Origin: a virus
Reading direction: 5' to 3' (one strand)
Virus record (IMG/VR): IMGVR_UViG_3300008262_003123
Location: 1 to 56,189 of that record
Length of the DNA stretch: 56,189 bases
Position 1 is the stretch's first letter. Every line of letters starts with the position of its first letter. The notes beneath the pieces are model-generated. The model was not told the DNA's origin. It was given only the letters and a program-made list of their open reading frames with translations, and did not search any database. The position numbers were made by a program, and so were the translations under genes. Shown here in pieces: positions 1-56,189 of the stretch.

Positions 1-1
1 T

Positions 2-160
2 GATTACGAGGGTGGCGAATTTGCTTTTTTTAATCGTGATATACAAATAAAACCATCAGCGGGATCCGCGCTGATGTTTCCAAGCAATTTTATGTATCCG
101 CACGAAGTGATGCCAGTGTTATCAGGTAGTAGGTATTCAATCATTACTTGGTTTGTTTAA
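2..160 (+). CDS. 2OG-Fe(II) oxygenase, C-terminal fragment
   Basis: Reading frame open at the left edge; 52 codons precede the TAA. The residues match the C-terminal end of prolyl-4-hydroxylase-like 2-oxoglutarate/Fe(II) oxygenases: YEGGEFAF, then FPSNFMYPHEVMPV with the distal iron-binding His in HEV, then the 2OG-binding Arg in SGSRYSIITW. The proximal HxD is outside the window. Such enzymes are common in T4-like marine and freshwater phages; substrate unknown. The next gene encodes glycosyltransferases, so a role in surface or virion modification is possible (inference). Confidence 0.85.
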   Translation, partial: DYEGGEFAFFNRDIQIKPSAGSALMFPSNFMYPHEVMPVLSGSRYSIITWFV

Positions 161-207
161 CCTGTCATAACTACATACAAATTCAAGATTTAACGATATA
201 TAAAAGC

Positions 208-3200
208 ATGAAATTAGCTATCATAGATATAATTGGTATACCTTACGACGGTTCAACCGTTTTTAAACAAGGACTTGGTGGTTCCGAAAGTGCTGTAACA
301 TACATCAGTAAAGAACTTGCCAAATTAAATTTTGAAGTTACTGTTTTCAATAACTGCAATCTTGATCACGCGACACCAGGACAGTATGACGGAGTAAACT
401 ACTTACCCTTATCAGCACTGTCTAACGATTACAATTTTGATATTGTGATTAGTAGCAGAACTGTTATACCTTTTTTAACTGAGAACCAATTTCAACAGGT
501 AGGTGATAGTAGAGCACTACCATTTGCTGATAAAAAGATCTACGAACGTATTCTTAGTAAGGCCAAACAGCGTATTCTATGGATGCACGATACATTTTGT
601 CTTGGCGACAATCTCATAGAAGAACTAGCAACCGCAAATAAAATTACCACAATCTTTACTCTTAGTGATTGGCACTTGACCTATGTACTAAATTGCCATC
701 ACGGACGTAGACGTAACTTTGAAGTATTAAAAAATAAAACATTTATTACACGCAATGGTGCATACTTACACAAACAAGAAGTAGATATCAAAGCTAAAGA
801 TCCTAACAGATTTGTTTATAACGCCAGTGTGACTAAAGGTATGATACCCTTAGTTAAAGAAATTTGGCCTAGAGTCAAACAACGATTACCCGAAGCTAAA
901 CTTACGGTAATAGGCGGCTACTATAGATTTACAGTGAATGGACAACCAGATCAACAGGAGTTAGATTGGCGTCAAATGGCCAATGACCCTGCAAATGCAC
1001 AACTGGATATAGAATTCACAGGCATCATTCCTCAGAGTGAAATAGCAGATAGATTAGCTGCTGCTAACTTTATGATATATCCTGCTGCATTTCCAGAAAC
1101 ATTTGGCATTAGCACACTAGAAAGTATATGTTATAATACACCAGTAATAACTTGTAGATTTGGTGCATTAGAAGAAGTAGCATTAGAAGGAAGTTGCTAT
1201 CTTATTGATTATGCTATAGAACCAAATGTTTTATTTACAGATATTAATCGTGCCGAACAAGTAGATAAATTTGTTGAACAAACAGTACAGGCCTATCATA
1301 ACAGGTATCTACATCAACAAAAACAATACTATTGTAATGTAGTCAAGCCTATAGCAGGATGGGATACAGTAGCACTACAATGGAAACAGTTTTTCTATAA
1401 GACCTGTGGACTATATCTTAGTTTAGAAGAATATCGTCAAGTTAATAAAATAAATCGTAGAGTGCATAAAGTTTACAACAGACGTTATCATAATGTTGTA
1501 GAGTTAGAAAACTATAAATCTAATACAGAACAGCAGATCAATATAGTCAGCACTTTCTATAATAATAGAAACTACATTGAACGTTGCATAGAAAGTGTAG
1601 TTTGCCAAGATTACGACAACTATCATCATTACTTAATAGATGATGCCAGCACAGATGATACTGTAGATGTAGCCTACAGATTTATTGATAGTTTACCACA
1701 ACATATACAAAATAAGATAACATTAATTGTTAATGAACAAAATCTAGGTGCTGTGCGTAATCAAGTAGAATTGTTTAGAACATTAGAACAGAACAGCATT
1801 ATAATGATTCTAGATGGTGACGATAGTCTAGTCAACGACAACACTATTTTATCATACTACAATACGTTATACAGTGATAATCTAGAATTTACATATGGTA
1901 GTTGTTGGAGTATGGTTGATAATATACCCTTAATCAGTCAACCATACCCTGAAGAGGTAAAACAAAGCAAAACATATAGACAGCATCATTTTAACTGGAT
2001 ATTGCCTTATACTCATTTAAGAACATTTAAGAAATACCTCATAGACAATTGCACAGATGATCAATTTAAAAATGATCAAGAAGAATGGTATAGAGCAGGT
2101 GGCGATGGCGCAGTATTTTATGCTCTCATAGAACAGGCTGATCCAGATAGAGTTGCTTGCATACAAGATATAGTGTACAATTATAATGATATTAATCCAT
2201 TAAATGATTATAAAGTAAATGCAGAAGAACAAAATAAAACCGCAAGAGAAATAATAGGAAAAACAGAGATGTCAAAAAAAAAGATACTAATAGCCATACC
2301 CACAGCCAGGAACATAGAGCCAGAGACATTCAAGAGCATCTACGATCAGATAATACCCGAGGGTTACCAAACCACATTTCAGTACTTCTATGGATATAGA
2401 GTAGATCAAGTTCGTAATCTTATTGCAGATTGGGCAGTCAAAGGATACGATTATCTTTGGGCCGTAGATGCAGATATGGCATTCGCTCCTGACACATTAG
2501 CAAAACTGATATCTCAAGATAAAGATATAATAACCGGCATATATAGACAGCGTAAACCTGAACAGATATTAGAAGTTTACGAACATAATAGTACCGGTGG
2601 GGTAAGTCATATACCCTACTATAAAATACAAAATCGAGGGACACTGGAAATAGCAGCCTGCGGGTTTGGATGTGTGCTAGTCAAGTCGGAAGTGTTTAGA
2701 TCGATTGGATATCCACAATTTATGTATCATCCGGCACTAGATCATAATCATACAATCAGTGAAGACATAGATTTTTGTCGTAAAGCTAAAGACAGAGGTT
2801 TTAGTATTTGGGCTGATACTAGTATATTGTGCAGTCATATAGGACAAACTAATTTTAATCTAATTCCAGAAGTTCCTGTAGCAGAATCAATAATTGACCA
2901 TTCAGCAAGATTAAAAGAATTAGGCAGTCAAAGATTAATACCACAAAAACATGTTGAGTTTCTTCAACAACTGTCTATTCAACCAAAAGTAATCTATGAT
3001 GTTGGTGCTTGTGTACTGCATTGGACCAATGAAGCTAAACGCATATGGCCTAATGCACAGTATGTGGTTTTTGAAGCTATGCCAGAGTGCGAATTCATGT
3101 ATAAAGAAAATAACTTATTATATCATATAGGTTTACTCAGTGATAGCACAGGTAAAGAATTAGAATTTTATCAAAACACTTATCACCCTGGCGGTAACAG

Positions 3201-3555
3201 TTACTATAAAGAAAATATAGAGATAAATCCAGAAGCCGAAAAATATTTTAATGAAAGTCATCGTAGAACCTATAAAACAGTAACTTTAGATGCAGTAGTT
3301 AATCTAAAAAAACTGCCAAACCCTGATCTAATAAAAATGGATGTACAGGGCGCAGAATTAGATGTTCTAAAAGGTGCTGTAGAAATCTTAAAATCCTGCG
3401 ATCATGTGATTTTAGAGTTACAAGAAGTTGAATATAATAAAGGCGCACCTCTTAAACAAACTGTAGTAGAGTATATGGAATCGCAGGGTTTTACAAATAT
3501 GGGCATGTTTAGCAGTAACGGACCAGATGGCGACTACTATTTTACTAGATGCTAA
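208..3555 (+). CDS. Multidomain glycosyltransferase / FkbM-type methyltransferase fusion
   Basis: 1115 aa with four modules. (1) Residues about 1-420: GT-B/GT4-like glycosyltransferase, with GGSESAVTYISKELAK near the N-terminus and a nucleotide-sugar region PETFGISTLESICYNTPVI. (2) About 450-660: GT-A/GT2 domain, with STFYNNRNYIERCIESV, LIDDASTDDT and metal-binding DGDD. (3) About 690-920: a second GT-A-like domain starting KKILIAIPTARN, with DAD in LWAVDADMAF. (4) About 930-1115: FkbM-like SAM methyltransferase, with VIYDVGA, FEAMPE and IKMDVQGAELDVLKG. ATG 208 is preferred over the upstream in-frame codon at 148, which lies inside the preceding gene. It probably builds or decorates a glycan on the virion or host surface; acceptor unknown. 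A run of nine A and an in-frame ATG at 2269 mark the junction to module 3, so an internal product is conceivable. Confidence 0.88.
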   Translation: MKLAIIDIIGIPYDGSTVFKQGLGGSESAVTYISKELAKLNFEVTVFNNCNLDHATPGQYDGVNYLPLSALSNDYNFDIVISSRTVIPFLTENQFQQVGDSRALPFADKKIYERILSKAKQRILWMHDTFCLGDNLIEELATANKITTIFTLSDWHLTYVLNCHHGRRRNFEVLKNKTFITRNGAYLHKQEVDIKAKDPNRFVYNASVTKGMIPLVKEIWPRVKQRLPEAKLTVIGGYYRFTVNGQPDQQELDWRQMANDPANAQLDIEFTGIIPQSEIADRLAAANFMIYPAAFPETFGISTLESICYNTPVITCRFGALEEVALEGSCYLIDYAIEPNVLFTDINRAEQVDKFVEQTVQAYHNRYLHQQKQYYCNVVKPIAGWDTVALQWKQFFYKTCGLYLSLEEYRQVNKINRRVHKVYNRRYHNVVELENYKSNTEQQINIVSTFYNNRNYIERCIESVVCQDYDNYHHYLIDDASTDDTVDVAYRFIDSLPQHIQNKITLIVNEQNLGAVRNQVELFRTLEQNSIIMILDGDDSLVNDNTILSYYNTLYSDNLEFTYGSCWSMVDNIPLISQPYPEEVKQSKTYRQHHFNWILPYTHLRTFKKYLIDNCTDDQFKNDQEEWYRAGGDGAVFYALIEQADPDRVACIQDIVYNYNDINPLNDYKVNAEEQNKTAREIIGKTEMSKKKILIAIPTARNIEPETFKSIYDQIIPEGYQTTFQYFYGYRVDQVRNLIADWAVKGYDYLWAVDADMAFAPDTLAKLISQDKDIITGIYRQRKPEQILEVYEHNSTGGVSHIPYYKIQNRGTLEIAACGFGCVLVKSEVFRSIGYPQFMYHPALDHNHTISEDIDFCRKAKDRGFSIWADTSILCSHIGQTNFNLIPEVPVAESIIDHSARLKELGSQRLIPQKHVEFLQQLSIQPKVIYDVGACVLHWTNEAKRIWPNAQYVVFEAMPECEFMYKENNLLYHIGLLSDSTGKELEFYQNTYHPGGNSYYKENIEINPEAEKYFNESHRRTYKTVTLDAVVNLKKLPNPDLIKMDVQGAELDVLKGAVEILKSCDHVILELQEVEYNKGAPLKQTVVEYMESQGFTNMGMFSSNGPDGDYYFTRC

Positions 3556-3559
3556 ATAT
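3552..3559 (+). promoter_or_regulatory. Late-promoter-like motif CTAAATAT
   Basis: TAAATA core overlapping the stop codon of the upstream gene, 17 nt before the next ATG. T4-type late promoters are TATAAATA octamers without a -35 element, and cyanophage relatives use NATAAATA. The call rests on this motif recurring before many structural genes here. Confidence 0.45.
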
Positions 3560-3576
3560 GTAAAATTGGATTCATT

Positions 3577-3915
3577 ATGAGAGCACAAGAAATTATAAAA
3601 TCTGTACTAGATCTTATTGATCAAATTGAAGGACCACAAGAACCTCAATCTATAGCAGTAGTCAGCGCAGAGCCTGAGGCAGAAATTGATCTAGACACAA
3701 CTGATGATCAAATACGTCGTTTTCAACAAATTGCAGGGCTAATGGCTAAAGATCTTAACGATACTAGTACCTACGCCAACGAACCAGATGAGATGTATGC
3801 AGATATTGATGCGGTGACAACCTTAGCAGGTGGTGGTCATAACGGACCTAAACACCCTAGCGATATTAGGGGAGAGCATCCTAGCATGTACCCATTCCTA
3901 CAGCACAGGGGATAA
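3577..3915 (+). CDS. Conserved phage protein with CTS-like N-terminus
   Basis: 112 aa, acidic in the middle, with a conserved-looking C-terminal segment (NEPDEMYADIDAVTTLAGGG, then HPSDIRGEHPSMYPFLQ). The N-terminus MRAQEIIKSVLDLIDQIEG resembles T4-type capsid-targeting propeptides, with QIE before G as a possible gp21-type cleavage site. It follows a TAAATA late-type motif and precedes structural-looking genes, so it is probably virion-associated. I recall similar proteins of unknown function in marine T4-like phages; no molecular function can be assigned. Confidence 0.75.
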   Translation: MRAQEIIKSVLDLIDQIEGPQEPQSIAVVSAEPEAEIDLDTTDDQIRRFQQIAGLMAKDLNDTSTYANEPDEMYADIDAVTTLAGGGHNGPKHPSDIRGEHPSMYPFLQHRG

Positions 3916-3917
3916 AC

Positions 3918-4352
3918 ATGGCTATAATAAACATCACAGTTCAAAGCCTGTTAAACACAGCAGTTTATGATCTACAAACAGTAGACACCGCAGGAACTAT
4001 TGGTGATTTAAAAACTGCCATGGAAACTAACTTTTCATACTCAGCGGATTGGTTTGATTTAGTATTCAATAATCAAGTATTAGATACTGCACAAACTATA
4101 GGTTCTTATGGTATAGTGGAAGGTTCGCAGTTAAGAATTCATAATAAAATTGCAAGGCTAGCTACTAAAGAATTAAGACAAATAGCAAAATTAGATTTAT
4201 CTGCATTGGATCGTGCTGCCAGCGGCAATGCTAGAGCAACTTACGACATTACACAGTTACCTAATCCTTATAACGACAATGATGTAGATCCAGACGAAAA
4301 TCCAAACACAGGTGGACTAGTTCAAGGCCGTCCATGGACCACTGGACCATAA
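3918..4352 (+). CDS. Protein with ubiquitin-like (beta-grasp) N-terminal domain
   Basis: 144 aa. Residues 1-75 follow the ubiquitin-like pattern: a beta-hairpin (INITVQSLLNTAVYDLQTVD), helix (TIGDLKTAMETNF), strand with LVFNNQVLDTAQTIGSYGI, then VEGSQLRIHNK. This parallels the order LIFxGKxL..TLxxYxI..xSxLxL in ubiquitin. Residues 76-105 look like a charged helix (RLATKELRQIAKLDLSALD). The C-terminus is disordered-looking and ends GGLVQGRPWTTGP. No adenylation-enzyme partner is nearby, so a structural rather than modifier role is more likely. It sits between other probable virion genes. Confidence 0.72.
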   Translation: MAIINITVQSLLNTAVYDLQTVDTAGTIGDLKTAMETNFSYSADWFDLVFNNQVLDTAQTIGSYGIVEGSQLRIHNKIARLATKELRQIAKLDLSALDRAASGNARATYDITQLPNPYNDNDVDPDENPNTGGLVQGRPWTTGP

Positions 4353-4353
4353 G

Positions 4354-5706
4354 ATGGGCGTTCGAAACCCTAACTCAACAAACTATATTCATGCGGACGA
4401 GCCTAATCTTCTTAATCTGCATAAGGCTATGGAGTACAATGCCATTGGGCAACCAGTGCTTCGTGCCAACGTTAACCTAGTAGGTTCAGGCGAAGGTTCC
4501 GGAGTTAGTTCCAGCATAGACAGCAAAGGTCGTCTAAAAGTCCAGACACAAGAAACTATATTCTTCAACACATTCCAGTATGGCAAGGAAACAGATGTCT
4601 GGGATGAATCAACAGCCAACGGCGGCTCCGCAGTATTTGACACTTCATTTAGTCAGGTGCGTATGCAGGTGACCAATCAATTGGGATCCAAGGTTATACG
4701 ACAAACTTGCAACGTTCAACGTTATACTCCAGGCCGCACACAGAGTGTGGCATTCGCTGTTAGATTACAAACACCAGCAACTGGCATCCGTCGTAGGTTT
4801 GGTATGTTTGATGGTACTGACGGATTTTTCTTTGAAGACTGTGGAACTGTTGACCCTGACACAGGTGAGCCGCAGTATGCCTGTGTGATTATCAACAGTG
4901 ATGGTGCTACACCCACAGTGGAAAGAATCTATCGCAAAGACTGGAACGGTGACAAGTTAGACGGCACAGGTCCCAGTGGTATCACAGCAAATCCTCAAGC
5001 ACAGCAGTTGGTCATGATGGACTACGAATGGTATGGTGCTGGACAGGTAGTGTTTATGTTTGTGATGAACGGCTTGCCCAGAGTTATACACACCTTTAAC
5101 CACGGTAATAGACTACAGAGTCCTTGGGCGAAAACTCCATTCTTGCCCATCAGACTGGAGATAGAAAATCTCACTGGAGCCGCGGGCACACACTATCTAT
5201 GGCAGGGCAGTAATAGTATTCTAGCAGAAGGATCGGTTGAAAAACTAGGCATCGCTGAAAGTATTCTAACACCGTTAACTGGTATCAACATGCCCTTGTC
5301 CAACACATTCTATCCCGTAGTCAGTATTAGAATAAAAAGCACAGCATTAACAGGCATTGTTATACCTACTTACTTCCAAGCAGGCACTGTAGACAACACT
5401 GACATTTACTTTAAACTTATACGCAATGCCACAGTAAACGGCACGTGGGTGGATCATCCAGATCCCAATGCTTTCACACAGTACAACTATACTTCAACGG
5501 GTGCTATCACAGACGGTGTTGAACTGTCAGCAGGTATCATTACAGCAGGCGGCGGTGCCGCACAGATTAGAGTGGACACCGACACAGTTTATCAAATTGG
5601 TCGAAGTAATTTAGGCACAGTCAGCGATAACTTAACCTTGGCTATCGCTGCCAAGAATGCCAACAAGAATGCTGTGGCCACAATGACTTGGATTGAACAG
5701 AGATGA
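4354..5706 (+). CDS. Putative virion structural protein
   Basis: 450 aa, beta-rich, with no signal peptide or obvious enzymatic motif. It contains a G/S-rich stretch near residue 50 (GSGEGSGVSSSIDSKGRLKV), a central section with FRMFDGTDGFFFEDCG-like character (residues about 150-165), and a beta-sandwich-like second half. I remember similar proteins in cyanophage and pelagiphage structural clusters, but not an assigned function. Local base composition is higher in GC than in most neighbours, as is often seen for highly expressed structural genes. It starts one nt after the previous stop and overlaps the next gene by 4 nt. Confidence 0.72.
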   Translation: MGVRNPNSTNYIHADEPNLLNLHKAMEYNAIGQPVLRANVNLVGSGEGSGVSSSIDSKGRLKVQTQETIFFNTFQYGKETDVWDESTANGGSAVFDTSFSQVRMQVTNQLGSKVIRQTCNVQRYTPGRTQSVAFAVRLQTPATGIRRRFGMFDGTDGFFFEDCGTVDPDTGEPQYACVIINSDGATPTVERIYRKDWNGDKLDGTGPSGITANPQAQQLVMMDYEWYGAGQVVFMFVMNGLPRVIHTFNHGNRLQSPWAKTPFLPIRLEIENLTGAAGTHYLWQGSNSILAEGSVEKLGIAESILTPLTGINMPLSNTFYPVVSIRIKSTALTGIVIPTYFQAGTVDNTDIYFKLIRNATVNGTWVDHPDPNAFTQYNYTSTGAITDGVELSAGIITAGGGAAQIRVDTDTVYQIGRSNLGTVSDNLTLAIAAKNANKNAVATMTWIEQR

Positions 5707-6128
5707 TCTACAGAAAATATATAAACATCGTAGAAGCAGCCAACAAAGGTTGTCCTATTGCTACCTACGACATAGACGTCAACCTAAAGAATCGTCAGAA
5801 GGCCATTGATGATTATCACTACGGCCCTGCTAATCCTGAGGAGCCAGAATCATATTGGAAGGATGCCGCAAAACGATGGGATATTACAGAAAAGACTGCT
5901 CGTACAATGCTGTGCGGTAACTGTGCGGCTTTTGATGTATCAGACAAAATGTGGACATGTATTGAAGATGGTATCAAAGGTGATGAAAAATCTGCAGATG
6001 CTATGGCCACAATCCACAAAGCAGACTTAGGCTACTGCAACTTCCTACACTTCAAATGCGCCGGAGATCGTTCCTGCACAGCGTGGGTCACTGGCGGAGC
6101 AATAGATGACAAGGATCGTACAGAATGA
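5703..6128 (+). CDS. Conserved phage protein with HiPIP-like cysteine pattern
   Basis: 141 aa. The N-terminus MIYRKYINIVEAANKG has a CTS-like pattern (IVE before A). Cysteines are arranged CGNCAAF ... WTC ... GYCNFLHFKCAGDRSC. The CxxCxxF, C and C spacing resembles the cluster ligands of high-potential iron-sulfur proteins, with extra cysteines. I recall a related family in T4-like cyanophages of unknown function. ATGA overlaps join it to the genes on both sides. Iron-sulfur binding is inference. Confidence 0.7.
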   Translation: MIYRKYINIVEAANKGCPIATYDIDVNLKNRQKAIDDYHYGPANPEEPESYWKDAAKRWDITEKTARTMLCGNCAAFDVSDKMWTCIEDGIKGDEKSADAMATIHKADLGYCNFLHFKCAGDRSCTAWVTGGAIDDKDRTE

Positions 6129-6517
6129 AAATACAAGATGTAGTTTCTGAAGGCAAGTTTAGATCTAGAGACATCGAGGATTATAAACCCGATAATGAAA
6201 AACTCAACGATCTAAAAAGCAAATATCTTCCAGACTGGGAAATGTTAGATCATAAAACTCTACAAGCCAAATACGTTGCTAAGGATCACAGACATGCCTT
6301 ATCATTTGTAAAATTCATTAATGGTCTTTCGGAACGTATGGATCATTTTGCAGAAGTTACACAGGATGTTGCAGAAGTCACAGTAAAGACTACTACATTT
6401 GATGTCAAAGGGTTAACTGTATTAGATTTTAAACTGGCAATGAAAGTTGATCGTTACGCTGAAAAGAATGACATAGAACAAGTGCGTATGCAGGGCAACT
6501 TTGGTATGCATGAATAA
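6125..6517 (+). CDS. Pterin-4a-carbinolamine dehydratase-like protein with CTS-like N-terminus
   Basis: 130 aa. Residues about 40-125 follow the PCD/DCoH family order: W, then HALSFVKFINGLSERMDHFAE, then VTVKTTTFDVKGLTVLDFKLA. The catalytic signature of active PCDs (HHP, later TH) is altered to DHFAE and TTTF, so at least two catalytic histidines are missing and dehydratase activity is doubtful. The N-terminus MKIQDVVSEGK fits a capsid-targeting propeptide ending VSE before G. The fold call is moderate, the loss of activity is inferred from the residues seen, and a virion role is inferred from the N-terminus and neighbours. Confidence 0.65.
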   Translation: MKIQDVVSEGKFRSRDIEDYKPDNEKLNDLKSKYLPDWEMLDHKTLQAKYVAKDHRHALSFVKFINGLSERMDHFAEVTQDVAEVTVKTTTFDVKGLTVLDFKLAMKVDRYAEKNDIEQVRMQGNFGMHE

Positions 6518-6528
6518 GGGAGCGAATA

Positions 6529-6663
6529 ATGGAAAAGGAATCAATTTGTAATTATTGTAAACATCAAGCACATTGCGGACAAAGTTGCTTAGACGAAAGT
6601 TGCGACCATTGTTCAGAATGCGCCTGCGATCATTGTCAAGCAGAATCTACTAGAGAAGAATAA
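6529..6663 (+). CDS. Small cysteine-rich protein
   Basis: 44 aa with nine cysteines and four histidines: CNYC, HC, SC, SCDHCSECACDHC. It is probably a metal-binding zinc-ribbon or knuckle-type miniprotein. The ATG is preceded by AAGGGAGCGAAT, a good ribosome-binding site. Its stop TAA overlaps the next ATG (TAATG), which supports a real coupled gene. Confidence 0.7.
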   Translation: MEKESICNYCKHQAHCGQSCLDESCDHCSECACDHCQAESTREE

Positions 6664-7283
6664 TGTTTCGTAGACATCAAATTACATTGATGTCAAATCC
6701 GTCCTGTAATAAAAAAATTGAAAATTTAGAATTGACAGATTTTCAATACTACGATAAAGATGGATTTGAATTAAATCGCGCAGAACGTAAATTTTACGCT
6801 GCAATGAAATATCCTATTGATAATCCTATATTGAATCATACCTGTTGGCAAGAACCGTGGTTTGAATTAGAAAAAGACAATTTAAATTTAATATTAGATC
6901 ACAGTATATTTCTTTGTAAATGTAAGTTTGATGGTGAGGCAGAACAACAACTTAGAAGGTTAAAAGAATCAATTCCTCAAGCTGATTTATTATTAAGAAC
7001 TAAACAAAAGTGGGGTTTTGATTTTGCGTTAGATGCAGTGCGTGATGGAACAGTGTTTGAGGTTCTGCATATAGAATACGATCATTACAACTATGATATT
7101 TTTAAGAATCGTATGATTAATTTTGAATGGACAGTGCGGCATACTGATTGGCGTGACGCTGCTGATCGTATATGGTCAGTCAGAGACCAATGGCAAGGTC
7201 TACAAGGATTTGATCAAAATCACTGGAAAGCTAACTTTTTATTAGGTTGGACCAAAGCTGAATTTACAGAGAAAAGCGTATAA
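6663..7283 (+). CDS. Conserved phage protein, unknown function
   Basis: 206 aa, no signal peptide or membrane segment, rich in Trp and aromatic residues (W near residues 60, 67, 119, 157, 163, 170, 177, 188, 195). It contains FDFALDAVRDGTVFEVLHIEYDHYNYD. An alternative start at 6690 (MSNPSCNKK) is possible; 6663 is chosen for its TAATG overlap with the cysteine-rich gene. The family is not recognised. Confidence 0.7.
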   Translation: MFRRHQITLMSNPSCNKKIENLELTDFQYYDKDGFELNRAERKFYAAMKYPIDNPILNHTCWQEPWFELEKDNLNLILDHSIFLCKCKFDGEAEQQLRRLKESIPQADLLLRTKQKWGFDFALDAVRDGTVFEVLHIEYDHYNYDIFKNRMINFEWTVRHTDWRDAADRIWSVRDQWQGLQGFDQNHWKANFLLGWTKAEFTEKSV

Positions 7284-7286
7284 ATA
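7279..7286 (+). promoter_or_regulatory. T4-type late promoter TATAAATA
   Basis: Exact TATAAATA overlapping the preceding stop codon (TAA at 7281), 23 nt before the ATG of the nuclease gene. No -35 hexamer is needed for T4-type late promoters. This is the best match to the T4 consensus in the window that is placed suitably. Confidence 0.6.
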
Positions 7287-7309
7287 CAGCTATTATTAGT
7301 GAGGTTTTC

Positions 7310-7768
7310 ATGTTTAAAGAAAAACTATTCCTAGCTATGCTAGGATTTTTGCTGTTTTTTCCACTTAGCAAAGCAGCTTTTGCACAAAAAGCACCACAAG
7401 GTGTTACGTATGACGCACAAATTTTAAGGGTAAGCGACGGTGACACTATTGTTATCAGTGCACCATTTCTTCCTAAGCCGCTCAAACCAGAACTTGCAGT
7501 TAGAATCTACGGAGTTGACACTCCAGAAAAAGGCCACAGAGCTCAGTGCCCAAGTGAAGCTCAGCGAGGGGAAGCAGCCTCAGCATTTACCAAAAACGCA
7601 GTAGCTACTACTCAAAAACATCAGGTTACGCTTTACGCCTGGGATAAGTTTGGTGGTCGTGTACTGGGAGATATCATTCTAAATGGTGTTAGTCTACGTG
7701 CCGAACTAATTAAAAATGGGTTTGCCCGTGAGTACTACGGCGAAGCCAAACAAAGTTGGTGTCAATAA
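7310..7768 (+). CDS. Secreted thermonuclease (SNase-like)
   Basis: 152 aa. Signal peptide FLAMLGFLLFFPLSKAAFA with cleavage near AFA-QK. The rest is an OB-fold staphylococcal-nuclease domain: ILRVSDGDTIVI (metal-binding Asp), VRIYGVDTPEKG (catalytic Arg and Glu), WDKFGGRVLGDI (second catalytic Arg) and LIKNGFAREYYG. It should cut DNA or RNA in the periplasm or outside the cell, and could degrade host or competitor nucleic acid. RBS GTGAGG. TAATG overlap with the next gene. Confidence 0.9.
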   Translation: MFKEKLFLAMLGFLLFFPLSKAAFAQKAPQGVTYDAQILRVSDGDTIVISAPFLPKPLKPELAVRIYGVDTPEKGHRAQCPSEAQRGEAASAFTKNAVATTQKHQVTLYAWDKFGGRVLGDIILNGVSLRAELIKNGFAREYYGEAKQSWCQ

Positions 7769-8604
7769 TGAAATCATTCCGCAATTATCTTTATGAAGTA
7801 GAACGTAGACGTCAGCCTGATGAGGATGATGATTCTGAACGTAAGCCTACTAAAGACAAACAGAAAGATCCTTTTGCGGACTTTGATGATCTATTTGCTC
7901 CTCGAGATGACAAGTTACCTGCTGCCCCAGAACCGGAGCGCAGACAAGAGGAACCACCACGTGACGATGGAGATAGACGCAGACGTGCTAGTCAGGCTGA
8001 TACACAACGAGCAGCTGGTAATATAGCACCAAATCAACGTATGCGTGATCTGTTAGGTCGTATGCGTGATATTGAAAATGATCCAGATGATCCAGGATAT
8101 CCTGATCCAGAACCACCGCAAGATTTGCCCGATGTTAGAGTGAACAATCAAAACTTACCAGCGGTAGCAGGTGCTAATCTAAGAGCAGCAGGAGTTCAAG
8201 ATCCAGACTTTCATAAGGTATCTAACTTACCAGGCAATATGAGTCGTGCTATTCGTACATTAGGCCGTCAACTGTTTAGATCATTTACCACAACAGATAC
8301 AAACGACATCTGGATGGTAGGTAATTTAGGTGGGCAAGGTCCTAACTCAAGACAAGAAGTAAATGCAGTTGCTGGGTGGGTTAGGAATAACGGTGAAGAT
8401 ATTGGTACTGGTGATATTGATTTTGATACTAGTATTCCTGGATATCAAGCAGAAATACAACAGTATTCAGCTGGCGGCATTCGTTGGCTATTAGTAAGAG
8501 ATGAATTTGGTGACTATATCTATAGTTGGCCAGAAGCAGATAGTGTGGGACATAATCGTGCTGCACAAATAGGTCGTGACCGACCACGTCTAGGAAATGA
8601 TTAA
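7768..8604 (+). CDS. Charged low-complexity virion-associated protein with CTS-like N-terminus
   Basis: 278 aa. N-terminus MKSFRNYLYEVERRR matches the capsid-targeting pattern (LYE before V). Residues 15-100 are a disordered D/E/R/P-rich stretch (many DDD and RRR runs). The C-terminal half is more ordered (TLGRQLFRSFTTTDTNDIWMVGNLGG and GGIRWLLVRDEFGDYIYSWP). ATG 7768 is chosen because it forms a TAATG overlap; the in-frame TTG at 7756 lies inside the upstream gene. Possible internal head or scaffold protein (inference). Confidence 0.7.
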   Translation: MKSFRNYLYEVERRRQPDEDDDSERKPTKDKQKDPFADFDDLFAPRDDKLPAAPEPERRQEEPPRDDGDRRRRASQADTQRAAGNIAPNQRMRDLLGRMRDIENDPDDPGYPDPEPPQDLPDVRVNNQNLPAVAGANLRAAGVQDPDFHKVSNLPGNMSRAIRTLGRQLFRSFTTTDTNDIWMVGNLGGQGPNSRQEVNAVAGWVRNNGEDIGTGDIDFDTSIPGYQAEIQQYSAGGIRWLLVRDEFGDYIYSWPEADSVGHNRAAQIGRDRPRLGND

Positions 8605-8612
8605 ATAAAATT

Positions 8613-9479
8613 ATGACAAACGCTGGAAAATTATTTGCCGATATGTATAAAGAATCTCTCACAGAGGCTTCTACCACTGGAGATATTATTAAAAGTAAAC
8701 CTGGTGGTTCGGCCATTATGAAAGATCTACACACCACCGAACAAACTCCACATGATTTAAAATATGATAAAATAGAAAAAATCAGTTGGAGTGAGTTAAA
8801 AGATTACAGTCGTAAGAGCTGGGTAGTTATTGTAGGTTCCGAAGGAACTGGTGCAATTAAAGTCGATAACAATACATATCTTGCCAAAGCTGCTAAAGCA
8901 GATGGTGAAGTTAAAAGTTTTAGAAATGACAGAGGCGGCAATATATTAGATTTCCTTAAAGGTAACATTGGAAAATTAAGAGAGTTCCATGTAGCTTTAA
9001 AACAAAAAGATACCTCGGATACTCAAAGACAGCGAAAAGAACTTAATAAGAAACCCGATGCCGTTAAAGTAAGTCAAGAATCTCTTGTACAAAAATTCAA
9101 ACCTTTATGGACTAAAGCTATTAATTCAGCCATTGTGGATATTAAAGGTCACGTAGTAAATCAAATTAAAAATGATGCATTTGAAAAAGCAGAAAAGAAA
9201 TTACATCATATTAAAAATTTAGAAAATGCTATACAAAATATGAATCAAGATAGATATGGAACAGTTAGTATTATTAAAAGTTCAGTAAATGTAGCAGTCA
9301 TGATGACCGCTGCTCATTACTATCCAGAAAAAACTGGCGATATAACAAAAGATCGTAATGGGTATTCTGTTCAAAATAGAGAAGGTGTGAATCAATTGTT
9401 AACAGATCTTGAACAAGGTGATACAGCTAAACTTGGAACAGTCCTAGCATTCTTTAAAAGGACATTGATATCAGGATGA
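8613..9479 (+). CDS. Phage protein with CTS-like N-terminus, unknown
   Basis: 288 aa, lysine-rich. N-terminus MTNAGKLFADMYKESLTEAS resembles an internal-protein propeptide ending LTE before A. Later sections include ISWSELKDYSRKSWVVIVGSEG and a long helical segment around residues 145-215. A TTAAATAA lies 5 nt before the ATG, too close to act as its promoter. It is linked by an ATGA overlap to the next CTS-like protein. The C-terminal part has no family I recognise. Confidence 0.7.
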   Translation: MTNAGKLFADMYKESLTEASTTGDIIKSKPGGSAIMKDLHTTEQTPHDLKYDKIEKISWSELKDYSRKSWVVIVGSEGTGAIKVDNNTYLAKAAKADGEVKSFRNDRGGNILDFLKGNIGKLREFHVALKQKDTSDTQRQRKELNKKPDAVKVSQESLVQKFKPLWTKAINSAIVDIKGHVVNQIKNDAFEKAEKKLHHIKNLENAIQNMNQDRYGTVSIIKSSVNVAVMMTAAHYYPEKTGDITKDRNGYSVQNREGVNQLLTDLEQGDTAKLGTVLAFFKRTLISG

Positions 9480-10618
9480 AACTAACACAAATTATTCTAG
9501 AAGCAAACATTGCTGCCAAATTAAAAGATCCTAAAATTATAAAAATGTTAGGTATTGCCGTGCGTCACGACGAAACTTTACCAAAACATAAGATAGCAGC
9601 ATTAGGTCCAAAACCTGAAGATGATCAGATTCTTAATTTATGGAGCGAAATACTAGATCAAAGTTTAAGCTCAACTAATTATGGTAATATATCTACCGAT
9701 GGTAAATTTGATGATTGGTTAACACGTCTTTATATTAATGGCGTGGTTGATTATGAGGATATCAGCGGAGAAGGTGGAGACGCTCTCGGTGCTTGGAAGG
9801 CTCTGAGTATACGAGGTAAATTAAAGCCAGAACATCAAGACTTTAACAAATTTAAAAGCATAAAAGAAATACAACGTATCGTAAGAATGCAAGAATATCG
9901 TACAGAATTAGATAGAATTAAAAATGCCGAAGTTATTGAAAAACATAAGCGTGAAAAGAAAGAAACCACACTTATAGATAACGAACGTTTCTTGATTACA
10001 CTGCCTTATAACTACGGTGCTTGCTATACATTTAATAATTCTGCAGGATTCCAAGCCAGCTTCTGTACAGGATCTAGTTCGGGGCTACGTTGGTTCGAAC
10101 GCTATGCTCCAGAAGGTCCAATTATTTCTATTTTTGATAAACAAAATCAAGAAGATGAAAATGGTAAATGGCAAATGCATGCCCCAACCGGACAGATGAA
10201 CAACGGAGATCAAAGCGTAACTTATAGAAGTGGTGACAAAAGGTTTTCAGAATTATATCCTGGATTAATGAAAGAAATTATTGCAGCCATGCAGCAAAAG
10301 GCTGAAGAAATTAAAACCAATTCTACTGAAATTACCAGTGGCGGGTACGATGTTGAAGCAGCAATTAATGACATTAAAGATAAGTTACCTTCTTCTTACG
10401 CATCAGAAGCTCCTAAACCAGAAGTTGAACCAGAAGCCGAACCAGGAGCACAAGTTGACGGTCCTGGAGAATATCTAGTTACACATACTCCTACTGGTAG
10501 ACAGGCACGTATTAATGCAGACGGTCGTGATGATGCACAACAGAAGTTATTACAAAGACATCCTAATATTAATTTAGATGACTTTACATTTGAATTACAG
10601 CCCGGAGAGGCTCAATAA
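9476..10618 (+). CDS. Large CTS-like virion-associated protein
   Basis: 380 aa. N-terminus MKLTQIILEANIAAKL is a textbook-like capsid-targeting propeptide (ILE before A). Residues about 150-260 hold a domain with YNYGACYTFNNSAGF, FCTGSSSGLRWFERYAPEG and PIISIFDKQNQ. This resembles a domain in other T4-like phage proteins (pattern of YG, W-CT, F-x-Y, then a hydrophobic strand), but I cannot name an activity. The tail carries a P/E-rich linker (EAPKPEVEPEAEPGAQ) and a small C-terminal domain with the motif YLVTHTPTGRQARINADG. It may be an ejected internal head protein (inference). Confidence 0.7.
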   Translation: MKLTQIILEANIAAKLKDPKIIKMLGIAVRHDETLPKHKIAALGPKPEDDQILNLWSEILDQSLSSTNYGNISTDGKFDDWLTRLYINGVVDYEDISGEGGDALGAWKALSIRGKLKPEHQDFNKFKSIKEIQRIVRMQEYRTELDRIKNAEVIEKHKREKKETTLIDNERFLITLPYNYGACYTFNNSAGFQASFCTGSSSGLRWFERYAPEGPIISIFDKQNQEDENGKWQMHAPTGQMNNGDQSVTYRSGDKRFSELYPGLMKEIIAAMQQKAEEIKTNSTEITSGGYDVEAAINDIKDKLPSSYASEAPKPEVEPEAEPGAQVDGPGEYLVTHTPTGRQARINADGRDDAQQKLLQRHPNINLDDFTFELQPGEAQ

Positions 10619-10706
10619 CACCTACCTTAGGACGTTATCGTTACTTTAGGTGTGCCCGGCTGCTGGGCAGAACGTTATGGGAGTCGTGCCCCGGAATGGC
10701 GTTCTA
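10619..10706. other. Three consecutive hairpins between convergent genes
   Basis: The 100-nt gap between two converging genes folds as: CACCTA/TAGGTG (10619-24 with 10647-52) enclosing ACG-TTAT-CGT; TGCCC/GGGCA (10653-57 with 10665-69); and AGAACG/CGTTCT (10669-74 with 10700-05) enclosing GGG/CCC. It is more GC-rich than its surroundings. No U-tract follows on either strand, so it is not a plain intrinsic terminator. It could be a bidirectional transcription barrier or a small structured RNA. Confidence 0.5.
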
Positions 10707-10719
10707 AGTGAGCACTAAT

Positions 10720-11304
10720 TCAACTAACTATCTTTTGATAGATTTCTTTCCAGTTCTTGACTCGTGGTATCGCTGAATCTTCGTAATCCATATTGTGTCC
10801 GTGTTCCATCAGTAGACTTTTAAGACCTAGGCTATTGCCAACTTGACAGTTAACAATTTTATCTTCAATCCACCACAGTCCGCTATCACGATAAGGTTCT
10901 AAGGCTTCATCTTTGTCTGCACCTGTGTCTAAGAAAATAAATTTTTCAAATGCTGTTTCTCCAAACAATTTCTTTAAATTCATTTTACGTAGTTCTTGTG
11001 CATTTTCATCTTTACTCAATGATGTAATACAATGAAACACATACCCATGTTCTTCGTGTAGCCGTTTTACATAATACATAGCATCGCGCAATGGAGGCAG
11101 GAATCCCATGTGTGCAGATTCGTTAAAAATCTTTATAAGCTTTTTACCTTGATCCATGTCAATGCCATAACGGGCACCAATATTGTATTTTAAGTTTCCA
11201 CCATCAACTTTATTAAAGCCATGCTGTCGCATGTACACATCAAAAGCGTATTCCCAATCTAGCAGAACACCGTCTGCATCTGTTAATATAATTTTATTTT
11301 TCAT
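10720..11304 (-). CDS. HAD-superfamily 5'-nucleotidase-like phosphatase
   Basis: 194 aa. HAD motif I ILTDADGVLLDW has the nucleophile Asp and general acid Asp. Motif II is CITSLSKDE (S/T). Acidic motif IV residues lie near WWIEDKIVNCQVG, and FLDTGADKDEAL precedes it. The short cap resembles that of NT5C-type deoxyribonucleotidases found in other phages. Probably acts in nucleotide metabolism or small-molecule dephosphorylation. Last gene of a three-gene minus-strand operon, with a 4-nt overlap to the upstream gene. Confidence 0.82.
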   Translation of the reverse strand: MKNKIILTDADGVLLDWEYAFDVYMRQHGFNKVDGGNLKYNIGARYGIDMDQGKKLIKIFNESAHMGFLPPLRDAMYYVKRLHEEHGYVFHCITSLSKDENAQELRKMNLKKLFGETAFEKFIFLDTGADKDEALEPYRDSGLWWIEDKIVNCQVGNSLGLKSLLMEHGHNMDYEDSAIPRVKNWKEIYQKIVS

Positions 11305-11492
11305 ATTGTGATATCTATGTTTTGTCCTAATCGATTATCAAGTTCCCTGGCTCTTTGCATATTTTCTATTTTTAGTTTATCAAGATGTTGTTGATGATCT
11401 ACTCTATCGTCATACAGAGTTTTATCTCGCATTTTCGTAAGATAACGTGCATATTCTTCGTAGTAGCGTACTGTAGTGGGATTGATTTTCAT
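11301..11492 (-). CDS. Small charged helical protein
   Basis: 63 aa from the ATG at 11492 (MKINPTTVRYYEEY), mostly charged helix: DKTLYDDRVDHQQHLDKLKIENMQRARELDNRL. This start gives an ATGA overlap with the upstream membrane protein gene; longer in-frame starts would run deep into that gene. The short acidic/basic coiled-coil-like character suggests a protein-protein interaction role. Family unknown. Confidence 0.65.
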   Translation of the reverse strand: MKINPTTVRYYEEYARYLTKMRDKTLYDDRVDHQQHLDKLKIENMQRARELDNRLGQNIDITI

Positions 11493-11701
11493 TTGTAGAA
11501 TAATCCTATAACATAGATAATTAATAGACCAATATTGATTACTACTAAATTCCATTCTTTAATCCGTAAACTCCAAATCAAATATAGAACAGCACCAATG
11601 TTAAGCAACCAAATATTTGTAGGATCAATTCTTAAACTGGTACACATGGCCCCTGCTAATGTTATAAAACAAGCAGTCCATTTTAGGATAGAGTTTAGCA
11701 T
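11489..11701 (-). CDS. Small membrane protein (two to three TM helices)
   Basis: 70 aa. Hydrophobic segments near residues 5-20 (ILKWTACFITLAGAMCT), 28-45 (NIWLLNIGAVLYLIWSL) and 52-67 (NLVVINIGLLIIYVIGL). First gene of a minus-strand operon. A consensus promoter lies so close that the A of its ATG is the predicted transcription start, so the mRNA should be leaderless. Function unknown. Confidence 0.65.
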   Translation of the reverse strand: MLNSILKWTACFITLAGAMCTSLRIDPTNIWLLNIGAVLYLIWSLRIKEWNLVVINIGLLIIYVIGLFYK

Positions 11702-11707
11702 ATTGTG

Positions 11708-11736
11708 ATTATATAATCTGTTATTGAGTATGTCAA
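11708..11736 (-). promoter_or_regulatory. Sigma70-type promoter, leaderless geometry, palindromic -10
   Basis: On the minus strand: TTGACA (11736-11731), 17-nt spacer, TATAAT (11713-11708), both perfect consensus, then 6 nt to the ATG at 11701. The -10 lies in the palindrome GATTATATAATC (11707-11718), so the plus strand also carries TATAAT (11712-11717) facing the desaturase gene, though without a good -35. Confidence 0.75.
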
Positions 11737-12455
11737 GCTATAAATACTTGATGGAAATTATTATAGCAACGTTAGTGATGACGCACATCACAATAGTGTG
11801 CGTTACACTATATCTACACAGAAGCCAGGCGCATAGAGGATTAGAGTTTCATCCTATAGTCAGTCATTTTATGCGTTTTTGGTTATGGCTCACAACCGGT
11901 ATGACTACAAAACAATGGGTTGCAATACATCGCAAACACCATCAAATTACAGACGTGGAAGGCGATCCGCACAGCCCGCATGTATTTGGAATATGGACCT
12001 TAATGTTTAGTGGTTGGAGTTTATATAATAACGCCGCCAAAGATCCCGAGTTCGTAGTCAAGTACGGAATGGGCACTCCTAACGACTGGATTGAACACAA
12101 GCTTTATACACCTCACCACAAACTTGGTATTCTCTTAATGCTGATCATAGACTTATTGTTATTTGGACCATGGGGATTCTTAGTGTGGGGCGTTCAGATG
12201 ATATGGATTCCATTCTGGGCCGCTGGTTTTATCAACGGTGTTGGTCATTGGTGGGGATATCGTAATGGCGATACAAATGATTACAGTCACAATGTTAGCC
12301 CAATAGGTATTCTTATCGGTGGTGAAGAGCTACACAACAATCATCACTTAGATCCAGCAAATCCTAAACTAAGTCGTAAGTGGTTTGAATTTGACATTGG
12401 GTGGATGTGGTTTAAGATATTTGAGTTTTTGAAATTAGCAAAACTTAGAACATAA
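11730..12455 (+). CDS. Fatty acid desaturase (acyl-lipid/acyl-CoA delta-9 type)
   Basis: 241 aa integral membrane di-iron enzyme. Three histidine boxes are present: HRSQAH (HxxxxH), HRKHH (HxxHH) and HNNHH. Hydrophobic segments lie at residues about 9-27 and 125-165, and LDPANPKLSRKWFEFDIGW follows the third box as in bacterial delta-9 desaturases. Introduces double bonds into host fatty acids, changing membrane fluidity; such genes occur in other large aquatic phages. Starts at TTG 11724, ATG 11730 or ATG 11751 are all possible; ATG 11730 is a compromise. Divergent from the minus operon. Confidence 0.88.
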   Translation: MSSYKYLMEIIIATLVMTHITIVCVTLYLHRSQAHRGLEFHPIVSHFMRFWLWLTTGMTTKQWVAIHRKHHQITDVEGDPHSPHVFGIWTLMFSGWSLYNNAAKDPEFVVKYGMGTPNDWIEHKLYTPHHKLGILLMLIIDLLLFGPWGFLVWGVQMIWIPFWAAGFINGVGHWWGYRNGDTNDYSHNVSPIGILIGGEELHNNHHLDPANPKLSRKWFEFDIGWMWFKIFEFLKLAKLRT

Positions 12456-12457
12456 AG

Positions 12458-12488
12458 AAAAAGCACCCGAAGGTGCTTTTCTTTTTTC
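12458..12488 (+). terminator. Intrinsic terminator
   Basis: Stem AAAAGCACC / GGTGCTTTT with loop CGAA, followed by a T-rich tract (CTTTTTT). It ends the desaturase transcript. The A-tract on the 5' side makes it potentially bidirectional for the converging minus gene ending at 12514. Confidence 0.85.
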
Positions 12489-12513
12489 TAGTATATTACT
12501 CTACGAGCGTATA

Positions 12514-12783
12514 TTATTTCTTCACGCCGCTATTAACAAATGCGTACATTTTTTCGGCGGTTTCAAGTACTTTATCTAGACCTGGAAACTCTGGCATGCC
12601 AACCTTAGTAAGAACTTGTCCAGTTTTCTCATCACGAGAAACTGACATTTCCCAACCGCGAAACTTTGAATGAAAGTCTTCGCTAACTAAGCTCTTAGCC
12701 ATGTCTAGGATGTCTGTACGGATTTCATATCCGTTTTTATTAAATTTAACTTCTGGTAGTCTAGGGGTATCAAAATTTGACAT
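12514..12783 (-). CDS. Conserved phage protein
   Basis: 89 aa, soluble. Core: LPEVKFNKNGYEIRTDILDMAKSL, then KFRGWEMSVSRD, then PGLDKVLETAEKMYAFVN. I recall close relatives in T4-like cyanophages with no assigned function. It has its own sigma70-type promoter about 60 nt upstream and a strong AAAGGAGAAAATT ribosome-binding site, suggesting high or early expression. Confidence 0.75.
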   Translation of the reverse strand: MSNFDTPRLPEVKFNKNGYEIRTDILDMAKSLVSEDFHSKFRGWEMSVSRDEKTGQVLTKVGMPEFPGLDKVLETAEKMYAFVNSGVKK

Positions 12784-12843
12784 AATTTTCTCCTTTGTGT
12801 GTATGTCCGTACTATCAAGCTACTTCTGTTTCGCTGACAGTTT

Positions 12844-12872
12844 AGTATATATGCCTAAAATAAAAAAAACAA
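12844..12872 (-). promoter_or_regulatory. Sigma70-type promoter
   Basis: On the minus strand: TTGTTT (12872-12867), 17-nt spacer, TATACT (12849-12844). It leads into the 12514-12783 gene, whose leader contains AAAGGAG before the ATG. Confidence 0.6.
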
Positions 12873-13448
12873 TTATTTTATGACGCTATCTATCCGTTTG
12901 CGAATTATTTCTATTACTGGTTCTGCCAATACCACTTCATAGTGATTGTAGCCAACCTCTACTAGTTCCATATCCTCGTGGTGCTTCTGACTATGTATAC
13001 TGACTACTCCGTCGTTAGGAACTAAGATAAAAGGACTGCGACCCGTAGTAGTAACTATGTTAGTCCAAGGATGCTGTATCTTAATTTTAGCAGCTTCACG
13101 CATAGCCCAACTGCTAGGCCCTATGTCACGCATAAGTCTGCTAAATGGCAAGAAGTATTGAGCATAGTCTGCTACTTCTGCACCGCCATAAGGTGTGCTT
13201 AGAGTTACTGCTCCTAGAACATGTGCGGGCAAATGATGACTAAGGTGTAAGGCATAAATCCCTCCTAGACTATGAGCAATAAAAAAGCACTGTTTTGAAG
13301 CCATTAAACTGATCTTCATAGAGGCTAAGTTATGCTCAAACCCATCGCGGCTGTCGTAGTTTAGATCTAGCCCTGCACCTAATTGGCTTCTAATATGATT
13401 AAAGCTTTCACTAGTGGCATTGGCCCCGTGTATATAAACCAATTGCAT
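12873..13448 (-). CDS. Alpha/beta hydrolase (lipase/esterase-like)
   Basis: 191 aa. LVYIHGANATSESF gives the oxyanion-hole HG. FFIAHSLGGIYALHL holds the nucleophile elbow with catalytic Ser. LVPNDGVV supplies the likely acid and VEVGYNHYEVV the likely catalytic His. STPYGGAEVADYAQ follows, as in PGAP1/lipase-type hydrolases. No signal peptide, so probably cytoplasmic. Substrate unknown; carboxylester or peptide hydrolysis are the usual options. Confidence 0.8.
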   Translation of the reverse strand: MQLVYIHGANATSESFNHIRSQLGAGLDLNYDSRDGFEHNLASMKISLMASKQCFFIAHSLGGIYALHLSHHLPAHVLGAVTLSTPYGGAEVADYAQYFLPFSRLMRDIGPSSWAMREAAKIKIQHPWTNIVTTTGRSPFILVPNDGVVSIHSQKHHEDMELVEVGYNHYEVVLAEPVIEIIRKRIDSVIK

Positions 13449-13462
13449 GGATTATTTACTGG

Positions 13463-13582
13463 TTATTTGGCCATTATACGTTTAGCTCCGTCGTAGTCGC
13501 CTCTACGAGCAAGATAAGTGGCGGCACGAGCTTTGCCAAAAGATTCAAATACTGACCAAATATAGTTAAGAACTGTTTTCAT
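13463..13582 (-). CDS. Small protein, 39 aa
   Basis: MKTVLNYIWSVFESFGKARA, then ATYLARRGDYDGAKRIMAK. A short amphipathic helix is followed by a basic segment, loosely like bacterial DUF1127-type small proteins (weak resemblance). RBS AAGGAAAA lies upstream, and the ATG overlaps the stop of the upstream small gene (ATGA), which supports a coupled pair. Confidence 0.65.
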   Translation of the reverse strand: MKTVLNYIWSVFESFGKARAATYLARRGDYDGAKRIMAK

Positions 13583-13755
13583 AGATAATTTTCCTTATGG
13601 GAGTTAAATTGCTGGATATAATTTTCCAACTGTGCAGCATCGGTAATGCCTTTGGTGCTTAGATATTCTTCTAAGCGATTTTGATAGCTAGATCCCGGAA
13701 ACATTTCTGATAACCGTTCTAAAATTCTTAGCATTCTGTTTGATATGTGTTTCAT
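13579..13755 (-). CDS. Small protein, DUF3563-like
   Basis: 58 aa from the ATG at 13755, which is preceded by AGAGGACA. Sequence: MKHISNRMLRILERLSEMF, then a YLSTKGITDAAQLENYIQQF tail that resembles the C-terminal YLA-D-xDLExR pattern of DUF3563, small proteins common in proteobacteria. Together with the next gene it looks like a host-derived small-protein pair. Family assignment tentative. Confidence 0.6.
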   Translation of the reverse strand: MKHISNRMLRILERLSEMFPGSSYQNRLEEYLSTKGITDAAQLENYIQQFNSHKENYL

Positions 13756-13871
13756 ATTGTCCTCTGTAAGTGTGTGTAGATTCTTATGGTTTCTACTGAT
13801 ATATTTATGTTGCACCCGCACATACAAAATTTTACTATACTAAATTTTTTTGTTACAATACAATTAAATTG

Positions 13872-13879
13872 GTTAAATA
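13872..13879 (+). promoter_or_regulatory. Late-promoter-like motif GTTAAATA
   Basis: TAAATA core 22 nt upstream of the ATG at 13902, in the divergent gap after the minus-strand small genes. Part of the recurring late-promoter set. Confidence 0.4.
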
Positions 13880-13901
13880 CTTGAACAGGCTAAATTATTC
13901 T

Positions 13902-14171
13902 ATGAAACTAAAAACACGATCAATATTACAAGAGCTGAATTCAATAGCTGAAGTGCGCCACACTGATGCTGTTGTAGAAAGTCGTGCCGTTAACGTTATT
14001 AATTCGGCCATTAACCTAATTGAATCAATTAAAAATAATTACAGTGCTGAGGAAGCCGATGAATTAGAGCGTAGATTGATCAATGCTATCAAAGGGCAGG
14101 ATACCTCCAAATTTTCCAGAGGTATTCGTAAAATTGCTGAAGATCGCAAAATTAACAAAAAACCCCTCTAA
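13902..14171 (+). CDS. Small phage protein with CTS-like N-terminus
   Basis: 89 aa from ATG 13902. N-terminus MKLKTRSILQELNSIAEVRH (LQE and IAE are possible cleavage sites). The rest is a helical basic protein with ADELERRLINAIKGQD. First gene of the structural block that follows. No Shine-Dalgarno is visible. Function unknown; a small internal head protein is plausible. Confidence 0.6.
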   Translation: MKLKTRSILQELNSIAEVRHTDAVVESRAVNVINSAINLIESIKNNYSAEEADELERRLINAIKGQDTSKFSRGIRKIAEDRKINKKPL

Positions 14172-14193
14172 AACCATAATTTTTTCCAATCAA

Positions 14194-14201
14194 AATAAAT
14201 A
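14194..14201 (+). promoter_or_regulatory. Late-promoter-like motif AATAAATA
   Basis: AATAAATA 46 nt upstream of the ATG at 14248, in an otherwise empty gap before a gene with a strong ribosome-binding site. Matches the NATAAATA late consensus of T4-like relatives. Confidence 0.5.
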
Positions 14202-14247
14202 CTATGCCAGCCTCTGAGCGAGGCTTTGATTATGAGGAGAAAATATC

Positions 14248-14610
14248 ATGGCAGATCTATTAAACGAAACAGTTGCAGCCAATTATGGCAAGCATGTAAT
14301 CAACCAAGCTGACGTAGGTCGTGAGCTTATTGTTAAAGTTGCTTTAACTAACATGACAAACGCAAACGTTACAGCTATCCGTAACGCAATCACTCTACCA
14401 GGTGGTTCAGGCGGTACATTACCAGCCGACACCGGTGATGCATTTACTGTAGCAGCTATTGGTACAGCAGATGGTTCAGCTTTTGTAAGCGGAACAACTG
14501 ACGTTATCTATATGCGTGTTCAAGGTACAGGTACATTCAGTACTGTTGATGCAGCAGGTGCAACTGGTGCTACTGTAACTGTTGAAGCAATCTTTACACC
14601 AGCACTATAA
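14248..14610 (+). CDS. Probable virion surface or decoration protein
   Basis: 120 aa, A/T/G-rich, beta-strand character throughout, no cysteines. Strong ribosome-binding site (GAGGAGAAAATATC), its own upstream late-type motif and its own intrinsic terminator make it a monocistronic, probably highly expressed gene. Codon use is biased to GC-ending codons compared with neighbours, as for abundant structural proteins. TLPADTGDAFTVAAIGTADG suggests an Ig-like or head-decoration fold (inference). Confidence 0.65.
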   Translation: MADLLNETVAANYGKHVINQADVGRELIVKVALTNMTNANVTAIRNAITLPGGSGGTLPADTGDAFTVAAIGTADGSAFVSGTTDVIYMRVQGTGTFSTVDAAGATGATVTVEAIFTPAL

Positions 14611-14634
14611 TTTCCACTCGGGATGGGAAGGAAG

Positions 14635-14661
14635 AGAGCGGATTTATTCCGCTCTTTTTTT
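14635..14661 (+). terminator. Intrinsic terminator
   Basis: Stem AGAGCGGA / TCCGCTCT with a short loop, followed by TTTTTTT. It ends the 14248-14610 transcript. Confidence 0.9.
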
Positions 14662-14667
14662 ATCTGC

Positions 14668-14675
14668 GTAAATAG
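14668..14675 (+). promoter_or_regulatory. Late-promoter-like motif GTAAATAG
   Basis: TAAATA core right after the terminator and 9 nt before the ATG at 14685. If it fires, the 5' leader would be almost absent. Weak by itself. Confidence 0.3.
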
Positions 14676-14684
14676 TAGCACATT

Positions 14685-15077
14685 ATGGCAAGATACACCA
14701 TCATCACACTAGTAGACATTACTAGAACACAACCAACAAGATCTGAAACAGACAAAATTAAATTAGGCCAACAATCTAATTTTAACAGTCTACTTCAGGC
14801 CATTGGTTTACGATCAAATGTCAGTTGGGATACTGATCCAAAAATGCATACTGGTTCAATACCTACAACAGACGGTAAAGCCAATCACTGGATTTGGGAG
14901 TTTGATACAGAACGCGATGACAGTTTTTTAAAAGATAAGGATCCAGTGGGATTATTGGTAGATGATTTACACGGTGTTCCTATAATAACTAATCTTAATG
15001 AAAATACAGATATTCATCCTGCTGCTTTTGTATCTAAAGGTGACAATACCAATACATGGATAAAATCCAATCATTGA
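14685..15077 (+). CDS. Conserved phage protein, unknown function
   Basis: 130 aa. ARYTIITLVDITRTQPTRSE, then KLGQQSNFNSLLQAIGLRSN, then TTDGKANHWIWEFDTERDDSF. Soluble mixed alpha/beta. The section from KIKLGQQSNFNSLLQ looks conserved with other T4-like environmental phages from memory; no function known. It lies inside the structural block. Confidence 0.7.
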   Translation: MARYTIITLVDITRTQPTRSETDKIKLGQQSNFNSLLQAIGLRSNVSWDTDPKMHTGSIPTTDGKANHWIWEFDTERDDSFLKDKDPVGLLVDDLHGVPIITNLNENTDIHPAAFVSKGDNTNTWIKSNH

Positions 15078-15083
15078 TAAATA
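15076..15083 (+). promoter_or_regulatory. Late-promoter-like motif GATAAATA
   Basis: GATAAATA overlapping the preceding stop codon; the next ATG is 84 nt downstream, so the transcript would have a leader of about 75 nt with no obvious strong fold. Confidence 0.45.
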
Positions 15084-15167
15084 TTCAGTAAAGGCACATT
15101 TATCTAGGCAATTTCACAAGGCACATATCCGAAAGGAACTTGACCAACAACAGGAGATTAGCCTAAA

Positions 15168-15557
15168 ATGGCGCGAGTAGCAATGTTACAGCCAGTCGCG
15201 GAGCGTGTCAGCGTACTGGAAACAAAAGTTGAGAATATCGACGAAAAAATTGACGATCTTAAAGTAGATGTCAGAGACATGCACGATTGTCTAGATCGTA
15301 CCAGAGATTTATTAGATGCTAAATTAGACGAAATGTTAACCGAATACAAAGCTAACAGAGATAAATTTTATGAACATGCTGATCGTTTACATTTAGAAGA
15401 CGCTGCGGCACATGCAACTTTAGCAGCTAAGATTGAATCACTAGAAAAACAGAAACATAAATTTGTAATGTACGCTATGGTTGGATTGGCGTTTGCAGCA
15501 GGAGCAGGGTGGATTAATCAATTAGATCTTAATTCAATTGTCAAATTCTTTTTATAA
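15168..15557 (+). CDS. Coiled-coil protein with C-terminal membrane anchor
   Basis: 129 aa. A long coiled coil runs over residues about 10-100 (ERVSVLETKVENIDEKIDDL and LAAKIESLEKQKHK). One hydrophobic helix FVMYAMVGLAFAAGAGWI follows. The layout is like XhlA-type hemolysin/holin-accessory proteins and phage membrane-anchored spacers. Probably inner-membrane bound. A role in lysis or membrane association is inference only. Confidence 0.65.
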   Translation: MARVAMLQPVAERVSVLETKVENIDEKIDDLKVDVRDMHDCLDRTRDLLDAKLDEMLTEYKANRDKFYEHADRLHLEDAAAHATLAAKIESLEKQKHKFVMYAMVGLAFAAGAGWINQLDLNSIVKFFL

Positions 15558-15577
15558 CAATCAAACATAGTTTAAAT

Positions 15578-15602
15578 AAAAGGGCCCAGTGGGCCCTTTT
15601 TT
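15578..15602 (+). terminator. Intrinsic terminator abutting the next start codon
   Basis: AAAAGGGCCC-AGT-GGGCCCTTTTTT: perfect GC stem with A/T extension. The T-run ends at 15602 and the ATG of the next gene is at 15603. A TTAAATAA motif lies at 15572-15579, just before the stem. Confidence 0.88.
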
Positions 15603-16043
15603 ATGTCTAACTTAAATTCAAAACTACAACAGGTAGTTGAACGCACTCATCGAAAGTTATATGAACAGGACCGAATTATGCCTGTTAAAACCAGCGAAGG
15701 TATACTGGTTGGTAACGTTCTTATAGCGTCTGTTGGACATGTAAAAAATCTTTATCAAGATAATATTTTGATCTATAAAGAAATAAGTTTAAATGTTGTG
15801 GCTATTAAAATTGCTAACATTTTAACAAAAAGTGGAACTACAGCCAGGGCTGAAGCACTGTATCGAGCTGATCAAGAGTACGGGCGATGGCTTCAAGAAA
15901 GCCAATTTTTAAGGCATAAGTATCAAATAGCTCGCAAAAATGGTAACAACGACCGTGCTGATATATATCTAGCCAGGTACTGCACAGCTAGAGACAAGGC
16001 AAAAAACGCACATTCACACGTACTTGCTTTGGCTGCGTTCTGA
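15603..16043 (+). CDS. Phage protein, unknown function
   Basis: 146 aa, basic. The middle (residues about 35-75) is beta-rich (GILVGNVLIASVGHVKNLY, DNILIYKEISLNVVAIKIAN) and the C-terminal half is helical (EALYRADQEYGRWLQESQF). The ATG follows directly on the T-run of a terminator, with no Shine-Dalgarno sequence, so translation would need read-through or a leaderless transcript. An internal start at 15678 (MPVKTSEG) is possible. Confidence 0.6.
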   Translation: MSNLNSKLQQVVERTHRKLYEQDRIMPVKTSEGILVGNVLIASVGHVKNLYQDNILIYKEISLNVVAIKIANILTKSGTTARAEALYRADQEYGRWLQESQFLRHKYQIARKNGNNDRADIYLARYCTARDKAKNAHSHVLALAAF

Positions 16044-16050
16044 ATAAATA
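16043..16050 (+). promoter_or_regulatory. Late-promoter-like motif AATAAATA
   Basis: AATAAATA directly overlapping the previous stop codon, 24 nt before the ATG at 16075. Good spacing for a T4-type late promoter. Confidence 0.5.
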
Positions 16051-16074
16051 TACGATAATTCTGGATTTTAACTT

Positions 16075-17028
16075 ATGAAAACACTTGATATTTTTACTAG
16101 GCCGTCTGTAAAAAAACTAAACGAAAGCTTTGAAAAAACTTACGGCAAAAAGCTCAATCTTGAAACTTTTACATTGCCGCAGTTAGAGGACGCTAGAAAC
16201 AGATTAAGAACAAAAGTTCATCAAATGCGCAATGACAGCACATTTAATGAAACTGTTGAAAACGAAGATCACCAAAAAACACAGTGGATGCTTGATATCA
16301 TTAATCAAGAAATTGCTGAAAGATTAGAAGAAGTAGTTGAAGAAGATCAAGATCTAGCATCTATGTTTCAAGGTATCGAGACTGAAACAGCAGAAGTTGA
16401 ATTAAATGATTACGAAACAGATGAAGTCACAGAAATAAGCGGAAGCGATGATGACGAGTCATTTGGTATATACGACGGCTACGATTTTAGCCAACAGGAA
16501 CAATTTGGAGAAAGTATGAACACTCAAGTAAATGAAAACGAACTAAACAAAGCTTCTGCTGTAGTTTCAGCCAAAGGTATGGTTGACAAGGTTAGCAGAT
16601 GGATTGAAGAATTAGCAGGTATTGAAAACGACACATTATTATCTTTAGGTGATAGTATTCGTGACGAAATGGGACAAGAACAAGCCAAGGCATTTTTAAG
16701 CTCAGTTGCTCCTGCAATTCAATCTGCATTAGATACACTAAAGCAGGCTAGAGAAACAATGAGTACTGGTGTAAGAACCTTAACAGGTGAAGTACAGCCG
16801 GCAGAAATGCTAGGCGGTGGTGAAGCTGAAAATGAAGCTCCTCCAGGATTTGAAGAGCCGGGTGTAGAACCAGCTGATCCTGACGCTATGAACTCTGATG
16901 AATTAGAAGCACCAGAAGATGATTTTGCCGCAGCAGAACCAGCAGCAGGTGGTGCAGAAACCGCAGGACGTGAACAGCGCGAAAGTATTAACTTTCAAAG
17001 TCGTCTATTAAAAGCATTGGCAGGCTAG
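16075..17028 (+). CDS. Acidic head-scaffold-like protein with CTS-like N-terminus
   Basis: 317 aa, strongly acidic. N-terminus MKTLDIFTRPSVKKLNESFE is followed by a helical region with THE LPQLEDARNRLRTKVHQMRN-type charge (residues 38-58). An acidic linker follows, then a helix (ASAVVSAKGMVDKVSRWIEE), and a P/E/A-rich disordered tail. Charge and layout suit a prohead-core or internal head protein of T4-like phages (inference). I recall the N-terminal half as conserved in marine T4-like phages. Confidence 0.68.
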   Translation: MKTLDIFTRPSVKKLNESFEKTYGKKLNLETFTLPQLEDARNRLRTKVHQMRNDSTFNETVENEDHQKTQWMLDIINQEIAERLEEVVEEDQDLASMFQGIETETAEVELNDYETDEVTEISGSDDDESFGIYDGYDFSQQEQFGESMNTQVNENELNKASAVVSAKGMVDKVSRWIEELAGIENDTLLSLGDSIRDEMGQEQAKAFLSSVAPAIQSALDTLKQARETMSTGVRTLTGEVQPAEMLGGGEAENEAPPGFEEPGVEPADPDAMNSDELEAPEDDFAAAEPAAGGAETAGREQRESINFQSRLLKALAG

Positions 17029-17029
17029 C

Positions 17030-17500
17030 ATGAGCTCTTCACAAATTTTAAGGTCATACCTTGATATTTTAAATGAAAGAGGCGGAAGGGGTGGCGCAGC
17101 CTCTAGACCGGCCGCGGCAAAACCTGCTATGCAACAACAGCCAGCTCAAACTGCTCAGCCTGCTATGCAACAACAGCCAGCTGTACCTAAACCTGGTCAA
17201 CCTGCTAATTTACAACAGACATCAAAGATACAACAAAAAACAAAAGTAGGATTACAAACTGTTGGAAAATCACTTACAGGAAAAAATCCTACCGGAGTAG
17301 GTCAAGCGGTTCAGGGTTTTAACAAAATTTCACAAGGATCAGCTGTGACTGGTACTCAGTCTACTGCCTTAGAACCTTTTATCGAACCTTTACAAATGAT
17401 TTTAGCTAATCCGCAACTGAAACAAAGATTTTTAGCATTGGTTGCACAGGCAAAACAGGCTACTGCTAAGATTGATCCAACAGCAATACAACAACAATAA
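17030..17500 (+). CDS. Q/P/A-rich head-associated protein with CTS-like N-terminus
   Basis: 156 aa. N-terminus MSSSQILRSYLDILNERGG (LNE before R). Residues 20-70 are low complexity, with the repeated unit PAMQQQPA seen twice. The second half is helical with LEPFIEPLQMILANPQLKQR. Probably an internal virion component by N-terminus and location; function unknown. Confidence 0.62.
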   Translation: MSSSQILRSYLDILNERGGRGGAASRPAAAKPAMQQQPAQTAQPAMQQQPAVPKPGQPANLQQTSKIQQKTKVGLQTVGKSLTGKNPTGVGQAVQGFNKISQGSAVTGTQSTALEPFIEPLQMILANPQLKQRFLALVAQAKQATAKIDPTAIQQQ

Positions 17501-17516
17501 CAGATTTCAATAAATT

Positions 17517-17906
17517 ATGAGATTAAAAGATTTAAAAGAGCACGATGAACAACTAGACGAAATACTGCCAGCGATTGGTGCTATTGCTGGCGGTGCTGCT
17601 CGAGTAGCTGGTGGTGCAATGAGTCGAGGACTTACAAAAGCAGGCGGCGCATTGGCTAGGGGAGTTAGTTCAGCGGGCGGTGCATTGGTTAGGGGAGTTA
17701 AATCAGCAGCCACCACTGTTGGACAAAAAGTAGCAGGTGCTGCCGGTCAAGCTGCATCTGGACTAGCAGGTGGCGGGATGGACCCTGCCCAAGCCGCCGC
17801 AGAAAAAAAACAGCATGATGACGATAAAAGGTCCATTCAGGCAGCTATTAAAGAAAAACAAGCTGAAATAGCAGAACTACAAAAACAACTGGCAAGCATA
17901 GGATGA
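17517..17906 (+). CDS. Gly/Ala-rich protein with CTS-like N-terminus
   Basis: 129 aa. N-terminus MRLKDLKEHDEQLDEILPA, then a Gly/Ala-rich central part with the near-repeat AGGALARGVSSAGGALVRGV (residues about 41-60). It ends in a short coiled coil (AAIKEKQAEIAELQKQLASI). The Gly/Ala part could be membrane-active, as in proteins injected with DNA (inference). ATGA overlap with the next gene. Confidence 0.6.
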   Translation: MRLKDLKEHDEQLDEILPAIGAIAGGAARVAGGAMSRGLTKAGGALARGVSSAGGALVRGVKSAATTVGQKVAGAAGQAASGLAGGGMDPAQAAAEKKQHDDDKRSIQAAIKEKQAEIAELQKQLASIG

Positions 17907-18310
17907 GATTCTACGAATTTGTTTTACCTTTAGATGAAATTGAAACAGAGCCAATTGATAAATTCATTTTAGCTCTTAAGAATTATATTGGCACCGCAGC
18001 TATTAAAAAACAACCAGCCGAATTCAATTGGAATGGGTTTGCTAAGATGATGCGTAGTCAAGGATTCGAGATGGCTGCAGACTATGAAGTTTTTAAATCA
18101 ATTTATGATCAGCTTCCTCCAGATATGCAAAACTTAGTTTTAGATTTTAATGATAAAACTGTTCAACTTAACGTTCCCGGAATTAAGAACGACAATCCAG
18201 ATCTTGAACCAGAACAAGATAGTCAAAATGCTGTAAATCAAATGGCTCAAGGATTGGCACCTCAGCAGTTAGCTAAACAATCACAAACTCCACAAGTAAC
18301 ACAAGCTTGA
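17903..18310 (+). CDS. Small protein with CTS-like N-terminus
   Basis: 135 aa. N-terminus MRFYEFVLPLDEIETEP (LDE before I). The middle is a helical domain (AEFNWNGFAKMMRSQGFEMA, FKSIYDQLPPDMQNLVLDF) and the tail is Q-rich. Last of the run of CTS-like proteins before the nuclease gene. Function unknown. Confidence 0.62.
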   Translation: MRFYEFVLPLDEIETEPIDKFILALKNYIGTAAIKKQPAEFNWNGFAKMMRSQGFEMAADYEVFKSIYDQLPPDMQNLVLDFNDKTVQLNVPGIKNDNPDLEPEQDSQNAVNQMAQGLAPQQLAKQSQTPQVTQA

Positions 18311-18335
18311 CATACATAAAGTAATAAATTAAAAT
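18307..18335 (+). promoter_or_regulatory. Sigma70-type promoter, leaderless geometry
   Basis: TTGACA (18307-18312), 17-nt spacer, TAAAAT (18330-18335), then only 5 nt before the ATG at 18341. It overlaps the stop of the upstream gene and gives the nuclease gene an early, host-polymerase promoter with no room for a Shine-Dalgarno sequence. Confidence 0.65.
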
Positions 18336-18340
18336 ACTTT

Positions 18341-19015
18341 ATGACTTTACTAATCGAAAAATTTCAATACCCCACCACCACAAGAACTACTATAAACGGT
18401 AAAAGACATTACGATGCCGGAGACGGCATTCCTGTTCCTAGTGTTACGACTATTCTTGATGCAACAAAAGATAAAACTTTTTTACATGAGTGGCGTAAAC
18501 GTGTAGGCGAACAAGCAGCTCAACAGATTACTACAGAGGCTGCAGGGGTTGGGACCTCAATGCACAAGTATCTTGAAGATTATGTCAAAGGAGAACCGCT
18601 GACTCCTAAGAGCAATATGGTGCATCAACAAGGTTTTAAGATGGCGCATGTCATTATTGAAAAGGGCATGAGCAATGTCAGCGAAATGTGGGGCTCGGAA
18701 GTTAACTTATGTTATCCTGGGCTGTATGCTGGTACCACTGACGGCGTAGGAGTGTTTAACGGCAACCCTGCAATCATTGACTTTAAACAGACCAATAAAC
18801 CCAAGAAAGAAGAGTGGGTAGAAGACTACTATCTACAACTAGTGGCCTACGCAATGGCTCACAACGAGATGCACGGAACAGACATAAAGTACGCACATAT
18901 CTTGATGTGCAGCAGAGAGCTTCAATATCAACAGTTTGATATTACTCCTGACACATTTAACAAGTGGTCTGACAAGTGGTTAGAGCGGGTTCAGCAATAC
19001 TATGACTCTAGATAA
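18341..19015 (+). CDS. PD-(D/E)XK exonuclease (Cas4/RecB-like)
   Basis: 224 aa. Order of motifs: VPSVTTILDATKD and HEWRKRVGEQAA near the N-terminus, GTSMHKYLEDYV (motif with the RecB-family His), AGTTDGVGVFNGNPAIIDFKQTNKP (catalytic Asp, then D-x-K in DFK), and QLVAYAMA (QxxxY). This is the standard RecB-nuclease order. It is a single-domain nuclease, probably for recombination or DNA degradation, and similar proteins occur in T4-like aquatic phages. Placed in the structural block but with its own host-type promoter. Confidence 0.88.
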   Translation: MTLLIEKFQYPTTTRTTINGKRHYDAGDGIPVPSVTTILDATKDKTFLHEWRKRVGEQAAQQITTEAAGVGTSMHKYLEDYVKGEPLTPKSNMVHQQGFKMAHVIIEKGMSNVSEMWGSEVNLCYPGLYAGTTDGVGVFNGNPAIIDFKQTNKPKKEEWVEDYYLQLVAYAMAHNEMHGTDIKYAHILMCSRELQYQQFDITPDTFNKWSDKWLERVQQYYDSR

Positions 19016-19018
19016 ATA
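19011..19018 (+). promoter_or_regulatory. Late-promoter-like motif GATAAATA
   Basis: GATAAATA overlapping the preceding stop, 21 nt before the tail-fibre ATG. Good spacing for T4-type late transcription. Confidence 0.5.
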
Positions 19019-19039
19019 CCCTAACAAGGGTATATTTCT

Positions 19040-20575
19040 ATGGCCGTAGTCCAAATAAGCAAAATACAAATCCGTAAAGGAAAAAAGTTACAAACTGGGA
19101 TTCCTCAGTTAAGTGGCGGTGAGTTCGCCTGGGCAGTTGATACACAAGAACTATACATAGGTAATGGTTCCGTGTTCGAAGGAGCTCCTTTAGTTGGTAA
19201 TACTAAAATTTTAACAGAATACGATAATATTTTAGATCTTGCTAGAGGTTATAAATTTGCTTCCGGAAATCCTAGTATAACTAGAAGTGTATCTCGTTCA
19301 ATACAATCAAAATTAGATGAATATGTAAGTGTGTTTGATTATGGTGCCAAGGGTGATGGCACTACAAATGATACTGTTGCATTTCAAAGAGCATTAGATG
19401 ATCTTTTTTTAAATGCAAATACAAATTTTAAAAAAGCATTATTCATTCCGTCTGGAAATTATCTAATTTCTTCAGAATTACGTATTCCTAGTAGTGCAGT
19501 TATTATTGGAGACGGCCAGAATAATACAACTCTTCTCATGAATGCTAGTACTGTAACTTTTAAAACTTCTAGTAATTCAACTTTAGGAAATTTCACAGGG
19601 TCTAATAGGCCAGAAAATATTTCTTTATCAAATTTTAAATTTTATTTTACAAGTGGATCTTTAAATTTAACAGGCGTAAAAAATGCAAAGTTTGATAATA
19701 TAATTTTTGAATCAACATATTCATTAGGCAACAGTACTGAAACTTCAATGGTTAACTGGTCTAATGACATTGACAGCACTAAAGTTACTGATATTTTCTT
19801 TTCTAATTGTAAATTTACCAAAGGATATATTGCAGTATCTGCAATATTTTCATCGGTACTAACTACCAGTGTAAATTTTAATAATTGTAATTTTTATATA
19901 TGTGGTAAAGGAATTTATTTACAAGGGCAAGCCAATCAAAGCAATCAGTGGTCAATTCAAAATTCTCAGTTTGAATTAATCTTCAATCAAGCCATACATG
20001 TAACCAACGGTTACAATATGTCTGTGCAAAATAGTAAATTTTTAATTTGTGCAAATGGATTGAATGATGCAGCTACTCCAACTTTACCTGTTATATCATT
20101 TTCTCAAACAAAAAATAACACAGTCATTGATTGTTATTTTGATAGAACACAAGAAGCCGGAGTATCAAATACATCATCTAAACCGGGATGGCCAGAAGTT
20201 CAGAATAGTTCAAAAACTACAATTATTAATAATGTTGTTACTGACATTGCACTGTCTGATGGTCAAAGAACTTTAGCAGTATTTTCTGCGTTTAATAAAT
20301 TTATAAAAATTGATTATGTATTAACTTTAGGAACAAGTATTAGAAAAGGTATATTAACTCTAATAGTTGATGGACTCAGTCCTAGTACTATATCGTTAAC
20401 TGACGAATTTAATTTTACATCGGGGGTAACAGTCATGACAGGATTTGAATTTGGAACAAACGTATTTGATAATAATTTAGATTCTGGGATTGATACTATT
20501 CAGTTATGGTATAGAAATCCAATTGCCAATCAATCCACTGGCACTATTTCTTATTTCATAACATACGGTGTTTAA
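19040..20575 (+). CDS. Tail fibre / receptor-binding protein with beta-helix
   Basis: 511 aa. Residues 1-65 are the Mtd-like N-terminal attachment module seen in many T4-like aquatic phages: ISKIQIRKGKKLQTGIPQL, GEFAWAVDTQELYIGNGS, GNTKILTEYDN. Residues about 90-400 are a right-handed beta-helix of pectate-lyase type, starting VSVFDYGAKGDGTTNDTVAF and running through Asn-ladder-like repeats. The C-terminal domain (about 400-511) is beta-rich. It probably binds host surface polysaccharide, and depolymerase activity is possible. Confidence 0.85.
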   Translation: MAVVQISKIQIRKGKKLQTGIPQLSGGEFAWAVDTQELYIGNGSVFEGAPLVGNTKILTEYDNILDLARGYKFASGNPSITRSVSRSIQSKLDEYVSVFDYGAKGDGTTNDTVAFQRALDDLFLNANTNFKKALFIPSGNYLISSELRIPSSAVIIGDGQNNTTLLMNASTVTFKTSSNSTLGNFTGSNRPENISLSNFKFYFTSGSLNLTGVKNAKFDNIIFESTYSLGNSTETSMVNWSNDIDSTKVTDIFFSNCKFTKGYIAVSAIFSSVLTTSVNFNNCNFYICGKGIYLQGQANQSNQWSIQNSQFELIFNQAIHVTNGYNMSVQNSKFLICANGLNDAATPTLPVISFSQTKNNTVIDCYFDRTQEAGVSNTSSKPGWPEVQNSSKTTIINNVVTDIALSDGQRTLAVFSAFNKFIKIDYVLTLGTSIRKGILTLIVDGLSPSTISLTDEFNFTSGVTVMTGFEFGTNVFDNNLDSGIDTIQLWYRNPIANQSTGTISYFITYGV

Positions 20576-20993
20576 CCTCTATCGCGACGATAGAATTAAA
20601 ATTTGGAGAGAATTTAGAGATGTGTTAGAAACAAGCAATAATCCGCTACAGGATATTGCTGAATTTTGGTCTTTAGCTCCATTTGTTAATCCTTATCTAA
20701 ATCCACAAAAACCTTCTGAATGGCCAGATCCTTGGCGTTTAATTCTCGAAGGCAAATACGATGATCTTGCAATTTCATTAGGAATGCTGTATACTCTGAA
20801 ATTAACACAGCGGTTTATGAATGCCTATTGCGAGATACATACGTCTATGCTCCTCAATGAAAAACATCCTAAATTTTTCGTAGTTGTAGAGCGGTCTGAT
20901 GTTTTAAATTTTGAATATAAAAGAAGTTTAAAGATACATGAAGTTTCCCAAATAGATTCACAGATAATATGGCAAGGTAGCACTCTGCCATAA
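20568..20993 (+). CDS. Conserved protein next to tail fibre
   Basis: 141 aa, GTG start inside the last codons of the fibre gene (8-nt overlap). Soluble, aromatic-rich: FWSLAPFVNPYLNPQKPSEW, PDPWRLILEGKYDDLAISLG, then ALGMLYTLKL-type helices. I remember homologues beside tail-fibre genes in T4-like marine phages, without known function. It may be a fibre chaperone or accessory by position (inference). Confidence 0.7.
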   Translation: MFNLYRDDRIKIWREFRDVLETSNNPLQDIAEFWSLAPFVNPYLNPQKPSEWPDPWRLILEGKYDDLAISLGMLYTLKLTQRFMNAYCEIHTSMLLNEKHPKFFVVVERSDVLNFEYKRSLKIHEVSQIDSQIIWQGSTLP

Positions 20994-20996
20994 ATA
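20989..20996 (+). promoter_or_regulatory. Late-promoter-like motif CATAAATA
   Basis: CATAAATA at the preceding stop codon, 40 nt before nrdA. It fits the recurring motif, although nrdA is normally expressed early or middle, so its role here is uncertain. Confidence 0.35.
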
Positions 20997-21036
20997 TCTG
21001 CTCATCATAAAAAATAATATTGAGGCATAAAGAAAG

Positions 21037-23364
21037 ATGAACATTACAGTTATTAAAAGAAACGGGGAGAGAGAGCCACTAATGATTGAAAAGTGGCAGG
21101 CACAGGTGGCAAAGGTATGTAAGAGCATTGCTGATGTTAGCCAATCAATGATAGAAATCAAAGCGCAGTTACACTTTTATGATGGTATTACAACTGAAGA
21201 GATTGATAATATTACTCTTAGAGCGATTGTAGATTTAATCGACGTAGAACATAATCCTGATGTAGGACATACCAATTATCAGTATGTTGCCGGAAAACAA
21301 AGATTATCAATGCTTCGTAAAGACGTATATGGATCTTATGAGGTTCCCCATCTTTATGAAATCGTAAAGAAAAATATTAAAGTTGGTCTTTATACTTCGG
21401 AACTTCTTGAATGGTATTCAGAAGATGATTGGAATAAGATGAATGATATGTTAGATCATTCTAAAGATGAAGAATATTCCTATGCTGCTATTGAACAACT
21501 AATTGAAAAATATCTAGTGCGTAATCGTGCTACAAAAGAAATATACGAAACTCCTCAAGTTCGTTATATGATTGCAGCAGCTACAGTATTTCATAAGGAA
21601 GAACCAAATGCTGCCAGAATGCGTTACATAAAGGAATATTATAATGCTGCTAGTGATGGTCTTTTTACTCTTGCTACTCCTGTCCTTGCTGGGCTTGGCA
21701 CTCCGACGAAACAATTTTCTTCTTGCGTTCTCATTAGGTCTGATGATGACCTGGATAGTATATTCGCTAGTGGCGAGATGATGGCCAAGTATGCCAGCAA
21801 ACGTGCTGGCATTGGCTTAGAGATTGGACGTTTGCGTCCTTTGGGTAGTCCAATTCGCGGTGGCGAGATCATGCACACTGGCATGATCCCTTTCCTTAAG
21901 AAGTGGTTTGGTGACCTACGCAGTTGCAGTCAAGGAGGTATTCGTAATGCTAGTGCTACAGTTTTTTATCCTATTTGGCATCATCAGTTTGATGATCTTA
22001 TCGTCCTTAAGAACAACCAAGGCACAGACGAAACCAGAGTCCGTCATATGGATTATGGGGTTGTGCTTAGTGCTTTCTTCTGGAGAAGATTTAAAAACAG
22101 AGAAAACATAACCTTCTTTGATCCTAATGAAGTACCGGATTTATATGAAGCTTTCTACAGCAATACAGAACGCTTTGAAGAATTATATGTTAAATATGAA
22201 AAGCAAAAAAGTCTCCGTAAAAAAGTAATGAGTGCTGAAGAGGTATTCAAAGGAGGCATTTTAAAAGAGCGCACAGACACAGGACGTATCTATCTTGTAT
22301 TCATTGACAATGTAATGAATCAAGGTCCGTTTGATACAGAGTATCATACCATTTATCAGAGTAACCTTTGCTGTGAGATCCTATTACCTACGAAACCATT
22401 TAAGAGACTCGACGATCCGGAGGGCAGAATTGCTCTTTGCACCCTTGGGTCCATTAACTGGGGTGCCTTCCGCAATCCTGAAGACATGCGTCGTGCTTGC
22501 CGTATATTGCAGCGTAGTCTTTGCAATATATTGGATTATCAAGATTTTCTAAGTATACAATCTGAGTTAAGCAATCAAGAAATACAACCGTTGGGTATTG
22601 GTGTTACTAATCTAGCCTACTGGCATGCTAAACGTAGTTTGAAATACGGTGAGAAGGATGCACTACAAGAAGTTAAGTCGTGGATGGAACACCAAGCGTT
22701 CTATCTTACAGAAGCAACAGTGGATCTTGCTAAGGAAAGAGGCAAATGTTTAGACAGTAACAAAACTTGGTATGGTAAGGGTGTGTTTCCTTGGGAGCGC
22801 AGAGCTCATGGTGCAAACGAGCTAGCAGATTTTACTCCAGAGTTAGATTGGGAACCTTTACGTAAGGAGATGAAAGAACATGGTGTACGAAATGCTACTC
22901 TTATGGCTATTGCTCCAGTTGAGTCTAGTAGTGTTGTTATTAATAGTACTAATGGAATAGAATTACCTATGAGCCTTATTTCTACTAAAGAGTCAAAGGC
23001 AGGATCATTTACACAGGTAGTTCCCGAGTATCATAGATTAAAAAACAAATATCAATTAATGTGGGAACAGCGTGACTGTTCTGGATATCTAAAAACAGCA
23101 GCAGTGTTAGCTGCCTATGTAGATCAAAGTATTAGTACCAATACATTCTACAATCCAGCACATTTTATAGATCGTAAAGTTCCAACTACATTAATTGCTA
23201 AAAACTTAATGCAAGCTCACATGTGGGGTTTAAAAACTTTCTATTATAGTTTGATTAACAAACAAGGTAGTAAAGCACAAGAAGAAAAAGTTCAGGAAGT
23301 CGTTAATTATAATGGCTACCATAATGAAGAATTAGAAGATGATTGCGAGGCATGTAAACTATGA
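21037..23364 (+). CDS. nrdA: Class Ia ribonucleoside-diphosphate reductase, alpha subunit
   Basis: 775 aa, full length. An N-terminal ATP-cone (ITVIKRNGEREPLMIEKWQ) provides allosteric control. Active-site pieces: FSSCVLIRSDDD (first redox Cys), NLCCEILLPT (N-x-C-x-E radical site), ALCTLGSINWG (partner Cys), and C-terminal CEACKL (the mobile cysteines that re-reduce the active site). SSVVINSTNGIELP is also conserved. Makes dNDPs for phage DNA synthesis with the downstream NrdB, reduced by glutaredoxin from the gene at 24651. ATGA overlap with nrdB. Confidence 0.97.
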   Translation: MNITVIKRNGEREPLMIEKWQAQVAKVCKSIADVSQSMIEIKAQLHFYDGITTEEIDNITLRAIVDLIDVEHNPDVGHTNYQYVAGKQRLSMLRKDVYGSYEVPHLYEIVKKNIKVGLYTSELLEWYSEDDWNKMNDMLDHSKDEEYSYAAIEQLIEKYLVRNRATKEIYETPQVRYMIAAATVFHKEEPNAARMRYIKEYYNAASDGLFTLATPVLAGLGTPTKQFSSCVLIRSDDDLDSIFASGEMMAKYASKRAGIGLEIGRLRPLGSPIRGGEIMHTGMIPFLKKWFGDLRSCSQGGIRNASATVFYPIWHHQFDDLIVLKNNQGTDETRVRHMDYGVVLSAFFWRRFKNRENITFFDPNEVPDLYEAFYSNTERFEELYVKYEKQKSLRKKVMSAEEVFKGGILKERTDTGRIYLVFIDNVMNQGPFDTEYHTIYQSNLCCEILLPTKPFKRLDDPEGRIALCTLGSINWGAFRNPEDMRRACRILQRSLCNILDYQDFLSIQSELSNQEIQPLGIGVTNLAYWHAKRSLKYGEKDALQEVKSWMEHQAFYLTEATVDLAKERGKCLDSNKTWYGKGVFPWERRAHGANELADFTPELDWEPLRKEMKEHGVRNATLMAIAPVESSSVVINSTNGIELPMSLISTKESKAGSFTQVVPEYHRLKNKYQLMWEQRDCSGYLKTAAVLAAYVDQSISTNTFYNPAHFIDRKVPTTLIAKNLMQAHMWGLKTFYYSLINKQGSKAQEEKVQEVVNYNGYHNEELEDDCEACKL

Positions 23365-24461
23365 GTACGGCACAGTATAATTTAAACACAAAAACAGACT
23401 ACCTTAATCGCAAAATGTTCCTTGATCCAGCCGGACCAGTTACTATTCAAAGGTTTGAGGAAGTCAAATATAATAAAATTTCAGACTTTGAAAAAACAGC
23501 TAGGGGTTTCTTTTGGGTTCCTGAAGAAATTAGTCTAGCTAAAGATGCAAATGATTTTAAGGAAGCCAGCGATGCAGTTAAACATATCTTCACTAGCAAC
23601 CTGCTTAGGCAAACTGCTCTTGACAGTCTGCAAGGCCGCGGCCCAAGTCAAATCTTTACTCCGGTCGTAAGTCTACCAGAACTAGAAGCACTGGTCTATA
23701 ACTGGACATTCTTTGAAACAAACATCCACAGTCGCAGTTACAGTCACATTATTCGTAACATTTACAATGTGCCCAAGGATGTATTCAACACAATCCATGA
23801 CACCAAAGAAATTGTCGACATGGCTAGTTCAGTAGGTAATTATTATGAATCTTTACATCGTATCAATATGCAAGTTGAACTAGGTATGGATGTCAAAAAA
23901 GAAGATCATATTAAAGCAATCTATCTAGCACTACATGCCAGTTATGCTCTCGAAGCATTCCGCTTTATGGTATCGTTCGCTACATCACTAGCAATGGTTG
24001 AGAATAAGATCTTTATCGGCAACGGCAACATCATCAGTTTGATTCTACAAGACGAATTGCTACACAAAGGATGGACTGCTTGGTTAATCAATCAAGTGGT
24101 CAAAGAAGATCAAAGATTTGCCCAGGCAGCTCGAGAATGTCAAGAAGAAGTAATTCAAATTTACAAAGATGTTATTGCAGAAGAAAAAGGGTGGGCTGAC
24201 TATCTGTTTAAGAAAGGTCCGGTGATTGGATTGAATGCTAACATTCTAAAAGACTTTGTAGACTATACTGCTGTTGGAGCATTAAAAGATATTGGTATTA
24301 AATATTGGGATGTTGCTCCTAAAACTACACCAATTCCTTGGTTCAATAAACATTCAGACACCAGTAAAAAACAAACGGCTCTGCAAGAAAATGAATCAAC
24401 TAATTATGTCATTGGTGTAATGAGTGATGCTCTAAATTATGCAGAGCTTCCAGCAATTTAA
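23361..24461 (+). CDS. nrdB: Class Ia ribonucleotide reductase, beta subunit
   Basis: 366 aa. Metal ligands and radical Tyr are in place: TALDSLQGRGP (Asp ligand), ETNIHSRSYSHIIRNI (Glu and His ligands and the Tyr of the radical site), ALEAFRFMVSF and LQDELLHKGW (Glu/Glu/His). The tail NYVIGVMSDALNYAELPAI carries the C-terminal peptide that docks on NrdA. Generates the tyrosyl radical. Translationally coupled to nrdA. Confidence 0.97.
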   Translation: MSTAQYNLNTKTDYLNRKMFLDPAGPVTIQRFEEVKYNKISDFEKTARGFFWVPEEISLAKDANDFKEASDAVKHIFTSNLLRQTALDSLQGRGPSQIFTPVVSLPELEALVYNWTFFETNIHSRSYSHIIRNIYNVPKDVFNTIHDTKEIVDMASSVGNYYESLHRINMQVELGMDVKKEDHIKAIYLALHASYALEAFRFMVSFATSLAMVENKIFIGNGNIISLILQDELLHKGWTAWLINQVVKEDQRFAQAARECQEEVIQIYKDVIAEEKGWADYLFKKGPVIGLNANILKDFVDYTAVGALKDIGIKYWDVAPKTTPIPWFNKHSDTSKKQTALQENESTNYVIGVMSDALNYAELPAI

Positions 24462-24473
24462 TTAAGTAAAGAT

Positions 24474-24641
24474 ATGTATAAAGCACAGTTTAAAAGTAAG
24501 AGTCCATACGAATCGTGGACTACTCTTGGAACATTTGGAACAGAAGCCCAAGCTATCTCTGCTGCTCTACAAAAAAAACAAAAAGGTGCTGTTATGGTTA
24601 GAGTTGTTGATAAAAACAACAGCATTGTTTATTCAAGTTAA
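24474..24641 (+). CDS. Small protein between nrdB and glutaredoxin
   Basis: 55 aa: MYKAQFKSKSPYESWTTLGT, then EAQAISAALQKKQKGAVMVR and VVDKNNSIVYSS. The layout (strand, helix, strand) suggests a compact alpha/beta domain. It starts 12 nt after nrdB and ends 9 nt before the next ATG with AAGGAAGAAAG at its 3' end, so it fits the operon. Family unknown. Confidence 0.7.
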   Translation: MYKAQFKSKSPYESWTTLGTFGTEAQAISAALQKKQKGAVMVRVVDKNNSIVYSS

Positions 24642-24650
24642 GGAAGAAAG

Positions 24651-24890
24651 ATGAAAGCAGTAGTATGGAGTAAGTATCATTGTCCATTCTGTGATCAAGC
24701 TAAGGCACTGCTCACAGCAAAGGGCATTCAGTTTGAAGAAAAGAAAATTGGCGATGGATTTACCAAAGAAGATTTATTAGAAGCTGTTCCTAATGCAAGA
24801 ACAGTTCCACAAATTTTCTTAGATGATAAGTTAATTGGTGGTTTTACAGAATTAAAAGCATATCTAGCAAAGGAACAAAATGTTAATTGA
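24651..24890 (+). CDS. nrdC: Glutaredoxin
   Basis: 79 aa thioredoxin-fold protein with active site KYHCPFCDQAK (CPFC). cis-Pro in ARTVPQIFLDDKLIGGFTEL and the GG before the last helix fit glutaredoxins. Probable electron donor to the NrdAB pair just upstream. RBS AAGGAAGAAAG. The next gene starts 11 nt before its stop. Confidence 0.95.
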   Translation: MKAVVWSKYHCPFCDQAKALLTAKGIQFEEKKIGDGFTKEDLLEAVPNARTVPQIFLDDKLIGGFTELKAYLAKEQNVN

Positions 24891-25170
24891 TAAAGGCGTA
24901 ACAGAAGGTGAAGTAGTAACTCTAAAACTATCAACTGGTGAAGAGTTAATAGCAAAATTAATTGAGGATGGTGCCCTCTATTACAAATTAAGTAAGCCCA
25001 TGGTTCTTAGTATGACACAAAAGGGTGTGGGCATGATGCCTTATCTTTTTACAGTTAATCCAGAAAAAGAAATTAAATTGTTTAAGACCAATGTAGTGGT
25101 GTTAGAAGCTACTGACAAAGATTTTGCTACTGCATATACGCAACAAACAACAGGAATAGCTCTAGCATAA
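24880..25170 (+). CDS. Conserved phage protein, Sm-like beta-barrel
   Basis: 96 aa. TEGEVVTLKLSTGEELIAKL, then YYKLSKPMVLSMTQKGVGM. The pattern of a short strand, -LSTGEE- turn and alternating hydrophobics is Sm-fold-like. I recall clear relatives in T4-like cyanophages at similar positions; function unknown. It overlaps the glutaredoxin gene by 11 nt. Confidence 0.7.
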   Translation: MLIDKGVTEGEVVTLKLSTGEELIAKLIEDGALYYKLSKPMVLSMTQKGVGMMPYLFTVNPEKEIKLFKTNVVVLEATDKDFATAYTQQTTGIALA

Positions 25171-25171
25171 T

Positions 25172-26200
25172 ATGGTAAAAGCAATACAGAGACTCAAGGA
25201 TGAAAACACATCCGGTGGTGAGATTGTCGAAACCGATGGCAACACTACTGTTTATGCTAATGATCGTTTAGTATCTGTTAATACAAGTTTAGTTGGAGAA
25301 TTCATAGAAGGCGATATACAAGCCAACGATGTAACCGCTAACGGAAGCAATGCAGTGTTTGTTCGTTTAATTGGAGTCAACTACACAACTAATAAAGACG
25401 AAAGTGGTGCTACTAGAATTGGTGGTAGTTCGGACGTTTTTGTTGGAGATGATGTTGATCAAGATATTCCTAGTATTAGAGAAGTTGTAACTGCCGACGA
25501 TCTTGACCTCGATCCTGAAGATCCAGGAGCTGGCCGAAGAAGGTACGAAGAGCTAGTAAGAAATGGTACTATTAGCAAACGAGAACAAGATGTTGCTTCC
25601 CCAAAACCCAGTGGAAAGAAAGATACTGCTCCTAGTAAATTTACCGGGACACCAACAACTGCCTGCGAAGGAATTGAATTAATAGTTGAACCCCCCGGTC
25701 TTCCTCCATTACAGGGATCGGTGTTAGATGCTGTTCAATTGTCACCAAGATTCACTGTTGGAAAACTAACTAGAGCTCCTAATATAATTTTTGATCATCC
25801 CCTTAAACTTGGTGATTTAAGATTATCATTAGCAGAAACTGTGTGTAATTTAAAATTACTAGCAATCAATGTTTTAGAACCTATTTTTTCTAAATACCCA
25901 AATGCTTTTATAACAAATACATTTAGACCTGCATCAACAAGTCAAAAAAGTCAACATGTTACAGGACAAGCGGTGGATTTGCAATTTAGAAATGTCACTA
26001 AAGGTGATTATTATATAATTGCTCAAGATTTAAAAAATTTAGTCCCTTTTGATCAATTTTTATTAGAATATAAAACTACAGGTACTAGATTACCGTGGAT
26101 ACATATAAGTTTTAGTAAATCCAACAATAGAAAACAGGTTCTTACTTTGCTTAATGATACAACATATGGTCAAGGACTAATTGATTTACAGGCACAATAA
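25172..26200 (+). CDS. PAAR-like plus M15 D,D-peptidase protein (tail tip / hub candidate)
   Basis: 342 aa. Residues about 1-95 look like a PAAR-type tip domain with repeating turns (TVYANDRLVSVNTSLVGEF, GSNAVFVRLIGVNY, GSSDVFVGDDVD). An acidic linker follows, and residues about 215-342 form a zinc peptidase M15-type domain: TNTFRPAST, QHVTGQAVDLQF (HxxGxAxD) and PWIHISFSK (WxH). It probably sits at the tip of the tail tube and cuts peptidoglycan cross-links on entry, analogous to T4 gp5/gp5.4 but with different modules (inference). Confidence 0.82.
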   Translation: MVKAIQRLKDENTSGGEIVETDGNTTVYANDRLVSVNTSLVGEFIEGDIQANDVTANGSNAVFVRLIGVNYTTNKDESGATRIGGSSDVFVGDDVDQDIPSIREVVTADDLDLDPEDPGAGRRRYEELVRNGTISKREQDVASPKPSGKKDTAPSKFTGTPTTACEGIELIVEPPGLPPLQGSVLDAVQLSPRFTVGKLTRAPNIIFDHPLKLGDLRLSLAETVCNLKLLAINVLEPIFSKYPNAFITNTFRPASTSQKSQHVTGQAVDLQFRNVTKGDYYIIAQDLKNLVPFDQFLLEYKTTGTRLPWIHISFSKSNNRKQVLTLLNDTTYGQGLIDLQAQ

Positions 26201-26610
26201 TGAAAAAATTATTTTGGAACATTTTAGGATTTTTAAGTTTGGGTATGGCCTACATAGGTTTGGTAACCCCCGGCATTCCTTACTCACCATTCATTGTATT
26301 TTCTGCATATTGTTTTAGCAAAGGCTCAGAACGTATGCATCGTTGGATCTACAATCATAAGATTTTTGGTCCGTTCTTAACCAACTGGACAGAAAAGCGT
26401 GTGTTCCCAACTAAACTAAGATATCTCATGTTAGCCATGATGAGTCTAAGTTTAGTGCTGATGTGGACGGGAGGGGTTAAGCCTATAGGGATAATCAGCA
26501 CAGCAATATTCATGCTTTTAGTTGCAGTGTGGGCCTGGAGATATCCAGCAACACCAGAAGAACATGATCAAAGAAAATTAGATAATAAGAGGATTGGATG
26601 GCTAAAATAA
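26200..26610 (+). CDS. DUF454 (YbaN-like) inner-membrane protein
   Basis: 136 aa. FWNILGFLSLGMAYIGLVTP, then GIPYSPFIVFSAYCFSKGSE, RMHRWIYNHKIFGPFLTNW: this order (GxxxLGxxGxxxP, PFxxxxAxCFxxxS, W-x-x-H-x-x-F-G) is that of the DUF454/YbaN family. Two further helices follow at residues about 70-110. Function in bacteria is unknown. It overlaps the upstream stop codon by 1 nt (TAATG). Confidence 0.85.
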   Translation: MKKLFWNILGFLSLGMAYIGLVTPGIPYSPFIVFSAYCFSKGSERMHRWIYNHKIFGPFLTNWTEKRVFPTKLRYLMLAMMSLSLVLMWTGGVKPIGIISTAIFMLLVAVWAWRYPATPEEHDQRKLDNKRIGWLK

Positions 26611-26855
26611 CATTGAACGAATTAATTGACATTGCTTTTGCTGCCGAGGAAGGGGATCCAATTGAGTGGGGAATCTTTACCAACGGTAAAGAACAAGCAA
26701 TGACAATGATCGGAACTAGTATCTTAGAACAGTTCGACAAAGACATTATTACAGATGAAGATAAACTAATACTGTTAGCAACAATTACTAAATTGGTAAC
26801 AGAAAATATGGTATTAAACACAAAGCTATTGACATTGTCTAAAAAAGATAGTTAA
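26598..26855 (+). CDS. Small acidic protein, unknown
   Basis: 85 aa. MAKITLNELIDIAFAAEEGD, PIEWGIFTNGKEQAMTMIG, then two helices. Soluble. Overlaps the DUF454 gene by 13 nt. I recall similar small proteins in T4-like phages but no function. Confidence 0.68.
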   Translation: MAKITLNELIDIAFAAEEGDPIEWGIFTNGKEQAMTMIGTSILEQFDKDIITDEDKLILLATITKLVTENMVLNTKLLTLSKKDS

Positions 26856-26862
26856 ATAACAT

Positions 26863-26937
26863 ATGAACGATGATTTAACAAGATTCTTAGTTGGTTTTCT
26901 TATAGTCGCGGCTGTGCTTTTTATTATACTACTATGA
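26863..26937 (+). CDS. Single-pass membrane micropeptide (24 aa)
   Basis: MNDDLTRFLVGFLIVAAVLF followed by IILL. An N-terminal charged stub and one TM helix. Its TGA overlaps the next ATG (ATGA), the same coupling seen throughout the window, which is the main support for it. Confidence 0.55.
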   Translation: MNDDLTRFLVGFLIVAAVLFIILL

Positions 26938-27068
26938 TTTTTAATCTTTTAATTTTAGCATTTGCTGTATACTGTTTAGTAGTATGGATCCATGCGTTAG
27001 TAACATACGATTGGACTAAATTTGAAGAGGATTCAAAAGACGACGATTTTTTGAAACCTTATGAATAA
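26934..27068 (+). CDS. Small membrane protein (44 aa)
   Basis: One TM helix (FNLLILAFAVYCLVVWIHAL) and an acidic cytoplasmic tail (TKFEEDSKDDDFLKPYE). Coupled to the micropeptide upstream by ATGA. The stop codon sits next to the first stem of the tmRNA acceptor piece, so tmRNA may be processed from the same transcript (inference). Confidence 0.58.
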   Translation: MIFNLLILAFAVYCLVVWIHALVTYDWTKFEEDSKDDDFLKPYE

Positions 27069-27473
27069 AGAATTGTTGTAATTCCTTCAAAGTGAAGGCA
27101 TTCTGGACGCGGGTTCGACTCCCGCCAGGTCCACCAATAGAGATGATTATGAACACTACACAAACTATAAAATTAGCAGGATTTTTTCTAGGAACGTATA
27201 TTTTATACAGACTAGGATTAGAAGTTTGGTGTATAGTTTATGGACTACTTTATTGATGGGCCTGACATGGTTTCGACAGGGTGAGATAATAGAGACGGCA
27301 ACACGGTAGGCGATGACCGTAAATCAAGCAAATCTATAAATGCAAACGATAATGCATTTGACTTTACAGCAATGAGCTTCACCGGTAACACTGTTGCCAA
27401 TGACAGCAAATTTGCTCTAGCAGCCTAAGAAACTGCAAGTCCGGGGTAGCTATACCTTGTAACCCAAAATAGT
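27069..27473 (+). ncRNA. ssrA: Circularly permuted (two-piece) tmRNA
   Basis: The two tRNA-like ends are in reversed order. Acceptor piece first: a CCTTC/GAAGG hairpin, GCATTCTGGACG, T-arm GCGGG-TTCGACT-CCCGC, then CAGGTCCACCA ending at 27136. Coding piece second, from 27258: GGGCCTGACATGGTTTCGACAGG. The 5' GGGCCUG pairs with CAGGUCC as a 7-bp acceptor stem with one G-U; AGGGUG can pair with CAUUCU as the start of helix P2. A PK1-like ACGGT/ACCGT follows. The resume GCA at 27342 opens a 28-codon tag ending FALAA-stop (27426-27428). The intervening 27137-27257 must be cut out to give two mature pieces. Alpha-, betaproteobacterial and some cyanobacterial tmRNAs have this layout. Exact outer ends are estimates. 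Confidence 0.93.
27149..27256 (+). CDS. Micropeptide ORF inside the tmRNA intervening segment
   Basis: 35 codons: MNTTQTIKLAGFFLGTYILY, then RLGLEVWCIVYGLLY. One TM helix, like the two small membrane proteins just upstream. It fills the segment between the mature tmRNA pieces almost exactly, ending 1 nt before the coding piece. An in-frame ATG at 27143 is also available. The Shine-Dalgarno is weak (AATAGAGATG). Could be a genuine third member of the small membrane series or a chance ORF. Confidence 0.45.
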   Translation: MNTTQTIKLAGFFLGTYILYRLGLEVWCIVYGLLY

Positions 27474-27474
27474 G

Positions 27475-27497
27475 AAAAGCCCCCTTGGGGGCTTTTC
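27475..27497 (+). terminator. Intrinsic terminator after tmRNA
   Basis: AAAAGCCCCC-TT-GGGGGCTTTT followed by CTTTATT. It ends the tmRNA precursor. The symmetric A/T flanks also suit termination of the converging minus-strand lipoprotein gene. Confidence 0.9.
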
Positions 27498-27498
27498 T

Positions 27499-27963
27499 TT
27501 ATTGCGGATAGACTAAAACGTTTTCTTCGGTTCCGATAATAGGATCAACTATAAGTTTCCCAAATCCTAGCATGGTCTGATTAGTGTTAATAGCAATGTC
27601 TTTGTTATTGTTGCTGTTGACTATGGCAAGATCAGTGCTTTTCCCAATACCATAAATTTGAGTAAGGCTGGGCACAATTACACTAGCCCACCGCAGAGCT
27701 GTGTCGCCTGTGCTAGTAGGTTGCTGTAGCTTAGGACTGTTGTTTTCCGGTGCGCCTTGCTGTAATGCAATTACAGCGGCTACACGAGCCGTGGTGTCGC
27801 CACTATTGGCAATAGCTTCTAATGCCTTGTATCGTGCAATTTCTGCTTCTGCTCTTGCTAGGGCAATATTTTCTTGGGTTTGGGCGTATTGTTGGTAGTT
27901 GTTAGATGCACAACCAGTTAGTGTTATGACGCAGATGGCGCCGGCGAGAATAGTTTTTCTCAT
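27499..27963 (-). CDS. Lipoprotein
   Basis: 154 aa. Signal peptide with lipobox: RKTILAGAICVITLTGCASN (cleavage before Cys 18). A helical Ala/Glu-rich region follows (ENIALARAEAEIARYKALEA), and the C-terminal half is S/T/N-rich with TSTGDTALRWASVIVPSLTQ. The second residue after the Cys is Ser rather than Asp, so outer-membrane sorting is likely. Function unknown; phage lipoproteins act in lysis, exclusion or virion structure. Confidence 0.75.
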   Translation of the reverse strand: MRKTILAGAICVITLTGCASNNYQQYAQTQENIALARAEAEIARYKALEAIANSGDTTARVAAVIALQQGAPENNSPKLQQPTSTGDTALRWASVIVPSLTQIYGIGKSTDLAIVNSNNNKDIAINTNQTMLGFGKLIVDPIIGTEENVLVYPQ

Positions 27964-28078
27964 AATAGTTTCCTTATAAATGATTTTATTTGGAAACTAC
28001 TTAGATCAACTTACTCCCAATATAATATTGGCATATAAGGCTTAACAGCGAAAGAATGGCTACTTCGGTAACTTTTTT

Positions 28079-28107
28079 TTGAGTTTTTATTCTAAAGACT
28101 ATATAAT
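28079..28107 (+). promoter_or_regulatory. Sigma70-type promoter, leaderless geometry
   Basis: TTGAGT (28079-28084), 17-nt spacer, TATAAT (28102-28107), then 7 nt to the ATG at 28115. This is why the gene is started at 28115 and not at the in-frame TTG within the -35 box. Confidence 0.75.
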
Positions 28108-28114
28108 AACTCTT

Positions 28115-28969
28115 ATGAAACGTACCTCTATTAAAGAACTTTTTGGCGGTGAAGTTGCCTTCACCAAGTTCATCTCTCAAGATATTCAAACTGCCAAACG
28201 TTTGATTAATGCTATTTCTGCAGACTATGACGATGATTATACAGTCAAACCAGAGGATCATACGATTGATTCAAAACGTGTTGATCTTGTAATCCGCGAT
28301 TCAGAAAACGTAGTTGCGTATGTAATTGAAAGCCAAGATTGTACTGGCTGGCTTGATTCAATTCATGCCAGCAAGATTCTTTATTATATGTACGAAAAAG
28401 AATGTTCAGAAGGTATTTTACTTTGCGAAGATGCAGATGAGCATATCAAAGGATTTGTTCGTTGGTGCAATGAAAATACACCTGTACAGATTTGGTTGAT
28501 GAGTGCTGTATGTTTTGAAGTTAATAATTCAAAGTATGTAGACTTCATTCCTTTGATTCGGCCAGGTATGCTTAAAGATAAAAAGATTCGTCGAGTATCA
28601 TCAAACGGATCTACATCAGCGTCTGTAGACTTTTCAGAAATGTTACAAGAAAAAGCAGACCAACATCCTGGTTTATTCACGAATGTAAGATCAAGATATC
28701 TCAGTACAAATGGTGTAGGAGGATCTGGGATCAACGTAGGTATTAGTCCACGTAAGAGTGGTTACTTTATGGTTACCATTTGGCATGCAGGCAAATGGAA
28801 TAATGATAAATTTAGAAATAGTTTTAATGAATTTGTTAAAAACGAAACTAATCTAGAACCTAAGTGGCAAGATAGACAGAGTTATGTAAATGTAGATTCT
28901 TGGGACGAAGGTATAGAAGTTTATAAAAAATTTATAGATGGTTTAAAGTCTAAACAGATTGTCGGATAA
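28115..28969 (+). CDS. Restriction-endonuclease-fold-like protein (variant active site)
   Basis: 284 aa. Residues about 40-80 read DSKRVDLVIRDSENVVAYVIESQDC, a D...(E)xQ layout like a PD-(D/E)xK nuclease core with Gln in place of Lys. The middle contains ILLCEDADEHIKGFVRWCNE, as in DUF-type nucleases that read their own surroundings. The C-terminal part (about 185-284) is a separate domain with GGSGINVGISPRKSGYFMVT. No membrane segment. Own host-type promoter with leaderless geometry. It could be a host-takeover nuclease or an inactive DNA-binding derivative. Confidence 0.6.
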   Translation: MKRTSIKELFGGEVAFTKFISQDIQTAKRLINAISADYDDDYTVKPEDHTIDSKRVDLVIRDSENVVAYVIESQDCTGWLDSIHASKILYYMYEKECSEGILLCEDADEHIKGFVRWCNENTPVQIWLMSAVCFEVNNSKYVDFIPLIRPGMLKDKKIRRVSSNGSTSASVDFSEMLQEKADQHPGLFTNVRSRYLSTNGVGGSGINVGISPRKSGYFMVTIWHAGKWNNDKFRNSFNEFVKNETNLEPKWQDRQSYVNVDSWDEGIEVYKKFIDGLKSKQIVG

Positions 28970-28983
28970 TTTGATATTGAAAA

Positions 28984-29094
28984 ATCCTATTATCGTCATT
29001 GAAAAATATTAGACAAAATCTATAGATTTTGTTTGATTTATAGGATAACTAAATGTATAGTTATACATAGAACTTGTTGTTCTTTACGTTTTCA
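28984..29094 (+). promoter_or_regulatory. Structured leader upstream of the peroxiredoxin gene
   Basis: 146-nt gap without an ORF. Nested inverted repeats: ATCCTAT/ATAGGAT enclosing ACAAAATC-TATA-GATTTTGT, then ATGTATA/TATACAT (loop GT), then AGAAC/GTTCT. The palindrome around CTATAG could bind a dimeric regulator, or the leader could be an RNA control element. No good -35/-10 pair stands out. A clear AAGGAG precedes the ATG. Confidence 0.5.
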
Positions 29095-29115
29095 ACACAC
29101 ACTTAAGGAGATAAA

Positions 29116-29649
29116 ATGAAAACAGTTGGTGATAAAATTGAAGCATTTGCCGTAACCGGCGTTAATCCTGGTAAAGATGATTTCTTTACCATTACTGAAA
29201 AGTCATACGAAGGTAAGTGGAAAGTAATTGTTTACTATCCAAAAGACTTTACATTTGTATGCCCAACAGAAATCGTAGCATACGATAAATTGAATAGTGA
29301 TTTTGCCGATCGTGACGCAGTATTACTAACTGGTTCAACAGATAACGAATTCTGTAAACTGGCATGGCAAGCAGCCCATGAAGATCTTAAAAAAATCAAA
29401 CATGTTCAGTTTGCTGATACACAGCGTAACGAATTGAGCCTTATTGATCAGCTTGGCGTATTCTATGCTCCAGCAGGTGCTGCACTTCGTGCAACATTCA
29501 TTGTTGATCCAGAGAATGTTATCCAACACATTACTGTCAACAACTTGAATGTTGGTCGCTCACCAGAAGAAACACTTCGTGTATTAGACGCATTGCAAAC
29601 AGGTGAACTTTGTGCTTGCAACCGTACAGTTGGCGGAGAGACACTGTAA
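29116..29649 (+). CDS. ahpC: Peroxiredoxin, AhpC type
   Basis: 177 aa. Peroxidatic site KDFTFVCPTEIVAYDK (PxxxFVCPTE) and C-terminal resolving cysteines in GELCACNRTVGGETL. IVDPENVIQH and LNVGRSPEETLRVLDALQ are typical AhpC segments. Reduces H2O2 and organic hydroperoxides in the cytoplasm. The next gene encodes AhpD, which re-reduces AhpC in bacteria that lack AhpF use. TAATG overlap with ahpD. Strong ribosome-binding site and higher-GC codons suggest high expression. Confidence 0.95.
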   Translation: MKTVGDKIEAFAVTGVNPGKDDFFTITEKSYEGKWKVIVYYPKDFTFVCPTEIVAYDKLNSDFADRDAVLLTGSTDNEFCKLAWQAAHEDLKKIKHVQFADTQRNELSLIDQLGVFYAPAGAALRATFIVDPENVIQHITVNNLNVGRSPEETLRVLDALQTGELCACNRTVGGETL

Positions 29650-30164
29650 TGACTGCTTGGGTAGATCAAATTAAAGAAACTATTCCGGACTATGCTAAAG
29701 ACACTCGTCTTAACATTGATGCAGTAGTTAAGCGTTCTACTCTACCCCAAGAAGAAGCAGAAGCTGTTGCTATCGCAGCGGCTTTTGCCACAGGTAATAG
29801 TAAACTGTGGACTTGGATGCAGAGTCAGGCAATAGATAAGAAAGAAGCTGAAGCAGCAGTTACCGCAGCTAGTCTAATGGCCATGAACAATGTATGGTAC
29901 CCATTCGTTGAAATGGCTGAGGATCCTAATCTAACAGGATTACCGGCACAGTTGCGTATGAACGCAATTACTACACATGGCGGCACTACTAAAGCAAGAT
30001 TTGAAGCATATTCTTTATCTGCTAGTATTGTTGGCAAGTGTCATTTTTGTGTGAAAGCACATTATGAAACACTCAAGCAAGAAGGATATACAGTAGAACA
30101 ATTACGTGATATTGGGCGCATAGCGGCAGTTATCACCAGTGTATCCAGAGTACTAAATAGTTAA
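29649..30164 (+). CDS. ahpD: Alkyl hydroperoxide reductase AhpD (CMD family)
   Basis: 171 aa from ATG 29649. The AhpD/carboxymuconolactone-decarboxylase signature VGKCHFCVKAHYETLKQEG has the CxxC pair and the His of the proton-relay system; the helical repeats before it match the AhpD fold. Works as lipoamide-linked reductant of AhpC; the directly coupled ahpC makes this the likely role. Terminated by a strong hairpin at 30206. Confidence 0.92.
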   Translation: MTAWVDQIKETIPDYAKDTRLNIDAVVKRSTLPQEEAEAVAIAAAFATGNSKLWTWMQSQAIDKKEAEAAVTAASLMAMNNVWYPFVEMAEDPNLTGLPAQLRMNAITTHGGTTKARFEAYSLSASIVGKCHFCVKAHYETLKQEGYTVEQLRDIGRIAAVITSVSRVLNS

Positions 30165-30167
30165 TCG

Positions 30168-30202
30168 CCGTAACAGAACTGTAATCTTAGGTCTCTTAAA
30201 TA
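30168..30202 (+). promoter_or_regulatory. Candidate Pho box plus -10 upstream of pstS
   Basis: CCGTAAC-AGAA-CTGTAAT (30168-30185) resembles the 7-4-7 PhoB direct repeat CTGTCAT-N4-CTGTCAT (4 and 6 matches of 7). A TAAATA -10-like hexamer follows at 30197-30202, 11 nt downstream, which is the spacing of known Pho promoters. The terminator hairpin between this site and pstS complicates it. Confidence 0.45.
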
Positions 30203-30205
30203 AGA

Positions 30206-30237
30206 AGGTACAACATAGTGTTGTACCTTTCTTTTTA
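30206..30237 (+). terminator. Intrinsic terminator in the ahpD-pstS gap
   Basis: Perfect 10-bp stem AAGGTACAAC / GTTGTACCTT with a 5-nt loop, then TCTTTTTATT. It ends ahpD transcription. It lies between the candidate Pho promoter and pstS, so it may also attenuate pstS. Confidence 0.88.
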
Positions 30238-30260
30238 TTCACTCACACAAGGAGATTACA

Positions 30261-31286
30261 GTGAAAAAAATCATACTGACACTACTGGCGGCATTGACCG
30301 TTTCAGCACATGCAGCGGATCTAACAGGAGCAGGGGCAACATTTCCTTATCCTATCTATTCAAAATGGGCCGAAGCATATAAAGCAGCAACAGGCATCGG
30401 ACTCAACTATCAATCAATTGGTTCAGGCGGCGGCATCCGTCAAATCAAAGCTAAGATTGTAGATTTTGGCGCCAGTGACATGCCACTAAAACAAGACGAA
30501 TTAGACAAAGACGGTCTAATGCAATTCCCTGCAATCATTGGCGGAGTTGTGCCGATTGTAAACATTGATGGTATTGGTGCAGGACAACTTAAACTTACCT
30601 CAGACATTATTGCTGACATCTATATGGGTAAGATCGTCAAGTGGGATCATCCCAGCATCACAGCAATCAATCCAGGATTAAAATTACCTAATGCAAATAT
30701 CTCTGTGGTTCACCGCAGTGATGGTTCAGGTACAACCTTTATATGGACTAACTGGTTAAGCAAGACTAATAAAGAATGGGCAGATAAAGTCAAAGACGGC
30801 ACCGCAGTCAAATGGCCAATGGGTGTAGGTGGTAAGGGCAATGAAGGTGTAAGTGCTGTGGTCCAACAACTAAAAAATAGTATTGGTTATGTAGAATATG
30901 CCTATGCTAAACGCAACAAGATTCCACACGCACAAGTCAAAAATCGTGATGGCAACTTTGTACAGCCTAGCGATGATACATTCAAGGCAGCGGCAGCAGG
31001 TGCAGACTGGGCAAATGCTCCAGGGTTCTATCTATTGCTAACAGACCAAAAAGGCAAGGACGCTTGGCCTATTACAGGTGCCAGTTTCATTCTCATGCAT
31101 AAGCAACAAGAGGATGCACTAACAGGTCGTGCAGTTCTTAAGTTCTTTGATTGGAGTTACAAGAACGGCGGGCAGATGGCTACAGATTTAGAATATGTAC
31201 ATCTTCCACAATCTGTTATTACATTAGTACAGAATCATTGGAAGACTCAGTTAAAAGATAAGGATAGCAACGCTATTTGGAAGTAA
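30261..31286 (+). CDS. pstS: Periplasmic phosphate-binding protein
   Basis: 341 aa. Signal peptide KKIILTLLAALTVSAHA-AD. Phosphate-loop segments: LTGAGATFPYPIYSKWAEAY, GSGGGIRQIKAKIVDFGASD and VVHRSDGSGTTFIW, all diagnostic of PstS. Delivers phosphate to the host PstCAB transporter; phage copies are known in cyanophages and others and help during phosphate limitation. RBS AAGGAG. Followed by the porin gene with a palindromic hairpin between them. Confidence 0.97.
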   Translation: MKKIILTLLAALTVSAHAADLTGAGATFPYPIYSKWAEAYKAATGIGLNYQSIGSGGGIRQIKAKIVDFGASDMPLKQDELDKDGLMQFPAIIGGVVPIVNIDGIGAGQLKLTSDIIADIYMGKIVKWDHPSITAINPGLKLPNANISVVHRSDGSGTTFIWTNWLSKTNKEWADKVKDGTAVKWPMGVGGKGNEGVSAVVQQLKNSIGYVEYAYAKRNKIPHAQVKNRDGNFVQPSDDTFKAAAAGADWANAPGFYLLLTDQKGKDAWPITGASFILMHKQQEDALTGRAVLKFFDWSYKNGGQMATDLEYVHLPQSVITLVQNHWKTQLKDKDSNAIWK

Positions 31287-31296
31287 GCAGTACCCA

Positions 31297-31316
31297 CCGC
31301 CAGTGATCACTGGCGG
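31297..31316 (+). other. Perfect palindrome between pstS and porin genes
   Basis: CCGCCAGTGATCACTGGCGG, a 20-bp perfect inverted repeat, followed by ATCTATTTTA. It may be a partial terminator or mRNA-stabilising hairpin that lets pstS be expressed more than the porin. Confidence 0.6.
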
Positions 31317-31338
31317 ATCTATTTTATAAGGATTTAAA

Positions 31339-32751
31339 ATGAAAACATTACTTAAGGTAATGCTGGCGTCATCTGTGACAGCATTTATACCTGCACCTGC
31401 ACACGCAGACGAATACAAAGACACACTTGAAATTCTAAAAAATAAAAATATTCTTACACAGAAAGAATATGATATTAAACTTAAAGAATATGAAGAAAAA
31501 GAAGAAAACAAAAAGTTTATTGAACAGAGAATTGACAGAGATGTCAGCGACTCAGTCAAATACAGACAGGCCAGAGTTAATGACGGATCAGTCACAGAAA
31601 ACGGAATTGGACTCAAAAGCAAAGATGGCGGCAACACCGTCCAGCTTACAGGTCGACTACATATGGACTATCGTCAGTACTCCCCGGATTACGGTACAGG
31701 TCAAACCACAGATTCGTACCAGAATACTGCTGAAGCACGACGAGCCAGATTTGGAGTAAGAGGTCAGTTTGCCAAAGATTTCAAATATCAATTATTAGCA
31801 AACTTTGGTGCCAGTGATGGTTTTAGTTCAACATCGAGTACAGCAGATGAAATGTGGGTCAACTATGCTGCAAATCCAGAAGCACAGTTTCAATTTGGTT
31901 TATTCAAGATGCCATTCAGTCTTGAGCAGTTAACAAGTTCAAACAATCTTGACTTTATGGAACGCAGTTTAATTGGTCAAAATGATACAGAGTTTATACC
32001 TGCTAAAGAAACTGGATTTATGTTACATGGTATTCCTAAGCCTGGCTTAACATACGCTCTAGCATTAAGCAGAGGTAAGAGCAATAAGAGTGCCGAGTTT
32101 GATGGCTTTGACTACATTAGTCGTGTAACTACAAACATCGCTGAACTAACCGGAAGCAAAGCATATACAGCACATTTAGGTGCCGCTTATAGTACAGGTG
32201 AAATCAAAAGCGGTGTAGCTCCAGCAAGTGGTAGAACAGAATCACGTATGCAATCAGGATGGTTTACAGGATCTGCTCTTAGCGGTGCAACTACAAGAAC
32301 ACGTCAAGGCCTCGAAGCTGCATTTGCTTATAATGCATTTAAGGTGCAAGGCGAACATTTTCAATTTAATTATGATCCTGCAACAGGTAACGATCAGAAA
32401 ATAAATGGATACTATGTGCAAGCTGTGTATAATCTAACAGGTGAGTCACACTCATATAAAGATGGCGCATTTGGTTGGATCAAACCTGCTAATCCTTTGG
32501 ACAAAGGTGGTCGTGGTGCATGGCAAGTTGGTGTACGTATGAGTGAGTTTGATGCCAGTGACATTACTGTAGCTACCGGCAAATCAAATCGTGCTACTGC
32601 TATGACATATGGTGTTACCTGGTTCTGCACAGACAACCTACGTTTTATGTTAAATTATGTAGACACAAAATTTGATAGTCTAGTAGGCAGTTCAGGTAGT
32701 CGTGTAAACGGCGAACGTGCTGTTATGTTTAGAAGCCAACTAAGTTTTTAA
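31339..32751 (+). CDS. Phosphate/polyphosphate-type outer-membrane porin (OprP/OprO-like)
   Basis: 470 aa. Signal peptide ending AHADEYKD, then a short coiled coil (TLEILKNKNILTQKEYDIKL), then a 16-stranded-type porin barrel: LTGRLHMDYRQY, EARRARFGVRGQFAKDFKY, QFQFGLFKMPFSLEQLTSS, and C-terminal AVMFRSQLSF ending in Phe as required for BAM insertion. The Porin_O_P pattern near EARRARFGV fits. Downstream of pstS, so it likely raises phosphate entry across the outer membrane of the infected cell. Confidence 0.9.
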   Translation: MKTLLKVMLASSVTAFIPAPAHADEYKDTLEILKNKNILTQKEYDIKLKEYEEKEENKKFIEQRIDRDVSDSVKYRQARVNDGSVTENGIGLKSKDGGNTVQLTGRLHMDYRQYSPDYGTGQTTDSYQNTAEARRARFGVRGQFAKDFKYQLLANFGASDGFSSTSSTADEMWVNYAANPEAQFQFGLFKMPFSLEQLTSSNNLDFMERSLIGQNDTEFIPAKETGFMLHGIPKPGLTYALALSRGKSNKSAEFDGFDYISRVTTNIAELTGSKAYTAHLGAAYSTGEIKSGVAPASGRTESRMQSGWFTGSALSGATTRTRQGLEAAFAYNAFKVQGEHFQFNYDPATGNDQKINGYYVQAVYNLTGESHSYKDGAFGWIKPANPLDKGGRGAWQVGVRMSEFDASDITVATGKSNRATAMTYGVTWFCTDNLRFMLNYVDTKFDSLVGSSGSRVNGERAVMFRSQLSF

Positions 32752-32773
32752 TAAATAACTTGGCATTTATAAT

Positions 32774-32798
32774 GCCCCATCTAATGGGGCTTTTTTTT
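32774..32798 (+). terminator. Intrinsic terminator after the porin gene
   Basis: GCCCC-ATCTAAT-GGGGC followed by TTTTTTTT. It ends the pstS-porin transcript. An AATAAATA late-type motif (32750-32757) sits at the porin stop codon, before the stem. Confidence 0.92.
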
Positions 32799-32809
32799 GG
32801 ACACACTAA

Positions 32810-32989
32810 ATGGAAACACACAAACGAACACTAACACGAGCAATTACATGGAGAATTACCGCAACTCTTATAACTGCGGCATGGACAGGATTGGCAGGAG
32901 CTATCGTTATTAATATTTTTATGACTGTTGCCCACTACATACATGAACGATTTTGGCTAAAAATTGAGTGGGGTAAACAGATCAATTAG
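32810..32989 (+). CDS. DUF2061 small membrane protein
   Basis: 59 aa. METHKRTLTRAITWRITATL, one hydrophobic stretch ITAAWTGLAGAIVINIF, then HYIHERFWLKIEWG. The K-R-T-x-x-x-A-x-x-W-R start and the Y-x-H-E-R-x-W end are the signature of DUF2061 bacterial membrane proteins. Function unknown. Starts 12 nt after the terminator. Confidence 0.85.
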   Translation: METHKRTLTRAITWRITATLITAAWTGLAGAIVINIFMTVAHYIHERFWLKIEWGKQIN

Positions 32990-33011
32990 CCTATTTTAAT
33001 GAATTTCACTA

Positions 33012-33068
33012 TGGTTTTCTGGTAGTTTTTATCATATAATGCAGATACATACTGTTGCAATAGTATGT
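33012..33068 (+). promoter_or_regulatory. pqqA promoter and leader hairpin
   Basis: TGGTTT (33012-33017), 17-nt spacer, TATAAT (33035-33040): consensus -10, weak -35. The leader then forms ACATACT/AGTATGT (33047-33068, 8-nt loop) followed by TTTTTATTG, which could attenuate transcription. AAGGAG lies at 33085-33090. Confidence 0.6.
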
Positions 33069-33097
33069 TTTTATTGTTGTTAAAAAGGAGAAGCATT

Positions 33098-33169
33098 ATG
33101 TGGACCAAGCCAGAAGCAACCGAGATGCGTTATGGTTTTGAGATCACTATGTACATCGCTAATCGCTAA
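33098..33169 (+). CDS. pqqA: PqqA, precursor peptide of the cofactor PQQ
   Basis: 23 residues: [20 protein letters not shown] followed by ANR. It matches the PqqA family in length, MWxKP start, GFE-x-TMY core and NR end. The Glu and Tyr of E-x-x-x-Y, which PqqE cross-links to build pyrroloquinoline quinone, are both present at the usual spacing. Strong AAGGAG at 7 nt. It has its own promoter upstream and a strong terminator downstream, so it is a single-gene unit; no pqqBCDE is in the window, so host enzymes would process it. PQQ is the cofactor of methanol and other periplasmic dehydrogenases. Phage origin of the surroundings makes this a putative auxiliary metabolic gene. Too short to appear in ordinary gene calls. 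Confidence 0.93.
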
Positions 33170-33188
33170 TACATAGTATCAAAAATCA

Positions 33189-33211
33189 AAACCCGCTCCG
33201 GCGGGTTTTTT
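33189..33211 (+). terminator. Intrinsic terminator after pqqA
   Basis: AAACCCGC-TCC-GCGGGTTTTTT: GC-rich stem with T6. It separates pqqA from the next unit. Confidence 0.93.
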
Positions 33212-33212
33212 C

Positions 33213-33240
33213 TTGACTTTTATTGCAAATATGTTATACT
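33213..33240 (+). promoter_or_regulatory. Sigma70-type promoter
   Basis: TTGACT (33213-33218), 16-nt spacer, TATACT (33235-33240). Directly after the pqqA terminator and 32 nt before the next start codon. A GGAG at 33262 serves the gene. Confidence 0.68.
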
Positions 33241-33272
33241 ATATGCTCAGTAACTAATTTTGGAGATATACT

Positions 33273-33644
33273 TTGAGTATGCATTTGGAAGGTCCGTGGC
33301 TCAGTACCACAGGCAAGAAAAAAAGCAAACGTAAATTTCGTAATGCTGAAGAAGCACGTAAGTCTCGCGAGTTACAAGATTCTTGGCAGTCGTTGTTAGA
33401 AAAGTATGATGTGCCAAAAACTAGTAAACAGAAAAAATTTGAACCATTAAAGGCCAAATCAGCACCTATAAGAGAGACTCCAAAGATTCCTAGTCTTCCT
33501 TTTACTGCTGGACCTTGTACTAAACCAGAGCAGAAAGTTTATACTGGTACAAAAGTTAAAGGTATTGGCACTATGCATAAAAGTAATGCTGTTCCAATTT
33601 TTTCAGACGAAGAAGCTGTAGAAATTGCCAAAATGAGGCGATAA
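33273..33644 (+). CDS. Conserved phage protein, highly basic
   Basis: 123 aa. HLEGPWLSTTGKKKSKRKFR, NAEEARKSRELQDSWQSLLE, then YTGTKVKGIGTMHKSNAVPI and FSDEEAVEIAKMRR. I recall this as a family widespread in aquatic phages of several morphotypes with unknown function. TTG 33273 is favoured by GGAG spacing; ATG 33279 is the alternative. Probably nucleic-acid binding by charge (inference). Confidence 0.75.
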   Translation: MSMHLEGPWLSTTGKKKSKRKFRNAEEARKSRELQDSWQSLLEKYDVPKTSKQKKFEPLKAKSAPIRETPKIPSLPFTAGPCTKPEQKVYTGTKVKGIGTMHKSNAVPIFSDEEAVEIAKMRR

Positions 33645-33689
33645 TACCACATTTTAGTACCAAAATGAGTGATATATGCTATATAAAAA

Positions 33690-33885
33690 TACGTTTCGCA
33701 AAGAAACTAAGATAGTAGAACCAAAGTATGTCAAAAGCTGAAACGGTTCCGCGAGTCTTGGCCAATTGGAAACCCGTGAGATTCGGGCGGTCAAGGCTCC
33801 AAAGGCACACAAGTTATGAGATTGTGCGTCCAATGGAGACAACTACACGAACCCAGGGTTCTTCATTTAGAGCCTCGTGAAGTTT
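33690..33885 (+). ncRNA. Unidentified multibranched structured RNA
   Basis: The 300-nt gap before the endolysin gene has no ORF but several coherent stems: GTTTC/GAAAC (33693-33707); GAACC/GGTTC (33718-33749); and a closed domain with P1 CGCGAG (33750-55) with CTCGTG (33873-78). Inside P1 are arm A, CTTGGCC with GGTCAAG, nested CCCG/CGGG; arm B, CTCCA/TGGAG, nested CACAA/TTGTG; and arm C, GAACCC/GGGTTC. A further GTAATA/TATTAC hairpin lies at 33902-33922, just before the Shine-Dalgarno. It could be a free ncRNA or a cis-regulator of the endolysin gene. It does not match a riboswitch class I can name. Confidence 0.55.
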
Positions 33886-33944
33886 ACTCCCTTAATGTAA
33901 TGTAATATGAAGTTCGTATTACACCAAATGAAAGGAGATACAAA

Positions 33945-34484
33945 ATGGAAAAAGTAATAAAACCTATAATTTTGATTATTGGGTTAGTACTAACAGTAAT
34001 GTCTATTAAAGCTGTTACAGCCGTAAAACTAAATCAATTAAAACAGACAGCAGGAGTTTCTTATTCTGATGTTGTCACAATTCGTGAACGTGAGCGTCAG
34101 TTAGATTGCTTGGCTAGAAATATCTATCACGAAGCGGCCAGCGAACCATTTGAGGGTAAAGTTGCGGTAGCACAGGTTACAATGAACCGTGCATCCAGCG
34201 GCAAATTCCCAAATGATATTTGCGGTGTTATATACCAAAAGAATGTTTTCTATGAAAAAGTAGTTTGCCAATTTAGTTGGTACTGCGAAGGTCACGGTAA
34301 AAGCAAACCAATTCGTAGCAAAGAAATGTACGACGAATCATATCGTGTTGCTAAAAAAGTATTGTTAGAAAACTTTAGACTTGACGTTATGAAAGAAGCC
34401 ATGTATTATCATGCTGATTACGTGAACCCTCAATGGGGTAGAGAAAAGATTGGCAAAATTGGTCGTCATATATTTTACAAATAA
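33945..34484 (+). CDS. SleB-like cell-wall hydrolase (candidate signal-anchor endolysin)
   Basis: 179 aa. An N-terminal hydrophobic helix (PIILIIGLVLTVMSIKAVTA) with no cleavage site is followed by a Hydrolase_2/SleB domain: RQLDCLARNIYHEAASEPFE (catalytic Glu in YHEA), GKVAVAQVTMNRASSGKFPN, VCQFSWYCEG, and YYHADYVNPQW. This order is standard for SleB/CwlJ-type peptidoglycan hydrolases. The uncleaved helix suggests signal-anchor-release export. Directly followed by a membrane protein that may be its holin. Confidence 0.88.
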   Translation: MEKVIKPIILIIGLVLTVMSIKAVTAVKLNQLKQTAGVSYSDVVTIRERERQLDCLARNIYHEAASEPFEGKVAVAQVTMNRASSGKFPNDICGVIYQKNVFYEKVVCQFSWYCEGHGKSKPIRSKEMYDESYRVAKKVLLENFRLDVMKEAMYYHADYVNPQWGREKIGKIGRHIFYK

Positions 34485-34493
34485 GGATTAAGA

Positions 34494-34805
34494 ATGGAAA
34501 AGTTTGAGTTGTTGTTTAATAAATGCAGAGAATTTTTATCTACCAAATTAAGTCACATCAGTAGCGAAGCTTTGGGTTGGTTAGCTACTATTGTGATTCA
34601 TGCATCAACCTTGCCAACGTTTCTTGCAGTTATGATGGGATTAACTGACAAGCTACCTGGCGTTGATATCATTCTAATGGTTTGGGGTGGACTAACCTTG
34701 TTGTTCTTTAGAGCCGTGTTAATCAAAGACATGCTCAATGTAGCAACAATTGGATTTGGTTTTATTCTTCAAGCTGTATTCATGTCACTGATTTTCTTTA
34801 AGTAA
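34494..34805 (+). CDS. Small multi-pass membrane protein (holin candidate)
   Basis: 103 aa with three hydrophobic segments: WLATIVIHASTLPTFLAVMM (28-48), IILMVWGGLTLLFFRAVLI (58-77) and NVATIGFGFILQAVFMSLIF (82-102). It lies 9 nt after the endolysin gene, so a holin or pinholin role is a reasonable inference, but no family signature is seen. Confidence 0.62.
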   Translation: MEKFELLFNKCREFLSTKLSHISSEALGWLATIVIHASTLPTFLAVMMGLTDKLPGVDIILMVWGGLTLLFFRAVLIKDMLNVATIGFGFILQAVFMSLIFFK

Positions 34806-34815
34806 TTTTGGTAAT

Positions 34816-34852
34816 CACCGTAGTTGACTTTGGTCGACTGCGGTGTTATATT
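34816..34852 (+). promoter_or_regulatory. Sigma70-type promoter within an inverted repeat
   Basis: TTGACT (34824-34829), 17-nt spacer, TATATT (34847-34852). The -35 and spacer lie within the inverted repeat CACCGTAGT ... ACTGCGGTG (34816-34845, one T-G). The repeat may be an operator or the weak terminator of the upstream gene. Serves the lipoprotein gene at 34887. Confidence 0.58.
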
Positions 34853-34886
34853 AGTAACTGTCTTAACACACACAGAAAGAGGCATT

Positions 34887-35363
34887 ATGAAAAAGGCAAT
34901 TTTAGTAGGCTTAATGGCAGCGGCTATTACAGGCTGTTCGTCTATGAAAGATATTCCAGAACGTAAAACTTATGCTCAACCTAGTTGGTATCAGGATTGC
35001 GCACAAGAAGGCATCAAAGGCTGGTTCTGGTGGAAAGAAGACTATGTCTATGCCTGCGGTGCAGGTGAATCAGCATACGCACAGGCTGCTGAAGAGCAAA
35101 TGGATGCAATTGCAATGAATAACTTTGCAAAACGCATTAATGGTACAGTAAACTCTGAAACTGTAATTGATATCAAAGACGATAAGAAAACTACTCGTAC
35201 ACTGATTTCTTACAAAGTTACTGATACTGCTATTCGTCGTCACGTCAAGACCGAAAAAGGCCACTTTACGATGAATGGACGCCACTACACTTATGTACGG
35301 CTTGAAATGAAAAAGTCTACATTTGAACAATTGATGAACGAAGCTAAACAGAAAGCACAATAA
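34887..35363 (+). CDS. LPP20-like lipoprotein
   Basis: 158 aa. Lipobox KKAILVGLMAAAITGCSS. The mature part has AQPSWYQDCAQEG, then YACGAGESAYAQAAEEQMDA, followed by NSETVIDIKDDKKTTRTLIS. The W ... G-x-G-x-S-x-x-x-A pattern is that of LPP20-type outer-membrane lipoproteins. Possibly a host-like surface protein or superinfection factor. TAATG overlap with the next lipoprotein gene. Confidence 0.75.
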   Translation: MKKAILVGLMAAAITGCSSMKDIPERKTYAQPSWYQDCAQEGIKGWFWWKEDYVYACGAGESAYAQAAEEQMDAIAMNNFAKRINGTVNSETVIDIKDDKKTTRTLISYKVTDTAIRRHVKTEKGHFTMNGRHYTYVRLEMKKSTFEQLMNEAKQKAQ

Positions 35364-35677
35364 TGAAATTATTGATTATTGCTGCTACCGCTGTAATTTT
35401 AGCGGGCTGTAGTTCTGCCCCTAAAATTGCAGCCGAAAAGCCGCAGTATTGTCACACTTATCAAACAATAAAATCTAAGAACGGTGATACTGTTAATAGT
35501 GAGACTACTGTCAAATGTACTGATGATCAGGTTGAACGTGTAACTTCAAAACGTCTAGGTATGGCGGACAATTGTGGTTATTTTACTAGTTATATGAAAG
35601 TTGGAGGCAAAGATGTTCCGTATCGTGCGATTAGTTGTTTTGACGGTCGTAATTGGGAAATCATTAATGTTCAGTAA
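35363..35677 (+). CDS. Small lipoprotein
   Basis: 104 aa. KLLIIAATAVILAGCSSAPK with a perfect lipobox (LAGC). Mature part carries five further cysteines (QYCHTYQTIKSK, TVKCTDDQ, DNCGYF, ISCFDG), suggesting disulfides in the periplasm. The segment with HTYQTIKSKNGDTVNSETTVKC is reminiscent of the 17-kDa antigen type domain of the next gene. TAATG start. Confidence 0.75.
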   Translation: MKLLIIAATAVILAGCSSAPKIAAEKPQYCHTYQTIKSKNGDTVNSETTVKCTDDQVERVTSKRLGMADNCGYFTSYMKVGGKDVPYRAISCFDGRNWEIINVQ

Positions 35678-36032
35678 TGCATTAGCATCTGATTTTAATA
35701 ATCCTAAATTTTTTGAATATTCAGGTGGTGATTTTATAAATCGTCTTTCTGATCTTAGTTTTGGATGGTTTAAAACACTATCAACTGAAGAAAGTGTAGC
35801 TTATCACCAAAGCATAACCCATGCGATAATGTACGCAGATAATGGGCAAAGTGTACGTTGGTTTAGAGGAAATGCCAGCGGCGAATCTACCCCAATTATG
35901 ACATATCCCTCAGGCAATGGTTATTGCAGAAGGATATATATTAGAGTAATTGCCCATGAAACTGAAAAACGCCTAAAAAATACGGCCTGTTATAATAAGA
36001 CAAACGACAGGTGGATGTGGGTCAATGAATAA
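35613..36032 (+). CDS. Secreted 17-kDa surface-antigen-like protein
   Basis: 139 aa. Signal peptide RIVRLVVLTVVIGKSLMFSN, cleavage near ALA-SD. The mature domain reads SVRWFRGNASGESTPIMTYP, GNGYCRRIYIRV, then KNTACYNKTNDRWMWV, as in the rickettsial 17-kDa antigen/RT-type C-terminal domain (W...SG...P..TY...CR.y...GtAC....W..V). Its GGAGG (35603) and first 65 nt lie inside the preceding lipoprotein gene, out of frame. Confidence 0.72.
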   Translation: MFRIVRLVVLTVVIGKSLMFSNALASDFNNPKFFEYSGGDFINRLSDLSFGWFKTLSTEESVAYHQSITHAIMYADNGQSVRWFRGNASGESTPIMTYPSGNGYCRRIYIRVIAHETEKRLKNTACYNKTNDRWMWVNE

Positions 36033-36035
36033 ATA
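36028..36035 (+). promoter_or_regulatory. Late-promoter-like motif AATAAATA
   Basis: AATAAATA overlapping the preceding stop codon, 21 nt before the ATG at 36057, which also has AAGGAG. Matches the late-promoter series. Confidence 0.5.
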
Positions 36036-36056
36036 TAACATTAAGGAGATATTTTT

Positions 36057-36752
36057 ATGGCCTCAGGATTCCAACAAGACACAAACCAACTAAGTCCTAA
36101 TTTTTATAGAGTAACTATTGATCTTAGTGGTTATGATTCCACAGCCGCTAATACGACTTCGGGTAGTGTTGAACCTGATAGCGGCGATTCTTTCGCAACA
36201 ATGAACACAACTTTAGCAAATTCAAGACGTCGTGCTAGAGGTAACTTACGTTGGGAAGCAATTATCAGCAACCTGTCAAAGCACAGTGATTGCCAAATTT
36301 TAGATGTTACTGCTACAGAAGCAGGCCCATCAACTCTAGATGTAGCAGATGATGTTACTACTGCACTTTCTTTCACAGTTAGATATGATCGTGATGCATT
36401 TGTATTGCCTGGTGTTCAAGCTCAGTTAATTGCCGAGGGAAGAATTTCCGGTGGAGCAGCCAAAATGACTGATCATGAAACTCTTGGCAGTGCAACTAGT
36501 TGTACCACAACTGCATTAGCTGTTAAAGAAATGATAGTTCGTGGTATTACTAAAGGATATGCCGATTATCTAACTAACGTTTCTACTGCTGTTAATTCAT
36601 CAACAGACGTATTTCAAAAGTCTGCTAGAGTTTATGACGGCATCGGTGGTGGTCAAGAAACGGTTACAGTTGCATCCCCAGTAACTCCAAAGGTTGCTCA
36701 TACTGATGTGACAGTGACACTGGTTGACACAGTTACCTTGGTGAATGCATAA
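36057..36752 (+). CDS. Putative virion protein
   Basis: 231 aa, S/T/A/V-rich, beta character, no cysteine cluster. MASGFQQDTNQLSPNFYRVT, NTTLANSRRRARGNLRWEAI, QTVTVASPVTPKVAHTDV-like tail repeats of T and V. Strong AAGGAG and a late-type motif suggest an abundant structural protein such as a tail or head accessory. Family unknown. Confidence 0.65.
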   Translation: MASGFQQDTNQLSPNFYRVTIDLSGYDSTAANTTSGSVEPDSGDSFATMNTTLANSRRRARGNLRWEAIISNLSKHSDCQILDVTATEAGPSTLDVADDVTTALSFTVRYDRDAFVLPGVQAQLIAEGRISGGAAKMTDHETLGSATSCTTTALAVKEMIVRGITKGYADYLTNVSTAVNSSTDVFQKSARVYDGIGGGQETVTVASPVTPKVAHTDVTVTLVDTVTLVNA

Positions 36753-38064
36753 TAGCTTAATGCTACTAGCCTATCTACTACTACTAACTGGTTTAACAAT
36801 TTCAGCGGTCGCAATCTACTACTCAGTAGTTGGTTTGGCCGCTATTTTCTCTGCGGCTGTTATTCCTATCTATATTATGGGAACAACGTTAGAGGTTGCC
36901 AAACTAGTTTGCGCCAGCTGGTTAAAAGCCAACTGGGAACGTGCTCCACGTTTTATGAAATACTACATGAGTATTTCTGTAGTAGTATTGATGATTATTA
37001 CTTCTATGGGTATCTTTGGATTTCTGTCAAAGGCACATACCGATCAAAATTTAGTCAGCGGCGATGTACAAAGTAAGATTGCTGTGTATGACGAAAAAAT
37101 TAAAACAGAACGAGATAACATAGACGCAGCCAAGAAAGCTTTGAGCCAAATGGATGCACAAGTTGATCAAATGTTGGGTCGTACAGACACTGATCGAGGA
37201 GCAGAACGTGCTGTACAAATTCGTCGTAATCAAGCAAAAGAACGTGCAGCATTGCAAGCAGATATTGCCAAAGCTCAAAAAAATATTTCTCAGTTACAAG
37301 CAGAACGTTCTCCAATTGCAGCAGAAGTTCGTAAAGTAGAAGCAGAAGTTGGCCCTCTAAAATATATTGCTAAGTTTATCTACGGTGATAAAGGTGCCGA
37401 TGTAAACATGCTAGAGAAAGCTGTTACCTGGGTAATTATCCTTATTGTTATTGTGTTTGATCCATTGGCAGTTATCATGTTGTTGGCAGCACAAATGACA
37501 TTCCAGTGGAATCGCGAACAGAAAAAAGTCAACGATGAAATGCACGATGAGTATGACTTTTCTAATGGAGTAAAAGGTCCGGTACTTCCACCTGAAGTAC
37601 CTCCAGCACCTTGGCCATTTCCTGCTAAGATAGATACTCTTGTTGAAGCCGAAGATCGTCATAATGAATCTATTGATCTAGAAAAAGTTGCGACAGAAAA
37701 ACCTAACAATGTAGATCCATTTCCGGATGCAACAGTTAATCCTTTAGATACTCCAGATTTTTTGAAAAAAGCTGAAAATCGTGTTAAAGAAAAAGTAGAA
37801 GAATTGGAAGAAACTCCAATGCCTATTGATCAATGGAATAAAATGATTGAGGAGGCAGAGAAAGCTGCAGAGGAAGAAGCCAACAGGCTTAAAGAAGAAC
37901 TAATTGCAACTGAAGAAGCTAAGAAATGGGCTGAGGAAAATCCTCAAACTGAAGAAGCCGAAAAAGCTAAAGAGTGGGCGGACGAAGAAGAGACCAAAAA
38001 AAAAGAGTTGACTTGGTTCGAGAAGGAAGGCAAGGAACAGGTCAAAAAGAGCCGCTTAGAATAG
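36745..38064 (+). CDS. Membrane protein with large coiled coil
   Basis: 439 aa. Four TM helices: residues about 5-24, 26-46, 74-96, and WVIILIVIVFDPLAVIMLLA at about 228-247. Between TM3 and TM4 is a long coiled coil (SKIAVYDEKIKTERDNIDAA and AALQADIAKAQKNISQLQAE). The C-terminal 170 residues are a P-rich then E/K-rich cytoplasmic tail (many EEAEKA repeats). I recall similar proteins in T4-like aquatic phages, function unknown. The gene ends after a run of nine A where a -1 shift would join the next frame. Confidence 0.7.
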   Translation: MHNSLMLLAYLLLLTGLTISAVAIYYSVVGLAAIFSAAVIPIYIMGTTLEVAKLVCASWLKANWERAPRFMKYYMSISVVVLMIITSMGIFGFLSKAHTDQNLVSGDVQSKIAVYDEKIKTERDNIDAAKKALSQMDAQVDQMLGRTDTDRGAERAVQIRRNQAKERAALQADIAKAQKNISQLQAERSPIAAEVRKVEAEVGPLKYIAKFIYGDKGADVNMLEKAVTWVIILIVIVFDPLAVIMLLAAQMTFQWNREQKKVNDEMHDEYDFSNGVKGPVLPPEVPPAPWPFPAKIDTLVEAEDRHNESIDLEKVATEKPNNVDPFPDATVNPLDTPDFLKKAENRVKEKVEELEETPMPIDQWNKMIEEAEKAAEEEANRLKEELIATEEAKKWAEENPQTEEAEKAKEWADEEETKKKELTWFEKEGKEQVKKSRLE

Positions 38065-38345
38065 AAGGCTATCAACAGAACAGCGAACAAAGCAATTCTA
38101 CAGTTTGGAAAAAAATTAAAGAAAGACAACCAGTAGAAGATAACTTTACCCCACGCGATAGAATATATAGAAATCTAAACAAAGACAATTTAAGTTCTTT
38201 GGATCTAGAAATTTATAATGAAGAAGATCCCGAGCTAATTAGAATTATGACGTTTATTAAAAAATTGCGGTCTCGTGAAATAAAACCGGAAGACTTGTCA
38301 GTCGAAGATGCTGAAATCGTTGCAGAAGTATTATCTAAAATCTAA
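37974..38345 (+). CDS. Small protein or -1 frameshift extension of the membrane protein
   Basis: 123 codons if started at GTG 37974, but the first 30 codons overlap the upstream gene and look like an out-of-frame copy. Natural-looking sequence begins near EPLRIEGYQQ and includes FTPRDRIYRNLNKDNLSSLD, EIKPEDLSVEDAEIVAEVLS. It is either a separate gene with an upstream start (GTG 37974 or TTG near 38013) or the end of a 533-aa frameshift product made at A9 (37996-38004). TAATG overlap with the next gene. Confidence 0.55.
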   Translation: MGGRRRDQKKRVDLVREGRQGTGQKEPLRIEGYQQNSEQSNSTVWKKIKERQPVEDNFTPRDRIYRNLNKDNLSSLDLEIYNEEDPELIRIMTFIKKLRSREIKPEDLSVEDAEIVAEVLSKI

Positions 38346-38737
38346 TGAATAAAATTACTTTGGTTACTGAGCCAGATGATATACTGGTAGATGCTTTTAG
38401 AATATTGTGCGTAAATCTAACCGTAGATCAAACACAGTTTCTTTCTGACATCGTAAATGATATGGAATATATAGTTGACACTGTTGTATATGTTTGGAAC
38501 GATGGAGATGACGAAAAATGGTTATTTGATAAAAAGACAAAAAGTAATCTAATTGTCTTTAATGCAAGTACAGAATGTGGAGAGATAAATGGATATCTAG
38601 CTGCACAACCAAATTCGTTTTATTTTGGTCCTCTCAGAAATTTATCTCTCGTAAATATTAGAGATATATATGATGCAACAGATTTTAAAGATACTTTATT
38701 AGAATATATCAGGAAATATGAACAAATTTACGAATAA
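38345..38737 (+). CDS. Phage protein, unknown function
   Basis: 130 aa, acidic, soluble. MNKITLVTEPDDILVDAFRI, then YVWNDGDDEKWLFDKKTKSN, LIVFNASTECGEINGYLAAQ. No family recognised. Coupled on both sides (TAATG upstream; overlaps the S21 gene by 20 nt). Confidence 0.65.
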   Translation: MNKITLVTEPDDILVDAFRILCVNLTVDQTQFLSDIVNDMEYIVDTVVYVWNDGDDEKWLFDKKTKSNLIVFNASTECGEINGYLAAQPNSFYFGPLRNLSLVNIRDIYDATDFKDTLLEYIRKYEQIYE

Positions 38738-38957
38738 ACCTTCTGGTAGTGTAGTTACAGTTAAAGATGGCGAAGATATTAATCGTGCTCTTAGACGTTT
38801 TAAGAAAAAAATAGAAGAATCCGGCACACTTGACACCCTCCGTAAAAAAGAATTTTACGAAAAACCTACTACAGAACGTAAGCGTAAAAAATCAGCGGCT
38901 AAGGCACGTTGGCGCAAACAATTACGTTCACAAGAATTACCACCTAAACTCTATTGA
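38718..38957 (+). CDS. rpsU: Ribosomal protein bS21
   Basis: 79 aa. GEDINRALRRFKKKIEESGT, LDTLRKKEFYEKPTTERKRK (the diagnostic REFYEKPTxxRKR core) and C-terminal LRSQELPPKLY. Binds the 30S platform near the anti-Shine-Dalgarno. It has an N-terminal extension of about 10 residues. Phage bS21 genes are among the most frequent phage ribosomal proteins and may bias ribosomes to phage mRNA. The C-terminus resembles betaproteobacterial S21 (LRSQ-LP-KLY), a host hint. Confidence 0.96.
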   Translation: MNKFTNKPSGSVVTVKDGEDINRALRRFKKKIEESGTLDTLRKKEFYEKPTTERKRKKSAAKARWRKQLRSQELPPKLY

Positions 38958-38982
38958 CATCTGAAAGAAAGTAGTTTATAAT
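38954..38982 (+). promoter_or_regulatory. Perfect consensus sigma70 promoter, leaderless geometry
   Basis: TTGACA (38954-38959), 17-nt spacer, TATAAT (38977-38982): both hexamers perfect. Only 6 nt separate the -10 from the ATG at 38989, which is where transcription should start. Confidence 0.8.
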
Positions 38983-38988
38983 AGTACT

Positions 38989-39570
38989 ATGAACTCAGAT
39001 ATAATGATAGACCTCGAAACCCTTGCCACCACTCCTGATGCTGCAATTTTAAGTATTGGCGCAGTGAAATTTGATCCGTTTGGGCAAGAATTAAAAGAAC
39101 CAGCAATGGAAAGTTTTTATCTACGTGTAGATATTGACAGTTGTGATCGGTTAGGATTAGCTACATCACAAGATACTCTTGAATGGTGGGCAAAACAAAG
39201 TCAAGCAGCTCAAGACGAAGCATTTGGAACCGAAGGTAGAGTTGATATTGTTAGTGCTATGAATCAACTTTATAAATTCTGTTGGGGTGCTAAACGTGTA
39301 TGGAGTCACGGTGCTGGCTTTGACGTTGTTATTTTAGAAACAGTATTTCGCAAAATGGGAAAAGGTTACCCTTGGAGTTTCTGGCAAGTAAGAGATACTA
39401 GAACAATTTTTGATCTTGGTATCAATCCAGACCGCCCTGAAGTATTAGCTCACCATGCGTTACACGATTCTTATAATCAAGCAATTGGTGTGCAAAATGT
39501 TTTCCGTAGATTGCGAACATCGTCGACATTAGACGGCCAATTGCTTTCTCCATTAAAGGATTCAAGATGA
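38989..39570 (+). CDS. 3'-5' exonuclease, DEDD family (Rv2179c/DexA-like)
   Basis: 193 aa. DEDDh motifs: [20 protein letters not shown] (D-x-E), [18 protein letters not shown] (D), and [20 protein letters not shown] (H...D). This is the order of RNase T/DexA exonucleases and is close to the Rv2179c-type short form common in phages. Likely degrades host DNA or RNA ends or takes part in repair. Strong promoter, no leader. ATGA overlap with guaC. Confidence 0.9.
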
Positions 39571-40646
39571 GAATCGAAGATGAAATCAAATTAGATTTCA
39601 AAGATGTTCTTATTCGTCCTAAGCGCAGTACTTTATCAAGTCGCAAAGAAGTTGACTTAACAAGGACTTACAAATTTAAACACAGTCGCGCCGAGTGGAC
39701 AGGAGTTCCGATTATGGCCAGTAACATGGACGGTGTTGGTACACTAGAAATGGCTCATGCTCTATATCAACACAAAATGTTCACTTGCCTAGTTAAGAAT
39801 ATCAGTACGGTATACTTTGAAACAACCGTACAAGATATAGGAGGCAATCATTTCGCAGTAAGCACAGGGACTTCCGAAAAGGACTTTGAAAGATTAAGTA
39901 ACATACTTAATTCTTATTCCGAAATAAAATTTATCTGTATAGATGTAGCAAATGGATATAGCGAACACTTCGGGGACTATGTAGAAGAAGTGCGTGAGGC
40001 ATTTCCTAATCACACAATTATCGCAGGTAACGTTGTTACCGCAGACATGACACAGGAGTTAATTTTACGTGGAGCAGATATTATCAAAGTGGGCATTGGT
40101 CCAGGCAGTGTTTGTACAACTAGGATACAAACTGGCGTCGGTTATCCTCAGCTCAGTGCTATTATTGAGTGTGCTGACGCTGCTCATGGTCTCGGCGGCC
40201 ATATTATTGCTGATGGTGGTTGTGTGTGTCCCGGTGACATTGCTAAGGCGTTTGGCGCCGGAGCAGACTTTGTAATGTTAGGAGGCATGTTAGCCGGTCA
40301 TGATGAGGGCGGCGGTGAAGTTATTGAAGAAATGCACGAACTTTCAAAACTTCAAAAAGATATGTTTTCAAATGATTATGAAATTAAAAAATATGTAGAA
40401 TTCTATGGAATGAGTTCAAATACTGCTATGAACAAGCATCATGGTGGCATAGCTGAATATCGTTCATCAGAAGGACGTACGGTAAGAGTACCGTATAAGG
40501 GCCCGGTCCAAAGTACAATTTTGGATATGTTGGGCGGACTGCGTAGTTCTTGCACATATGTAGGTGCTGCAAGTCTTAAACAATTATCTAAATGTACTAC
40601 ATTTATTAGGGTCAATATGCAATTTAATGATGTCTTTACGAGATAA
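39567..40646 (+). CDS. guaC: GMP reductase
   Basis: 359 aa TIM barrel. [43 protein letters not shown]-type [11 protein letters not shown], catalytic loop [20 protein letters not shown] (Cys), [20 protein letters not shown], and [20 protein letters not shown]. Lacks the CBS domains of IMP dehydrogenase and has GuaC-type length, so it converts GMP to IMP, opening guanine nucleotides to adenine synthesis. It may recycle host RNA-derived GMP during phage growth. Confidence 0.93.
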
Positions 40647-40655
40647 ATAAAAACG

Positions 40656-40726
40656 CAATTAGCACCCAATGGGCTAATTGTAACGAGCTCAGTGCTCATT
40701 AAATTCTTACTTTTTAAGGAGAAAAA
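40656..40726 (+). promoter_or_regulatory. dnaK leader RNA: two hairpins and a sequestered Shine-Dalgarno
   Basis: Hairpin 1: CAATTAGC/GCTAATTG (40656-63 with 40673-80) with ACCCAATGG in the loop. Hairpin 2: GAGC/GCTC (40685-88 with 40694-97). Then TTCTT (40704-08), a 7-nt loop, and AAGGA (40716-20): UUCUU can pair with the Shine-Dalgarno through weak A-U/G-U pairs. The hsp20 leader has the same three elements in the same order. Confidence 0.6.
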
Positions 40727-40727
40727 T

Positions 40728-42641
40728 ATGTCAAAAATCATCGGTATCGATTTGGGTACCACAAACTCATGTGTAGCTGTTATTGAAAACGGCAAATCCA
40801 AAGTAATTGAAAACTCAGAAGGCGCAAGAACAACTCCGAGTATTGTTGCTTATACAGACAGCGATATTTTAGTAGGTGCTTCAGCAAAGCGTCAGGCGGT
40901 AACTAATCCCAAAAACACAATTTATGCATCTAAGCGGTTAATTGGACGTAAGTTCAATGAACAGGCTGTTCAGAAGGACATTGACCTAATGCCTTATGAA
41001 ATTGTCAAGGCAACAAATGGTGATGCTTGGATTCGCGCACAAGGAAAAGAAATGGCACCTCCACAGGTGTCTGCAGAAGTTCTTCGCAAGATGAAAAAGA
41101 CTGCAGAGGACTATTTAGGGCATGAAGTTACACAGGCTGTTATTACAGTGCCTGCTTACTTCAATGATAGTCAAAGACAGGCAACTAAAGATGCCGGTCA
41201 AATCGCTGGCTTAGAAGTTCTACGTATTATTAACGAACCTACTGCGGCTGCATTAAGCTACGGTGTTGACAAGACAGACAAAGCTGATCGTAAGATTGCG
41301 GTGTATGACTTAGGTGGTGGCACATTTGATATCAGTATCATTGAGATTGCCAACGTCGAAGGCGACAAACAAATTGAAGTATTGTCAACAAACGGCGATA
41401 CATTCTTAGGCGGTGAAGACTTTGACCAGCGCATTATGGATTATCTGGTTGAGGAATTTAAGAAAGAGCAAGGCATTGATCTAACTAAAGATATGTTGGC
41501 ACTACAACGTCTTAAGGACTCTGCTGAAAAAGCTAAGATTGAATTATCTAATTCTACACAAACTGAAGTTAATCTTCCATACATTACTGCCGATGCTAGT
41601 GGTCCTAAACATCTAGTGGTAAAAATTACCAAGGCAAAATTGGAACAGTTAGTTGACGATTTAATTCAACGTTCATTAGAACCTTGTCGTATTGCTATGA
41701 AAGATGCCGGAGTTACCGCAGATCAGATCGACGAAGTTATTCTAGTTGGCGGCCAAACTCGCATGCCAAAGGTACAAGAAGAAGTAGAACGTTTATTTGG
41801 AAAAGCGCCACGTAAAGATGTTAACCCAGACGAAGCAGTAGCAGTTGGTGCTGCTATCCAAGGTGCTGTGTTGGGTGGTGATCGTAAAGATGTCCTATTG
41901 TTAGATGTTACTCCATTAACTTTGGGTATTGAAACAGTAGGCGGTGTAATGGCCAAACTGGTTGCTAAGAATACTACTATTCCAACTAAGGCAAATCAAA
42001 TTTTCAGTACAGCTGATGACAATCAACCTGCTGTTACTATTCGTGTGTTCCAAGGAGAACGCGAATTGGCACATCATAACAAATTGTTAGGCGAATTTAA
42101 TCTTGAAGGTATTGATCCAGCACCACGTGGTATGCCTCAAATTGAAGTTACATTTGATATTGATGCTAATGGTATTTTAAGCGTAAGTGCCAAAGACAAA
42201 AATACTGGTAAAGAAAATAAAATTACCATTAAAGCTAATAGCGGCATTACTGAAGATGAAATCAAACGTATGATCGCTGAAGCAGAACAATATGCAGAAG
42301 AAGATAAAAAAGCACGTGAAGTTATTGAAACACGTAATGGTGCATTATCTGAACTGTATACAATTCGCAGAGAATTAGAAGCAGAAAAAGATCTTGCTAC
42401 AGAAGAAGAATGGAAAATAATTGAAGATGCACTAGAGGCTGCTGAAAAATTAGTCAATGATAATAGTGACATTGAAGAAATTAAGAAAGGTCCTTTCAAT
42501 GTAGCCGATGCTGCAAAACCTTTGTTTGAAAAAATTAAAGCCAAACGCGAAGCTGCCAAAGCAGAACAATCTGCACCGCAGCCAACTGATGGTGAAGTGA
42601 TCGATGCTTCCTTTACAGCAACTGAAGGCAAGGCATCTTAA
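40728..42641 (+). CDS. dnaK: Hsp70 chaperone DnaK
   Basis: 637 aa, full length. [20 protein letters not shown] (phosphate 1), [49 protein letters not shown] (phosphate 2), [12 protein letters not shown] (adenosine), linker [18 protein letters not shown], substrate domain, and a C-terminal lid with [13 protein letters not shown]. It is a complete Hsp70, expected to act with host DnaJ/GrpE on phage protein folding. Start at 40728 by AAGGAG. Full-length DnaK is rare in phages; with Hsp20 and ClpS it forms a proteostasis block. Confidence 0.97.
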
Positions 42642-42661
42642 GAATACACATATGTGTGTAT

Positions 42662-42730
42662 AATGTTGCGGTACCTAATGGGCCGCAACATTGAGCATAA
42701 AGCTCATATTCTTACTTTAAAAGGAGATTA
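42662..42730 (+). promoter_or_regulatory. hsp20 leader RNA, same architecture as the dnaK leader
   Basis: Hairpin 1: AATGTTGCGG/CCGCAACATT (42662-71 with 42683-92), loop TACCTAATGGG. Hairpin 2: TGAGC/GCTCA (42692-96 with 42702-06). Then TTCTT (42709-13), 7-nt loop, AAGGA (42721-25). Stem sequences differ from dnaK's but the loop (ACCYAATGG) and the TTCTTACTTT...AAGGAG segment are shared. A TATAAT precedes it at 42658. Confidence 0.6.
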
Positions 42731-42732
42731 AT

Positions 42733-43170
42733 ATGAATAATAATCAGTTAGCACAAATTACAGCTCTTAACAGAGCTCTTATTGGATTTGACACACTGTT
42801 TGATCAAATGGAAAGACGTTTTTCTAATAGTGTATCTAATAACTATCCACCTCACAACATTCTTAAAACTGGTGAAAATCAGTATGAGATTCAATTAGCA
42901 GTTACTGGATTTGATAAAACAGAAATTTCTGTTACTGTAGAGGACGGAATTCTTATTGTTAAAGGTGAAAGCATGGCTACAGATCATGCGCCAGAACAAT
43001 ACATTCATCGCGGTCTTGCTACTCGCGATTTTGTTAAAGAATTTCCTCTAGCAGAACATATTGAAGTTACTGGAGCGGAAACCAAAAATGGTATGTTAAC
43101 CATTAAGTTGGTCCGTAATGTTCCAGAGTCTGCGAAACCGAAAGTCATTGACATTGTAGACATTAAGTAA
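42733..43170 (+). CDS. Small heat-shock protein (Hsp20/IbpA-like)
   Basis: 145 aa. N-terminal FDTLFDQMERRFS, alpha-crystallin domain with YEIQLAVTGFDKTEISVTVE, DGILIVKGES, YIHRGLATRDFVKEFPLAEH, and GMLTIKLVRNVPE (like the GxL signature). Holdase that keeps proteins soluble for DnaK. Hsp20 genes are common in T4-like cyanophages. Followed by a strong hairpin. Confidence 0.94.
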   Translation: MNNNQLAQITALNRALIGFDTLFDQMERRFSNSVSNNYPPHNILKTGENQYEIQLAVTGFDKTEISVTVEDGILIVKGESMATDHAPEQYIHRGLATRDFVKEFPLAEHIEVTGAETKNGMLTIKLVRNVPESAKPKVIDIVDIK

Positions 43171-43173
43171 TAT

Positions 43174-43203
43174 AATTAAGGGGAAGGAAACTTCCCCTTA
43201 ATT
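43174..43203 (+). terminator. Long hairpin with GAAA tetraloop after hsp20
   Basis: Perfect 13-bp stem AATTAAGGGGAAG / CTTCCCCTTAATT closed by a GAAA (GNRA) tetraloop. No T-run follows on the plus strand, so it may be a processing or stabilising hairpin rather than a classic terminator. Confidence 0.65.
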
Positions 43204-43219
43204 AACCTACAGAGGAAAT

Positions 43220-43528
43220 ATGGCAGACGTAGAAACTAAAATCAAAGAAGTAACAAAGACAGTTGAAACTCAACCACCCAATCATTGGAAGGTAGTATTC
43301 TTAAACGATGATTATACTCCCATGGAATTTGTTGTTGCTCTTTTGGTTACTATTTTTAGGCACAGTGAACAATCTGCCGAGCAGATCACAATAGAAATAC
43401 ACAACACGGGCAGTGCTGTTGTTGGTTTATACACACACGAAATTGCAGAACAAAAGTCTATTGATGCAACAACCGTTTGCAGACAACACGGTCATCCTTT
43501 ACAAATTACAATCGAAGAAGACAAATAA
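43220..43528 (+). CDS. clpS: ClpS, N-end-rule adaptor of ClpAP
   Basis: 102 aa. WKVVFLNDDYTPMEFVVALL (the NDDxTPMEFV substrate pocket), FRHSEQSAEQITIEIHNTG, VVGLYTHEIAEQKSIDATTV, HPLQITIEED. Full-length ClpS. It would steer N-degron proteins to host ClpAP and limit SsrA-tag degradation by ClpAP, so it may also influence how the phage tmRNA tag is handled (inference). Confidence 0.94.
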   Translation: MADVETKIKEVTKTVETQPPNHWKVVFLNDDYTPMEFVVALLVTIFRHSEQSAEQITIEIHNTGSAVVGLYTHEIAEQKSIDATTVCRQHGHPLQITIEEDK

Positions 43529-43786
43529 ATGACAGCCGACGAGTTTAAGTTCATACGATATATGAACGCTGAAACTAGTCGGTTTTCTTTTTGGATAATT
43601 TTTCACGACCTTAGAAGATATAATTTGGGTAAAAAAGGAAGAAAGAATTTTATAAGCTTCTTTACAGAAATTCTAGGGCCAGTAGGTGAGCGTTGGCAAT
43701 ATGAAAAAACAATTCATACATTTTGTATAAAATTAGATAAAGAAATAGATGCCACAATGATGATACTGAGATACGGGCCTAAGTAA
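43529..43786 (+). CDS. Small protein, unknown
   Basis: 85 aa. MTADEFKFIRYMNAETSRFS, FWIIFHDLRRYNLGKKGRKN, FISFFTEILGPVGERWQYEK. Soluble, aromatic. It starts immediately after the ClpS stop. Family not recognised. Confidence 0.65.
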   Translation: MTADEFKFIRYMNAETSRFSFWIIFHDLRRYNLGKKGRKNFISFFTEILGPVGERWQYEKTIHTFCIKLDKEIDATMMILRYGPK

Positions 43787-43796
43787 ATAAAAAACT

Positions 43797-44363
43797 ATGA
43801 GTTTAAAAGAAATTACCAAAGATCTTCATCACGAAGCAGAAACAACCCAATTTGCTAAGATGTTACTTAGCGGAAAAATTACTAAAGAAGATTATGCCAA
43901 CTACCTTTATCAGTTAGTATTAATTTATAATGCTATAGAGTTAGGTAATCGAGTAGAAGGCAATTTTAAAAATCTTCCTGGTTTAGAAAGAACACACGCA
44001 ATCTATCAAGACTTTATTGAGATCGCAGGTGTTGATCACAATTACAAATGGTTACCTGGAACTATAGACTATTACAACTATCTCTTAAATTTAGTTCGTG
44101 ATCCTGCGCATCGTCCTAAAATCAAAGCTCATCTATATTGTCGACATATGGGAGATCTGTATGGTGGTCAAATAATTAAAAAACAAGTAGCACATATTAG
44201 CAAAGGTCGTTTTTATGATTTTAAAGATGCAGATGCATTAAAAATGTCCATACGTGCAGAACTAACTGATGACCTAGGAGACGAAGCAAGAGTTGCGTTT
44301 GAATGGGCCATTAAAATGATGAGAGAATTGTATAATGAGTCAGGTCTGGAACAGTCTAATTGA
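43797..44363 (+). CDS. hemO: Heme oxygenase
   Basis: 188 aa. Proximal heme ligand in KDLHHEAETTQFAKMLLSGK and distal helix in YCRHMGDLYGGQIIKKQVAH (G-D-x-x-G-G), the two hallmark segments of heme oxygenases. Cleaves heme to biliverdin IX-alpha, iron and CO with host ferredoxin. The next gene, overlapping by 29 nt, encodes a bilin reductase that would use the biliverdin. No photosystem genes are in the window. Confidence 0.94.
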   Translation: MSLKEITKDLHHEAETTQFAKMLLSGKITKEDYANYLYQLVLIYNAIELGNRVEGNFKNLPGLERTHAIYQDFIEIAGVDHNYKWLPGTIDYYNYLLNLVRDPAHRPKIKAHLYCRHMGDLYGGQIIKKQVAHISKGRFYDFKDADALKMSIRAELTDDLGDEARVAFEWAIKMMRELYNESGLEQSN

Positions 44364-45015
44364 AATACAAAAACTGTTAGAAAAAAGATTTTCAGAGACA
44401 GGCATTGAAACTTTTGAGCCCGGAATGGAAAGATTTAATCAACCGGGTTGGGTAAATAGAGTTTGGTGCAGCGATCATTATCGCAGAGCTCATGTCGACG
44501 TAGTTGACGCCCGATCCTCAAAGGGCCTTTGGATGATGCATTGCTGCATCTTTCCTCACATACACAATCCTGCTCCTATTTTTGGATTTGATGTAATTGC
44601 AGGAAAAAATAAAATCACAGGTTGTTTTATAGACTACAGCCCAACAGCTGATAAACAGCATCCTATGATCGAATATTTTGCTGAAGAAGTCAGTAGATAC
44701 GAATGGATCCGCAAACGTGAACTACCTGAATGGGCGCAACGTATATTCAGTTCACACATGGTGGCCGCTGGCAATGTGCAAGAAGAATCAGAATTATCTC
44801 AAATTAGCGGTCTAGCGAACATTCTAGTAAATCATTATTTAGAAACAGTAGGCGAAACAAATCACAAAGTTGCAGATACAACGTTTGAGCAAAATTATTA
44901 CGCACAGAATCAAAAACAAAATCCGCACACCCCTAGAGTTATGGTTAGTTTGGGGCTTAGTGAAGAAGATGTTAAGCATTTTATTCAAGATTGTTTATTT
45001 CCAGAAATAAACTAA
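44335..45015 (+). CDS. pcyX: Ferredoxin-dependent bilin reductase, PcyX/PcyA-type
   Basis: 226 aa. Family core: VNRVWCSDHYRRAHVDVVDA, GLWMMHCCIFPHIHNPAPIF, GFDVIAGKNKITGCFIDYSP, LPEWAQRIFSSHMVAAGNVQ, QNPHTPRVMVSLGLSEEDVK, FIQDCLFPEI. His 69 (MMHC) and Asp 86 (FGFD) are in the positions of the catalytic His/Asp pair of PcyA; PebA/PebS have Asn at the His site. Phage PcyX is described as reducing biliverdin to phycoerythrobilin. It overlaps hemO, so the pair makes a biliverdin-to-pink-bilin pathway. PcyA activity cannot be excluded from sequence. Confidence 0.9.
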   Translation: MSQVWNSLIEIQKLLEKRFSETGIETFEPGMERFNQPGWVNRVWCSDHYRRAHVDVVDARSSKGLWMMHCCIFPHIHNPAPIFGFDVIAGKNKITGCFIDYSPTADKQHPMIEYFAEEVSRYEWIRKRELPEWAQRIFSSHMVAAGNVQEESELSQISGLANILVNHYLETVGETNHKVADTTFEQNYYAQNQKQNPHTPRVMVSLGLSEEDVKHFIQDCLFPEIN

Positions 45016-45022
45016 ATATTCA

Positions 45023-45241
45023 ATGCGTTTTACAGAAATAGAATCAAAACCACAGCTTATCAAACTTCACTACTTTCAAGTAGATGACACGCAGGCCGCT
45101 CGGGATATTGGTATGCGTCAAGATCGTAATGGCCAATGGTTTCTTCCACAATACAATAAAAGTGGTGGCGGATTTGATCGTAAAGTGTCATCGGCTATGA
45201 GGTTATTTGGTACACCTCGTACAATTACATTAAAAAATTAA
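45023..45241 (+). CDS. Small protein with CTS-like N-terminus
   Basis: 72 aa. N-terminus MRFTEIESKPQLIKLHYF; then DDTQAARDIGMRQDRNGQWF, LPQYNKSGGGFDRKVSSAMR. Soluble and basic. Start lies 4 nt after a CTAAATAT motif that is too close to be its promoter. Function unknown. Confidence 0.65.
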   Translation: MRFTEIESKPQLIKLHYFQVDDTQAARDIGMRQDRNGQWFLPQYNKSGGGFDRKVSSAMRLFGTPRTITLKN

Positions 45242-45330
45242 ATTTAATTAAGACACCATAATCTAGTGTTTTAATATCTCTCCTCTTCTCCTTAAATAAT
45301 AATAACCCAATATCCCGGGAGCGAGAAAAA

Positions 45331-46161
45331 ATGAAAAAAATAATAATAACGGGCGTATTGCTGGGATCTTTAACCACCCCTGCATTTTCGCAAACAACGT
45401 ATGATAGTAAAAGTTTAGTAGATACCAATAATAACTCAACAAGTACTAGCACGGTTAACAGCACCAGTACCAACACTAATAATAATATAAACACCAGTAC
45501 AGTTAACAGTAATAGTGTCAATACCAATGTAAACCAAAATACCAGTACTAGTACGAGTGTTAATACCAACAACAATATTAATACCGGTCATACAACCAGT
45601 GCTAACACTAATACAAATAATAATACTAATGTAAACACTAGTACCAGTACAGCAACCAGTACCAATCAAAACAATAATGTAAATCAAAATATCAACAGTG
45701 GTGATATGACCAATCGTAATATTAATGACAGTAATATTACACAAAAAGTAATTCAACCTCCACCAACTGCCATTGCACCTGCAATGATGAGCGGTGGCAA
45801 TAATGATTTATGTACTACAGGAACCAGTGGTGCTGTTCAAACACAAATATTAGGTGTCAGTAGTGGTGGTACAGTAAGAGATATGAATTGCGAAAGATTA
45901 AAAAACGCCAAGACACTTTATGATATGGGAATGAAAGTTGCTGCGGTAGCTACAATGTGTCAGGATCGTAGAGTTTTTGATGCTATGTGGAATGCTGGCA
46001 CACCTTGTCCTTATGAAGGTGTGATTGGTGAACAGGCTCGTGTAGCATGGAATGAAAATCCTAACAAGTGGCCAAAAACTGAGGAACCAAAGAGTGATGA
46101 TTTCTATAAGAAAACTGGCTTCGGCGCTTTGCTTGGCGCTCTGCTTTTCGCACTATTCTAA
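45331..46161 (+). CDS. Secreted Asn/Thr/Ser low-complexity protein
   Basis: 276 aa. Signal peptide IIITGVLLGSLTTPAFSQTT. Residues about 30-130 are almost only N, T, S and V, in irregular repeats of NTNNNxNT and STSTS type (curlin- or adhesin-like). The C-terminal half is ordered with four Cys: LCTTGTSGAVQTQILGVSSG, RDMNCERLKNAKTLYDMGMK, TMCQDRRVF, GTPCPYEGVIGEQAR, then a hydrophobic end (GFGALLGALLFALF). Probably exported and multimeric. The end overlaps the signal peptide of the next gene in another frame. Confidence 0.75.
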   Translation: MKKIIITGVLLGSLTTPAFSQTTYDSKSLVDTNNNSTSTSTVNSTSTNTNNNINTSTVNSNSVNTNVNQNTSTSTSVNTNNNINTGHTTSANTNTNNNTNVNTSTSTATSTNQNNNVNQNINSGDMTNRNINDSNITQKVIQPPPTAIAPAMMSGGNNDLCTTGTSGAVQTQILGVSSGGTVRDMNCERLKNAKTLYDMGMKVAAVATMCQDRRVFDAMWNAGTPCPYEGVIGEQARVAWNENPNKWPKTEEPKSDDFYKKTGFGALLGALLFALF

Positions 46162-47932
46162 CGCTCAAGAACCTGGCGTTGAGTATACCACCGGCAACAT
46201 AGTTCTTCCTACTGTTGCTGGTTCCGGAACGACTCCTTGGGTTGGGGGAGTGTATCAAGACAATCTCACCTGCTGGAGTTGGGGCAATCCAGGATATTGT
46301 GGACCAAACGCAATTGTTCGTCCGGGTGGAAGTATAAACTTCTCATTTGGTACGACAGACTTATATCAGAGCCAGGCCATAGCAAATGTGTTACCTAATT
46401 CCGGTACTGGATTACAAGTTAACGGATATACTTTTAGTTTTATGGCTAAGAATGGTAATGGGTGGGACGATGGTCGCGTAGATTATCTAAACGCTTATGT
46501 GCATTTTAAAAACTCTAATGGTAGCGTAGTAGAGTATGATTCATATGATCTAAACTACAAATTTAATTGGACTAACTTTAATTTTTCAAGAAATTTTACA
46601 ACACCATACTCTGCTAGTACATTAGGAAATGTTACTTATGGATTTGTTGGTCGTGATAATAATGGGTGGGCAGGACCTTACGGTCCAGAAATTAATAATG
46701 TTAATTTTAGTCTAAGATATTCAGTTGATCAATGCGTGATAAATCCTCTTAGTAGTGTATCCTGTACTGGATATGCAGAAGCATTTAAAAATTATCAATG
46801 TTCAATAAATCCCTTATATGATAGTACATGTCCGGGTTACGCACAGGCTTATTATACACAACAATGTTCAATCAATGCTTTGTATGATCCCACTTGCCCT
46901 GGTTATGCGCAGGCTTATTATTCACAGCAGTGTTCAATAAATGCATTATACGATCCAGGATGTCCAGGTTACGCACAGGCTTTCTTTAATAATCAATGTT
47001 CGTTGAATGCACTTTATAATACACAATGCCCTGGTTATGCACAGGCAAAAGTTCTTAAAGATCTGCAGGATAAACAAACCGAATCAACGGAAACTGCAAC
47101 AACGACCAGTTCGCCAATCCCTACATCTTCAACCTCAACTGCACAAGCATCGTCACCAACAGTATCATTGGCCGATCCTACTAGAACTGAAACACTTGTG
47201 ACTACAGATGTGGGCGGAGTTGAATTAACTACCAGCGGTCAAATTAGCATACCCACTGGTCAAACTGCTTCTACTAAAGAAGCAATAAAAGAATCGACAA
47301 GAGAAGAAAATAAAACAGAATCCGCCAATAGAGAAACCGCCAATAGAGAATCTGACAGAAAACGTGTAGATCCTAGAGCTCTTGCTGTAGCCATGGCAGC
47401 AGTGGCAGCTACAGAACGTACAGCATTGGCTACATCAGAACAAGCAATAGTAATGAGTCAAGCTAGTATAGGTCCTAATGACGGAACTAGTATAGCATTA
47501 GGTTCTGGATTAACTTTACAAAATAATAGATCTCAATCATTTAATGATGACAAGTTTGAAGATAAAAAGGATGAAGGCAAAAATAATACTGCACAAAAAT
47601 CTTCCGGACCAACTGATAATATTAATTTACTGATAACACCAATTCAAACAGTTCCAGATACTAATCAAAAGGCAGGACCTAGTGTAAGAAGAGGTGGAGC
47701 AGTAGAAGGTATGGAGGGAGGACCAGATCCTACCACATTAGCAAAAGCACCGATGGATTTTAATCAATATCTTAATTCACAATTAAAAGATGCACAGTTT
47801 TATCAAAGTAAAGAAATTTATCGAGGACAGCGAACTGTTGATAATCAAAGGTTGTTAAGAGGTTTGTCTGGAGGTAGTGATGCACTACACCAAAGAATGA
47901 TAGAACAACAATATAATATTTCAGGACAATAA
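46097..47932 (+). CDS. Secreted protein with five 22-residue Cys repeats
   Basis: 611 aa. Signal peptide ISIRKLASALCLALCFSHYS, cleavage near SNA-QE, read from within the upstream gene. The N-terminal domain (about 25-210) is beta-sandwich-like. Residues about 212-321 are five tandem units QCSINALYDPTCPGYAQAYY with two Cys each. Then a S/T/A/E-rich disordered stretch and a helical C-terminal domain (DFNQYLNSQLKDAQFYQSKE). Likely an extracellular or virion-surface fibre. RBS AGGAA upstream of ATG 46097. Confidence 0.75.
   Translation: MISIRKLASALCLALCFSHYSNAQEPGVEYTTGNIVLPTVAGSGTTPWVGGVYQDNLTCWSWGNPGYCGPNAIVRPGGSINFSFGTTDLYQSQAIANVLPNSGTGLQVNGYTFSFMAKNGNGWDDGRVDYLNAYVHFKNSNGSVVEYDSYDLNYKFNWTNFNFSRNFTTPYSASTLGNVTYGFVGRDNNGWAGPYGPEINNVNFSLRYSVDQCVINPLSSVSCTGYAEAFKNYQCSINPLYDSTCPGYAQAYYTQQCSINALYDPTCPGYAQAYYSQQCSINALYDPGCPGYAQAFFNNQCSLNALYNTQCPGYAQAKVLKDLQDKQTESTETATTTSSPIPTSSTSTAQASSPTVSLADPTRTETLVTTDVGGVELTTSGQISIPTGQTASTKEAIKESTREENKTESANRETANRESDRKRVDPRALAVAMAAVAATERTALATSEQAIVMSQASIGPNDGTSIALGSGLTLQNNRSQSFNDDKFEDKKDEGKNNTAQKSSGPTDNINLLITPIQTVPDTNQKAGPSVRRGGAVEGMEGGPDPTTLAKAPMDFNQYLNSQLKDAQFYQSKEIYRGQRTVDNQRLLRGLSGGSDALHQRMIEQQYNISGQ
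46730..47059 (+). repeat. Five tandem 66-bp coding repeats
   Basis: Units begin at 46730, 46796, 46862, 46928 and 46994, each encoding 22 residues of the form QCSINALYDxxCPGYAQAYY plus two. The first unit is the most diverged. No indels between units. Suggests a solenoid or disulfide-stapled stalk, and a likely site for copy-number change. Confidence 0.9.
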
Positions 47933-47933
47933 A

Positions 47934-48071
47934 ATGTTTGAAGCATTTATGATTTTTTATCTATTAGAAGTGTTAGTGCTAGTGTCAGTGGCCGTTTGGT
48001 ATTATAAAGAACCTAAAAAGGTAGAAAAAAAATTACATGACCCTTGGGGTTTTTTTAGAGGAACAAAATAA
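47934..48071 (+). CDS. Small single-TM protein (45 aa)
   Basis: MFEAFMIFYLLEVLVLVSVA, then a basic tail VWYYKEPKKVEKKLHDPWGF. One TM helix with C-terminal positive charge. Starts 1 nt after the previous stop and ends 1 nt before the next ATG. Likely a membrane accessory of the neighbouring secreted proteins. Confidence 0.6.
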   Translation: MFEAFMIFYLLEVLVLVSVAVWYYKEPKKVEKKLHDPWGFFRGTK

Positions 48072-48072
48072 A

Positions 48073-48690
48073 ATGAGCGAAGAAAAAGTAGACGTAAACA
48101 AAAAAATTGACGAAGCAGATGCAGCAATGAAAAAATATGCCAGCAAAGACACTGTTATCAGTATCGGCGGCTATGAATTTACTCCTGCTAAACTTATGGT
48201 AGCAGCTACGCTGATTTCATCAACACTGGGTGGGTTATATGGATGTTTTGAAGTGTACAAGGATTACATGGGCATGAAGAAAAAGATTGCCGAGTATGTC
48301 ACACCCGACTTAACTGAAATCTATAAGAAGATGGAAGTGTTAGATGCCAACACCAGCAAGATGGTCGAATACACTGACAACATCAAGATTGATTTAAAGA
48401 ATGATGTCCGTAGACTAGAAAATGTAGTTGAAAATGTTGAACGTAGTTCTAAACAAACTGCAAGAGATACTGACCAAACGGTCAAGGAGATAAAGAGAGA
48501 TGTTGACGGTACTCTTAAAGAAGTTAGAAGATATAGCGATCAGACTGTTAAAGAAATTAATCAAGAAATAGCTCGTAATAATCAAGAGATGGCTAGAAAT
48601 CAAAAAGAAACGCAAGCTGAAATACGTGCGTTAAGAAAAGAAGTAGATGACAAAATTAAGAAAGCATTGGACAATCCATTGTCTCAATAA
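48073..48690 (+). CDS. Membrane-hairpin coiled-coil protein, paralogue A
   Basis: 205 aa. Hydrophobic segment FTPAKLMVAATLISSTLGGL (about 37-57) flanked by KDTVISIGGYE, then a long coiled coil to the C-terminus (NDVRRLENVVENVERSSKQT, DQTVKEIKRDVDGTLKEVRR). End DDKIKKALDNPLS matches the next protein. ATG 48073 is preferred over a longer start inside the small upstream gene. Probably a membrane-anchored coiled-coil spacer. Confidence 0.72.
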   Translation: MSEEKVDVNKKIDEADAAMKKYASKDTVISIGGYEFTPAKLMVAATLISSTLGGLYGCFEVYKDYMGMKKKIAEYVTPDLTEIYKKMEVLDANTSKMVEYTDNIKIDLKNDVRRLENVVENVERSSKQTARDTDQTVKEIKRDVDGTLKEVRRYSDQTVKEINQEIARNNQEMARNQKETQAEIRALRKEVDDKIKKALDNPLSQ

Positions 48691-48702
48691 GGAGAGGAGC
48701 AA

Positions 48703-49167
48703 GTGGCAGAAGATAAAGATCTAAACAAAGCAGTAGATAAATTACAGGAGATTACCAGCAAGGACACAGTAATAAGCATAGGTGGGTATAGTTTTACTCC
48801 GGCCAAACTTATGATTGCCGCGGGTATTATATCATCTGTAATTGGAGGACTCTATGGAGCATTTGAAGTATATAAGGGCTATATAGATATGAAGGAAAAA
48901 ATAGCCAAATATGTAGCACCAGATTTAAGCGAGTTTGACAAGCGTCTGTCAGTAATTGAAGAAAACAGTCAAAAAACCACAGACTACACACGTGATATTA
49001 AAAATGATTTAAAGCAGGATTTGCGTAAACTTGAACAAGTCGTAGAGACAGTAGAACGTAGTTCTAAACAACAACAGAGAGAAGTTGATCAGGATATTAG
49101 GCAGTTGCGCAAAGAAGTAGACACTAAGATACAGAAAGCCATGGATAACCCGTTAGCCAATAAATAA
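48703..49167 (+). CDS. Membrane-hairpin coiled-coil protein, paralogue B
   Basis: 154 aa, GTG start after GGAGAGG. SKDTVISIGGYSFTPAKLMI, AAGIISSVIGGLYGAFEVYK, VETVERSSKQQQREVDQDIR, and end DTKIQKAMDNPLA. It is about half identical to paralogue A over its length, lacking A's extra coiled-coil repeats (about residues 145-185). A tandem duplication with later expansion of copy A. Confidence 0.75.
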   Translation: MAEDKDLNKAVDKLQEITSKDTVISIGGYSFTPAKLMIAAGIISSVIGGLYGAFEVYKGYIDMKEKIAKYVAPDLSEFDKRLSVIEENSQKTTDYTRDIKNDLKQDLRKLEQVVETVERSSKQQQREVDQDIRQLRKEVDTKIQKAMDNPLANK

Positions 49168-49189
49168 CTATATATTCAGGAGCTAAATT

Positions 49190-49522
49190 ATGAAGCCGTT
49201 ACTAGATATACTAAGATTGTCGCTAGTAGCGGCTTTCTTTTCACCGTTATTTGCTCAAGCAGAAGTAGTCTATCCAACAAAACTAGTATGTGTTACTGAA
49301 CAGGAATTAACCCCTGTTTTAACAAAATATCAAGAACAACCCGTACTAAAGTTTTCCTCTATGCGAGTTATAGGAAATAGTCAGGGTTATTTGCAATCAG
49401 TCCTGTATATGAATCCTACTACTAAAACATGGACATTGGTTGAACAATGGGATGAAAATTTATACTGTATTGTTTCCATAGGAGTCGATGCCGAGCCAGC
49501 GATATCGGGCGATAAAATATGA
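49190..49522 (+). CDS. Small secreted protein
   Basis: 110 aa. Signal peptide LRLSLVAAFFSPLFAQA-EV. Mature domain 85 aa with two Cys: YPTKLVCVTEQELTPVLTKY, YLQSVLYMNPTTKTWTLVEQ, NLYCIVSIGVDAEPAISGDK. No lipobox. Family unknown. Confidence 0.7.
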   Translation: MKPLLDILRLSLVAAFFSPLFAQAEVVYPTKLVCVTEQELTPVLTKYQEQPVLKFSSMRVIGNSQGYLQSVLYMNPTTKTWTLVEQWDENLYCIVSIGVDAEPAISGDKI

Positions 49523-49544
49523 ATCAATTCCTTATAGGTGTTCA

Positions 49545-50189
49545 ATGAATGGTAAAATAGGTTTATTTTTACACCAGCCAAAATGTTCCGTTCAGAGCGG
49601 GAACGGAATCATGCAAGCACTGTATCCGCACTATTCTTTTAAAATTTTCACTAAGCATGAGATAGAAGACGATTTTTTCAACAATCTTGATATGGTCTGC
49701 TTTCCCGGTGGGTTTGGGGACAGTGATGCTTTTGACTATCTTTTACCAAACCATATTAAAAGTATAAAAAAATTTATAAATCGTGGCGGAAAGTATCTTG
49801 GTATCTGCATGGGAGCATATTGGGCAGATAAAGATTACTTTGATATATTAGAAGATATTAGAGTAGAACAATATATCAAACGTCCTAACACAGATACAAA
49901 AAGACCACATGCTAAAGCCATAGATGTTAAATGGTTTAATAGATCAGAAAAAATGTATTTTTATGATGGTTGTACTTTTGTTGGGGATCGTTCAAAGTTT
50001 GAAACAGTGTCAACGTATGCTAATGGTGATCCAATGGCTATTATTAAAAATAACATTGCACTAATTGGTTGCCATTTGGAAAGCGAACGGCATTGGTACA
50101 ACAGTTATAGTTGGATGCCACGTCACTGGCATAAAGGTTCTCATCACAAATTACTTTTAGAGTTTGTCGACAGATTTTTGACCAAATAA
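49545..50189 (+). CDS. BPL_N-type glutamine-amidotransferase-like protein
   Basis: 214 aa from ATG 49545. MVCFPGGFGDSDAFDYLLPN, then INRGGKYLGICMGAYWADKD with the nucleophile-elbow Cys in GICMGA, and ALIGCHLESERHWYNS with a His candidate. This matches the class-I GATase-like domain found at the N-terminus of biotin-protein ligases in eukaryotes and as a free domain in bacteria and phages. Reaction unknown. Its 3' end overlaps a convergent gene by 33 nt. Confidence 0.78.
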   Translation: MNGKIGLFLHQPKCSVQSGNGIMQALYPHYSFKIFTKHEIEDDFFNNLDMVCFPGGFGDSDAFDYLLPNHIKSIKKFINRGGKYLGICMGAYWADKDYFDILEDIRVEQYIKRPNTDTKRPHAKAIDVKWFNRSEKMYFYDGCTFVGDRSKFETVSTYANGDPMAIIKNNIALIGCHLESERHWYNSYSWMPRHWHKGSHHKLLLEFVDRFLTK

Positions 50190-50366
50190 TTCTCCGTCTT
50201 TTAAAAATTTAATCAAATCGTCTTGTTTGACCAAATACTGCCGTCCATTTACATTGACTAATTTAAAATAGTCTCCGCCCTTCCAGCCTAATCCATCTGA
50301 ATCAAATTCTGGATCTAACAGAATTCCTTTTTTATTAACCACCCACTCGTATTCAAAATTTTTCAT
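50157..50366 (-). CDS. Small protein, unknown
   Basis: 69 aa. MKNFEYEWVVNKKGILLDPE, FDSDGLGWKGGDYFKLVNVN, GRQYLVKQDDLIKFLKDGEL. Compact beta character. GGATG-type ribosome-binding context (AAAGG before ATG). It is the minus-strand partner of a divergent promoter region at 50367-50437 and overlaps the end of the gene converging on it. Confidence 0.6.
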   Translation of the reverse strand: MKNFEYEWVVNKKGILLDPEFDSDGLGWKGGDYFKLVNVNGRQYLVKQDDLIKFLKDGELFGQKSVDKL

Positions 50367-50379
50367 CCTTTATTTATTA

Positions 50380-50408
50380 TTGACTTTGTCCAAACTATCT
50401 GCTATAAT
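50380..50408 (+). promoter_or_regulatory. Sigma70-type promoter
   Basis: TTGACT (50380-50385), 17-nt spacer, TATAAT (50403-50408). The ATG follows 29 nt later. A GTAAATAG motif sits between them at 50427. Confidence 0.78.
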
Positions 50409-50437
50409 CTACATATTATTCAGTTGGTAAATAGACG

Positions 50438-51247
50438 ATGAAAATTAGATTAGTATCAGATCTCCATTTAGAATTTTCAGATTGCTTCGATATTAAGAAT
50501 GATGATAATATCGATGTCTTAATTCTTGGCGGTGACATTATGATCGCCAGTAAAGTTCTAAAACCTCAAAGTGAATACGGTATTCGTTTTCGTGACTTTC
50601 TAAAACGAATGAGCTTTCAGTTTCCTCATGTTATCTACATAATGGGCAATCATGAATTTTATAGTGATGGTCATTGGGTAGGTAGTGTTGAACAAATGCG
50701 CATGGCTTGCGGTGTACATGATAATATCTACATGTTGGAGAGAGATACTAAAATTATCGACGATGTAGTTTTTGTTGGTGGAACATTATGGACAGACATG
50801 AATAAGTACGATCCATTAACTATGCATGCCGTCCGAGACATGATGAACGATTATCGTGCTATTCGTAATGATCAGGCTGGATATCGAAATCTTAAACCTG
50901 CCGACACTGCCGAACGTCATCGTCAAACAGTAGATTATATTAAACATGTTGTTAAAGAACACAAAGATAAACAGTGCGTAGTAGTTGGACATCATTCTCC
51001 AAGTTGGTTAAGTGTGCATGAACAATATAAGAATGATTACATAATGAACGGTGCATATCACAGTGATCTCTCTAATATCATGTTAGATAATCCTAATATT
51101 AAATTGTGGACGCATGGCCATACACATCATTGCTTTGACTATATGATTGGAGAAACTAGGATAGTTTGTAATCCTAGAGGTTATCATCAGGCAAGTGGGT
51201 GGAGTGAAGACACTAACTGGAACCCTTCATTATGTATAGAAATTTAA
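50438..51247 (+). CDS. Calcineurin-like metallophosphoesterase
   Basis: 269 aa. Metal-binding motifs in order: RLVSDLHLEF (D-x-H), LILGGDIM (GD), YIMGNHEFY (GNHE), VVVGHHSPS (GHH) and WTHGHTHHCFDY (GHTH). Soluble phosphodiesterase or phosphatase; substrate not predictable. Phage members act on nucleotides, DNA ends or tRNA termini. The next gene starts inside its last codons. Confidence 0.9.
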   Translation: MKIRLVSDLHLEFSDCFDIKNDDNIDVLILGGDIMIASKVLKPQSEYGIRFRDFLKRMSFQFPHVIYIMGNHEFYSDGHWVGSVEQMRMACGVHDNIYMLERDTKIIDDVVFVGGTLWTDMNKYDPLTMHAVRDMMNDYRAIRNDQAGYRNLKPADTAERHRQTVDYIKHVVKEHKDKQCVVVGHHSPSWLSVHEQYKNDYIMNGAYHSDLSNIMLDNPNIKLWTHGHTHHCFDYMIGETRIVCNPRGYHQASGWSEDTNWNPSLCIEI

Positions 51248-52041
51248 TCTTATTAATCCTGTTGTTCCCTATTAAGAGTTGGGCCGAATCCAACTCTTAT
51301 CTTTATAATATCACCAATGATAAAATTGTCATGGGCGATAGATTAGATGAAGTACGACCAATTGCCAGCATAACAAAAATTATGACTGCTATGATTGTAT
51401 TAGACTACTATAAATCGTTATCTGATAAAATTAAAACTGGCACCGGAATGCTACCTCGTAAAGAGTATACTCTCGAACAAATACTAACTGCTATGTTGGT
51501 ACGAAGTGATAATGGCGCTGCAGAAACATTGGCTAGAAATTTTCCCGGAGGTAGGAAGGAGTTTCTAATCCAGATGAATCGCAAAGCCAATCAACTTAAA
51601 ATGTATAATACCAACTTTGATGATCCAACAGGATTGAGTAGAAAAAACGTATCTTCTATTCACGATCTTAGTTTAATGATGACAACGGCTCAAAAATATT
51701 CTAAAATTAGAGAAATTAGCATTAAGAAACAGGCATTATTTGAAACCAAATATAAAAAGAAAATTAGAACTATTCATTTGCATAATACTAATACACCAAT
51801 ACTTTTTGAATTTGATACTGTAGTGGTGTCTAAAACAGGGTATACCAACCCAGCTGGATGGTGTGTGGCAATGGTAGTTGAAAAGTTCAATAACACTTAT
51901 GTTGTAATTGTCTTGGGTGCTAAAAACAAAGCGCATCGTATTGACAAAGTTAAGGAAATCATGTATAATCATATTGTTGATGAAAGAGTTTTTGATAAAG
52001 ACATAGACTATGATTTCCAAATCCCCCATCCTATTTTATAG
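51232..52041 (+). CDS. D-alanyl-D-alanine carboxypeptidase/endopeptidase (peptidase S11)
   Basis: 269 aa. Signal peptide NLILLILLFPIKSWA-ES. Penicillin-binding motifs: IASITKIMTAM (SxxK), LVRSDNGAAETLA (SxN) and VVSKTGYTNPAGW (KTG). NFDDPTGLSRKNVSSIHDLS is typical of PBP5/PBP7. No C-terminal amphipathic anchor is obvious, so it is more like PBP7/PbpG. Acts on peptidoglycan stem peptides in the periplasm. Overlaps the genes on both sides (16 and 32 nt). Confidence 0.9.
   Translation: MYRNLILLILLFPIKSWAESNSYLYNITNDKIVMGDRLDEVRPIASITKIMTAMIVLDYYKSLSDKIKTGTGMLPRKEYTLEQILTAMLVRSDNGAAETLARNFPGGRKEFLIQMNRKANQLKMYNTNFDDPTGLSRKNVSSIHDLSLMMTTAQKYSKIREISIKKQALFETKYKKKIRTIHLHNTNTPILFEFDTVVVSKTGYTNPAGWCVAMVVEKFNNTYVVIVLGAKNKAHRIDKVKEIMYNHIVDERVFDKDIDYDFQIPHPIL
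51941..51969 (+). promoter_or_regulatory. Perfect consensus sigma70 promoter inside the S11 peptidase gene
   Basis: TTGACA (51941-51946), 17-nt spacer, TATAAT (51964-51969). Points at the gene starting at 52010. Coding constraints make such a match notable, but chance cannot be excluded. Confidence 0.6.
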
Positions 52042-52483
52042 AAAAGAAGGTCGCCGTTATATTCCGGTAGCAGAATATGACAACGAACTATTAGATAGTT
52101 TCCCCAAAGGGGATCATCTTGTGTCTGTATACCCCGGCGGCACTAGTCGTCGCTTTAAGATTGATCCAGCTTATGCTCCTATGATTGCTGCGGGTCGTGT
52201 TGCCGAAGACAAAATCTGTAGGGCTATCGCCAAAGCCGCTGAACTACGTCCTCCTCGTTCTCCAATTACTCCTCAGCAGAAGAAAGCCTGGGAAGCATTG
52301 GCCAAAGCATTTGGCGATGAACTTTGTACCTTACAAGGATTGAGCATTCATGATTGTGCAGAAGCAGGTATTAAAGCTATGCAGGAAGAAGCAGATAAAC
52401 TTTTAAAACATGAAAGTGTTCGAAAGGCGTATGATCATTTTATGTTAATGTGCGAACTTACAAAAGAAAATACAGGAGATTAA
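52010..52483 (+). CDS. Conserved phage protein
   Basis: 157 aa. SKSPILFYRKEGRRYIPVAE, YDNELLDSFPKGDHLVSVYP, GGTSRRFKIDPAYAPMIAAG. I recall closely similar proteins in T4-like cyanophages with no assigned function. The C-terminal half is helical. It has a candidate promoter 41 nt upstream. Confidence 0.72.
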   Translation: MISKSPILFYRKEGRRYIPVAEYDNELLDSFPKGDHLVSVYPGGTSRRFKIDPAYAPMIAAGRVAEDKICRAIAKAAELRPPRSPITPQQKKAWEALAKAFGDELCTLQGLSIHDCAEAGIKAMQEEADKLLKHESVRKAYDHFMLMCELTKENTGD

Positions 52484-52484
52484 A

Positions 52485-52664
52485 ATGGCACTACCATTAT
52501 TAATAATTGGATTTGCTTCTTTGTTTGGCAGTGGTTGTACCTTTATGGACTGGCGCAGTCATCGAGAAGAAACATCTAAAATTGTTTGGACTGTTGGTCT
52601 GGCTATTATTGGTATGTATATGGTAGTTGCTGTTATTGGACAGTTAGTAAGGCATTGCTCATGA
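52485..52664 (+). CDS. Small membrane protein (59 aa)
   Basis: Two TM helices: LPLLIIGFASLFGSGCTFM and IVWTVGLAIIGMYMVVAVIG, with a charged loop DWRSHREETSK. RBS AGGAGATTAAA. ATGA overlap with the next gene. Confidence 0.62.
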   Translation: MALPLLIIGFASLFGSGCTFMDWRSHREETSKIVWTVGLAIIGMYMVVAVIGQLVRHCS

Positions 52665-53296
52665 GTTTTAATTTAGGTGATATTTGGTCATATGAAGATA
52701 AAACTAGGAATCTTCCTAGTATTCAAGTAGTACGATATCCAACTATCCATTATCAAGATTGGTTTCCAGTATCTGTAATCAATCCTAATTTTGAAAAAGG
52801 TCCTTGGATTGCTGGCGGTGCTGGTTTACGTTGGTATCAAGGAATTCCTGTAGGGGAAAGCGACATAGATGTATATTGTTCTTCTCCCATGCAGGCAGAG
52901 CAGTTACAACAGAAAATTTTTGCTTCAATGGCCTGTACAGAAAAATACAAATCAGATAACGCTGTTACATTAGAAGTTTCAAAAGATGATCAGACATGGA
53001 CTGTACAAATAATTAAGAAAAACTATTTTACTGATATGCAAAAAGTCATTGATAGTTTTGATCTATCAGTTTGTCAAGTTGCTACTGATGGAAATACCTA
53101 CTTGTTAGGCAATCATACAGCCAAGGATATTCGTGAACGCAACTTAAGAATGCGTATGCCTTTACAAGCAGATGCACTCAAGCGCCTTATCAAATATTGG
53201 ACCTACGGGTATCGTCCAGTAGACGGATTATTAGAAGCAATTCAACACAATCCAGTAGGTCGTTGGGAATTTAACCCTGCAGAGGATTATCTATGA
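52661..53296 (+). CDS. Nucleotidyltransferase-like protein
   Basis: 211 aa from ATG 52661. WIAGGAGLRWYQGIPVGESD, IDVYCSSPMQAEQLQQKIFA: GG, then 15 residues, then D-x-D, the arrangement of minimal nucleotidyltransferases. DSFDLSVCQVATDGNTYLLG may supply the third carboxylate. I recall similar proteins in aquatic T4-like phages. A role in RNA or protein nucleotidylation is possible. ATGA overlaps on both sides. Confidence 0.78.
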   Translation: MSFNLGDIWSYEDKTRNLPSIQVVRYPTIHYQDWFPVSVINPNFEKGPWIAGGAGLRWYQGIPVGESDIDVYCSSPMQAEQLQQKIFASMACTEKYKSDNAVTLEVSKDDQTWTVQIIKKNYFTDMQKVIDSFDLSVCQVATDGNTYLLGNHTAKDIRERNLRMRMPLQADALKRLIKYWTYGYRPVDGLLEAIQHNPVGRWEFNPAEDYL

Positions 53297-53685
53297 GAGC
53301 AGAACACAGTTGGAGTTTATTAGATCCAAGACCAGTTTTAATGTATCTAGAACATCACGATGATTATATCGTCTATTGGAATGGTGTTGTTATGCCACAC
53401 AGCTATGCACTTGCTATGGCAGTAGAACAGTTTGGAATTTATGCTACTCCAGAAATGAAAAATGCAAGGTTGACAAATTATAAGAAATTATATTATACTA
53501 ACGCATTTGAAACTCGAGCTTGGGACAGTAAGATAATGGATCATGATGTTTATTCATATCTAAAAAATATAATGTCATATCATATTACTAAAACATGTGA
53601 AGGTAAAGAACCACAAGAAATATTATCCTGGTTTGATTATAAACGAGCCAGAACAGAAAATTATCAACCAAAGGAAGAGAAGTAA
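53293..53685 (+). CDS. Phage protein, unknown
   Basis: 130 aa. SWSLLDPRPVLMYLEHHDDY, IVYWNGVVMPHSYALAMAVE, QFGIYATPEMKNARLTNYKK. Soluble, aromatic, no motif recognised. Placed directly downstream of the nucleotidyltransferase-like gene with an ATGA overlap, so the two may work together. Confidence 0.65.
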   Translation: MRAEHSWSLLDPRPVLMYLEHHDDYIVYWNGVVMPHSYALAMAVEQFGIYATPEMKNARLTNYKKLYYTNAFETRAWDSKIMDHDVYSYLKNIMSYHITKTCEGKEPQEILSWFDYKRARTENYQPKEEK

Positions 53686-53897
53686 TGGATATGAATCAAG
53701 CAGCAGTATTTTTAGCAGGTAGTGTTTTAACTATGATTGGTTTTATAGTTATAGTTGTGGGATTAGTTATTATTAACAATATTCTTCATAGGTATTGGAA
53801 ACCTGTTAAGATGTGGAAATTTGATGTATATCCTCCGCAGTTCATGCATCAAGAACCTTTAATGGATCAACCTAAAGAAAAGGAACTTAAGAAATGA
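53685..53897 (+). CDS. Small single-TM protein
   Basis: 70 aa. TM helix AVFLAGSVLTMIGFIVIVVG plus LVIINNI, then a basic/aromatic cytoplasmic tail (WKPVKMWKFDVYPPQFMHQE) ending in charged residues. TAATG start and ATGA end. Confidence 0.65.
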   Translation: MDMNQAAVFLAGSVLTMIGFIVIVVGLVIINNILHRYWKPVKMWKFDVYPPQFMHQEPLMDQPKEKELKK

Positions 53898-54403
53898 TTA
53901 CCTTAAAACAGTTCATGGAAACCGTTGACTACCGTATCACTGAAGGTAGTGAGTATATGTGGCAATGCTACGGTCCTAATGCTTATAGATTAGATTCATG
54001 GTCTGGCGATCAAGACGGGCATTCTGTTAGTATTGTATTCGATACTAAAACTCAAGAAGTCTACGAAGCCAGCGCATATGATTATAAAAATCAACGTGCC
54101 TATAGATTGATTAATACTGATTATAAGACGGATCACGATGACGAATCTGAGGATCGTGGTGTGTTAGGTAATCAAGCATGGGATGATGTTAATTATGTTG
54201 ATCTAGATGTCGATGAAGACTTTTTAGAAAAAGCACAGGCAATTGTAAATGAGGAAGATTACGACACTCGGGTTCAAGTTCAAGTAGAATTTACGGATGA
54301 CGAACTATTTCGTTACATGAAATTTGCACATGATAAAGATATAACATTTAATCAATTAGTTGAGGAAGCTGTAAAATCAGCAATCAAGGAACACCAAGCA
54401 TGA
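53894..54403 (+). CDS. Acidic protein with CTS-like N-terminus
   Basis: 169 aa, strongly acidic. MITLKQFMETVDYRITEGSE: both FME before T and ITE before G fit the propeptide pattern. SVSIVFDTKTQEVYEASAYD and RLINTDYKTDHDDESEDRGV follow; the C-terminal helix ends in VEEAVKSAIKEHQA. Here the neighbours are not structural, so the CTS reading is less sure. Confidence 0.65.
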   Translation: MITLKQFMETVDYRITEGSEYMWQCYGPNAYRLDSWSGDQDGHSVSIVFDTKTQEVYEASAYDYKNQRAYRLINTDYKTDHDDESEDRGVLGNQAWDDVNYVDLDVDEDFLEKAQAIVNEEDYDTRVQVQVEFTDDELFRYMKFAHDKDITFNQLVEEAVKSAIKEHQA

Positions 54404-54576
54404 TTAAAGTTGTACTGTCGTTCTTAGTTGTTGCTGTTGTATTTCATTTTGTAATCGAATCTTGGAGATATACTTCAGGAAAAGAACGTTGGAATAGTAT
54501 AAAAACCTTGACATACAGTCTAGGTCTTGCTACACTAACTTTCATAGCATTATCGCTATTTGTTTTTTTATTTTAA
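54400..54576 (+). CDS. Small two-TM protein (58 aa)
   Basis: KVVLSFLVVAVVFHFVIES and LATLTFIALSLFVFLF, separated by a basic loop WRYTSGKERWNSIK. ATGA overlap with the upstream gene. Its 3' half contains a consensus-like promoter for the next gene. Confidence 0.6.
   Translation: MIKVVLSFLVVAVVFHFVIESWRYTSGKERWNSIKTLTYSLGLATLTFIALSLFVFLF
54508..54536 (+). promoter_or_regulatory. Sigma70-type promoter within the small membrane gene
   Basis: TTGACA (54508-54513), 17-nt spacer, TACACT (54531-54536). 52 nt upstream of the SPFH lipoprotein ATG, which has AAGGATTTACACAC as its leader. Confidence 0.6.
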
Positions 54577-54588
54577 GGATTTACACAC

Positions 54589-55386
54589 ATGAAACGTATC
54601 GCAACTCTTGGCCTTATCGCTGCCGCTGTGTTGGCAACTGGCTGTACTCGTATTGAAACCGGTGAGGTTGGTGTACGAGTTGGTTTTGACAAACAGGTTC
54701 AACCTGGTGAACTATTGCCTGGTTCGTTTAATCAGGTATTGATTGGCGACGTGCTTACATTCCCTATCAAGGATGTCAACGTCACACTAGAGAACATGAC
54801 TCCTGTGGCCAAAGATAATAGCACAATGAAAGACTTTGATGCTGTGGTTGTTTACAACATCAACCCACAACAAGTATCAGAACTGTATGCTACCAAGAAC
54901 AAGGCTTTCCACGCTGACTTCAAAGGCGACACTTATGTGATGTATAACTACATTGTTCAGAATGCTCGTAATGCTATCTACAAAGCCGCACGTAAGTACG
55001 AAGCCTTGGACATGGCAGACAATCGTGGCGAAATGGAGAAGTTCATCCAAGACGAGATCGTTCGCAACTTGTCAGAAGAAAAGTTGGACGGTACTATTAT
55101 GATTAGTCAAGTGCTGATTCGTAATGTTGTGCCAGCAGACAGTGTGGTTGAATCAGCTAACGCATTAGTTCGTTCAAAGAACGAGTTGAAGCAGAAGGAA
55201 GTTGAAGTTAAGACTGCTGAAGCCGAAAGCCGTCGTATGGCAGCATTGGCTAACAACTCAGGTGCATCAATTGCATTCATGCAGGCCCAAGCCATGTTAA
55301 ATATCTCCGAAGGTATTAAGAACGGTCAAGTGCAGACTATTGTAGTGCCTTCAAACTTTAACGCTTTGATGTTACCCAAACAATAA
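54589..55386 (+). CDS. SPFH/prohibitin-like lipoprotein
   Basis: 265 aa. Lipobox LIAAAVLATGCTRIETGEVG. SPFH domain features: GEVGVRVGFDKQVQPGELLP, FPIKDVNVTLENMTPVAKDN, DFDAVVVYNINPQQVSELYA, NARNAIYKAARKYEALDMAD, ISQVLIRNVVPADSVVESAN, then a charged helix KQKEVEVKTAEAESRRMAAL. Normally SPFH proteins form large rings at membranes and hold proteases such as FtsH. Codon use is clearly richer in C/G third positions than in neighbours, suggesting recent acquisition or high expression. Confidence 0.88.
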   Translation: MKRIATLGLIAAAVLATGCTRIETGEVGVRVGFDKQVQPGELLPGSFNQVLIGDVLTFPIKDVNVTLENMTPVAKDNSTMKDFDAVVVYNINPQQVSELYATKNKAFHADFKGDTYVMYNYIVQNARNAIYKAARKYEALDMADNRGEMEKFIQDEIVRNLSEEKLDGTIMISQVLIRNVVPADSVVESANALVRSKNELKQKEVEVKTAEAESRRMAALANNSGASIAFMQAQAMLNISEGIKNGQVQTIVVPSNFNALMLPKQ

Positions 55387-55414
55387 TGTAGGATTATTTC
55401 TTAGAGGTTAATTA

Positions 55415-55549
55415 GTGATATTAGAAATTATGATGTGGGGTTTTTTCTCCGCCTGGGGGTGGTTTGGAGCCAGTTATATTAAAGATCAAATCTGGAAACC
55501 AGAAACTGTTGAGCAGGATAAGCAACAGAAACAAGAAAAGAAAGATTAA
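55415..55549 (+). CDS. Small membrane-associated protein (44 aa)
   Basis: GTG start after AGAGG. ILEIMMWGFFSAWGWFGASY then a charged tail WKPETVEQDKQQKQEKKD. One W-rich hydrophobic segment. ATG 55430 is an alternative start. Sits just downstream of the SPFH gene. Confidence 0.55.
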   Translation: MILEIMMWGFFSAWGWFGASYIKDQIWKPETVEQDKQQKQEKKD

Positions 55550-55554
55550 TAATT

Positions 55555-55815
55555 ATGAATTATAATTTCAATATCACTATGACAACTGATATATCTTCAA
55601 CTATTGTAGAGGAAATAATAAAAAAAATAGTAGAAGAACAAACAGGTAAAAAAATTTCCTCTATAGAAGTTAAACTACGCCGAGTACAAAAAGGCATAGG
55701 TCCCAATGAATCAATTGACACTGTGTTTGACGGATATAACATTGTGTTTGTTGAAGAATCCACAAAAGGAAACAAACAACCTAATACTGGATTTAAACCT
55801 GCTGTTTATCAATGA
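55555..55815 (+). CDS. Small protein, unknown
   Basis: 86 aa. ISSTIVEEIIKKIVEEQTGK, KISSIEVKLRRVQKGIGPNE, SIDTVFDGYNIVFVEESTKG. Soluble alpha/beta. ATGA overlap with the next gene. No family recognised. Confidence 0.65.
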   Translation: MNYNFNITMTTDISSTIVEEIIKKIVEEQTGKKISSIEVKLRRVQKGIGPNESIDTVFDGYNIVFVEESTKGNKQPNTGFKPAVYQ

Positions 55816-56138
55816 CTTTAACTAATCAAAGACTTATTGAAGAAATAAAAGGAATCCGCCGAGTGGTGATTAACATTTGCCACGGCGGATTTAGCCTTAG
55901 TGATCAAGCAATTGAAAAATATCGAGAGCTCACCGGTATAACTGATGAAAAATTTTGGGATCGAGATATATCAAGAGACGATCCCTATCTAATTCAAATA
56001 ATCAATGAAATGGGCGAAAAAGCCAACGGTTCTTACGCCGAATTAAAAATCGTAGAGATTCCTGCAGATGTTGATTGGATTGTTGAGGAATACGATGGAA
56101 GAGAATGGATTGCCGAACGACATAGAACTTGGGACTAA
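55812..56138 (+). CDS. Conserved protein of unknown function
   Basis: 108 aa. VVINICHGGFSLSDQAIEKY, SRDDPYLIQIINEMGEKANG, AELKIVEIPADVDWIVEEYD, GREWIAERHRTW. I recall this family as widespread in phages and some large viruses and bacteria, with no established function. The strong conservation suggests an enzymatic or binding role. Confidence 0.78.
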   Translation: MTLTNQRLIEEIKGIRRVVINICHGGFSLSDQAIEKYRELTGITDEKFWDRDISRDDPYLIQIINEMGEKANGSYAELKIVEIPADVDWIVEEYDGREWIAERHRTWD

Positions 56139-56189
56139 ACTTAAACAAGTTTTAGCTACAAGATCTCGAGCTGTCTTTAGTTATCGTAT
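56095..56189 (+). CDS. Partial ORF running off the right edge
   Basis: ATG 56095 in a different frame, overlapping the previous gene by 44 nt: EENGLPNDIELGTKLKQVLA, TRSRAVFSYR, open at the edge. Downstream of the previous stop this is the only long open frame, and long overlaps are common here, so it is plausible but unproven. Confidence 0.45.
   Translation, partial: MEENGLPNDIELGTKLKQVLATRSRAVFSYR

What the first reader, a model, noticed from the sequence alone, without database searches (positions are those of the whole stretch)
33098..33169. Phage-borne pqqA, a 23-residue PQQ precursor gene as its own transcription unit
Seen: MW-KP start, GFE-x-TMY core with Glu and Tyr three residues apart, NR end, strong AAGGAG, own promoter and terminator. 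Known: PqqE/PqqD process PqqA, whose Glu and Tyr become PQQ, the cofactor of methanol and alcohol dehydrogenases. Inference: the phage boosts PQQ supply to keep host methylotrophy or other periplasmic oxidation running in infected cells; precursor supply alone would be the cheapest intervention. I know of no well-described phage pqqA. The gene is so short that standard annotation would miss it.
Basis: partly seen in the sequence, partly recalled or inferred. Interest (0 to 1): 0.95.

Follow-up and report, generated by a model that had tools for sequence, protein, structure and literature searches.

The report
Phage pqqA under a host-like switch
A virus of water bacteria carries a 23-amino-acid gene, normally missed by annotation, for the raw material of the methanol-burning cofactor PQQ, and next to it a copy of the DNA switch that related bacteria place in front of their own PQQ genes; the same gene turned up in every published isolate group of methylotroph phages that I could name.

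Summary
Window 33098-33169 encodes [23 protein letters not shown], a PqqA well above the Pfam and NCBIfam cut-offs, in a T4-like phage record. An independent, longer record carries the identical 3 kb.

Phage pqqA is not new: a Lake Baikal virus was reported in 2020. It is, however, widespread and overlooked. An unannotated pqqA sits in the isolates Venkman, MEP301, MEP401/402, Melnitz and P19250A. No pqqA-carrying virus tested had PqqE above the cut-off (0/48) or a PQQ alcohol dehydrogenase (0/50).

New here: many bacterial pqqA genes of this order share a dyad (CTCATGATTTTCATGAG). Of 31 exact sites in 14 genomes, 24 lie upstream of pqqA, and three more beside pqqBC, xoxF/xoxJ or a PQQ dehydrogenase. 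A matrix made only from bacterial sites has its best hit in the whole window at 32996-33012, 102 nt before phage pqqA. 66% of 93 non-redundant phage pqqA upstreams exceed the 95th percentile of controls.

Best explanation: the phage tops up the consumed substrate of the host's PqqBCDE, from a promoter under the host's own PQQ regulator. Binding, expression and benefit are untested; the host family is unresolved.

The parts
32996..33012 (+). Operator-like dyad TTAATGAATTTCACTAT, related to CTCATGATTTTCATGAG upstream of bacterial pqqA
   Evidence: Matrix built only from bacterial pqqA upstreams has its best hit of the whole window here (14.7; next 10.5); block conserved in 9 T4-like phages
33035..33040 (+). 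-10 element TATAAT, 31 nt from the operator centre
   Evidence: Sequence; conserved block; same 31-nt spacing in all 8 T4-like phages with an operator above threshold; no consensus -35
33047..33068 (+). Stem-loop ACATACT-N8-AGTATGT at the predicted 5' end of the mRNA, followed by T-rich sequence; possible 5' stabiliser or attenuator
   Evidence: 7-bp perfect stem; stems of at least 7 bp in 27% of phage pqqA leaders against 6% of shuffles
33085..33090 (+). Shine-Dalgarno AAGGAG
   Evidence: Sequence; conserved in relatives
33098..33169 (+). pqqA, 23 codons: PQQ precursor peptide; Glu15 and Tyr19 are the expected cross-linked residues
   Evidence: PF08042 35.0 bits and TIGR02107 38.2 bits, both over cut-off
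33188..33215 (+). Intrinsic terminator aaaCCCGCTCCGGCGGGttttttc
   Evidence: Sequence and scan; hairpin plus T-run in the T4-like relatives
29610..30164 (+). AhpD-like (CMD family) gene; directly precedes pqqA in 5 relatives
   Evidence: PF02627; synteny by tblastn
33273..33644 (+). Conserved phage gene found shortly after pqqA in 6 relatives; function unknown
   Evidence: tblastn 61-71% in L360-L364 and L366

Best explanation
The phage carries a functional, host-type pqqA. Shown: the gene is a PqqA under purifying selection, it sits alone between a -10 element and a terminator, and a DNA element shared with bacterial pqqA promoters lies just upstream. Inferred: during infection the host regulator that normally drives pqqA, acting through host RNA polymerase, also drives the phage copy. 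The resulting 23-residue peptide is cross-linked and trimmed by the host's PqqE/D, B and C. Because one PqqA is consumed per PQQ, extra peptide keeps PQQ available for methanol or other alcohol dehydrogenases, and so keeps energy flowing while the host's own pqqA genes are silenced or destroyed. In effect the phage adds one more dispersed copy to a family that bacteria such as Methylophilaceae already amplify (3-12 pqqA copies to one pqqBCDE set).
For: PqqA profiles over cut-off. Unannotated pqqA in nine isolate phage records of Methylophilaceae hosts, of unrelated types (neighbourhoods); at least 120 viral contigs. Purifying selection: pN/pS 0.18 in 14 sequences found without the pattern, 0.36 at codons the pattern left free. 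Operator: 24/31 exact sites in 14 bacterial genomes are 99-204 nt upstream of pqqA; others precede pqqB-pqqC, lie between a methanol-type dehydrogenase and a MoxJ-type gene, or precede a PQQ dehydrogenase. Best hit in the window is at the phage pqqA. Non-redundant phage upstreams: 66% over the 95th and 45% over the 99th percentile of 890 controls. The -10 clusters 30-31 and 52-54 nt from the operator centre, about two helical turns apart. No viral PqqE over cut-off or dehydrogenase, so the host must finish the pathway. Host multiplicity of pqqA: and PMC4109929.
Against: No expression, binding or fitness data. The regulator is unidentified. About a third of phage pqqA upstreams lack a recognisable operator, including MEP402. 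The T4-like phages may transcribe this gene through their own program. Viral records are fragments, so missing pqq genes cannot be proven. The host of this phage is not known, so PqqBCDE in it is assumed. The motif was first noticed by eye in phage and host upstreams together, although the matrix used only bacterial sites.
Confidence: 0.7

Rival explanations
1. The operator is a decoy: many replicating phage genomes titrate the host PQQ/methanol regulator, and the peptide gene is secondary.
For: The element is strongly conserved, and phage genome copies would outnumber host sites.
Against: The peptide is itself under purifying selection; the operator sits at preferred spacing to a -10, as for activation.
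Confidence: 0.08
2. The gene is a passenger: host pqqA genes are short and numerous, and phages pick them up with their promoters without benefit.
For: Hosts carry many dispersed copies with the same operator, so capture is easy.
Against: Low pN/pS and conserved synteny after ahpD across divergent relatives; presence in several unrelated groups of small, gene-dense phages.
Confidence: 0.1
3. The phage PqqA peptide acts otherwise, for example as a competitor of the host peptide at PqqE/PqqD, lowering PQQ.
For: Nothing direct; a peptide substrate variant in excess could inhibit.
Against: The Glu and Tyr to be cross-linked and the core residues are kept in the phage copies found by profile or tblastn; the commonest viral peptide is identical to a bacterial one.
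Confidence: 0.05
4. Contamination or misassembly: a bacterial pqqA region joined to phage sequence.
For: Such cases exist: 'Acinetobacter phage MD-2021a' is a bacterial pqqABCDE locus.
Against: Independent record identical over 3057 bases; syntenic pqqA in relatives; complete isolate genomes carry pqqA.
Confidence: 0.01

Closest known systems
Bacterial PqqA (PF08042, TIGR02107)
   Same: Length, MW-KP start, GFExTMY core, Glu15/Tyr19
   Different: Encoded by a phage, without pqqBCDE
Dispersed stand-alone pqqA copies of Methylophilaceae (PMC4109929: 3-12 copies, one set of pqqBCDE)
   Same: Stand-alone, same peptide type, same kind of upstream dyad
   Different: Sits on a phage genome; in the T4-like phages the operator is 31 nt from the -10, about two helical turns nearer than the offset of 53 favoured in bacterial copies
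Lake Baikal virus VP_266 with pqqA and methanol dehydrogenase (Coutinho et al. 2020, PMC7678222)
   Same: T4-like virus with pqqA and a predicted methylotroph host
   Different: There the dehydrogenase is viral too; here pqqA travels alone. No operator and no prevalence in isolates is described in the passages read
Cyanophage psbA-type auxiliary metabolic genes (own knowledge)
   Same: A quickly used-up host component is resupplied by the phage
   Different: Here the resupplied item is the peptide substrate of a cofactor, and a host-type operator comes with it

Membership tests
PqqA (PQQ precursor peptide) | Score above curated family cut-offs | tested here: met
   35.0 over 21.1 bits (Pfam), 38.2 over 20 bits (NCBIfam)
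PqqA (PQQ precursor peptide) | Glu and Tyr as ExxxY for cross-linking | tested here: met
   E15-I-T-M-Y19
PqqA (PQQ precursor peptide) | Processed by PqqE/PqqD to PQQ | not testable with these tools
   Needs biochemistry
PqqA (PQQ precursor peptide) | Neighbouring pqqBCDE (usual, not obligatory, so not counted against membership) | tested here: not met
   No PqqE in the window; stand-alone copies are normal in Methylophilaceae
Phage auxiliary metabolic gene | Lies in a genuine phage genome | tested here: met
   isolates
Phage auxiliary metabolic gene | Maintained by selection | tested here: met
   pN/pS 0.18
Phage auxiliary metabolic gene | Expressed in infection and alters host metabolism | not testable with these tools
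   No transcript or metabolite data
Host PQQ/methanol regulon | Carries the operator at promoter distance | tested here: met
Host PQQ/methanol regulon | Bound by the host regulator | not testable with these tools
   Regulator unknown

The most novel reading that the evidence does not exclude
Phages of PQQ-using bacteria have repeatedly and independently plugged a 23-codon precursor gene into the host's PQQ/methanol regulon by carrying the host operator. The virus does not merely add a metabolic gene; it subscribes to the host's own control of cofactor supply. This would be a general, nearly invisible strategy of methylotroph phages.
Probability: 0.55. Interest if true: 0.85.

Novelty: new variant of a known kind. 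Interest (0 to 1): 0.74.

Why it matters
Methylotrophs such as OM43 are important consumers of methanol in surface waters. If their phages resupply the PQQ precursor, infected cells may go on burning methanol, which bears on carbon budgets. The gene is 23 codons long and was not annotated as pqqA in any isolate genome examined, so PQQ-related viral genes are undercounted. Several of the phages are cultured with their hosts, so the idea is directly testable. The operator also gives a handle on the regulator of pqqA in these bacteria.

Tried and rejected
A genome contigs pattern scan returned 0 hits, but my pattern had one N too few; it is void and says nothing about hosts. A DnaK comparison over 399 genomes was uninformative, about 70-72% to nearly all. 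RNAalifold found no consensus for the 5' stem-loop on the MAFFT alignment, although single leaders and the shuffle test support hairpins. 'Acinetobacter phage MD-2021a' was rejected as a bacterial contig. Invariance of residues fixed by the search pattern was not used as evidence. A 23-aa peptide is too short for a tree, so single against multiple acquisition rests on unrelated phage backbones, not on phylogeny. No structure prediction was run for a 23-residue peptide.

Full report
What is there. The 72 bases at 33098-33169 encode [23 protein letters not shown]. Pfam PqqA gives 35.0 bits (cut-off 21.1) and the NCBIfam equivalog TIGR02107 gives 38.2 bits (cut-off 20). The window is an IMG/VR virus record of 56,189 bases with virion structural, tail spike and exonuclease families. 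A second record, 82.7 kb long, carries the same region identically over 3057 of 3057 bases, so misassembly at 33 kb is excluded.

Anatomy. Reading down the strand: an operator-like dyad at 32996-33012, TATAAT at 33035-33040, a predicted 5' stem-loop at 33047-33068, AAGGAG at 33085-33090, the gene, and a GC hairpin with a T-run at 33188-33215. No consensus -35 is found. The operator centre lies about 31 nt before the -10, where a class II activator would sit; that is inference from position. Nine T4-like phages, this one included, keep this layout. In five relatives pqqA directly follows an ahpD-like gene, and in six the same unknown gene comes shortly after it; in the window a pstS-porin-DUF2061 block lies between ahpD and pqqA.

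How common it is. tblastn over 50,697 phage records found PqqA in twelve: nine isolates from Methylophilaceae hosts, one podovirus from a spring metagenome, and two bacterial contigs labelled Acinetobacter phage. The isolates are Venkman, MEP301, MEP401, MEP402, P19250A and four Melnitz strains. The gene is unannotated there, or overlapped by an antisense hypothetical ORF. The isolate papers held here do not mention a phage PqqA. Of 50 records encoding a relative of one structural protein of this phage, nine carry pqqA, so it belongs to some clades and not to others.

Selection. In 14 phage copies found without the pattern, pN/pS is 0.18; in 107 pattern-found copies, at codons the pattern left free, it is 0.36.

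No other pathway parts. None of 50 pqqA-carrying viral records has a PQQ alcohol dehydrogenase (TIGR03075), and none of 48, the window included, has PqqE over its cut-off. Many are fragments, so this is not proof of absence. The peptide must then rely on host enzymes.

Host context. Methylophilaceae are known to carry 3-12 pqqA copies beside a single pqqBCDE set (PMC4109929). The commonest viral peptide, [23 protein letters not shown], is identical to one in a 1.3-Mb and a 1.4-Mb genome.

The operator. Upstream of many bacterial pqqA genes lies CTCATGATTTTCATGAG or a close variant. The exact core TMATGAWWWTCATKA occurs 31 times in 14 chosen genomes; the reversed control pattern occurs 0 times. 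Twenty-four of the 31 lie 99-204 nt upstream of a pqqA. Of the other seven, one precedes pqqB-pqqC, one lies between a PQQ dehydrogenase of the methanol/ethanol family and a MoxJ-type gene, one is 104 nt before a PQQ dehydrogenase, one is 140 nt before a rhodopsin, and three, all in one genome, look unrelated. This is best read as a PQQ/methanol-oxidation regulon box; the one literature search aimed at it found nothing. The genomes were chosen because they carry pqqA, so the share is not a survey of the order, and many bacterial pqqA upstreams lack the element.

The phage has it too. A weight matrix made only from 11 distinct bacterial sites gives its top score in the window at 32996-33012 (14.7; next 10.5). 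Simulated sequence yields 0.18 such sites per 56 kb, so one at promoter distance from pqqA is unlikely by chance. Over 93 non-redundant phage pqqA upstreams, 66% exceed the 95th and 45% the 99th percentile of 890 other upstream regions of viral contigs (p about 1e-32, though related sequences are not fully independent). The -10 clusters at 30-31 and 52-54 nt from the operator centre, about two helical turns apart, which is what an activator site would show.

Leader hairpins. Perfect stems of at least 7 bp occur in 27% of phage pqqA leaders against 6% of shuffles. Their role (stability or attenuation) is open.

Mechanism. A phage that halts host transcription would leave PqqBCDE in place but stop the peptide. 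A phage copy driven by the host's own regulator would refill it. Steps shown: identity, selection, transcription-unit layout, operator similarity. Steps inferred: binding, expression, processing, benefit.

Host of this phage. A betaproteobacterial PQQ user is likely; the family is unresolved.

Novelty. Viral pqqA was reported in 2020 with a viral methanol dehydrogenase (PMC7678222). New here are its presence, unannotated, across isolate methylophages, its travel without the dehydrogenase, and the host-like operator.

Noticed in passing
40728-42641, 42733-43170, 43220-43528: Phage DnaK (NCBIfam equivalog) followed by genes that read by eye as an IbpA-like small heat-shock protein and ClpS: a proteostasis cluster.
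   Followed up: partly
29116-32751: AhpC, AhpD-like, PstS and phosphate-selective porin O/P in a row: peroxide defence and phosphate uptake genes.
   Followed up: partly
27044-27519: tmRNA gene reported by ARAGORN; its 3' end overlaps the reverse-strand ORF 27499-27963.
   Followed up: no
148-3555: 1135-aa fusion of glycosyltransferase group 1, family 2 and FkbM methyltransferase domains.
   Followed up: no
43797-44363, 39567-40646, 11724-12455: Heme oxygenase, IMP dehydrogenase/GMP reductase and fatty acid desaturase genes.
   Followed up: no
L409:574-1359: In a 1.3-Mb bacterial genome the same operator lies 140 nt upstream of a rhodopsin gene, hinting that light-driven and methanol-driven energy supply may share a regulator.
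   Followed up: partly
L128 (CAKLQF020000010.1): Record labelled Acinetobacter phage MD-2021a holds a bacterial pqqABCDE locus with ppk and fur: looks like mislabelled chromosome.
   Followed up: yes
L405 (G591:64014-64373): The longer record of this phage carries a radical-SAM-like ORF that matches PqqE only weakly, below cut-off.
   Followed up: no
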